IMG/VR virus record: IMGVR_UViG_3300025117_000222
Location: 1-24,247 of that record
Direction: 5' to 3' (one strand)
Source: a virus
Length of the DNA: 24,247 bases
Shown: piece after piece, positions 1 through 24,247 of the stretch
Layout: the number at the start of each line of letters is the position of its first letter
Position numbering within the stretch: position 1 is the stretch's first letter
Made by a program: the position numbers and the translations under genes
Notes under the pieces: generated by a model
Told to the model about the DNA's origin: nothing
What the model saw: only the letters and a program-made list of their open reading frames with translations
Databases searched by the model: none

Positions 1-185
1 TCACCAATAGTACCATAAGCACCGGCTACACCCGTGTCTCCCTGAACGCCTTGTATCCCTTGAGGGCCACCACTAGATATTGAAACGTCTATTATGGTTT
101 CCCCAACATTCACAGTGGCGCTATTGTTTCCTGTAACCGTTACTTCAATGGGAGTCTCTGTGATATTTGCGTTTATCGCTGTCAT
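1..185 (-). CDS. Collagen-like tail fibre protein, N-terminal part (truncated by window edge)
   Basis: The gene starts at ATG 185 behind a strong SD (GGAGGG, 3 nt spacer) and runs off the left edge of the window. The visible 61 residues are a short N-terminal beta-rich segment (MTAINANITETPIEVTVTG...) followed by the beginning of Gly-X-Y triplets (GPQGIQGVQGDTGVAG). Gly-X-Y tracts in phage genes form collagen-like triple helices in trimeric tail or receptor-binding fibres. The start lies 45 nt downstream of the 106-aa tail-like gene, so it is the last gene visible in this transcription unit. A second collagen-like gene enters at the right edge of the window; the two could be paralogues. The fibre role is inferred from repeat type and position. 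Confidence 0.75.
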   Translation of the reverse strand, partial: MTAINANITETPIEVTVTGNNSATVNVGETIIDVSISSGGPQGIQGVQGDTGVAGAYGTIG

Positions 186-229
186 TTGCCCTCCTTTTAC
201 ATTTTTACCCAGAAAAGGGCAAATCATTC

Positions 230-550
230 CTATGGATAGTCAACAATCTCAAAGACCCCAGCCAGTACCCGCCTCGTCTTTCCACCCACAGTCCAATCAA
301 GATACCAATGGTGTTTTGCATTGGCAAGACCAGAAAGGGTTGCTTTCGCTAAAGAAATTTGTATTTGTCCGGCAGATAAATCCGTATTTGTGACAGTCAA
401 TGGAGCAAGAGTATTTGTAGAAACAGATACCACTTGAGCCGAAAAAGTATACCCAGTTAAAGAAATATCAAAATCTAAATTAAACAAAAAGTCGTCGCCA
501 TGTGTGGCCGTTACGTTTAGTTTTCCGGGAATTTGCGTAAAATCAGTCAT
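230..550 (-). CDS. Small beta-rich tail/baseplate-like structural protein
   Basis: This is a 106-aa protein. The start is ATG 550 because an SD (GGAGG) lies just upstream; a longer reading from 592 begins inside a hairpin and has no SD. The sequence (FLFNLDFDISLTGYTFSAQV...) resembles the N-terminal beta-sandwich modules that attach phage receptor-binding or baseplate-accessory proteins: a 'GDDF-F-LTGYTF' strand pattern and a C-terminal 'VGGKTRRVLAGVFEI'. It sits directly upstream of a collagen-like fibre, which supports a fibre-attachment role, but that is inference. The stop is TAG, followed one codon later by TGA, so amber readthrough would add only two residues. Confidence 0.6.
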   Translation of the reverse strand: MTDFTQIPGKLNVTATHGDDFLFNLDFDISLTGYTFSAQVVSVSTNTLAPLTVTNTDLSAGQIQISLAKATLSGLANAKHHWYLDWTVGGKTRRVLAGVFEIVDYP

Positions 551-583
551 GCTCCCTCCTTTCAAAATCTTTGTTTTTATAAG

Positions 584-598
584 AAGGCGCATCGCCTT
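584..598. terminator. Small GC-rich hairpin AAGGCG-CAT-CGCCTT
   Basis: This is a perfect 6-bp inverted repeat with a 3-nt loop in the 160-nt gap between the 118-aa membrane protein and the 106-aa tail gene. On the plus strand it is followed by TTAATATTTTA, on the minus strand by CTTATAAAAAC. It may be a weak terminator or an mRNA-stabilising leader structure for the gene starting at 550. Confidence 0.3.
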
Positions 599-658
599 TT
601 AATATTTTATAGGAAACCAACGTTGTTCGCTATTTCCCTTTGTTTTCAAATTAAAAAT

Positions 659-689
659 ATAGACTCTCCTTTTTATCGGGAGAGTCTAT
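659..689 (-). terminator. Intrinsic terminator after the 118-aa membrane protein
   Basis: An 11-bp perfect stem (ATAGACTCTCC / GGAGAGTCTAT) is followed on the minus strand by ATTTTTAATTTG. It lies 22 nt beyond the stop of the gene ending at 711, the right place and orientation for rho-independent termination. Confidence 0.75.
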
Positions 690-710
690 GCACGCAATAA
701 AACGACCATT

Positions 711-1067
711 TTATTTAGCGTTTTTTGTTTTATTATTTTTTTGGGGATGGCTAATAGCATCAACCGGAACAACATCGTCTTTTCCAAAAATCACCGCCAC
801 CATCTCCGGTACATCAATTTTGTTATCAACAAGAACTTTACGAAGAACAAGAACGTATCCATAAAGTTTGTCATATCTTTTGCGCCAATCATCATTATCG
901 GACATAAGTTCATCCACTCTTTCTTGTAATCGACCAACTTCCTCACGAAGCAATTGCACTTCATCTCGTTTGGCCGAACGCTTTTCTGTCGAACGAGAAC
1001 TAATAAAAGCAAGCACGCCGGTTATAATAGCGCCTATAGCAAGAAGCATAGAGGCATCTAATTCCAT
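711..1067 (-). CDS. Membrane-anchored coiled-coil protein (holin/spanin-like position)
   Basis: This 118-aa protein has an SD (GAGGGGGG) upstream of ATG 1067. Residues ~6-24 (MLLAIGAIITGVLAFISS) form one hydrophobic segment. A highly charged heptad-like stretch follows (~28-65, KRDEVQLLREEVGRLQERVDEL) that should form a coiled coil, and the tail is lysine-rich (KNNKTKNAK). One N-terminal membrane helix plus a coiled coil fits an accessory lysis or membrane-scaffold protein, but no family was recognised. It starts 1 nt after the stop of the four-helix membrane protein encoded before it, so the two are probably translated together. Confidence 0.65.
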   Translation of the reverse strand: MELDASMLLAIGAIITGVLAFISSRSTEKRSAKRDEVQLLREEVGRLQERVDELMSDNDDWRKRYDKLYGYVLVLRKVLVDNKIDVPEMVAVIFGKDDVVPVDAISHPQKNNKTKNAK

Positions 1068-1068
1068 A

Positions 1069-1470
1069 TTATTTTCCCCCCTCTTCTTTTATATCGGACA
1101 CTATTTCATTGTAGCCAAGCCAAGAGCAAAGGGCAAGCACGGCATAATTTATTACTGCGGTACTTTTGAAATTACCTGCTCCAAATAAGATGGACATTGA
1201 AGTTAATGTAAAAACAGATAGAAGCGCGGCCCACATTCGAAGTTTTAACTTACCGATGAATAGCGCCGCCAATTGAAACAATCCAACAATTCCCACCCCT
1301 GTTCCCCATATCCATTCTGGGGCAAGTTTGTTCATCATCGAAAAAGCACTTGATGACGCAAACGAAACCCACCACGTATTCCCTATCCAAAACCCCCACA
1401 ATAAATTAAACAGCGCCGGTATAAACTCTAGATACTTTCTGTGCAGCGTAAAAGTTTTTGCGATGTTCAT
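1069..1470 (-). CDS. Four-helix integral membrane protein (holin-like)
   Basis: This 133-aa protein has four hydrophobic segments: ~17-42 (FIPALFNLLWGFWIG...), ~53-74 (WIWGTGVGIVGLFQLAALFI), ~79-98 (MWAALLSVFTLTSMSILFG) and ~104-121 (STAVINYAVLALCSWLGY). It ends in a short charged tail (SDIKEEGGK). Size, topology and pairing with the next membrane protein suit a holin or other lysis/membrane component, but no diagnostic motif was seen. The ATG overlaps, as ATGA, the TGA that the upstream gene would reach if its TAG were read through. The SD (AGGGGCAGG) is weak, so translational coupling is likely. Confidence 0.65.
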   Translation of the reverse strand: MNIAKTFTLHRKYLEFIPALFNLLWGFWIGNTWWVSFASSSAFSMMNKLAPEWIWGTGVGIVGLFQLAALFIGKLKLRMWAALLSVFTLTSMSILFGAGNFKSTAVINYAVLALCSWLGYNEIVSDIKEEGGK

Positions 1471-1484
1471 ACTAATACCTGCCC

Positions 1485-1697
1485 CTATAAAGCAATCATA
1501 TCTCCGGGTTTAAATTTATCTTTCCAGATGTTTTCGACATGTGAAAGACCATTGCCGACATCAAAGATAACCCATTTTGGTGTTACTAAAACAATTCTAA
1601 ACTCTTTCTTTTTGTTCTGAGAAACAGAGACCCTATACTCGGAAAGATGAGATTCCTCTGTTTTCTCGATTTTTTTCTTTTTCTTATCTTCTTCCAT
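1485..1697 (-). CDS. Small lysine-rich conserved tail-module protein
   Basis: This is a 70-aa protein (MEEDKKKKKIEKTEES...). ATG 1697 is chosen because GGAGG lies 5 nt upstream; an in-frame ATG at 1709 precedes that SD. A very basic N-terminus is followed by a compact beta-rich domain (FRIVLVTPKWVIFDVGNG ... FKPGDMIAL). Small proteins of this kind often follow a major tail protein gene, but the function is unknown. The stop is TAG. Five sense codons later comes a TGA that overlaps the next gene's ATG, which is the usual layout of coupled phage genes, so the true C-terminus may be the read-through one. Confidence 0.6.
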   Translation of the reverse strand: MEEDKKKKKIEKTEESHLSEYRVSVSQNKKKEFRIVLVTPKWVIFDVGNGLSHVENIWKDKFKPGDMIAL

Positions 1698-1722
1698 AAT
1701 TGCCTCCATTGAAAAATGATAA

Positions 1723-1744
1723 GGGAGGGGAATTTACCCCTCCC
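1723..1744 (-). terminator. Terminator after the major tail-like gene
   Basis: GGGAGGGG and CCCCTCCC form a perfect 8-bp stem with a 6-nt loop, followed on the minus strand by TTATCATTTTTC. It lies 15 nt beyond the TAG stop of the gene ending at 1759. Confidence 0.75.
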
Positions 1745-1758
1745 TAAAAATAATCGAA

Positions 1759-2805
1759 CTAGGTTGTAACCGTTGCAACCGCATTCGCTTCAATGGTGTT
1801 CTTGGATGTAATCAAAGCCTTGATGAGACTTGTTCCACCAGTGTCCGCAGGGGTCACAAGACCCGTATTTGCTCCCACAGTAGCAATAGCGGTGGAAGCA
1901 GAACTAAATGTCAGGTCTGCAACGGGAGGCAAGAACGGAAGTCCGGTTGAAGGAATAGCCCAAACATGCAATGTAACTGTTGCGGGATGCACAAGGGCGA
2001 AGTCTCCACCTTCGATAGCCAAAGCAGTAACATTATCGTACCAATTTGCGGAAGTAATGATTTCGACAATCTTGGCATAATAAGCACCAGCATCACAAGC
2101 AGCCGAAGTTGTATCGGTATTTGCCAAAGCGGTAGCCGCAAGAGGCGTAGAAGCTACGCCATCGGGAGTCATCTTGATGGTGAAATCACCGGTCAACTGT
2201 GCTCTCGGAATAATGATTTGAGCAGTACCAATTTGGTTGGTTGTGCTATCCGAACTATTCAATTGGGCTTCGAGCACAATACGAACAATTGACGGAAGAA
2301 TATTGGCATTAACTGTAACGCTACGAGCAGCAGCGTCCAACACATAATAACGAACGCAAACCTCGTCGCCTTCTGCTCCACCAGACGTTGTAAATGCCTT
2401 GGTACTAAATGTAACCTTTTCAACCGTACCATCTTCAAGAGTTACCCAACCATACACGGTTGTTCCGGTCACAGCTAAAGGAGTATCTGTTACAGAGCCA
2501 CCCTTGCCAGCGTCCAGCGTAATTGTTTCCTCTTGATAAATATTTTCGCCAGTTGTGATAGATGAACCTAGAATTTGGGATAAGAAATCCAAATTCCACT
2601 GTGCATCTTCGATGTTCAACTTCATTTCGGCGGTATGATAGTAAACATATTGTAATTGGTTCCCATATCCACCGCGGATTGGCGTACTTGCCAACGCTGT
2701 TTCAATAGACGAATTCAATAATGTTTTACCATATGCCAATAACGCCCCGGTTGAATCATTATACACGAAGGCGTTCGCGACACTAGTTAAGAACTTCTTG
2801 GTCAT
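1759..2805 (-). CDS. Major tail-like structural protein with C-terminal Ig-like (Big_2) domain
   Basis: This 348-aa protein has an ideal SD (GGAGG) before ATG 2805. Residues 1-~270 look like the major tail/structural proteins of related phages (MTKKFLTSVANAFVYND..., then 'STPIRGGYGNQLQYVYYH'). Residues ~285-348 are an Ig-like Big_2 domain ('TFSSASTAIATVGANTGLV...', ending 'NAVATVTT'). Such C-terminal Ig domains decorate the outside of tail tubes and capsids and can bind carbohydrate weakly. It lies between the 265-aa conserved tail-module protein and a small basic protein, and a strong terminator follows, as expected for an abundant product. The stop is TAG, with a second TAG four sense codons further on. 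Confidence 0.7.
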   Translation of the reverse strand: MTKKFLTSVANAFVYNDSTGALLAYGKTLLNSSIETALASTPIRGGYGNQLQYVYYHTAEMKLNIEDAQWNLDFLSQILGSSITTGENIYQEETITLDAGKGGSVTDTPLAVTGTTVYGWVTLEDGTVEKVTFSTKAFTTSGGAEGDEVCVRYYVLDAAARSVTVNANILPSIVRIVLEAQLNSSDSTTNQIGTAQIIIPRAQLTGDFTIKMTPDGVASTPLAATALANTDTTSAACDAGAYYAKIVEIITSANWYDNVTALAIEGGDFALVHPATVTLHVWAIPSTGLPFLPPVADLTFSSASTAIATVGANTGLVTPADTGGTSLIKALITSKNTIEANAVATVTT

Positions 2806-2823
2806 AAGTTTTATCCTCCTAAA

Positions 2824-3621
2824 TTATTTTTTCTTTTTATCATCAAAGGCAAGTTTGCCTTTCATGTTTTCAACATCAATCATGGTGTCTCCCCACCTAT
2901 CTTTTTCTACACCAGCCATCCAATGTTTCAAAATACTTTTATCTTTGAATTCGACGAACCCAGACATTGATGCGGTTACAAAAATTTGATAATGTAATTT
3001 GGTATCAACTCTATACAGAAGTTGACCGAATTTCCGAATCGAAAGTTTGGCAATATCGTCTGGTTTTAATGCGGTAGACGCCATGATACATGTAACCATA
3101 TCCTCTAATGTAGGAGGGATTGTTCCACTCCGTTTTGCGATAAATTGTCGGGCTTCTTCCATCGATTTTCTAACTTCAGGAGACATTGTTTCGTCGGGAA
3201 GTTCCACCCCGTTTTGTTCGCATATCAACAGCCGAAGCTCATTGAAATCATCAGATGTATATTTGTCCCCATTTTTGCCCGCGTTAGCGTCTGAATCGTT
3301 TTTGTAAATTATAAAAACGGGGCGATTTTCTTCATAGGCGTAAATAATTACAATGTTTTCCAGTCTCAAGCACATTTTCAAAAGAGCATCAAACTTTTCC
3401 AGATTGAATTCTTCATCCCCGTTCTTTTTTAGAATATAGAGATACTCTAAATATGTTTTCGAGATGCCTTCAATCGTTAAGTTTTTCTCTAAAAGAAAAC
3501 ATTGCACAAGAGCATAAAATTCAAAGTAATGCTCCATCAAAGCCGGATAAATCAAAAGATTTTTATATGCTATGGGCTTATCAAAAGCGTAAGCCTGCAA
3601 ATTAAGCCAAGAAGGAGACAT
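2824..3621 (-). CDS. Conserved phage tail-module protein of unknown function
   Basis: This 265-aa protein has an SD (AAGGAG) before ATG 3621, which follows the previous stop directly. It resembles a widespread but uncharacterised tail-region family. Recognisable blocks are an N-terminal 'FDKPIAYKNLLIYPALMEHY', a central 'NELRLLICEQNGVELPDE', and a C-terminal 'TASMSGFVEFKDKSILKHW', with a Lys-rich tail (FDDKKKK). It is mostly helical and soluble, with no membrane segment. Its position next to the major tail-like protein suggests a role in tail assembly or tail completion, which is inferred from context. Confidence 0.65.
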   Translation of the reverse strand: MSPSWLNLQAYAFDKPIAYKNLLIYPALMEHYFEFYALVQCFLLEKNLTIEGISKTYLEYLYILKKNGDEEFNLEKFDALLKMCLRLENIVIIYAYEENRPVFIIYKNDSDANAGKNGDKYTSDDFNELRLLICEQNGVELPDETMSPEVRKSMEEARQFIAKRSGTIPPTLEDMVTCIMASTALKPDDIAKLSIRKFGQLLYRVDTKLHYQIFVTASMSGFVEFKDKSILKHWMAGVEKDRWGDTMIDVENMKGKLAFDDKKKK

Positions 3622-3622
3622 T

Positions 3623-4174
3623 TTAAATCTCCTTATTGCTCATATAAATACTCTTGCCCTTAAACGGCAATTGCCCAACCGAAAGAACTTTATCCTCTGC
3701 CGATTCGACCCCGTTGAAATGCAATCGTCCAATACCAGCAAGGTTGACGCCATTGAGTGTACCCAGTAGTTCTTGTACTCCCCTATCAACACGAGTTTGA
3801 TAATTGGTCATTTGATTTATTTTGTAGTGACAGAAAAAATCAAATTGCATTAAAACGATACCCTGTGTTCTATTTTCTGCAAACAGTTTGCAAGGATAAA
3901 TCCGCAATTGACAAATTTCTTTTGTCCATACGTCGGGGTTGCCGCTGTCCATAAAAACACGAAAATTGGTTGAGTCCGGCTGAGAACTATATATCAGAGA
4001 TGCTTTTTGTGCGTGAGTTAAATTCCCTTTACTCCAAGCATCGCCGTCGTTATAATACAAAAGTTTCCAGATGGTTTCGGTGTTATCCATTAGGTAGTGA
4101 ATACACTTGTAGGAATAATCTGCGAAACCTTCATATGTAGCATATCCTTCTCTAAATGTATCTGTAAGTTCCAT
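3623..4174 (-). CDS. Neck/tail-completion-like protein
   Basis: This is a 183-aa protein starting MELTDTFREGYATYEGF. ATG 4174 is preferred over an upstream GTG at 4189, because it lies directly after the previous gene's TGA and has a GGAG ~9 nt upstream. The sequence is soluble and mixed alpha/beta, with central motifs 'ICQLRIYPCKLFAENRTQGI' and 'MQFDFFCHYKINQ'. Size and place, between the connector/Big_2 genes and the tail genes, fit a head-tail joining or tail-completion (terminator) protein. No diagnostic residue is known to me, so this is a positional call. Confidence 0.55.
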   Translation of the reverse strand: MELTDTFREGYATYEGFADYSYKCIHYLMDNTETIWKLLYYNDGDAWSKGNLTHAQKASLIYSSQPDSTNFRVFMDSGNPDVWTKEICQLRIYPCKLFAENRTQGIVLMQFDFFCHYKINQMTNYQTRVDRGVQELLGTLNGVNLAGIGRLHFNGVESAEDKVLSVGQLPFKGKSIYMSNKEI

Positions 4175-4175
4175 C

Positions 4176-5486
4176 TCACCACACTCCACGCAAATTTATT
4201 TCCAACGTTCCGACTTGCGGAGTTGGAGGGATAGAAGCAATTGCCACACTTGTACAAGTTATTGTCAAATGGTCACTTAAATATTTCTCCACATTTTCAA
4301 TAGAGAACGTGTTTCCTGGAGTTCCACTGTAACTAAAGGCAAAGTGGTCAACTGGAACGGCATTGGCGCTACACACAAGATCGAATACGTTGGCTTGTAT
4401 TGTTCCATTTTTATAGAGATAAACGGCATATGCCTGCGTATCTCCTTCCAAAATGTAATTCTTATCGGGCGAGAATATAACCTGATAATAATCGCTAGGA
4501 CTTGCCGAAACAGTTACAGCACAAGTATCATTGACACTTGAATCTCCTTCGAGATTACAAGTAATTGTTGCTGAACCATTTGCCACTAAAGTAACCAGTC
4601 CGGTTGAACTTACCGTCGCCTTATTGGTAGCGGAAGAAGTCCATTCGACTGTTCGTGTAACCGTAGTACCGTTTAAGGTGACAGTCGCATAAAGTTGACG
4701 AGTATCTGTTGGAATACCGGCAAGAGTTGATTCACTAATGGTCAATGTATAAACGTTTTTATCTTCGTAGCAAATACCGTTTGTGGTATCATCATTGTCG
4801 CTAACATAATCAACAGCCAGAGATAGTTTAATAAATCCAACAGTCGTGTTTCCACTCGTTTGAGTATTCTGAAAGTTGTTTACGCCACCACCAGCGACAC
4901 GGTAGCAAGTCCAGTTATTGGCATTTCCAAAAAGAAAACGTTGATTAGGACGAATAAGATTAGTTCTATCATTATATTGACAAATGACTTCCAGATTGCC
5001 GCTTGGAACAACTGCGCTTGCGGCCACTCCAGTATAATCTCGATTTTGAAGAATGTCGTAACCAATGGCACAAGGCTCGCTGTGAACTGCGCCATTTAGG
5101 TCTATCCATCGGAGAGTGTTGTTACAGCGTTTGACGATACAGGATGCCGCAAGATTTTTCGTTTTTTCTGAATTCGTAACCAACCAAACGCTGGAATCAA
5201 ATTGATAAAGATAACCGAGTCCTGTGGCGTGGTCTAAGTCTTTGAATAAAATCTGTTTATAGTCGTCAGGCATGTATTTACCGGTAGCGGAGTTGATTAC
5301 ATGAGTCACAATTCTGACTTCTACATCTTCATATTCTTCGGATGCGAAAATTGATTCTTCCGAAATAGTCCAGATATCGGAGGCAACCTCAAACTGCTCA
5401 TCTAAAACGGCTTGAAAATCATTTACAAATATTTCTTTTGTTGTTAGATTTAAGGATGGGGATGCTTTCAAATATTTATAAACCAT
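4176..5486 (-). CDS. Structural protein with internal Ig-like (Big_2) domain
   Basis: This 436-aa protein starts at ATG 5486, with the SD GGAGGG embedded in the previous gene's TAG stop (TAGGAGGGTTTTATG). Residues 1-~235 form a globular region with 'FDSSVWLVTN' and 'NQRFLFGNANNWTCYRV'. Residues ~245-330 form a Big_2 Ig-like domain ('TLNGTTVTRTVEWTSS', 'ATVSSTGLVTLVANGSATI', 'CAVTVSA'). A further beta-rich C-terminal domain covers ~335-436. It is probably a neck or tail surface protein. It lies in the same frame as the 150-aa connector gene, separated only by TAG and three codons, so amber readthrough would fuse the two. Confidence 0.65.
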   Translation of the reverse strand: MVYKYLKASPSLNLTTKEIFVNDFQAVLDEQFEVASDIWTISEESIFASEEYEDVEVRIVTHVINSATGKYMPDDYKQILFKDLDHATGLGYLYQFDSSVWLVTNSEKTKNLAASCIVKRCNNTLRWIDLNGAVHSEPCAIGYDILQNRDYTGVAASAVVPSGNLEVICQYNDRTNLIRPNQRFLFGNANNWTCYRVAGGGVNNFQNTQTSGNTTVGFIKLSLAVDYVSDNDDTTNGICYEDKNVYTLTISESTLAGIPTDTRQLYATVTLNGTTVTRTVEWTSSATNKATVSSTGLVTLVANGSATITCNLEGDSSVNDTCAVTVSASPSDYYQVIFSPDKNYILEGDTQAYAVYLYKNGTIQANVFDLVCSANAVPVDHFAFSYSGTPGNTFSIENVEKYLSDHLTITCTSVAIASIPPTPQVGTLEINLRGVW

Positions 5487-5495
5487 AAAACCCTC

Positions 5496-5948
5496 CTACG
5501 GTACATAATAGACCCCCGTATACCAGGTTGCCCAATCTGTTGTTCTCAAGCCATAGTTCACAAGTTTTTGAGATATTTCTTCTTTTTGCTCAATATATCT
5601 TTTTCTTTTTGCATCTAATCCTTGAGCGTTTGAATGTCTTGTAAAATCTTTATCCTGAAGAAAGTTGTTCATTTGCAAGATGTCATCGATTTCGTGTTCG
5701 AGCCATCTTTTTTTCATTAAATCAGCAAGCATGTTCATGTTTACCTGCGTTAAGGTTTCCGTAAAAGTTGTTCCACTATAAGTTAAAACCTGATCGCAAG
5801 TATCAAATTCAGCAATTGCCGGAATCAACCAGCCTTCAAGGTAAGATTCGAAGTCTGTCAAGCTTGTGTTATAGAGATTTGTAAGTCGATAATCTTCTTG
5901 GAGGGTCATGAATAAATCATATACGCTACTAAAAAGCGTTCCTGTCAT
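5496..5948 (-). CDS. Head-tail connector (adaptor) protein
   Basis: This 150-aa, mostly helical protein has GGAGG before ATG 5948. Features typical of phage DNA-packaging/connector adaptors are an N-terminal 'VYDLFMTLQEDYRL', a central 'YLEGWLIPAIAEFD' and 'ADLMKKRWLEHEI', and a C-terminal coiled region 'KRKRYIEQKEEISQKLVNYG'. Adaptors of this kind form a ring below the portal that closes the head and receives the tail. Context agrees: after the capsid genes and before the tail genes. The stop is TAG, lies inside the next gene's SD, and is in frame with that gene. Confidence 0.65.
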   Translation of the reverse strand: MTGTLFSSVYDLFMTLQEDYRLTNLYNTSLTDFESYLEGWLIPAIAEFDTCDQVLTYSGTTFTETLTQVNMNMLADLMKKRWLEHEIDDILQMNNFLQDKDFTRHSNAQGLDAKRKRYIEQKEEISQKLVNYGLRTTDWATWYTGVYYVP

Positions 5949-5971
5949 TGAACCTCCTTTCTACTTAAATA

Positions 5972-5997
5972 TAGAGACCCTCTTTCAAAGGTCTCTA
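5972..5997 (-). terminator. Hairpin terminator between the 213-aa gene and the connector
   Basis: TAGAGACC and GGTCTCTA form an 8-bp stem with a 10-nt loop, followed on the minus strand by TATTTAAG. The T-tract is modest, so termination may be partial and allow read-through into the connector gene. Confidence 0.55.
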
Positions 5998-6022
5998 AAA
6001 TATTGTTTGTTGCTTATTTAAT

Positions 6023-6664
6023 CTATGCTTCAGGTTGAGTTTGAAGGTTAGAATAAAACTTAGATTCCTCCACTTTCGCTAGAATGTCTGTTTTTGAAAG
6101 ACGAGAAATTGCATTAACCACATTCAAATCGGGCTTAACCCCTCCGGCCATTTTCCTAAGAAACAAATCAACAATTGCTTCTTGCTGAGTTTTGTTTGCG
6201 CTCTTGTAGAGTTCCACAGCATCACTTTCTGTGATGTCGCCACTAAACATTTTCTCAATGGATTCCTTGGTCAAAAGAGTGGCGTAAATATCTTCTAATC
6301 CGTGTTTCATGGTAACTTTCTTATCGGCAATATAATAGCATCCTTCGTCTAAAAATCTCGGACTAGCCTCCATTACGTCTACTAAATTTGAATATAGAAT
6401 TCTCTTTTTTTCACCGAAAGAACGGAAACTAAATATTTTTCCCTTGCCTCCCGGCAAAGTAGAAAGGTTCAGTTCACCGGCGCAAAGGTTGATTACGGGG
6501 ATATATTTATCTGGCCGAATATCAATTTCTTGCTCTTCTTCTTCCAGTGCCGCCTGTTCAAGAACCTTTGCTTGTTCTTTCTTCAATTTAATGTCCTTTG
6601 CTAATTGATTTTCATCAACGTTTTCTTTTGAACCAGCAATGGATTTTACAACTTTTGTAGACAT
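6023..6664 (-). CDS. Conserved phage head-module protein, unknown function
   Basis: This 213-aa protein has an SD (AAAGGAAAATA) before ATG 6664. The N-terminus (~1-50) is charged and helical (Lys then Glu-rich, 'ALEEEEQEIDIRP'). The body has 'YIPVINLCAGELNLSTLPGG', 'FSFRSFGEKKRILYSNLVDV' and 'YYIADKKVTMKHGLEDIYA', blocks I recognise from an uncharacterised family that follows the major capsid gene in related phages. It may be a head-completion or capsid-associated factor. The stop is TAG, followed two sense codons later by TAA. Confidence 0.6.
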   Translation of the reverse strand: MSTKVVKSIAGSKENVDENQLAKDIKLKKEQAKVLEQAALEEEEQEIDIRPDKYIPVINLCAGELNLSTLPGGKGKIFSFRSFGEKKRILYSNLVDVMEASPRFLDEGCYYIADKKVTMKHGLEDIYATLLTKESIEKMFSGDITESDAVELYKSANKTQQEAIVDLFLRKMAGGVKPDLNVVNAISRLSKTDILAKVEESKFYSNLQTQPEA

Positions 6665-6696
6665 TATTTTCCTTTCAGATAGATTAAATTAAAAAC

Positions 6697-6713
6697 GGCT
6701 CTTGTCGAGAGCC
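6697..6713 (-). terminator. Terminator closing the HNH endonuclease cassette
   Basis: GGCTCT and AGAGCC form a 6-bp stem with a 5-nt loop, followed on the minus strand by GTTTTTAATTT, a good U-tract. It lies 23 nt beyond the endonuclease stop codon. Confidence 0.8.
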
Positions 6714-6736
6714 ATCTTTTTGAATAAAAATTTTGA

Positions 6737-7627
6737 TTACGATTCTGGGATTATGATTTCGCCAGATTTGATTTTTCTTTGGAACTCGTAAAATTGTTCG
6801 GGAGTGTTATTGCCAGAACCACACATTTTATGGAAAAGCGAATGTATTTCTTTTGTCAAACAAACTCCTAGCGGATATTTATTATGTAAACGAATGGTTT
6901 CATTGGTTATTTCTATTATTTCTTTATCGGAATATTTTCCAATGCTTTCTTTTTCTAATAATCCTAAATTAGAAATACTTTCTCTCAATATCATGTTAAA
7001 TCCATATAAATGGTGAATTACATCAAACCTATTCCCAGAAACAACACACCTGTAATCACAAGCTTTTGCGCTTTCTTTTTTCCATTCGGTAATATTCTTT
7101 TTTACTGAATTAAAAATATCCTCTAATCCGCCTTTCCAGTTCGGGTGTTTACTGCCCCGCCGATTCAAATATTGTTTTATCTTAGTACATGTTTGGCAAT
7201 TATTTTTTCTATAAAAAACAGCCAACGAACAATCTGTTTTATGACCAAATTGGCAAGTATAAATTATTCTAGATTTTTGATTTTTATATCCATCTGGAAA
7301 AGAAACAAACGAAAGGCTGTTTCTTTTTAACATATCCATAATTTTCTCAATAGGAACCCTAGAATCTAAGTCTTGTTTTATTCTCGAACAGACTTTACAT
7401 CTAGTTCCATTTTGGAGACTAGCATAAGATATTTGGTTGGAATGTCCGCACGGAAACAATATAAGCAATTTACTTTTATTATTTACATATTCTCCGCTTA
7501 TATACTTACAGTCAAAACCAATGATACCTTCTATGACTTTCTGCATAGGATTTCTTTTTGTTAAACTAATCTTTTTCCCTCTTTGAATATAGCTTTGTTT
7601 TATGTCTTTGCTCATAAAAAACATCAT
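6737..7627 (-). CDS. Free-standing HNH homing endonuclease with zinc fingers
   Basis: This is a 296-aa protein. Residues ~60-80 (CGH...CKVC) and ~125-147 (CQFGH...CQTC) are two zinc-finger-like DNA-binding modules. 'HPNWKGG' (161-167) and a C-terminal HNH core follow: C194-V-V-S-G, D202-V-I-H205-H206, N211, then H262-S-L-F-H266. The HNH motif is a beta-beta-alpha-metal nuclease that cuts DNA to start gene conversion. The gene sits just downstream of the major capsid gene, which holds an ORF-less group I intron. It has its own promoter, structured leader and terminator, so it looks like a selfish insertion. ATG 7627 follows GAGAGAG; an in-frame ATG at 7615 is an alternative start. Confidence 0.85.
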   Translation of the reverse strand: MMFFMSKDIKQSYIQRGKKISLTKRNPMQKVIEGIIGFDCKYISGEYVNNKSKLLILFPCGHSNQISYASLQNGTRCKVCSRIKQDLDSRVPIEKIMDMLKRNSLSFVSFPDGYKNQKSRIIYTCQFGHKTDCSLAVFYRKNNCQTCTKIKQYLNRRGSKHPNWKGGLEDIFNSVKKNITEWKKESAKACDYRCVVSGNRFDVIHHLYGFNMILRESISNLGLLEKESIGKYSDKEIIEITNETIRLHNKYPLGVCLTKEIHSLFHKMCGSGNNTPEQFYEFQRKIKSGEIIIPES

Positions 7628-7661
7628 CTCTCTCTAAAAATGATTCCCTCAACAATTATTG

Positions 7662-7732
7662 ATTAAACGGAAAGACGTTTGAGAGTTCACGCCCTGTCCA
7701 ACAGTTGTACGGGCTGTTGTAATCCGTTTAAT
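7662..7732 (-). promoter_or_regulatory. Structured leader RNA of the HNH endonuclease gene
   Basis: Immediately downstream of the promoter -10, a perfect 10-bp inverted repeat (ATTAAACGGA / TCCGTTTAAT) encloses a 51-nt domain. That domain has an inner stem (CAACAG / CTGTTG) and further pairing potential between GCCCGTAC and GGGCGTG. A closed multi-stem 5' leader suggests control of endonuclease expression by RNA structure; the regulatory signal is unknown. Confidence 0.5.
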
Positions 7733-7734
7733 TC

Positions 7735-7763
7735 ATTATACCACAAAACCCAAATTTCGTCAA
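7735..7763 (-). promoter_or_regulatory. Sigma-70-type promoter for the HNH endonuclease
   Basis: TTGACG (-35), a 17-nt spacer and TATAAT (-10), with the -10 preceded by TGG (TGn extended -10). The spacer's 3' end (TTTTGTGG) closely matches that of the promoter at 16659-16687. It lies in the short gap after the capsid gene. Confidence 0.85.
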
Positions 7764-7770
7764 GAACCGG

Positions 7771-8097
7771 TTATGCCACCGTCATAAGTCCAGCTACGGC
7801 ATTGGTCGCTACAGCAGCTTGCCAATTTTTAATAAATGTAGCATTTTGGCTCAAATTTGAATTATCGAACGGAGCAGTAACGTTGCTCAGAGTAGAGCCT
7901 TCAATACAGAGTTTAACCGGCTTGTTAACGCCAACAGCAAGAACATAAACATTGGCGTCACTCAAAGCCAGAGTAAACGGAGTATTCCAAGCAGCGATTT
8001 GAGGAAGAACCATTGTATCAAATCCGAAAGCGGTACGGACATAACCGACTTTCACTAGGTCACTTTCAATATCATATCTGTAATTTCCCAATTCATA
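7771..8097 (-). CDS. Major capsid protein, exon 2 (C-terminal 108 aa)
   Basis: After intron removal this segment begins with the TAT codon at 8097 (YELGNYRYDIESDLVKVGYV...) and continues exon 1 in frame. It carries the typical C-terminal capsid strands 'TAFGFDTMVLPQ' and 'VNKPVKLCIEGS'. It has no SD and no proper start of its own (only an internal TTG), so it is not an independent gene. The spliced capsid protein would be 265 + 108 = 373 aa, normal for an HK97-fold shell protein. It ends at TAA 7771. Confidence 0.8.
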   Translation of the reverse strand, partial: YELGNYRYDIESDLVKVGYVRTAFGFDTMVLPQIAAWNTPFTLALSDANVYVLAVGVNKPVKLCIEGSTLSNVTAPFDNSNLSQNATFIKNWQAAVATNAVAGLMTVA

Positions 8098-8371
8098 CCC
8101 TCGGTTTCCCGATATTTATTAGGGTTTAGAGCACATCTTCATCCTTCAAAAGAAGGAGCATGGCGCTTCTGACTACGGGATTTCACCGCAGACATACTTC
8201 CTTTCGGAATGCTCGTTTCACCTTTTCTCAAAGAGAACTAGGCACAGAGTTATCGTGTCTTATAAGATTTAGACTTTCTCTGTTAGCAGGAAAAATAATT
8301 TCCCACACCCTGAATTTTCAGGTTCACCATGTTATTTTTTATTGCGTTACCGCAATAGCAGACTTAAATTA
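8098..8371 (-). ncRNA. Group I self-splicing intron in the major capsid gene (274 nt, no ORF)
   Basis: Exon 1 runs into a stop codon directly after ...LPAD, and the capsid sequence resumes 274 nt later in a compatible frame. P1 is visible: the exon end GCAGAT pairs with intron GTCTGC, giving the conserved U-G wobble at the 5' splice site. A P2 hairpin ATTGCG-GTAA-CGCAAT, a P5-like CCTGAA/TTCAGG, a P7 candidate ACAGAG/CTCTGT and distal hairpins TTCC-GAAA-GGAA, TCCTTC-TTTT-GAAGGA and TCGG-GAAA-CCGA follow. The intron would end in G (...CCGAGGG) as group I introns do. It has no coding capacity of its own; the nearby HNH gene may be its homing partner. Confidence 0.82.
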
Positions 8372-9166
8372 ATCTGCGGGTAAAACATATTGCAATGCGC
8401 GTTGCGTACCAGCAAGAATAACTTTTGCTCCACCGTTCCATGCAGAAACACGTTGCCCAAGAGCGATAAGGGCATCTTGACTATATCCAACAACCTTCAT
8501 GTAGGCATCAGTGGTAGTAGTCAAAGCACCCATTGCGGTAGCAAATACATTGTAGGTATCGACGGTCATCTGAGATTCAATCGACCTGATTGCTTTAGCA
8601 ACAAACTCGGCCAAAGATTCTTTGCCAGCCAGAACTTTATAAAGAGCAACTTGAACGGTAATTTGATGAGGAACTGGAACAACTGTCACAGTTGTATCAA
8701 ATTGTTTGTGAACTTCGCTGGCTTTTTGTCCGTGTCCAGACTTTGAAATAACAAACAGGTCACGACTTTTTATATCGAAACTGAAACTGTCCCCAAAACC
8801 GGCAAACTTTGTATCAGAGTATAAACCAATGGAATCCACTAGAACCTCTGGCAAAATTGTATCGATGAGAGCCGAAACCACCGCGAAACTGGCCCATCTC
8901 ACACTAGGATGAGAAGCCCATTGTTCCAATGGGATGCTTGGGTCAATATTAACCTGTGACACACGAGCGATTTCGCGCTTGAGAGCCGCATTCATTTCCA
9001 ATTCTTTTTCAGCAAAGGAAAGGGGAGTACCATCTTTTCTAATCTGAGAAAACTCTAAAGTTTTCTTGGAGTTGAAACTGGAATAGTGTCTCCAATAATC
9101 CACAAACATTTCGTAAGGGGACGTATCGGTAGCAAACTGTAAAACATTCAACGGAATTTTAACCAT
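8372..9166 (-). CDS. Major capsid protein, exon 1 (N-terminal 265 aa)
   Basis: GGAGG precedes ATG 9166. The sequence has features of HK97-fold shell proteins as placed in this gene order: an N-terminal arm with 'YEMFVDYWRHYSSFNSKK', a long helix region, and 'AWNGGAKVILAGTQRALQYVLP' immediately before the break, equivalent to the 'gtr' strand region before the A-domain. The reading ends at TAA 8369, inside the intron. Position after the protease-scaffold and two small structural genes supports the assignment. No frameshift is needed: removing 8098-8371 joins GAT to TAT and keeps the frame. Confidence 0.82.
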
Positions 9167-9195
9167 CTTTCTTTTCCTCCTATTATTTAATAAAA

Positions 9196-9741
9196 TTAAG
9201 CAACAGCCGAAACAGCAAATTTGTATGCCGCCACGCGCTGAGTCTCACCGATTGCACCAGTAGGCTTAGAAACGTATGTGGTTTCCAAATACTTGAGCGT
9301 CAAACCGCTTGCGGCAGCCGCAGACCAGTACAACTTGAATTGCCCCGATGTTACAACGGCATATGCGGATTCTACAACGGCACTTGCTGTACTGAGCGAA
9401 TCTGCGGTCAAGGTAATAATATCTCCAACTTGCGGACGGAATACGTCAATCATATCCCCGGCAATGTTGTAGAAATTCAACGGGTCAGAATCTAATCCTT
9501 TAAACTTATTGCTTCCAGAAACAGTTGTTACAATTTCTGGCGAATAAGCCATCCAGATATTGGTAAGCGTTCCGGCAGAAGCCGTAGCAACCCAAACTTC
9601 CGATTCCCCAGACGTGGCAGAACGAGTTAAAAGTTCAAAGACCCAGCCGTTATCAATATCGCTTGCGGAAACAGCAACGCGGTTTAAGGCATCAATGTCT
9701 GACGCGGCGATTTTATTGGCAACTATAATACCATGTGTCAT
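9196..9741 (-). CDS. Head structural/decoration-like protein B (paralogue of its upstream neighbour)
   Basis: This 181-aa protein has an SD (AGGAGG) before ATG 9741. It is a close paralogue of the protein encoded just upstream at 9776-10327. Both share 'SGESEVWV', 'NIWMAYSPE'/'HLWMAYSPE', 'GDMIDVF', 'PQVGDIITLT' and the C-terminal 'YVSKPTGAIGETQRV'. The chain is beta-rich, Ala/Ser/Thr-rich and lacks a membrane segment. Position between scaffold and major capsid genes suggests a capsid decoration or head-stabilising protein. That is inferred from context; no domain family was recognised. Confidence 0.6.
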   Translation of the reverse strand: MTHGIIVANKIAASDIDALNRVAVSASDIDNGWVFELLTRSATSGESEVWVATASAGTLTNIWMAYSPEIVTTVSGSNKFKGLDSDPLNFYNIAGDMIDVFRPQVGDIITLTADSLSTASAVVESAYAVVTSGQFKLYWSAAAASGLTLKYLETTYVSKPTGAIGETQRVAAYKFAVSAVA

Positions 9742-9775
9742 TTAATTCAACCTCCTATTTTATTTTTGTTTACTC

Positions 9776-10327
9776 TTACGCAATAGCCGAAACTTCAAAA
9801 ATGTAGGCCGTCACTCTTTGGGTTTCCCCAATAGCACCGGTGGGTTTGGAAATATAGGTTGTAGCCAAATATTTCAAACTAAGTCCACTAACTGCGCCAG
9901 CAGCCCAATTCAACTTGAAATCGGCGCTTGTAGCAACAGCATAAGCAGAAGCCGCGCCAGTACCAGTTGTAAAAGCTTCACCCGTAAGGGTAATAATATC
10001 GCCAACCTGAGGCTTGAACACATCAATCATGTCCCCAACGGCGTTATAAAAATTCTGTGGGTCACTATCAATACCCTTGAATGTATTGCTTCCAGATACA
10101 ACCGAAACAACTTCTGGGGAGTAAGCCATCCAAAGATGAGTAAGTCCAGCAACAGCACTTGGAGCGGTTCCCACCCAAACTTCCGATTCGCCGCTGGTAG
10201 CGGAACGGGTAGCCAACTGCATCACCCAACCGTTATCCAAAGCGGTAGCAGAACGAGCTACACGATTATAGGAATCTACATCGGTAGCCTGAACTTTATT
10301 TAGAACTGCAACAGCATGAGTCGTCAT
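9776..10327 (-). CDS. Head structural/decoration-like protein A (tandem duplicate)
   Basis: This 183-aa protein has an SD (TAGGAGGAAA) before ATG 10327. It can be aligned along its whole length with the 181-aa protein encoded next. Differences are concentrated in the N-terminal third and in the 'ASADFKLNWAAGAVSGL' region. Two diverged copies side by side in a head operon imply retained, perhaps specialised, roles, for example two surface proteins at different capsid sites. The function is a positional inference. Confidence 0.6.
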   Translation of the reverse strand: MTTHAVAVLNKVQATDVDSYNRVARSATALDNGWVMQLATRSATSGESEVWVGTAPSAVAGLTHLWMAYSPEVVSVVSGSNTFKGIDSDPQNFYNAVGDMIDVFKPQVGDIITLTGEAFTTGTGAASAYAVATSADFKLNWAAGAVSGLSLKYLATTYISKPTGAIGETQRVTAYIFEVSAIA

Positions 10328-10349
10328 TTATTTTCCTCCTAAATTATAA

Positions 10350-12173
10350 TTATTGATTTTTAGCGGGCCAGACAGACCCGTTGTTTGCTGGTTTTGGGAG
10401 GTTGGCGAACGGCATAGCATAGCGTTTAATCTTGCCTTCATCCGACTCCTTGATTTTCAACGCGAAATTAAACGCCGTTGCTTTACAATTATTCTGCCAA
10501 ATGTTGATTTCAGCAAAAGAATATTTTTCAGCATCTTCAACCATTGCCTTACGAGAATCGTCTGGAATCACAACCTTTTCGTCAAGTTCGCGAAAGGTTT
10601 GGTCAACAGCAAACTGTTTCTGTTGTGCTTCGATACCAGCCTTAAACTCCTTTAGGGCAGACATTTCGACACTCATTTCTGCCGATTTAGTGGCCATCTT
10701 GCACATTTTGGCATACATTCCACCTGCAACAACAGCAAAATCAGCCCCTTCGGATTTCTTCAATTCTTCGGCGGCCATCTTGCACATTTTAGCGGGTTCG
10801 TCCTCGCCAACTTCTTCTTCCATGTATGCAATCAAATTGGCAAATTCGGCAAATACAGATTTCTTTTCTTCCTCTTTTTTCTCTGCTGGAACTTCCGCTG
10901 CCATTTCTTCTTTCTTCTCTTCCGCTACAGGTTCTTTTTCTTCTTCCTTTTTTTCCTCAACGGGAGAGTCTGCGGGTTTTTCCGCCATTTCTACTTCTGG
11001 CTTTTTTTCTTCTTTTTCGTCAGCCATCTTTTCCTCCTTTGATTTTTCGACCCACGCAGTACCATCTTTATTGGGTTCGTGAGTTTCTTTAAAGTGTTTG
11101 ATGGCTGTCGGCCATCCATATTCTCCGCTAATTGCATCCGCTTGTTTCGCTATCGAATTAATCTGAGACAAGCTGAGCGGGGGTTTCCAATTTTTTAGAG
11201 ACGGATTAGCATCCTCGATATTCTTGTAAGGAAACGTAACCAGCCCTTCAACTTGAAAATAAGCAATTTTACGTTGGTCTATTTTATCCATAGATTCAAC
11301 CAATTTTTTCGACCAATTCAAGGCGTCTTTCCCGCCTCGAAGTTGCCAACCAATCCAATCTTTCCCCTCTTTGTCATCAAAATTATCCCCCGAATGACGC
11401 ATAAAATAAGTTGCCAAAGATTTGACTTTCTCTGGAATTATAGTCTCATTCTTTGAGAGAAATCGCCCAATACTTAGCGCAACGCTTGTTCCACCCTTTT
11501 TGTGTTTTACGTATAGAGATAATCCTTCCAAAGCAGCGTTTTTTACACCATCTGGGATTTTAAAATCCAGTTCGTCATAGCGCGAAGCAAACTCCGCGAG
11601 ATATGCATTTTGATATTCTTCGGTCTCTTCTTTCGCAAAAGATAGCAATTCCATTTCTGCTCCGGGCGAAGCCTCCGTCACAAAATCTCCTAGCGCGCAA
11701 ATGGCCGCATACCTCCAGTCGAGCAAATTCAATAATCCATCCGTCGTTTCTTCGGCATCCAATACTTCCATTTCAACTGAAACAGATTTGTTTTTTGTAT
11801 TAGTATCGGAAAAAACCCTTAGAAATTTTCCCGAATATTTCTTCCAAATTTTTGCAAAAACTCGAAGCGAAATCCTTCCCGAACCATCCCGCATTTCTAC
11901 AAATTCGGCACTGTTAGGAACAACAAATCCAGCCGGAACGGTTGTTTTGGCATTGTGACTACCAAAATCTCCAAAGTTAGAATTATATTCAAATATTAGT
12001 GGTTTTTCATATATGGTTGGAGCGGTTCTTTGCAATGCTACTAAATCGCAAGTTGTATCGTGGCGGGTTTTTCCTGTGCTAAAAGCGTCTATGCGAGCGG
12101 TTGCGAATTGACTTGTATCTAAGTCTTCCACAATTTCGGCATTAGAAACATCAAAACTTAATGTTTTATTCAC
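10350..12173 (-). CDS. Capsid maturation protease-scaffold fusion protein
   Basis: This 607-aa multidomain protein begins at GTG 12173 with GGAGGT 10 nt upstream. Residues ~1-190 resemble a phage prohead/XkdF-like protease region ('FSTGKTRHDTTCDLVALQR', 'VPAGFVVPNSAEFVEMRDG'). Residues ~205-300 resemble a small module seen in phage head proteins ('TYFMRHSGDNFDD', 'DWIGWQLRGGKDALNW'). 'YGWPTAIKHFKETHE' (~355-369) is another recurrent phage motif. Residues ~385-450 are an extreme Glu/Lys-rich segment, and the rest is helical, as in scaffolding proteins. Protease and scaffold in one chain are known for HK97-type phages. Catalytic residues could not be fixed by eye. Confidence 0.62.
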   Translation of the reverse strand: MNKTLSFDVSNAEIVEDLDTSQFATARIDAFSTGKTRHDTTCDLVALQRTAPTIYEKPLIFEYNSNFGDFGSHNAKTTVPAGFVVPNSAEFVEMRDGSGRISLRVFAKIWKKYSGKFLRVFSDTNTKNKSVSVEMEVLDAEETTDGLLNLLDWRYAAICALGDFVTEASPGAEMELLSFAKEETEEYQNAYLAEFASRYDELDFKIPDGVKNAALEGLSLYVKHKKGGTSVALSIGRFLSKNETIIPEKVKSLATYFMRHSGDNFDDKEGKDWIGWQLRGGKDALNWSKKLVESMDKIDQRKIAYFQVEGLVTFPYKNIEDANPSLKNWKPPLSLSQINSIAKQADAISGEYGWPTAIKHFKETHEPNKDGTAWVEKSKEEKMADEKEEKKPEVEMAEKPADSPVEEKKEEEKEPVAEEKKEEMAAEVPAEKKEEEKKSVFAEFANLIAYMEEEVGEDEPAKMCKMAAEELKKSEGADFAVVAGGMYAKMCKMATKSAEMSVEMSALKEFKAGIEAQQKQFAVDQTFRELDEKVVIPDDSRKAMVEDAEKYSFAEINIWQNNCKATAFNFALKIKESDEGKIKRYAMPFANLPKPANNGSVWPAKNQ

Positions 12174-12183
12174 AAATATTTTT

Positions 12184-12204
12184 ACCTCCTTTCAGAGAGG
12201 AGGT
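12184..12204 (-). promoter_or_regulatory. Hairpin that can hide the SD of the protease-scaffold gene
   Basis: ACCTCC and GGAGGT form a 6-bp stem with a 9-nt loop. The 3' arm is the gene's only SD. When folded, the ribosome site would be occluded, which would lower or delay translation of the 607-aa protein relative to its neighbours. Confidence 0.45.
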
Positions 12205-12220
12205 ACTCGCTCTCTAATTT

Positions 12221-12421
12221 TTATAAACACTTCGATAATTTCAACCAAAACGGAATTTCTTTAATTGCTTTTTTCAGCAACTCGGTTCTAGCAAACCCAA
12301 ACATCCTACCCTTTTTACAAAACAAAGGAAGACGCTTTTGCTCTATGAGCCAAGCGCTCACTAAACCATTGCAATAATAAATTTTATCTTCTGATAAAAC
12401 TTCTGGATTTAAGATATACAT
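12221..12421 (-). CDS. Small basic protein downstream of and in frame with the ferritin
   Basis: This 66-aa protein has the SD TAGGAG overlapping the ferritin's TAG stop, with ATG 12421 eight nt further on. It is Lys/Leu-rich and slightly hydrophobic ('FCKKGRMFGFARTELLKKAI', 'IPFWLKLSKCL'), with three cysteines, and no family was recognised. It is in exactly the ferritin's frame. Reading the TAG as Gln would make one 226-aa polypeptide in which these residues form a C-terminal extension of the ferritin. It may be translated both ways. Confidence 0.5.
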   Translation of the reverse strand: MYILNPEVLSEDKIYYCNGLVSAWLIEQKRLPLFCKKGRMFGFARTELLKKAIKEIPFWLKLSKCL

Positions 12422-12430
12422 CTCAATCTC

Positions 12431-12901
12431 CTAAGAAAAACTCGCGTCAAATAAAACCAAGTCCTTCACATTCCTTATTTTTAGAGCAAATTCTTGGGCT
12501 TCATCTTCCTCTTTCACCTGCTCAGAAAGCATTTCTAAAATAAAGGGTAAATCAACATATGATTTCAATTCCTGCGCCAACTCGTATAAACTTTCAATTG
12601 ATTCTGTTGTAGATTCCTCAATCTGAATATACAAATCTGCGATTTCAAAGTTTCCTGTTTTTATCTCAGGAGCGGGAACGTCTCCGATAGAAACACTTCC
12701 TCCAGTTCTATCGTTTATATATTGAATAAATCGATTGGCATGAACTTTTTCTTCTTCGGATTGTTTTCTAAAATAAGCGGATAATTTCTTGAGTTGTAAA
12801 TCTTCAAAATAAGATTCGATTTGACTGTATGCCAATTGATTCGAAAACTCTTTTACAACCTCTTGGCATAAAGCGTCATTAAGTGAATTTGATAAGTTCA
12901 C
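12431..12901 (-). CDS. ftn: Ferritin (non-haem, ferroxidase-competent) in the capsid operon
   Basis: This 156-aa four-helix ferritin starts at GTG 12901 behind GGAGG; earlier in-frame ATGs lie in or before a terminator hairpin. The ferroxidase ligands known from bacterial ferritins are all present: E18 (KEFSNQLAY), E51 and H54 (EEEKVHANRF), E95 (IEESTTES), Q128 and E131 (SEQVKEED). Helix-loop blocks match too ('YFEDLQLKKLSAYFRKQS', 'FIQYINDRTGG', 'SLYELAQEL'). Ferritins oxidise Fe(II) and store it in a 24-mer cage. Here it lies between a structural gene and the protease-scaffold gene, so expression should be late. The stop is TAG, in frame with the next ORF. Confidence 0.88.
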   Translation of the reverse strand: MNLSNSLNDALCQEVVKEFSNQLAYSQIESYFEDLQLKKLSAYFRKQSEEEKVHANRFIQYINDRTGGSVSIGDVPAPEIKTGNFEIADLYIQIEESTTESIESLYELAQELKSYVDLPFILEMLSEQVKEEDEAQEFALKIRNVKDLVLFDASFS

Positions 12902-12927
12902 GTCATTCACCTCCAAACATAATATAT

Positions 12928-12955
12928 AATCCCCCACCATTTTCGATGGGGGATT
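12928..12955 (-). terminator. Strong hairpin terminator upstream of the ferritin
   Basis: AATCCCCCA and TGGGGGATT form a 9-bp perfect stem with a 10-nt loop, followed on the minus strand by ATATATTATG. It lies between the 215-aa structural gene and the ferritin SD. Ferritin expression must therefore depend on read-through or on an unseen promoter. Confidence 0.7.
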
Positions 12956-12978
12956 AATTTGAAAACACACGAATTAAA

Positions 12979-13626
12979 TTACACCAAGAGAGTAATGGCT
13001 AAAATTTTTACGCCATTCATTGTTCCGGCAGGAGTAAAGAAAGACGCTTTTGCGGTAGCCCCAGTTGTTACACTGCCTGCATCAGCCGCCCCATCGAAAC
13101 TCTTTACAAGCACAACACTTGCATTCGGTACGGCAATTGGTAAACCAATTAGATTGCCAACACCGATAGACACAGTATCTCCAGAACCATTTGTTTTAGC
13201 CGGGAAATTAATGTTTGTAATTGTTTTAAACGCAACGTCGCCAGCAATTTCAGACGCGGCGCTTAGAGCAATCGTATCAGTAGCCGCAGCGTCATTTATG
13301 TCAGTTCCAGTAATAACCACATTTCCAGCAATACCACCGGCGTTGCCCTTTACTGTAGCAATACGAGGAAAATCAGGATTGGTAATACCTGTGGCTATGT
13401 CTACTGCTATTGCTCCCAAAGTATAGGCCGCATGAACATAGGTTGCTGTTCCAATGGCTGGTGTAACGCTATATTTAATGGCGGCCATAGGAGCAATAGA
13501 ACCGGCGGAAGGTGTTGCAACCGTTCCGTATTCCAGGGCATCAATACGAGCACCAAGAGATGCTCTTTGATTTGCCACACAACTATTTGTCAATCCATTT
13601 TTATAAGCCGTAGTAAGTCTAGTCAT
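12979..13626 (-). CDS. Head structural protein, Ala/Gly/Thr-rich, unknown role
   Basis: This is a 215-aa protein (MTRLTTAYKNGLTNSC...). ATG 13626 is chosen because AAGGAGAACTAAAA precedes it; an in-frame ATG at 13650 has no SD. The low-complexity, beta-rich chain holds 'FPRIATVKGNAGGIAGNVVI', 'TGTDINDAAATDTIALS' and 'ASFFTPAGTMNGVKI', patterns I associate with phage surface-exposed head proteins. Its position between portal and ferritin/protease and its strong terminator suggest an abundant structural product. No specific function is recognisable. Confidence 0.6.
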   Translation of the reverse strand: MTRLTTAYKNGLTNSCVANQRASLGARIDALEYGTVATPSAGSIAPMAAIKYSVTPAIGTATYVHAAYTLGAIAVDIATGITNPDFPRIATVKGNAGGIAGNVVITGTDINDAAATDTIALSAASEIAGDVAFKTITNINFPAKTNGSGDTVSIGVGNLIGLPIAVPNASVVLVKSFDGAADAGSVTTGATAKASFFTPAGTMNGVKILAITLLV

Positions 13627-13659
13627 TTTTAGTTCTCCTTTTATGCCCATGTATTTTTT

Positions 13660-13674
13660 GGTTGCGGTGCAACC
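13660..13674. promoter_or_regulatory. Hairpin in the leader of the 215-aa structural gene
   Basis: GGTTGC and GCAACC form a perfect 6-bp stem with a 3-nt loop. On the minus strand it is followed by AAAAAATAC, 34 nt before the start codon. It may be an mRNA 5'-end stabiliser; it has no U-tract in the direction of transcription. Confidence 0.35.
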
Positions 13675-13686
13675 AGATAAAGAAAT

Positions 13687-13712
13687 GCCGCAAGGCAGGC
13701 AATGCTTGCAGC
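13687..13712 (-). terminator. Probable terminator after the portal gene
   Basis: GCTGCAAG and CTTGCGGC form an 8-bp stem with one G-U pair and a 10-nt loop, followed on the minus strand by ATTTCTTTATCT. It lies 34 nt beyond the portal stop codon. Confidence 0.5.
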
Positions 13713-13745
13713 CAAATCAACGACTGAATAAAAGAACAATTTTAT

Positions 13746-15350
13746 TTACTTTTTGCCACCCCTTGCAATATTTCCCCCGGTTCCACGAGTATTTGCGCCT
13801 TCATCGCTTATCGCCGTATCGGATTTTGATGGTCTACCAGCACCGTCTGCGGGCATCTGTGCCCCTGAGATTATAGGTGTGAGTTTATCAACCCACTTAT
13901 TTGCTCTTCCTTCTGCAAGTTGACGTTCAAACTCGAAGGGAGACATGCCCAGCGCCGCCGAGATTTTTTGGGGAAGAACAATGCCAAGGGGAAGTAGTCC
14001 CATTTGTGCATCGAGGCGATTTTGACGATTGGTATAGAAGTTTGTACCTTCAAATTTGAAATGAAATTTATATTTTTTGGTAAACCTGTTTACATGGTAG
14101 TTCAAAAATGATTCAAATTGAGGATATAATTTTGTAGCAATTTGCTCATCCACGTTAAGTGATAATTGAGTCTCAATTGCGTTTGGCTTGATGTTTGAAC
14201 TAAATATGAGATTTGAGTTCACACCACTAGATGCAAGTGCAGTACGCATATATGAGTCGTACATTTCGTTCTCTGCCGGAAATGTAACTCCTTGCATTTG
14301 TTCAAGCGGGGCAGCCGTCATCGAGATGCTTTGGCTTAAAGCAGACCTGACCAATTGTAGGAACTTTCCCAAAGTTTCACTTGTCATGCTGATAGCATCC
14401 TTTACCTTTGCGTTGCTATCCTTCAAAAAGGGTACTTGGCCCACAAGAAGCCTGCTTGCCGCAGACATGTTGATATTCTTTTGAAGATTTCTCATAAGTG
14501 GTTGATTCAACAAATCCAAAAACAAGGGGCTAAAATAGGGAATTCTCGACGCAATTTCTTCCGTTCCCTTAAATACCCAAAAATCTTGCGGCTCTAAATC
14601 TTGCCAATAGACCCAAGAAGAATCCCCTCTTATTTCTGGGGGCAAAGACGGGACATATTGCGGATGTTTCCCATTTTGACCTCCCCAAATTTCATTATAC
14701 TTTCTAGCAAAAAATGGTGGGTATAAATTGATATCGACTCCTGGCAAAAGGAACCACATCATATTGAATGACCCCAAAAGTCCATAATCCCATCTTCCTG
14801 TAATTTTTGTATATGCGGGACTTGACGGTAACTCTTGCAAAACAAGCCTATCACTAAATCTTAAGGCACAAAAATACGCTTCATTTCTTAGAAGTTGACG
14901 AATCACCTCTGAAAACGATTTCTTGTAATCAAACTTATCAAAGAATTCTTGGACTGTCTTCAAATCCTTTTTGTATGCCCCAGAATCGTAATCTTTTTCC
15001 TCAACGTCCGAAGTATAAGTCATATCCCAAGAAAGCATTCCCGAAAGATAATCTATCAGTCGTTTATATGGCATTGACTGCAACTCGAAGTTTTCGGAGA
15101 ATCCTAGAAGCGCGATTTCCGATTCCTTGGGCGCAAGCATCGCGTTATTAAGCGTTGTTTCTGTTGCCACCATTGGGTTAAGCGAAACGTCTTTCATTCT
15201 CGCTGAAAGCAGGTCTGGAGTTAGAACATTCGAGTACCCGAATTGATTTTTAGCGAAAGTAGCAAAATCAAAAACTTGGTTAATTTCTTCTTCGCTCAGG
15301 AGGACTTCTTCCTCTTTTGGTTTTGATACATATCTTTTCTTTTTAGCCAA
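13746..15350 (-). CDS. Portal protein
   Basis: This is a 534-aa protein. Size, position directly downstream of the terminase (apart from an inserted endonuclease), and composition match phage portals, the dodecameric ring through which DNA enters and leaves the capsid. Visible features are an N-terminal basic stretch (AKKKRYVSKPK), the 'YKRLIDYLSGMLSWDMTYT' helix region, a wing region with 'LQELPSSPAYTKITGRW', a long 'KVKDAISMTSETLGKFLQLV' stem helix, and 'GVNSNLIFSS...NAIETQLSLN' near the crown. The C-terminal tail (~490-534) is Gly/Ser-rich and probably disordered. An SD (GGAGG) precedes ATG 15350. Confidence 0.85.
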   Translation of the reverse strand: MAKKKRYVSKPKEEEVLLSEEEINQVFDFATFAKNQFGYSNVLTPDLLSARMKDVSLNPMVATETTLNNAMLAPKESEIALLGFSENFELQSMPYKRLIDYLSGMLSWDMTYTSDVEEKDYDSGAYKKDLKTVQEFFDKFDYKKSFSEVIRQLLRNEAYFCALRFSDRLVLQELPSSPAYTKITGRWDYGLLGSFNMMWFLLPGVDINLYPPFFARKYNEIWGGQNGKHPQYVPSLPPEIRGDSSWVYWQDLEPQDFWVFKGTEEIASRIPYFSPLFLDLLNQPLMRNLQKNINMSAASRLLVGQVPFLKDSNAKVKDAISMTSETLGKFLQLVRSALSQSISMTAAPLEQMQGVTFPAENEMYDSYMRTALASSGVNSNLIFSSNIKPNAIETQLSLNVDEQIATKLYPQFESFLNYHVNRFTKKYKFHFKFEGTNFYTNRQNRLDAQMGLLPLGIVLPQKISAALGMSPFEFERQLAEGRANKWVDKLTPIISGAQMPADGAGRPSKSDTAISDEGANTRGTGGNIARGGKK

Positions 15351-15377
15351 AGTTTCCTCCTCTCACAAAATAAAAAT

Positions 15378-15391
15378 CCCGCTTTCGCGAG
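15378..15391 (-). terminator. Terminator closing the second homing-endonuclease cassette
   Basis: CTCGC and GCGGG form a 5-bp stem around a GAAA tetraloop, followed on the minus strand by ATTTTTATTTT. It lies 22 nt after the endonuclease stop and before the portal SD. Confidence 0.7.
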
Positions 15392-15412
15392 ACTTATTTT
15401 AATTTTCATTTT

Positions 15413-16561
15413 TCATAATCCTAATTCTTTTGTAAGAATTTTCTCAATGTTATTAAATTCCCAATATGGAATTCTTAAAATATTTATTCTATTGTGTTTA
15501 CAAAACTCATTTTTTATAGCGTCTCTTTTTTTGCCAGCGTCAAAGTGTTTCTGCTCGACATCCTTTTTTCTGTAGGGTCTGTAATGCAATTCACCATCAT
15601 ATTCTAAAACAAAAGAAATTTTTGTTTTTTCACAATTTTCATATATTATAAAATCAAAGATTAAATGTTTTATATATTTGCAACCCGGTATTGATCTATG
15701 TTGATTGTAAAAAATACCATTTTTTCTTAAGAAAGAATCTATCTTCTTTTCCCCTTTGGATTCACAACACTTCGGACAACCCTTTCCGCCAACTCTATTG
15801 GCGCAATCGGAAGGATAACCATGACCGCACTTTGGGCAAATCCAATAATAACCGCCACTCCCCTGGGATGCAACACGAGACGGAATAGTTTTATTTTTAG
15901 AATAGTCCCATTCTTTTGCTATCTCTGGATATAAATATTCTAAATTATTATATTTTCCTATTCTGTGACTGGCACAAAATGGACACCCATTCCCTTTTGT
16001 AAACTGATGCCAAGACATTGGAAATTCTTTCTCGCCACAAACGGAACAATCGAACAATAAATCGTCTGATGTTCCCACATATTTCTGGTTTTCGCAAAGC
16101 GAAAGATGCAAATTATTTTTGTGCAACCATAATCTTATGTTTTCTATTGAATAATCATTTCCCTTGTTAACTATGGAAAATCCAATCCCGGATTCATAAT
16201 TTGTTCGTATGTGTTCAAATGAGAGGCTATAAAAATACCCATTGGAATCTTTAAATTTCATTTTTGTTTTTGCTGTAATGGCATATTGTTTTTCACAAAG
16301 AATCAAATCAATATCTCTATAACTAAACCACAAATGTATATTTTCTATTCTAAAAGGATTTGACATATGGAACTTGTCAAAAGAAAATCCCATTCTTATA
16401 GATTTAATGATGATTCTGAATCTTAATGCATATTTATACCCATCAGAATCGGAAAAATAAATTTGCTTTGGGGAAGAAAATCCTTCGTTATCTAGTAATT
16501 TCAAGTTTGTATTATTAAAAAATTCCTCCACAAATCTATTTGAATAATCTATTTTTTCCAT
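15413..16561 (-). CDS. Homing endonuclease with zinc ribbons and a PD-(D/E)XK/Vsr-like nuclease domain
   Basis: This 382-aa protein has AGGAG before ATG 16561. Two ~60-aa repeats (~36-95 and ~100-160) each carry 'GY-Y-L-F' and 'IEN-LW' and probably contact DNA. Two zinc ribbons follow: C172/C175 with C193/C196, and C242/C245 with C262/C265. The C-terminus (~271-382) is nuclease-like: 'LIFDFIIYE' (D303), 'VLEYDGELHY' (E320, H326), 'KKRDAIKNEFC' and 'ILRIPYWEF'. This is the arrangement of Vsr/EDxHD-type homing nucleases. It is wedged between terminase and portal, two conserved genes, with its own promoter, structured leader and terminator. It is presumably a selfish element that drives replacement of the allele lacking it. 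Confidence 0.8.
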   Translation of the reverse strand: MEKIDYSNRFVEEFFNNTNLKLLDNEGFSSPKQIYFSDSDGYKYALRFRIIIKSIRMGFSFDKFHMSNPFRIENIHLWFSYRDIDLILCEKQYAITAKTKMKFKDSNGYFYSLSFEHIRTNYESGIGFSIVNKGNDYSIENIRLWLHKNNLHLSLCENQKYVGTSDDLLFDCSVCGEKEFPMSWHQFTKGNGCPFCASHRIGKYNNLEYLYPEIAKEWDYSKNKTIPSRVASQGSGGYYWICPKCGHGYPSDCANRVGGKGCPKCCESKGEKKIDSFLRKNGIFYNQHRSIPGCKYIKHLIFDFIIYENCEKTKISFVLEYDGELHYRPYRKKDVEQKHFDAGKKRDAIKNEFCKHNRINILRIPYWEFNNIEKILTKELGL

Positions 16562-16602
16562 CTTTTCTCCTATTTTCCGTAAATAGTCCGAAGAATAAAA
16601 TT

Positions 16603-16651
16603 GGGTGCGGAATACTCGGAATGTACTCTTTTCAGCCGTCGCCTAGCACCC
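16603..16651 (-). promoter_or_regulatory. Structured leader RNA of the second homing endonuclease
   Basis: GGGTGC and GCACCC pair across 37 nt just downstream of the promoter. The enclosed domain is GC-richer than its surroundings (CTAGGCGACGGCTG). Its placement is equivalent to the leader at 7662-7732, although the two sequences differ. Confidence 0.42.
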
Positions 16652-16658
16652 ATCGATT

Positions 16659-16687
16659 ATTATACCACAAACTTCTAATCTTGTCAA
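16659..16687 (-). promoter_or_regulatory. Consensus sigma-70 promoter for the second homing endonuclease
   Basis: TTGACA, a 17-nt spacer and TATAAT, with TGG before the -10 (extended -10). The -35 box lies just after the terminase TAG stop; its TTGA contains the backup TGA in the terminase frame. The spacer end AGTTTGTGG matches the promoter at 7735-7763. Confidence 0.9.
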
Positions 16688-16689
16688 TC

Positions 16690-18513
16690 CTACATTACCA
16701 TCGTAACCGCCAAAATTGCTTCTTCATCACTCATCCCATCTTCTTGTCTCAGCAAATCTCTATCAAGAACCGTTGAAACAAAATAGTTAAGATATGATAT
16801 GGCGGTATAACGGTCTTTTAGTCCATTACCCTCATCGAGTTTAATTGTTCCATTAACTATACTCATCTCCAAATTGAGACATTCCCCAACGAGGAGATTT
16901 GATTGGATAAATGGATGCAAAAACCACGTCCTCATAGATAAATCATCTTTTGTTTCCAAAAACTCTTTGGCGTTTGTTTTAATTAAATGGTCTTCCGCGT
17001 CCAAGTCGCTACAAAGAAAATCCCAGAGTTTCTTCTGCAACACTCCCCTGAAAGCAACCGCTATTTCACTATTTAATTTTTGAGTCGCTGAAATAGGAAA
17101 TACAACAGGAAGAGCGTTTACTCCAAGCGTTCTATCTCTAAGTTCTTCTTTTACCTTTTCATCAACGTGCGGAGATTCCAATACGGTAAATGGAGGATAT
17201 TCAACCCCTCTTTCCGAGTTAACCGTTACGCTTGACATGCTGTCAAATATGGAAATCCCAACCTGCTGAAGATCAAGCACCAAATAATCTGCGCCGAAAT
17301 CATAAAAAAGCTCTTTTATTCTCAACGCTTGGGATATGGTATTACTCCCATGCGAACTTTCCAAATAGCAAAGTTTTCGGTTATAGCCGCGATGCGTCGG
17401 AAGCAGTCTGGCGCAACCTATAATACTATTATCGTTTGCTCGGTTTGCCCGACTAGCAATATCTACGGCGATAACCCTTATCTCCCCATCCTGTTTTGGA
17501 ATACCATATGGATTTTTCTTAGAAGCATTGTCCTGACGCATAGGATAAAAAGCATTTTTGATATTTCTAGGAAACATTTGAGATTTGAAATATGCTTTTC
17601 CAGATTGCCCAGCCGGAATATTCTCATTCTCCAAACTAAACGAGATTGGGTCTGCTTGTTCCCTTTCTGCTTCTATTTGTTTTCTGGTTTTTATTTTATG
17701 AAAAACCGTAATCAAATAATCAGTGGCAAAAAACCCGGCGCTTTTTCCTTCTAGCATCATCTTTATTGTGGATACACAGTCTAGCCACCACCACTCTGAT
17801 TTGAACCCGCAAGAACTGAGACTAATTTTTTTAGGCTCCTCGTCGGGATAATCGGAGTATTCTGGGTTATCTTTAAATTTGGCGGGTCTGACATAGAGAA
17901 AAGGAATAAAAACCGTATCTACAATCTCTTTTTTCAAAAGACGGAATTCATCTAAAATAAGCGTGGTTGCTCGATTTCCTTTTCCGCCCTCGTTGGCAGC
18001 AACAACCCTCATAATGCTTCCGTTCGCAAAAATGGCTTCGTAATTATTCAGATTCGCAGTAAGAGAAATAATCTCTCTTTCAAGAATGGGAGAATCGTTT
18101 CTCATTTGTTGAACCTTGGAGCTTAAAATAAGCCCAGCCTGTTTAATTGTTGAACTTCCGATAACCACCAAACTCCCCGGATAAAGTATGCATCGGGCAA
18201 TACTGTATGCAGCGCACAAAAACGATTTCGCGCTTGCGCGCGAGCAAACACTCGTAAACACATCCGACACAGACATTAAATATAGCCAAATTTTTTGATA
18301 GGGAAAAAGTTTTATTCCCATATACATTTCAATAAACAGTCCGACATTTCTACGAAACAAGGTGTTCCAAGCGATAATATTTTCTCTTTTTTGCGTTTCT
18401 ATGTCATTTGCAAGAACCATGTCTTTTCGTTTTCTAAAAACATTTTTTGTTTTAGAGTCTTTGCGAAAATCATCCTGAAATGGTCTGTTCGGTCTTCCCC
18501 GTTTCTGGTTCAT
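16690..18513 (-). CDS. terL: Terminase large subunit (packaging ATPase and nuclease)
   Basis: This 607-aa protein starts at ATG 18513, six nt after GGAGG and overlapping the small subunit gene by 44 nt; an ATG at 18552 has a poorer SD. ATPase motifs, numbered from this start, are a Walker A-like 'CSRASAKSF' (~90-98), Walker B 'LILDE' (~185-189) and a coupling motif 'SLSSCGFKS' (~231-239). The RNase H-like nuclease has D351 in 'VIAVDIASRA' and D414 in 'YLVLDLQQVG'. TerL docks on the portal, pumps DNA into the prohead and cuts the concatemer. The stop is TAG, then one sense codon, then TGA. Confidence 0.92.
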   Translation of the reverse strand: MNQKRGRPNRPFQDDFRKDSKTKNVFRKRKDMVLANDIETQKRENIIAWNTLFRRNVGLFIEMYMGIKLFPYQKIWLYLMSVSDVFTSVCSRASAKSFLCAAYSIARCILYPGSLVVIGSSTIKQAGLILSSKVQQMRNDSPILEREIISLTANLNNYEAIFANGSIMRVVAANEGGKGNRATTLILDEFRLLKKEIVDTVFIPFLYVRPAKFKDNPEYSDYPDEEPKKISLSSCGFKSEWWWLDCVSTIKMMLEGKSAGFFATDYLITVFHKIKTRKQIEAEREQADPISFSLENENIPAGQSGKAYFKSQMFPRNIKNAFYPMRQDNASKKNPYGIPKQDGEIRVIAVDIASRANRANDNSIIGCARLLPTHRGYNRKLCYLESSHGSNTISQALRIKELFYDFGADYLVLDLQQVGISIFDSMSSVTVNSERGVEYPPFTVLESPHVDEKVKEELRDRTLGVNALPVVFPISATQKLNSEIAVAFRGVLQKKLWDFLCSDLDAEDHLIKTNAKEFLETKDDLSMRTWFLHPFIQSNLLVGECLNLEMSIVNGTIKLDEGNGLKDRYTAISYLNYFVSTVLDRDLLRQEDGMSDEEAILAVTMVM

Positions 18514-19471
18514 CAAATACCTCCAAGTTCGGTTCATCGTATTCCGTGCCATCCTCTTCGGATATATTAAAATCGCGTGAGCCAGTAACGAAGTTTTTTA
18601 AGGGGCGAGTAATAAATCTTGCAATATATTCTTCAATCCCCTCAAAATCTCGGAACATTTCCTTGTTCTTATAGTATTCCGCGGGGGTTGTTTCTTCGAT
18701 GTTTTTTATAAACATTCCCCAAGTTTCAACGCCTTTTCCTGAACTTGCCGCTGTTTGTTGAGCGGGGGTAAGCGCACCATTTTTCAAAAGTTCTTGCATG
18801 GACTTCAGGATGCTGTCTGGACTTTTTCCTTCTTTTCTAGCGTTTTCTAACTCTAATTCTTTTAAACAAATTTGTTTCATAAAGAATCGCTCGGCCTTAT
18901 TTTGATGAGAATAGCTTTTTTCCCATTCGGCCAATGTTTTTTCTAAAAATCTGTATTCATCTGGGGTCAACCCATCTCCCCATTGTTCAATCACCGATTC
19001 CGAACCGGTAAAATCAACGGGGTCACTTCTTTCCGGCATACTTGCATTTTCATACTGAAAAGTCAAATCTCCTCCATGCCCACCCTTATCTATGCTGTCC
19101 GAACCCCTCATGGTTGAAAGCAACTTTGCCTTGTAAATTCCAAATACCGTTAGGTCATCGCCCAATTTCTCTTTATTTTTTAGTTGTGTAACCGTTGCCT
19201 GAGCCGCAGATTCCGTATACAGAACATTCAAAATTCGACAGCATTTATACAATGCCCGCTCGACTGAATGTTCCACGTTGTATTGACCAACATAAATTTC
19301 TCCAATACATTCACGGCATACGGACATAATGCCATTCTGGTCAATAAACTTGTCTGTCGCTAAATAAAACTCCTTTGATGATTTAGTCTTACAACATTTA
19401 CGACAATAAGCGGGAAATACTTTCCCATCTGCGCTAATTAACGACTTTTTACGCCGCAAAACTTTTGGCAT
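18470..19471 (-). CDS. Terminase small subunit-like protein with a zinc-finger N-terminus
   Basis: This 333-aa protein has AAAGGA upstream of ATG 19471. The N-terminal region has a CxxC...CxxC zinc site ('YCRKCCKTKSSKEFY', 'MSVCRECIGEIY'). A helical region ('HSVERALYKCCRILNVLY') and a charged central/C-terminal half ('YRFLEKTLAEWEKSY', 'FFMKQICLKELELENARKEG') follow. Zinc-finger proteins of this plan lie just before the large terminase in related phages and act as the DNA-recognition subunit. Overlap with terL supports a coupled pair. The DNA-binding role is inferred from family and position. Confidence 0.7.
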   Translation of the reverse strand: MPKVLRRKKSLISADGKVFPAYCRKCCKTKSSKEFYLATDKFIDQNGIMSVCRECIGEIYVGQYNVEHSVERALYKCCRILNVLYTESAAQATVTQLKNKEKLGDDLTVFGIYKAKLLSTMRGSDSIDKGGHGGDLTFQYENASMPERSDPVDFTGSESVIEQWGDGLTPDEYRFLEKTLAEWEKSYSHQNKAERFFMKQICLKELELENARKEGKSPDSILKSMQELLKNGALTPAQQTAASSGKGVETWGMFIKNIEETTPAEYYKNKEMFRDFEGIEEYIARFITRPLKNFVTGSRDFNISEEDGTEYDEPNLEVFDEPETGKTEQTISG

Positions 19472-19486
19472 TTTGAAAATCCTTTC

Positions 19487-20413
19487 TTATGGAAATGTAA
19501 CCCAATTATCTCCAAGCAACCATCTCGGAAGACCCACCCCATTTGCGGGTGGTTCATAGTTTCGAATAAAGTAACGATTCTCAGATTGTTTCGCAAAAGT
19601 TATATTCTGCAAAAACCATTCCGATAAATCTGTAACTGGCTCATTTTCAACAAGTTGGTTTGGATTGATGGTGGAAAGTAAAACTCCGTCCATTCTCCAC
19701 ATTAACGCAGTCCATCTTCCAGCGTTACCTAGTCCGTTTCCGGGGCCTCCACGTTGCATTAACCCCCACCTAATAGCGGTTTCAAAATCCACCTCAACCA
19801 CCTGATCTTGAAACATAATTTGTCCATATAAATCATTTCTGCGAGAACAATCTACCACAATAAACGGCCCTTCCCAAATGGTCTCATTTGGACGCAAAAG
19901 CCATACTGAGTGTCCAATCTCAGATGCAAATTCAGCCGAAACCGCCCCCACAAACCCATCCATAGAAAGTCCTCGAAATGCAGCGGTTGCCTCCATAACC
20001 TCTGGGGCATATGCTACAGCAGAACCAACGGACAATCTCGGCAAACGAAGAAATTGAGTGTCAAAACTCGCAAGTCCAGGAATCCAATAATTATTCCAAA
20101 AATAACCGTTATATGAATTATTATCCTCATTGGGAACAATGTTTCCCACATCGGGCAATTTAGTTTCGATTGCCAATATGACTGTCGGGATGGGTGTTTC
20201 CGTAGAAGTAAGTACAAGAACCGTCGACGTTACTGACGACAATGTTTGTGTAGCGATAGAACGTTCTATATCTGCTCTAACCCAGTTTGTTTCCTGTCTT
20301 AAAAAATTGAATGAAATTGTACCTATCAACAATGTAGCGATTATTTCCATCAGCCAAAACAAAGATACAAGATTCAGAATCCGTGCCAAGCGATTCCCTT
20401 TTTCTGCGTTCAA
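19487..20413 (-). CDS. Membrane-anchored extracytoplasmic protein, possibly RlpA/DPBB-like
   Basis: This 308-aa protein probably starts at TTG 20413, five nt after GGAGG; an ATG further upstream lies inside the tRNA-like gene. Residues ~12-36 (LVSLFWLMEIIATLLIGTIS) form one membrane segment, followed by a Ser/Thr-rich stalk (~50-75). The C-terminal domain has 'GHSVWLLRPNETIWEGPFIV', 'VDCSRRNDLYGQ' and 'VEVDFETAIRWGLM'. That reminds me of double-psi beta-barrel proteins related to RlpA, which act on or bind cell-wall glycans, but the match is weak. A terminator separates it from the tRNA-like gene. It could be lysis-related or a cell-surface factor. Confidence 0.5.
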   Translation of the reverse strand: MNAEKGNRLARILNLVSLFWLMEIIATLLIGTISFNFLRQETNWVRADIERSIATQTLSSVTSTVLVLTSTETPIPTVILAIETKLPDVGNIVPNEDNNSYNGYFWNNYWIPGLASFDTQFLRLPRLSVGSAVAYAPEVMEATAAFRGLSMDGFVGAVSAEFASEIGHSVWLLRPNETIWEGPFIVVDCSRRNDLYGQIMFQDQVVEVDFETAIRWGLMQRGGPGNGLGNAGRWTALMWRMDGVLLSTINPNQLVENEPVTDLSEWFLQNITFAKQSENRYFIRNYEPPANGVGLPRWLLGDNWVTFP

Positions 20414-20450
20414 TTGTTCCTCCACTAAAAATAGGTTATTAAATAAAAAA

Positions 20451-20468
20451 TCCGCTCGGATGAGCGGA
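20451..20468 (-). terminator. Terminator downstream of the tRNA-like RNA
   Basis: TCCGCTC and GAGCGGA form a 7-bp stem with a 4-nt loop, followed on the minus strand by TTTTTTATTT. It starts 8 nt past the tRNA-like 3' end and closes the accessory/RNA transcription unit. Confidence 0.85.
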
Positions 20469-20475
20469 AATAAAA

Positions 20476-20555
20476 AGCCACACACAGGTCTCGAACCTGC
20501 CTTTTCAATTCCTACTACGGTTAACTGTTTACAAAACAGCACCGATTAGTGCGGC
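20476..20555 (-). tRNA. Atypical tRNA-like RNA, Thr(TGT)-type anticodon, no normal D-arm
   Basis: The acceptor is GCCGCAC/GTGTGGC (7 bp, one G-U) with discriminator T. The T-arm is GCAGG-TTCGAGA-CCTGT with a canonical T-loop. The anticodon arm is GCTGT-TTTGTAA-ACAGT, which puts TGT (Thr, ACA codons) at 34-36. Only 8 nt (TAATCGGT) replace the usual D-arm, while 23 nt lie between anticodon and T arms. CGGT and ACCG can pair across the anticodon arm to lengthen that stem. It may be a truncated but functional tRNA, a decayed tRNA, or a tRNA mimic. No CCA is encoded. Confidence 0.5.
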
Positions 20556-20566
20556 ATAAAAAACCC

Positions 20567-20776
20567 CTAATATAAGTCTCCAACATCTAAATTGCTATGC
20601 TTACTAATAACCGCCCTAGCAATATTTTTCCAATGATTTCGACTTGAAGTAGGAAGTTCCAACCAGCTTGAAACATCCAATTTAAAATATCTGTCTTTTT
20701 GTTCTTCGGTTAATCCAACATGCTTTTCATAGGCCGTTTTTCCCAAGACTTCCCAAATTCTATCGCTCATTCCCAT
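20567..20776 (-). CDS. Small hypothetical protein (69 aa)
   Basis: Good SD: GGAGGTG, four nt before ATG 20776. It is a charged, soluble, helix-rich protein (MGMSDRIWEVLGKTAYEKHV, 'SWLELPTSSRNHWKNIARAV'). The N-terminal half resembles small phage proteins of unknown function that begin with a short amphipathic helix. It is the last ORF before the tRNA-like RNA. The stop is TAG, with TAA six sense codons later. Confidence 0.6.
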   Translation of the reverse strand: MGMSDRIWEVLGKTAYEKHVGLTEEQKDRYFKLDVSSWLELPTSSRNHWKNIARAVISKHSNLDVGDLY

Positions 20777-20808
20777 TGGACACCTCCTAGAATAAAACTC
20801 TCATTTTA

Positions 20809-21057
20809 TTAAACAGATTTTGAAAAATTATTTTCTTGGACAATGCGATACGCTTGAATCTCCCTAAAAACAACACTGTCATAAGTATTTTCAATATCCG
20901 CGTAAATTCTTTCTGCTTCTTCGATATCATAGCACATGGTCGATGCTTTGAATTTCCACCCCTCTTGCCAAAAAATAATCTCATAAGAAATATCTATTTC
21001 AACAGTCCCAATCTCAAAATTATCTTTTTCTGAATGCTGGTGTTCTGTATAAGTCAT
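20809..21057 (-). CDS. Small hypothetical protein (82 aa)
   Basis: GAGGATGG precedes ATG 21057 by 7 nt. It is an acidic mixed alpha/beta protein: 'GTVEIDISYEIIFWQEGWKF' (beta), then 'DIEEAERIYADIENTY' (helix), then 'VVFREIQAYRIVQEN' (beta). This is a small alpha+beta fold, with no catalytic motif and no recognised family. It is transcribed with the 69-aa ORF 32 nt downstream. Confidence 0.6.
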   Translation of the reverse strand: MTYTEHQHSEKDNFEIGTVEIDISYEIIFWQEGWKFKASTMCYDIEEAERIYADIENTYDSVVFREIQAYRIVQENNFSKSV

Positions 21058-21267
21058 CGCAAAACCATCCTCATTCTTTTCTCTGCTATTGAAAAGTATT
21101 GGGGATTCTTTTCAATACCAATGAAATCTCTTCCGTAATAATGCCAGAAACGGGCGGGGCCGGATGCTGTGCCACTGCAAGTCCACCTAGTTACTCATCC
21201 TAATAAAATTAGAAAGAACAATAAATGGAAGCCCACTTAATGACTGGCAAGGTCGCCCGACTAGAAA
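21058..21267 (-). other. 210-nt noncoding gap with a strong inverted repeat
   Basis: No ORF or tRNA is visible here. Near the right-hand gene start, TATTGAAAAG and CTTTTCAATA (about 21093-21124) form a 10-bp perfect stem with an 11-nt loop. The part from ~21130 to 21260 is GC-richer than its surroundings, with further pairing potential. It may hold a regulatory leader for the two small ORFs or a remnant RNA gene. Confidence 0.35.
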
Positions 21268-22218
21268 CTATCTCAACAAACTTTCCCTTTTTGCTTTTGA
21301 TGTGGAATTTTTTGATACGCGATTTATTGCACCACAATTATTGCAACGTCGCGATTGATATTCGCCCAAATTTGTATAATATGGCTGTCCCAAAATAACC
21401 AAATCTTCATACCCGCAATTCTTACAACGAGACGCGTTGTTTTCATAAAACATTCCAATATTGGGATGACGATTATCCCATGCCCTCACCGCAAGATAAA
21501 GTTCCTCTTCGCTCAAAATATCCCCTTGGTTATATTGCTCCATTAGTTTCAGAGCTTTCAAATTCCCCTCGGAACATTTTGCCCACAGCGGGAACCCTTC
21601 ATTATCAACTTTTTCTGTAAGTCCAAGAACTCCGTTGACATAGTTTAAGCGATTATATGTGAATGCAAAGTTATACTTCAAAATTCTGAGAGTATCGATT
21701 GTTCGATACGGGGACGGGGGTTTCATTCCATAATAAAGAAATCGCGTATTTGATTTTGGAATATCAAACTCATTGATATTATGACCAATTAGTATTGATG
21801 AACTGTCAAACTCTTTCCATAGTCCGCTAACAATTCTTTTATCATTTCTCTTTAGCGCTTCTCTTGGAGTCAGGCATTGACTTCGAATTTCTCCCAGCAT
21901 TAAATCCTTGGCCGCCCAAGAGCAGATAATCCAATCATCAATTAATTGGGCGGGGCCAATATCCTCTTTCCATGTTTTCCAAGCATATGCCCGCAGAGGA
22001 AGAGTCTCAATGTCAAAAATAACCACATGATGAGAATCCAGCCCAATTGTTTTTTGAGGAGCAAAACTTTCTCTCCGGTCTCTTTCTCGCCTAAATTCAG
22101 AACGAAGTTTTTCAACATTTTTATATCCGTTCCGCGTTGCTAAATCTTCCCAAAACCCATCTACTTTATTGTAGCGATTCGAATGTTTCAGACAATCTGT
22201 GTACAATCGTTCGTCCAA
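21268..22218 (-). CDS. DnaQ-like 3'-5' exonuclease with C-terminal zinc ribbon
   Basis: This 316-aa protein starts at TTG 22218, seven nt after GGAG. The N-terminal ~50 residues are charged and helical (HTH-like, 'WEDLATRNGYKNVEKL'). The RNase H-fold exonuclease core has Exo I 'VIFDIETLP' (D69, E71), Exo II 'LIGHNINEFDIPK' (D152) and Exo III 'YNQGD' (Y229, D233). Residues C265/C268 and C292/C295 form a zinc ribbon. DEDDy enzymes of this type trim 3' ends of DNA or RNA in replication and repair. It lies just after the suppressor tRNA. The stop is TAG, with 26 sense codons before the next TAG. Confidence 0.8.
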   Translation of the reverse strand: MDERLYTDCLKHSNRYNKVDGFWEDLATRNGYKNVEKLRSEFRRERDRRESFAPQKTIGLDSHHVVIFDIETLPLRAYAWKTWKEDIGPAQLIDDWIICSWAAKDLMLGEIRSQCLTPREALKRNDKRIVSGLWKEFDSSSILIGHNINEFDIPKSNTRFLYYGMKPPSPYRTIDTLRILKYNFAFTYNRLNYVNGVLGLTEKVDNEGFPLWAKCSEGNLKALKLMEQYNQGDILSEEELYLAVRAWDNRHPNIGMFYENNASRCKNCGYEDLVILGQPYYTNLGEYQSRRCNNCGAINRVSKNSTSKAKRESLLR

Positions 22219-22248
22219 TGTTGATCTCCTATTGTTTAGTCTTTATTG

Positions 22249-22319
22249 CTGGCAGAAGTTGAATCGAACAACCGACTTCTAGTTTAGAGCTAGATATTTT
22301 ACCACTAAACCATCCGCCA
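22249..22319 (-). tRNA. Amber suppressor tRNA (anticodon CTA), glutamine-type body
   Basis: This is a full 71-nt cloverleaf. Acceptor TGGCGGA/TCTGCCA (7 bp), D-arm GTTT-AGTGGTA-AAAT, anticodon arm TCTAG-CTCTAAA-CTAGA (5 perfect bp) with CTA at 34-36, variable AGTC, T-arm GGTTG-TTCGATT-CAACT. The anticodon reads UAG. The weak U1-A72 pair, G73 discriminator and U35 are known glutaminyl-tRNA synthetase identity elements, so it probably inserts Gln. No CCA is encoded. It is transcribed between a 64-aa ORF and the exonuclease. Confidence 0.9.
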
Positions 22320-22332
22320 ATAAAATAATCTT

Positions 22333-22527
22333 TTATGCAGGCGCAAGATGACCATTTAAATACTTGCCTCTAACATTCTCATCTAACCCGGTATATTCTG
22401 CTTCTACCGTAACCCCAAAATCTCCATTGGTTCGTTGATAAACAATTACAATTTCATTCAAAAATTCTCGTTCGCTAAGTTGTACCGCCCTGTTAATTGC
22501 TGAAAATTCTGTGCCATAAGTTGTCAT
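22333..22527 (-). CDS. Small hypothetical protein (64 aa)
   Basis: GAGGTG is four nt before ATG 22527, which decides this start over an ATG at 22554. The sequence (MTTYGTEFSAINRAVQLSER, 'NEIVIVYQRTNGDFGVTVEA') is a short mixed alpha/beta chain with no recognised motif. It lies between tRNA-Trp and the suppressor tRNA in the accessory unit, and could itself be regulated through either tRNA's processing. Confidence 0.55.
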   Translation of the reverse strand: MTTYGTEFSAINRAVQLSEREFLNEIVIVYQRTNGDFGVTVEAEYTGLDENVRGKYLNGHLAPA

Positions 22528-22562
22528 GATACACCTCAAAGAATTAGAATTCAAAATGTAGG

Positions 22563-22634
22563 CAGGCCTTCCAGTGTTCGGGACTGGGAAGCAGGGGTTG
22601 GAATCCTGCGGTTTACCTCTGAGCCTAAAGGCCT
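22563..22634 (-). tRNA. tRNA-Trp (CCA anticodon)
   Basis: This is a 72-nt cloverleaf. Acceptor AGGCCTT/AAGGCCT (7 perfect bp), A1-U72 and G73 as in bacterial tRNA-Trp, positions 8-9 TA, D-arm GGCT...AACC (3 of 4 pairs), anticodon arm CAGGA-TTCCAAC-CCCTG with CCA and one A-C mismatch at the loop end, T-arm CCAGT-CCCGAAC-ACTGG. The T-loop has CC in place of TT. Its first ten nt are the last coding bases and TAG stop of the toxin gene. No CCA tail is encoded. Confidence 0.72.
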
Positions 22635-23107
22635 ATTGACAACAACTCTTTCTCTATTTTTAGAACATCTGGAAGAATAATTCTCGCACCCATTCTTTGT
22701 AAATTTAGAACCCTTTTCGCGGACACGATTATACTATTGGCAAAAGCCCCATCCAACACGGGGTGCGTCCTATCTGCCCCAACATATTCAGACTCTATAT
22801 AGTCAAAGGTTGATGGGCACATATTCTGCACCAAAAAAACCTTATTTTTACCAAAGATGCTCCCAAAGAAAATAGTATCACATCTACCATACTTTTTTAT
22901 TTTTGTCTCTCTAATTTTCTCAAACTTTGAGATATTAGAAGAAATAGGTATCATCCAAAAAAGATTTGTTTTATTGTCTAAGAAAGAATAAAAACAGGGT
23001 CTACCGTGTTTCTGCCCACCAACAGATTCCTTGTTCTGCATAAGATATGGGTCTTGAAATCTTTCAAAATATTCGTCTTTTAAAAAATAAAAATGTCCAA
23101 TATCCAT
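22625..23107 (-). CDS. Type III toxin-antitoxin toxin, ToxN/AbiQ/CptN-like endoribonuclease
   Basis: This is a 160-aa protein starting MDIGHFYFLKDEYFERF at ATG 23107 (SD AAAGGG); a longer reading to 23182 would run through the repeats. Blocks I recognise from CptN/ToxN-like toxins are 'DPYLMQNKE', 'GRPCFYSF', 'FWMIPISSNISKFEKI', 'CDTIFFG', 'VFLVQNMCP', 'AKRVLNLQRMGARIILPDVL'. ToxN toxins are sequence-specific RNases held inactive by a repeat RNA that they themselves process. Upstream are two 48-nt repeats and a hairpin terminator, the classic type III order. Family-level identification is from memory of motifs, so the subfamily is uncertain. Confidence 0.7.
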   Translation of the reverse strand: MDIGHFYFLKDEYFERFQDPYLMQNKESVGGQKHGRPCFYSFLDNKTNLFWMIPISSNISKFEKIRETKIKKYGRCDTIFFGSIFGKNKVFLVQNMCPSTFDYIESEYVGADRTHPVLDGAFANSIIVSAKRVLNLQRMGARIILPDVLKIEKELLSIGL

Positions 23108-23129
23108 GTTTCCCTTTCTGATTTTATCG

Positions 23130-23149
23130 GGGAGTCGTTTCCGACTCCC
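23130..23149 (-). terminator. Terminator/attenuator between antitoxin repeats and toxin gene
   Basis: GGGAGTCG-GAAA-CGACTCCC is an 8-bp perfect hairpin with a GNRA loop, 12 nt after the second repeat and 22 nt before the toxin ATG. The following CGATAAAATC is only weakly U-rich. That suits a leaky attenuator, which in type III systems keeps antitoxin RNA in excess over toxin mRNA. Confidence 0.75.
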
Positions 23150-23160
23150 TAAGATTTGTG

Positions 23161-23256
23161 CATGGCATCTTGTATCCCGCATACCACGTAGCGGACAATA
23201 TTAGTTTCTTGGCATCTTATATCCCGCTATACCAAGTAGCGGCAAACATTTGTTTC
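23161..23256 (-). repeat. Two 48-nt tandem repeats: putative type III antitoxin RNA
   Basis: The units are 23256-23209 and 23208-23161. Both begin GAAAC and share CCGCTAC, TGGTAT, GCGGGATA and AAGATGCCA, roughly 80% identical. Each contains a small hairpin: CCGCTA/TAGCGG in the first, CCGC/GCGG in the second, with the flank changed so that pairing is kept. Antitoxin RNAs of type III systems are arrays of such units, each folding into a pseudoknot that binds one toxin monomer. Long units in low copy number are reported for CptIN-like systems. Confidence 0.72.
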
Positions 23257-23274
23257 AGAAAGTCGAAACTTTCT
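23257..23274 (-). promoter_or_regulatory. UUCG hairpin between tRNA-Ala and the antitoxin repeats
   Basis: AGAAAGT-TTCG-ACTTTCT is a perfect 7-bp stem capped by the very stable UUCG tetraloop, placed 2 nt after tRNA-Ala and directly before repeat 1. It is likely a processing or stability element that separates the two RNAs. Confidence 0.55.
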
Positions 23275-23276
23275 AG

Positions 23277-23350
23277 TGGAACTGGAAGATTATGATTCTT
23301 CAACCTTCTCTTTGCAAAAGAGTTGCTCTCCCACATTGAGCTACAATCCC
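23277..23350 (-). tRNA. tRNA-Ala (TGC anticodon) with divergent T-loop
   Basis: This is a 74-nt cloverleaf. Acceptor GGGATTG/CAGTTCC with G3-U70, the main alanyl-tRNA synthetase identity pair, and A73. D-arm GCTC...GAGC, anticodon arm ACTCT-TTTGCAA-AGAGA giving TGC, variable AGGTT, T-arm GAAGA-ATCATAA-TCTTC. The T-loop lacks the usual TTC, so tertiary folding may be altered. No CCA is encoded. It is transcribed from the tandem promoters ahead of the antitoxin repeats. Confidence 0.8.
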
Positions 23351-23351
23351 A

Positions 23352-23565
23352 TTTTAGGGCATATTTCAGTCCCCGTTGCAAGTTTCTACGCAGTCTCCCA
23401 TAGCTCCTCAGGAATACCCAAGGCGGTCTTAACGACTCTATGAAACTTGCAAACAGTCTTTATGCTGGTAGTTGTGCCTTCACGTCTTTACCCTCCCATA
23501 TCGGCTCTGGGAAAGACCAGCAAGATTGAGGAACGAACATCTTATTCATCGACATTTGAGCATGA
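23352..23565 (-). ncRNA. Putative structured noncoding RNA upstream of tRNA-Ala
   Basis: This stretch between the second tandem promoter and tRNA-Ala has no credible ORF but dense pairing. A perfect 11-bp stem TTGCAAGTTTC/GAAACTTGCAA encloses about 55 nt that itself holds CATAG/CTATG and smaller stems. TGCTGGT/ACCAGCA encloses CCCA/TGGG and CTTT/AAAG. GATTGAGGA, upstream of the second promoter, pairs with TCCTCAATC downstream of it, but only in transcripts from the first promoter. It could be a regulatory RNA, a riboswitch-like leader, or a trans-acting phage RNA. No known family was recognised. Confidence 0.5.
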
Positions 23566-23567
23566 AT

Positions 23568-23596
23568 ATTATAGCATAACTTTGAACTTTTGTCAA
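23568..23596 (-). promoter_or_regulatory. Strong sigma-70 promoter, proximal (accessory unit)
   Basis: TTGACA, a 17-nt spacer and TATAAT, matching consensus exactly. It should drive the structured RNA, tRNA-Ala, antitoxin repeats and, by leakage, the toxin and downstream genes. Confidence 0.9.
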
Positions 23597-23649
23597 GTAG
23601 CAATATTCCTCAGCTTCGTAGGGCTTACCTGTCCTCAATCCTATCGTAG

Positions 23650-23678
23650 ATTCTACCACATATCTATTTGTTTGTCAA
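23650..23678 (-). promoter_or_regulatory. Strong sigma-70 promoter, distal (accessory unit)
   Basis: TTGACA, a 17-nt spacer and TAGAAT, with ATGTGG before the -10 as in the endonuclease promoters (TGn). It lies 82 nt upstream of the proximal promoter, so two transcripts with different 5' ends are expected. Confidence 0.85.
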
Positions 23679-23698
23679 GGGGCAATTTGATTTGCCCC
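23679..23698 (-). terminator. Hairpin terminator after the collagen-like gene
   Basis: GGGGCAA and TTGCCCC form a 7-bp stem with a 6-nt loop, 22 nt beyond the stop. The U-tract is short because the distal promoter's TTGACA begins at once. It insulates the fibre gene from the accessory unit. Confidence 0.6.
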
Positions 23699-23720
23699 TA
23701 TGAAATTATTATTTTATTGA

Positions 23721-24247
23721 TTAAAACTCATATCCCATAACATCGAAACTCGCCGTCGTTGCCGCCTGCGGGGTTGTACATTTAATGCCAAAAATGTTTG
23801 TTGAAGCACCGATTTTTGCACCATCCATTGGGAATACAAGAATCATTTCGCTTGTTGTTGTAATAGACATAAAGTCTCTTGAAAAACTCCAATCGTCCGC
23901 GTTAACATTGAAACCGAATGATGCTTCCAGAGTCGCCAACGCGCCATTTGCGTTTCTGACAACAACGTGCGTGACAGCACAACTTTTTCCGGTTGCCACA
24001 GTATGAAGGGTTGTTTTTGTCCCTACGCTCATATCCGCGCTTGTGACCGTTGCCAAAAGTGAAATCTTTCCAGCTGTTCCCGTTACCCCAGTAGAACCAA
24101 CCGCTCCAGTCACACCGGTAGAACCAACTGCGCCAGTCACACCCGTAGAACCAACTGCGCCAGTCACACCTGTACTTCCAACTGCTCCGGTTATACCAGT
24201 ATCCCCTTGCGAACCAGTTACGCCCGTACTTCCGGCATCCCCAGTTA
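23721..24247 (-). CDS. Collagen-like fibre protein, C-terminal part (5' end beyond the window)
   Basis: The reading frame is open from the right edge of the window to TAA 23721. The visible N-terminal part is a Gly-X-Y tract of the type GSTGVTGAV repeated (~1-50). A C-terminal, beta-rich globular domain of about 115 aa follows ('[20 protein letters not shown]', '[16 protein letters not shown]', ending 'FDVMGYEF'), probably a trimerisation or receptor-binding head. Collagen-like phage fibres are trimers. There is no true start in the window; an internal GTG at 24167 lies inside the repeat and is not a start. Confidence 0.78.
24080..24247 (-). repeat. Tandem 27-nt repeats encoding collagen-like Gly-X-Y triplets
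   Basis: Near-identical 27-nt units (GGT GTG ACT GGC GCA GTT ...) encode GVTGAVGST over and over. Such DNA repeats expand or contract by slipped replication or recombination and so vary fibre length. Confidence 0.8.

Follow-up and report, generated by a model that had tools for sequence, protein, structure and literature searches.

What is a ferritin of the cellular kind doing in the head operon of a phage? The question is raised by a 24,247-base virus record from IMG/VR, a probable fragment, which we have analysed as a whole (hereafter the window). An earlier note on this DNA had claimed a ferritin with an intact ferroxidase centre, and the gene with its ribosome-binding site is laid out as follows:

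12431..12901, minus strand: ferritin coding sequence, 156 aa, with a GTG start (12901), a TAG stop, the ligands E18, E51, H54, E95, Q128 and E131, and Tyr25
12910..12914, minus strand: Shine-Dalgarno sequence GGAGG, 8 nt upstream of the ferritin GTG

The upstream sequence containing the GGAGG reads tatgtttGGAGGtgaatgac. The protein is confirmed as a non-heme ferritin (Ftn type) with a complete ferroxidase centre, and the claim holds in full. It matches the Pfam Ferritin family (PF00210) with E=2.4e-19 over residues 9-143, its top PDB matches are the ferritins of T. maritima and P. furiosus, and a profile search against the PDB finds the P. furiosus ferritin at 2e-29; the four-helix ferritin domain is thereby recognised by both the Pfam and the PDB profiles. 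All six ferroxidase ligands and the conserved tyrosine that characterise Ftn are present. The second-iron ligands of bacterioferritin (Bfr), of the E127/H130 type, do not occur in the phage ferritins, where every sequence covering these positions has Q128/E131. Compared with cellular Ftn (P. furiosus 2jd6/2x17, T. maritima 1z4a, A. fulgidus 1s3q), the phage ferritins match the same Pfam family along the whole helical bundle and share the six ligands and tyrosine, but they form phage-specific clades and sit in a head operon. Their C-terminus, the part that in the 24-mer cage of Ftn provides helix E at the fourfold axis, is also shorter, with 25-32 residues past E131 in the complete sequences versus 38 in one representative Bacillota ferritin.

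The genes around the ferritin lie on the same strand in the order TerL, HNH, portal, 223-aa protein, ferritin, 66-aa ORF, 607-aa protein, two phrog_4147 paralogues, major capsid protein (MCP) and tail genes:

16690..18552, minus strand: terminase large subunit, TerL (phrog_2 and phrog_9, Pfam TerL)
15413..16561, minus strand: free-standing HNH endonuclease (phrog_559)
13746..15350, minus strand: portal protein (phrog_2739, E=3e-42)
12979..13650, minus strand: putative structural protein of 223 aa, Ala/Gly-rich
12221..12421, minus strand: ORF of 66 aa, a separate gene, DUF5659-like by its position in phage TR-TP1 and also present in relatives without ferritin
10350..12173, minus strand: 607-aa protein in the scaffold position (phrog_3313), a possible protease-scaffold by position only
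9776-10327 and 9196-9741, minus strand: two tandem phrog_4147 paralogues, putative head decoration proteins
8369..9166, minus strand: N-terminal part of the MCP (phrog_4088; a homologue is annotated as MCP in Enterocloster phage PMBT24)
8108..8381, minus strand: probable group I intron splitting the MCP gene (full model E=0.017, below the Rfam gathering score)
7771..8091, minus strand: C-terminal part of the MCP

With TerL, portal, MCP and tail genes all on the strand of the ferritin, its placement inside the head operon is borne out. The more precise statement that it lies between a structural gene and a protease-scaffold gene is right as to position, but the 66-aa gene intervenes and the name "protease-scaffold" is purely positional; a Pfam search with the 607-aa protein and its counterparts in relatives gave no match. 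The gene for the 223-aa protein is found in relatives sometimes in the portal-ferritin interval, sometimes elsewhere and sometimes not at all. Further along the operon, phrog_4147 is present just before the MCP in one copy in several relatives and in two in others. The MCP gene is split between the codons for ...VLPAD and NYRYD..., and the relatives have an uninterrupted MCP of ~370 aa.

How constant is this arrangement? L numbers denote the loci compared, among them those from scans of uncultivated viral contigs seeded with the portal, the ferritin or the 607-aa protein. The portal-seeded scan placed a ferritin between the portal and the scaffold-position gene in three of four readable loci (L004, L005 and L007, with L008 lacking it), and a scan with the ferritin profile gave 16 loci, all 16 with an identical neighbourhood. 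Taking the 607-aa protein as the seed, a choice that can enrich for ferritin carriers only through linkage, we found the ferritin at the site in eight of eight loci. A wider scan with the portal profile yielded 68 loci, of which 11 have the ferritin; among the rest, many have another protein in its place and many have neither. Absence was called only on contigs with a complete interval from portal to scaffold-position gene. No contig carries more than one copy of the ferritin, and a 123-kb relative without it at the site does not have it anywhere else on its contig. The earlier note had proposed a search for ferritins beside MCP or portal genes in related phages and would have given up its reading had the ferritin been missing from virions and its gene not been conserved at this site in any relative; the same site is in fact used in many viral contigs, so the second of these does not hold.

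Finding ferritins in the viral contigs took alignment-based scans, a single-protein scan with the window ferritin having given no match. Among 50,697 phage records, the only tblastn match of the window ferritin was MT839617 (L009, MT839617.1; "Bacteriophage sp."), which we rejected as a phage ferritin: it looks like bacterial DNA, with the ferritin beside desulfoferrodoxin-like and thioredoxin-reductase-like genes. Two other phage ferritins gave a single match each, MT838721 and MT838998. A portal scan of genome contigs, as a route to the host, led to one MAG contig (Scybalousia) whose distant portal is too weak a link to use. A portal homologue in a MAG (L112) has one in-frame TAA in its ORF and is perhaps part of a decayed prophage. 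The terminase gene of L005 (4065-6959) is interrupted by an insert with an HNH-like ORF, and the TerL genes of L010 and L027 also match piecewise.

The sequences of the phage ferritins argue for a working enzyme. We aligned 30 distinct ones, down to ~22% identity with that of the window and with three rows truncated by contig ends. Twelve columns are invariant among the covering rows, and they include all six ligands and Tyr25 (hypergeometric P=5e-8, a guide rather than a strict test given that the rows are related). Five of six close ferritin pairs have dN/dS values of 0.06-0.16; the sixth (0.275) is inflated by an exchange of the C-terminal tail. Since the ligands are invariant and dN/dS is low, the metal centre is under strong selection, which implies catalysis; the ferritin is evidently maintained and probably active. 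The tail comes in two swappable forms. The ferritins at L022:3891-4376 and L024:7989-8480, for example, are near-identical up to their tails, LMPEWWQCVIWDATGG against LCGEDWYRVKVWSDSIGG, which marks the tail as a swapped module.

A second kind of protein, of ~168 aa, occupies the site in Enterocloster phages, in Thomasclavelia phage TR-TP1 and in many other contigs (for example L049:6628-7137, L010:9677-10183 and L066:7527-8045). Nine of 15 such sequences match Pfam Ferritin, at best with 5e-9, and when compared as a profile with the phage ferritins, the 15 align over 146 collinear columns at P=1.1e-5; an earlier comparison with five gut sequences only was weak (P=0.0026). The ferroxidase ligands are not kept in this family, whose invariant residues are F19, N22, D26, H46, H51, D58, Y83 and D116, and because those ligands are missing its function would not be ferritin-type iron oxidation. 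Perhaps the alternative His/Asp set binds metal at a different site, but this is a guess. Representatives have been described: PMBT24 ORF39, annotated as a ferritin without experiment, its homologues in the Enterocloster phages CB473P1 and CB457P1, and TR-TP1 gp13 all belong to the ferritin superfamily and hold the identical operon position (PMC11035940). They differ from the window ferritin in that the six ferroxidase ligands are not conserved, and the ferritin-domain annotation of TR-TP1 gp13 was made by structure alignment. As judged from the profiles, the site is a ferritin-superfamily slot with two chemistries.

The occupant of this slot has changed repeatedly. On a portal tree of 68 rows, a partly ferritin-seeded set, 28 rows have the ferritin, 20 the ligand-less type and 20 neither, and the ferritin label requires seven changes. 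Near neighbours differ: L100 has none and L090 and L092 have the ferritin, L081 has none and L069 and L070 have it, and L061 has the ferritin where L067 has the ligand-less type. Such presence and absence at one site is the pattern of a phage auxiliary metabolic gene. Because close relatives are often without the gene (L008, L078, L081, L087 and L100), an obligatory part of the capsid is argued against; on this comparative evidence the ferritin is a dispensable add-on rather than an essential capsid component. In the ferritin tree the phage sequences fall on one side of a branch separating them from 30 Bacillota ferritins (support 100/96, with only Bacillota sampled). They form two clades whose membership does not track the portal tree (L034, L035), and ferritin alleles appear to have been exchanged at a fixed site.

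With respect to expression, about half of the loci have the ferritin start at -4 to +14 nt from the portal stop, which suggests that the gene is translationally coupled to the portal and makes co-expression with the head genes likely. Late timing may be assumed since the neighbours are head genes. Two candidate signals were found in the window:

16659..16687, minus strand: match to a sigma-70 promoter, TTGACA-17-TATAAT with TG (12/12 consensus, extended -10), at the end of TerL and upstream of the HNH-portal-ferritin-capsid genes
12927..12956, minus strand: strong hairpin with a stem of 13 pairs, lying between the 223-aa gene and the ferritin (leader dG z-score -3.2), terminator-like or mRNA-stabilising

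On balance we lean, if only slightly, towards an accessory, late-made and catalytically competent Ftn whose task in the infected cell is to oxidise and store iron, because this combines strict catalytic conservation with dispensability. An ancestor of this phage group would have captured a cellular gene of Ftn type and kept it as an accessory gene at one place in the head operon, between the portal and the scaffold-position gene. Probably made late, by translation coupled to that of the portal, the protein would use O2 or H2O2 to oxidise Fe(II) at the diiron centre, which is intact, and would keep the ferric product inside an assembled ferritin cage. Late in infection this could leave less free iron and less Fenton damage to phage DNA, or could simply hold the iron. 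The Dps-like proteins of Lactobacillus plantarum phages (PMC6669764) are likewise ferritin-superfamily proteins encoded by phages, with a proposed role in protection from oxidative damage, but they are of Dps rather than Ftn type and are encoded near replication genes. Two points weigh against an accessory iron-storing ferritin: a purely metabolic role leaves the fixed portal-adjacent position unexplained, and many relatives have at this very site a homologue whose function would not be ferritin-type iron oxidation.

Other phages encode internal head proteins next to the portal, T4 gp67/gp68 and SPP1 gp7 being encoded at a comparable place. It is conceivable, though we think it rather unlikely, that the ferritin and its ligand-less counterpart are themselves virion-associated, either packaged into the prohead or placed at the portal vertex, and give the particle iron or ferroxidase activity. 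We keep such a role open because of the fixed portal-adjacent slot, the frequent translational coupling to the portal and the non-ferroxidase homologue at the same site; the alternative versions at an identical position and a C-terminal tail that is shorter than the cellular one and exists in two swappable forms are also in keeping with it. A loose precedent is a Vi01-like phage, in which a ferritin predicted by Phyre2 was among the proteins detected by virion mass spectrometry (PMC10892097). However, that protein is a different one and the evidence is weak, and the same phage infected iron-uptake mutants as usual (PMC10892097). Moreover, the close relatives listed above do without the gene, and no cargo-loading peptide was recognised by eye in the tails of the phage ferritins. 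We found no virion proteome of these phages in the literature, which we covered in part. More speculative still is the idea that the portal-scaffold site is reserved for a virion protein with the ferritin fold, with an active iron-loading ferritin in or on the head in some lineages and a re-tooled His/Asp version in others; if true, the particle would carry its own iron chemistry.

That the ferritin fold serves only structure or assembly, for instance as a core or portal-associated helper whose metal centre is kept only for folding stability, is improbable in our view. The superfamily does stay at the site after the ferroxidase ligands have been lost, but without catalysis it is hard to see why precisely the catalytic ligands and Tyr25 should be invariant, and phages with no such gene retain the rest of the head operon.

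The earlier note had also seen here a hint of a link between phage capsids and encapsulin iron stores. On such a view the capsid would be an iron compartment loaded with ferritin as in encapsulins, and the two would be tied by evolution. We consider this very unlikely. Encapsulated ferritin (EncFtn) is a short two-helix monomer; the window protein has 156 aa with Pfam Ferritin over residues 9-143, a full-length classical Ftn. Read by eye, the C-terminal tails resemble the start of helix E rather than a cargo-loading peptide, and no encapsulin-type motif was seen in them. The shell, too, differs: here it is a virion MCP in a normal terminase-portal-MCP-tail operon, and the presence of the ferritin is facultative. 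What the two systems share is the genetic linkage of an HK97-type shell gene to a ferritin-superfamily protein that oxidises iron; encapsulins, which combine HK97-type shells with ferritin-like cargo, probably derive from HK97-type phages (PMC8346489). Finally, a transient capture from the host or a contig artefact with no role is scarcely credible: ferritins related to the phage ones are common in cells (171 of the 296 Bacillota genomes scanned), but the phage genes occupy the same site in many independent metagenome contigs, under strong purifying selection and in phage-specific clades.

Phage genes of the ferritin superfamily are usually known as single annotations. In this group, a classical ferritin whose ferroxidase centre is strictly conserved has been kept over long evolutionary time at one slot of the head operon, a slot that alternates between this ferritin, its allelic clade, a ligand-less homologue and nothing. 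Because cultured relatives carry a protein at the site, the old idea of iron inside phage particles becomes directly testable.

Some minor features of the window deserve mention:

22248-22319, minus strand: tRNA with a CTA anticodon (amber-reading; ARAGORN: Pyl)
23721-24245, minus strand: protein with collagen-like repeats (Pfam Collagen E=3e-9), cut off by the end of the window

This tRNA, together with the 69 open codons past the ferritin TAG, raised the possibility that amber readthrough extends the ferritin into the 66-aa ORF. We rejected this, as in L004 a TAA stop precedes the 66-aa gene, which is a separate ORF, and other relatives have this gene but no ferritin. Across the window, TAG serves as the stop of many genes, and none occurs within the long ones.

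Follow-up and report, generated by a model that had tools for sequence, protein, structure and literature searches.

Gene order and relatives of the phage fragment

The window analyzed here, 24,247 bases long, is a linear virus record of IMG/VR that carries nearly all of its genes on the minus strand. Its gene order of terminase large subunit (TerL), portal, ferritin-like protein, capsid and major tail is that of the ~90-107-kb phages of Enterocloster and Thomasclavelia. Portal identities range over 22-34%, and the closest TerL, at 66% identity, is encoded on a 7-kb contig (L010). Two HNH homing-endonuclease-like genes sit among the structural genes (6737-7627 and 15413-16561, minus strand). 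The major capsid gene (7771-9166, minus strand) is split, and a single capsid protein of Enterocloster phage PMBT24 is matched by its two parts taken together (residues 4-258 and 264-367). The insert of ~280 nt matches a group I intron at 18.4 bits, below the threshold.

The tRNA and toxin block

Toward the end of the window lies a block of tRNA and toxin genes headed by two promoters of the sigma-70 type. One is a 12/12 match, TTGACA-17-TATAAT with an extended -10 (23568-23596, minus strand), the other an 11/12 match (23650-23678, minus strand); the motif is also present in L047, L057, L044 and L037. Behind the promoters follow a tRNA-Ala, the gene for a CptN-like toxin, a Trp-like tRNA that has decayed, one small gene, a tRNA with the anticodon CUA and an exonuclease gene.

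Both ARAGORN and Rfam detect the tRNA-Ala (UGC; 23276-23350, minus strand), which has G3-U70 and an unusual T-loop reading ATCATAA in place of TTCGAAT. The ~250 nt separating it from the consensus promoter (23352-23600, minus strand) contain neither a conserved gene nor an Rfam match and are possibly a structured noncoding RNA. The toxin locus (22625-23182, minus strand, and 23163-23256) encodes a protein resembling the type III toxin CptN (PDB 4rmo_A, E=4.8e-20). Ahead of the toxin gene stand two direct repeats of 47-48 nt, a candidate for the RNA antitoxin CptI, and this toxin and repeat locus had no match in the phage collection. The tRNA-Trp-like element with anticodon CCA (22564-22634, minus strand), recognized by its fold and an Rfam tRNA score of 17.9 bits, falls under the Rfam cut-off and overlaps the end of the gene that terminates at 22625. 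An A31-C39 mismatch leaves it a 4-bp anticodon stem, so that it is either a tRNA relic or a divergent tRNA. Anticodon stems of 4 bp on tRNA-Trp permit reading of UGA (PMC13092985). That the phage raises readthrough of UAG with the CUA tRNA and of UGA with the Trp(CCA)-like tRNA at once, while keeping a standard-code genome, is hardly credible to us.

A tRNA with anticodon CUA and glutamine-type identity elements

The tRNA with anticodon CUA (22249-22319, minus strand) is the best-formed of the window. ARAGORN calls it, and Rfam RF00005 (tRNA) scores it at 60.4 bits (E=5e-11). The anticodon CTA (positions 34-36; 22285-22287, minus strand) lies in the loop CTCTAAA, every stem of the cloverleaf is paired, and U8, A14, G18-G19, U33, the T-loop TTC and A58 are all kept. 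CCA is not encoded in the gene. Read from the sequence, the acceptor end consists of U1-A72, G2-C71, G3-C70 and G73, accompanied by G10, U35 and A37. This combination corresponds to the Gln set of E. coli, and of the Gln identity elements, U1-A72, G2-C71, G3-C70, G73, U35 and A37 are all present when read off the Rfam alignment. The original prediction had described a perfect cloverleaf with CTA anticodon, U1-A72 and G73, and the ARAGORN call that it proposed as a check, the Rfam score and our reading of the sequence agree with that description.

ARAGORN labels this tRNA 'Pyl' because the anticodon is CTA and for no other reason. The tRNA does share the CUA anticodon and G73 with tRNA-Pyl, but the latter has a 6-bp anticodon stem, a reduced D-loop and an unusual T-loop, whereas the tRNA of the window is a standard cloverleaf with U1-A72, a 5-bp anticodon stem and ordinary D- and T-loops. 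We thus rejected a tRNA-Pyl identity. Its elements support a Gln-type amber suppressor, for which charging and suppression are predicted.

Might the tRNA be an accidental anticodon mutant without a selected role, whose expression or charging is poor and whose loss is to be expected? Its neighbors do decay, as seen in the Trp-like element at 17.9 bits and in the odd T-loop of the tRNA-Ala. The CUA tRNA itself, however, retains full pairing in its stems as well as the conserved tertiary bases, which makes this explanation improbable.

TAG serves as an ordinary stop codon

As evidenced by 30 gene ends in the window (17 TAA, 10 TAG and 3 TGA), TAG is in regular use as a stop. The counts of TAG and TGA are those reported earlier, while the totals of 29 ends and 16 TAA each had to be raised by one. 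For ORFs of at least 90 aa the TAG share is 31% (8/26) in the window vs 21% (40/195) in relatives matched by GC (37-43%). With p=0.31 in this comparison, we rejected a raised TAG share as a signal.

Reading TAG as Gln adds little to the coding potential of the window. Coding density is 0.928 under code 11 and 0.959 under code 15 (TAG=Gln), a gain of 3 points that lies below the 5-10% threshold for a recoding call. Within the 24-kb window, the count of in-frame TAG proposed with the original prediction gave none in the TerL, portal and capsid genes, whose proteins align with those of the relatives.

The positions of the TAG stops are likewise shared with homologs. Most homologs in the fetched loci terminate at the window TAGs or only a few residues away from them. 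This applies to TerL, the exonuclease, the major tail and the two genes with ends at 230 and 6023; for the genes whose TAGs lie at 1485, 20567 and 22625 these loci contained no homolog. Where relatives could be aligned, their stops at or near these positions are TAA, TAG or TGA. The TAG of TerL (16690-16692, minus strand) coincides with the stop of most relatives. After the TAG of the exonuclease gene (21268-21270, minus strand) neither TAA nor TGA occurs for 51 codons, and homologs end within ~3 residues of it. Two further TAGs are in frame with the next gene. At the one that closes the ferritin-like gene (12431-12433, minus strand), TAG recurs at this position in L017 and L023, and L002 and L049 also have a stop; at the other (5496-5498, minus strand) a stop is also found in the relatives L025, L027 and L077.

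Alignments at 5496, 12431 and 16690 partly run beyond the TAG, yet at the boundary the relatives carry stops of their own. The run-past is caused by a downstream gene that shares the frame or, for L010, by an alignment that continues beyond a stop. A first tally of homolog ends had suggested readthrough fusions at 5496 and 12431 as well as an extended TerL in L010, and these candidates were discarded once the alignments showed the boundary stops of the homologs. Among the alignable homologs, none has conserved sequence continuing through a window TAG.

Overall, the data support that UAG is not reassigned: it ends about a third of the visible genes, TerL included. The central claim of the original prediction, a Gln-type amber suppressor in a phage whose genes still terminate at TAG, is therefore supported, with 10/30 TAG ends and no recoding in the visible genes. 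The phage could still be recoded in part, with in-frame TAG translated as Gln in genes of the ~three quarters of its genome outside the window (tail fibre, lysis or other late genes), as in code-15 phages. As a linear fragment, the window covers 24 kb while its relatives measure ~90-107 kb, and crAss-like phages restrict recoding mostly to their late genes (PMC7886860). However, the late head and tail genes that are visible (TerL, portal, capsid and major tail) lack internal TAG and ten genes end in it, so we regard partial recoding as a minor possibility.

Second stops after TAG occur at the control rate

It had been proposed that TAG is leaky, that backup stops limit the damage and that a few TAGs serve regulated extension. 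The six backup stops on which this rested are all present within seven codons: after the TAGs at 230, 1485, 6023, 16690, 20567 and 22625 the next TAA or TGA follows 1, 5, 2, 1, 6 and 3 codons on, respectively. They do not exceed the control rate, though. A second stop within seven codons is found for 6/10 TAG genes vs 7/20 TAA/TGA genes of the window (Fisher p=0.18). Shuffling the bases of the 21 nt downstream of the window TAG genes gives p=0.04, and because this test alone would indicate an excess, relatives were needed as a control. In related phages in which a CUA tRNA was not found, 45% of TAG genes (68/152) and 38% of TAA/TGA genes have such a second stop. The backup stops thus give no indication of an adaptation that limits damage. 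A second stop close to the first is frequent in AT-rich phages, and it proves nothing when such a control is missing.

Four of the ten TAGs lack a nearby backup, and readthrough at 5496 or 12431 would join two separate conserved genes. A purine (A or G) directly follows TAG in 8/10 cases, compared to 56% in relatives, and contexts that favor suppression therefore show no sign of being avoided. As to regulated extension, the homologs that align across a boundary also have a stop there, which speaks against this part of the proposal. Leaky UAG with damage-limiting backups and a few regulated C-terminal extensions would fit the second stops near 6/10 TAGs and the shuffle at p=0.04, but with a similar rate at the TAA/TGA genes and at the TAG genes of relatives, stops in the homologs themselves and no conserved extension, we consider it very improbable.

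Alternatively, the suppressor may target the host, with readthrough of host stops disturbing host or defence proteins and phage genes being little affected. This has been proposed for crAss-like phages (PMC7886860, PMC12386605), and the strong promoters upstream of the tRNA block would suit such a role. Strong suppression, on the other hand, predicts that UAG is rare in the phage, as in zeta crAss-like phages (PMC12386605), while in the window it is common and backed up no better than in relatives. We see a slim chance for a suppressor directed at the host.

A conserved tRNA slot and the origin of the CUA tRNA

The CUA tRNA lies just upstream of a gene for a DNA polymerase exonuclease subunit (21268-22218, minus strand; phrog_403, E=2e-80; TTG start, TAG end), and 30 nt separate the tRNA 3' end from the TTG. 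This gap looks too short for an HDV-like (theta) ribozyme at the 3' end of the tRNA. Comparison among related phages reveals that the exonuclease gene marks a conserved tRNA slot. In front of exonuclease homologs we found tRNA-Thr (L037, L044 and L083) and, directly upstream, Gln-UUG (L052). Genes that share the N-terminal domain of the exonuclease are preceded by tRNA-Asn in L053 and, at a distance of 23 nt, by Gln-CUG in L036.

Of 81 distinct tRNAs, the most similar to the CUA tRNA is L121, a CTA tRNA recovered in a pattern search; ranks 2 and 3, both from related phages, are Gln-UUG, one of them from the exonuclease slot. In this slot, Gln tRNAs with sense anticodons occur in L052 (Gln-UUG) and L036 (Gln-CUG), but their sequence identity to the CUA tRNA is low: the latter reaches only ~65% identity with the Gln tRNAs nearest to it and aligns poorly with the Gln-CUG of L036. 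The likeness to Gln tRNAs at the acceptor end is partly due to the shared Gln identity elements.

A CUA tRNA is absent from the tRNAs called in 80 TerL-relative loci, which are fragments, and from tRNA loci retrieved out of 10 larger related records (fragments as well, with a few Rfam matches left out). Exact and degenerate tRNA patterns run against viral and genome contigs found no near copy; the few CTA tRNAs recovered (L089, L090 and L121) are in contigs not known to be related, and the very low yield of these scans is uninformative on how frequent such tRNAs are. Blastn of the CUA tRNA against phages found no convincing tRNA relative, nor did the exonuclease and CptN-like proteins find a relative when used as queries of viral contigs. 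Judging from slot position and isotype, the likeliest and simplest origin would be a tRNA-Gln already resident in the phage whose anticodon has changed.

A probable idle suppressor in a standard-code phage

With a probability of about 0.6, we interpret the locus as a phage-borne Gln tRNA that now pairs with UAG while the code is not reassigned, i.e., as suppressor pre-emergence or an idle suppressor. We favor this reading because the tRNA is canonical at 60.4 bits with a Gln-type acceptor, G10 and A37; because TAG use is normal and homologous genes end at or near the window TAGs; because the slot is conserved and Gln-UUG ranks nearest once the CTA tRNAs fetched by pattern are set aside; and because no CUA tRNA was found among the tRNAs called in the TerL-relative loci and the tRNA loci of larger related records, and precedents exist (PMC7886860, PMC12386605). 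In the proposed sequence of events, a single base change, G36A, would have turned the anticodon CUG of a phage tRNA-Gln into CUA, in the slot at the exonuclease gene that relatives fill with Thr, Asn or Gln tRNAs. If expressed, the tRNA would receive Gln from GlnRS, or through GluRS and GatCAB together, and would then compete with RF1 at UAG. The outcome may be partial readthrough of UAG as Gln in phage and host messages of infected cells.

Code switching in phages must start with a suppressor tRNA while the codon still serves as a stop. The fragment resembles such an early stage outside crAss-like phages, with UAG still common, and would be a useful natural example in which to study how far a standard-code phage can tolerate suppression.

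Suppressor tRNAs that occur without reassignment in crAss-like phages have been termed 'suppressor pre-emergence', and in one traced case a tRNA-Gln was made a suppressor by anticodon mutation (Yutin et al. 2021, PMC7886860). Similarly, the 24-kb window combines a suppressor tRNA with conserved genes that lack reassignment, and both cases have a phage tRNA with a stop anticodon and no reassignment seen in TerL, portal or MCP. The published case concerns TAA (UUG to UUA) in alpha crAss-like phages, whereas ours concerns UAG in a relative of Firmicutes phages, and the parent tRNA is here deduced from slot and isotype instead of from a near-identical sister (PMC7886860). Zeta crAss-like phages keep unused CTA tRNAs without recoding, as the window does, but in those discussed TAG is rare, with another stop soon after it (PMC12386605); in the window it is common and backup stops occur at the ordinary rate. 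With code-15 phages (TAG=Gln) the window shares a Gln-type CTA tRNA, but its conserved genes lack in-frame TAG, with none in TerL, portal or MCP within the 24,247-base fragment, and its density gain of 3 points stays under 5-10% (PMC9523058, PMC10607447). A suppressor without recoding is thus a kind already described, here in a relative of ~100-kb Firmicutes phages, and it differs from the published cases in its host group and in that TAG is still common.

Follow-up and report, generated by a model that had tools for sequence, protein, structure and literature searches.

In a 24,247-bp fragment of a large phage, which is a whole IMG/VR record and is called the window below, a non-coding region lies between two strong tandem promoters and a tRNA-Ala gene that is followed by a CptIN type III toxin-antitoxin module. 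We read this region, with a probability of about one half, as a structured leader at the 5' end of a composite transcript that carries tRNA-Ala and CptIN. The observations that bear directly on this reading are the promoter matches, the fold statistics, the match to CptN, the CptI-like repeats, and the displacement of the promoters relative to other CptIN loci; transcription, start sites, processing, and function of the unit running from P1/P2 to CptN are predictions from the sequence. Taken as a prediction, the proposal of a first-pass annotation, a structured and apparently non-coding transcript ahead of tRNA-Ala and an RNA antitoxin, has good support. The feature that stands out is a tRNA placed between the promoters and the RNA antitoxin.

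Promoters and the folded leader

For the terminase of the phage, the nearest counterparts are from Thomasclavelia, Lysinibacillus, and SPbeta-like phages of Firmicutes; for its capsid protein, they are from Enterocloster phages. All likely genes of the window are on the minus strand. Along that strand, a collagen-like tail gene is followed by promoters P1 and P2, the leader, tRNA-Ala(TGC), a small hairpin, two 47-nt repeats, a second hairpin, and a CptN-family toxin gene (Table 1). Beyond the toxin come a small ORF, a tRNA with a CTA anticodon, an exonuclease gene (phrog_403), several small genes, a gene that is conserved next to the terminase in relatives, and then the large terminase.

Table 1. 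Features between promoter P1 and the CptN-family toxin, in window coordinates
Feature	Position	Strand	Remarks
Promoter P1	23650..23678	-	TTGACA-17-TAGAAT, TG before -10, 11/12
5' segment unique to P1 transcript	23563..23644	-	holds GATTGAGGA
Promoter P2	23568..23596	-	TTGACA-17-TATAAT, TG before -10, 12/12
Structured non-coding leader from P2	23352..23562	-	predicted start site
Domain B	23462..23522	-	GCUGGU...ACCAGC closing helix and inner hairpins; pairing probability mostly 0.8-1.0
Domain C	23376..23452	-	11-bp perfect stem TTGCAAGTTTC/GAAACTTGCAA and inner 7-bp hairpin
tRNA-Ala (TGC)	23276..23350	-	T-loop AUCAUAA (usual UUCRANU); no encoded CCA
Hairpin directly 3' of tRNA-Ala	23257..23274	-	7 bp, AGAAAGT-TTCG-ACTTTCT
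Two CptI-type antitoxin repeats, 47 nt each	23158..23251	-	repeat search and CptIN-like layout
Hairpin after repeats	23130..23149	-	GGGAGTCG-GAAA-CGACTCCC; terminator position, no T run
CptN-family toxin	22625..23107	-	NCBIfam NF047359, 181 bits (cut-off 90); PDB 4rmo, E 3.8e-20

Both tRNAs have peculiarities of their own. In the T-loop of tRNA-Ala, the usual U54 and A58 are apparently swapped to A and U. The CTA-anticodon tRNA (22248-22319, minus strand) is called as tRNA-Pyl by ARAGORN, has a U1-A72 end as in tRNA-Gln, and is likely an amber suppressor. Despite this likely suppressor, 10 of the 29 listed genes stop with TAG; in two of these, 5496-5948 and 12431-12970, read-through would enter the next gene in frame.

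Two consensus promoters 82 bp apart had been reported at the head of the region, and both are indeed present on the minus strand, each with an extended -10 sequence; they also have a common 16-nt block at a spacing of 82. The 24-kb window contains four promoter sites of at least 11/12, all on the gene strand, and P1 and P2 are two of these. The remaining two, at 16687 and 7763 (minus strand), are just ahead of two genes, probably accessory (15413-16561 and 6737-7627), which by eye resemble homing or HNH-type nucleases. From P2 to the CptI repeats, the terminator search gave no intrinsic terminator. Likewise, no promoter of at least 10/12 was found between tRNA-Ala and the repeats; the nearest is a weak 9/12 site within tRNA-Ala, which could act as a promoter for CptI.

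The leader, which tRNA-Ala follows as the first-pass annotation had it, would measure about 210 nt from the P2 start or 290 nt from the P1 start. It contains only tiny frames, and no minus-strand frame of at least 50 aa lies wholly between P2 and the tRNA, in keeping with the earlier view that there is no ORF here. A hidden or decayed protein was considered for one frame (...HRVVKTALGIPEELWETA) that reads as protein-like, and was rejected: the frame lacks an ATG or GTG start, and among phages its only tblastn match was at E 9.

The perfect 11-bp stem of domain C, also noticed at first pass, is an inverted repeat of 23376-23386 with 23442-23452 that was matched in 1 of 200 dinucleotide shuffles of the 211-nt RNA and in 0 of 200 of the 293-nt RNA. 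Folded whole, the transcripts are mildly to moderately unusual relative to shuffles, with z of -1.54 for the P2 RNA and -2.24 for the P1 RNA. Whole-transcript values of only -1.5 to -2.2 would suit an ordinary 5' untranslated spacer, left with no selected structure when CptIN and tRNA-Ala were brought next to existing promoters. Such a spacer would also agree with the finding that intergenic regions of related phages generally fold about equally well, and with the lack of any conservation found (see below). Nevertheless, we consider a spacer doubtful, since shuffles seldom match either the 11-bp stem or the core fold: a 154-nt core, although picked after the fold was seen, has a z of -2.82, and only 1 of 200 shuffles is as good.

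A CptIN module with displaced promoters

The antitoxin placed after the tRNA by the first-pass annotation is part of a CptIN type III toxin-antitoxin module. Directly upstream of the CptN-family toxin are two copies of a CptI-like repeat at a 47-nt spacing, with a core identity of 17/18 nt. The module is like the reference CptIN operon, that of Eubacterium rectale (PDB 4rmo; PMC4627078), in its CptN-family toxin, its two tandem CptI-like repeats directly upstream, and the hairpin between repeats and toxin. It is unlike the reference operon in two respects: its promoters are displaced by the structured leader and tRNA-Ala, and its post-repeat hairpin is without a T run. This hairpin (23149-23130) has a very stable stem and was not called by the terminator search. 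Most other CptIN loci have the T run, and toxin expression may be less restrained in the window.

For comparison, about 30 other CptIN loci were drawn from IMG/VR and from sampled genomes of two classes. Searches with the CptI repeat pattern or with the window's CptN alone returned no viral relatives; a search with a CptN alignment returned 20. In the other loci, a consensus-like promoter is usually present just before the repeats, its -10 ending in most cases 126-254 nt ahead of the toxin start. In none of the about 30 is there a tRNA upstream of the CptI repeats. In the window, by contrast, the leader and tRNA-Ala intervene, and the good promoters lie 460 and 542 nt ahead of the toxin start. 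There is no good promoter directly before the repeats, the only closer site being the 9/12 site inside tRNA-Ala.

At one viral CptIN locus, L136, a 12/12 promoter is likewise far upstream, and about 200 nt of folded non-coding sequence (2094-2300) separates it from the CptI repeats. This insert is missing from its relative L132 and has no Rfam match, and its sequence and that of the window's leader are not alike.

Relatives of the leader and structured RNAs before tRNAs

The leader is, as had been noted, of other sequence than GOLLD and ROOL: Rfam searches of the window, run at the gathering score and again with E values up to 10 allowed, gave tRNA only, with no covariance match to GOLLD or ROOL even at the looser threshold. 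With blastn, no relatives of the leader were found among 50,697 phage records and 72,556 plasmids, and the phage matches were only to tRNA-Ala. The exact stem pattern had no match in IMG/VR; a gapped version had seven, none of which resembles the leader. No leader relative was found by nhmmer across 84 terminase-bearing loci, nor by a covariance model (R2) applied to 32 records, 81 loci, and 391 Clostridia-class genomes. Two weak covariance matches in the 391 genomes were set aside: at E about 0.06 per genome they are fewer than expected by chance, one (L155) is inside an ORF, and neither has a nearby tRNA. BLAST across 31 whole relative records gave no leader body, and the recurring matches in the region are promoter pieces. 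Nor did about 100 related phage or prophage loci give the body of the RNA; only the promoters recur. Because no second member turned up in the collections searched, a new RNA family is not demonstrated; within these collections, the folded RNA is a one-off rather than a proven new family.

This absence also weighs against a stable stand-alone phage RNA that would form its own family, act in trans with a protein, a host RNA, or the toxin as target, and merely be located beside a tRNA. GOLLD and ROOL adjoin tRNA genes in this way, and GOLLD is often over 800 nt long (PMC12286853). That position, together with two strong promoters, a perfect 11-bp stem, a core fold that beats 199 of 200 shuffles, and the lack of a protein-coding frame of note, would fit such an RNA. 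However, the leader is without a terminator of its own before the tRNA and there is no sign of a partner, and with no second member at hand we consider a stand-alone RNA unlikely. From the earlier comparison with GOLLD and ROOL, what holds is that the leader is much smaller (about 210-290 nt) and of different sequence; the likeness, that of a structured non-coding phage RNA beside a tRNA, is positional only. Unlike them, the leader has no known relatives and is 5' in the same predicted transcript as one tRNA.

Structured sequence before tRNAs is also seen in related phages. Stems of at least 9 Watson-Crick pairs that end 3-15 nt before the next gene precede 13 of 33 first tRNAs versus 34 of 219 protein genes (Fisher p 0.002). 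The window itself gave no match in this stem-position test: with 25 nt between its 11-bp stem and the tRNA, it falls beyond the 3-15 nt range enriched in relatives and is therefore not a clear case of a pre-tRNA stem. Fold energy upstream of tRNAs does not differ significantly from that of other intergenic regions (p 0.14); an initial signal (p 6e-7) was discarded, since its control was mostly coding DNA and an intergenic control gave the former value. The pre-tRNA stems of the relatives lend modest, indirect support to a processing or insulating role of the window's leader.

In two related phages, L036 (6695-6845) and L043 (521-662), a conserved two-domain structured element without an Rfam match is found directly before a tRNA. 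Between the two, none of 38 predicted pairs is broken, 7 are variable, and 1 is altered on both sides; in L020/L028, one A-T to T-A exchange preserves a pair. Distant homology of the window's leader to the L036/L043 element, suggested by eye (ACCAG...GUUUG...), was unsupported by the covariance model of that element (R1), which had no match in the window with filters on and, once these were off, reached -1.2 bits at domain C.

The predicted composite transcript

A bolder version of the composite transcript holds that the leader represents a new phage RNA class, joined to the 5' side of a tRNA and an RNA antitoxin. The folding or processing of such an RNA would set antitoxin release and so couple tRNA maturation to toxin control. 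We regard this as quite unlikely.

The first-pass annotation had further proposed that the P1 and P2 transcripts fold differently through pairing of GATTGAGGA with TCCTCAATC. The pairing is possible, yet the argument from it is weak, since stems of at least 9 bp arise in 17 of 200 shuffles (8.5%) of equal length. The difference in fold did not hold up: core pairs are equally probable in both RNAs (0.9-1.0 for the main stems), and apart from a few weak pairs only the 5' segment changes. Because domains B and C keep their helix probabilities in both RNAs, the difference is confined to the 5' end. A promoter-selected RNA switch that sets the level of tRNA or antitoxin is thus highly improbable, for even though the pairing has a probability of about 0.7-1.0 on the long RNA, a 9-bp pairing of such kind is expected at the above frequency, the helices adjoining the tRNA are the same in both RNAs, and no terminator or start site is sequestered.

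In the composite transcript that we favor, host-type RNA polymerase would start at P2 (and P1) and produce a single RNA in the order leader (about 210 or 290 nt), tRNA-Ala, CptI repeats, CptN toxin; gene order and strand from P1 to CptN are all consistent with one unit. RNase P would then cut at the 5' end of tRNA-Ala and free the leader as a separate folded RNA, and a cut 3' of tRNA-Ala would free a CptI precursor to be trimmed by CptN. The leader would thus serve processing or stability, and its main job is probably local: by protecting and insulating the transcript's head, it would let tRNA-Ala and the antitoxin, for which no other good promoter is apparent, be produced and mature. Against this reading, a processing signal would not require a leader of such length and complexity.

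The tRNA cluster of phage T4 gives rise to the small stable RNAs C and D (species 2 and 1), which are non-tRNA RNAs from the tRNA transcript. The leader, as predicted, would likewise be a non-tRNA RNA from a phage tRNA transcript, although host and phage group are different.

The leader is a further candidate for the small set of tRNA-adjoining phage RNAs. If tRNA and antitoxin do share a transcript, the antitoxin would rely on tRNA-processing enzymes for its 5' end as well as its supply; none of the other CptIN loci examined shows such a link.
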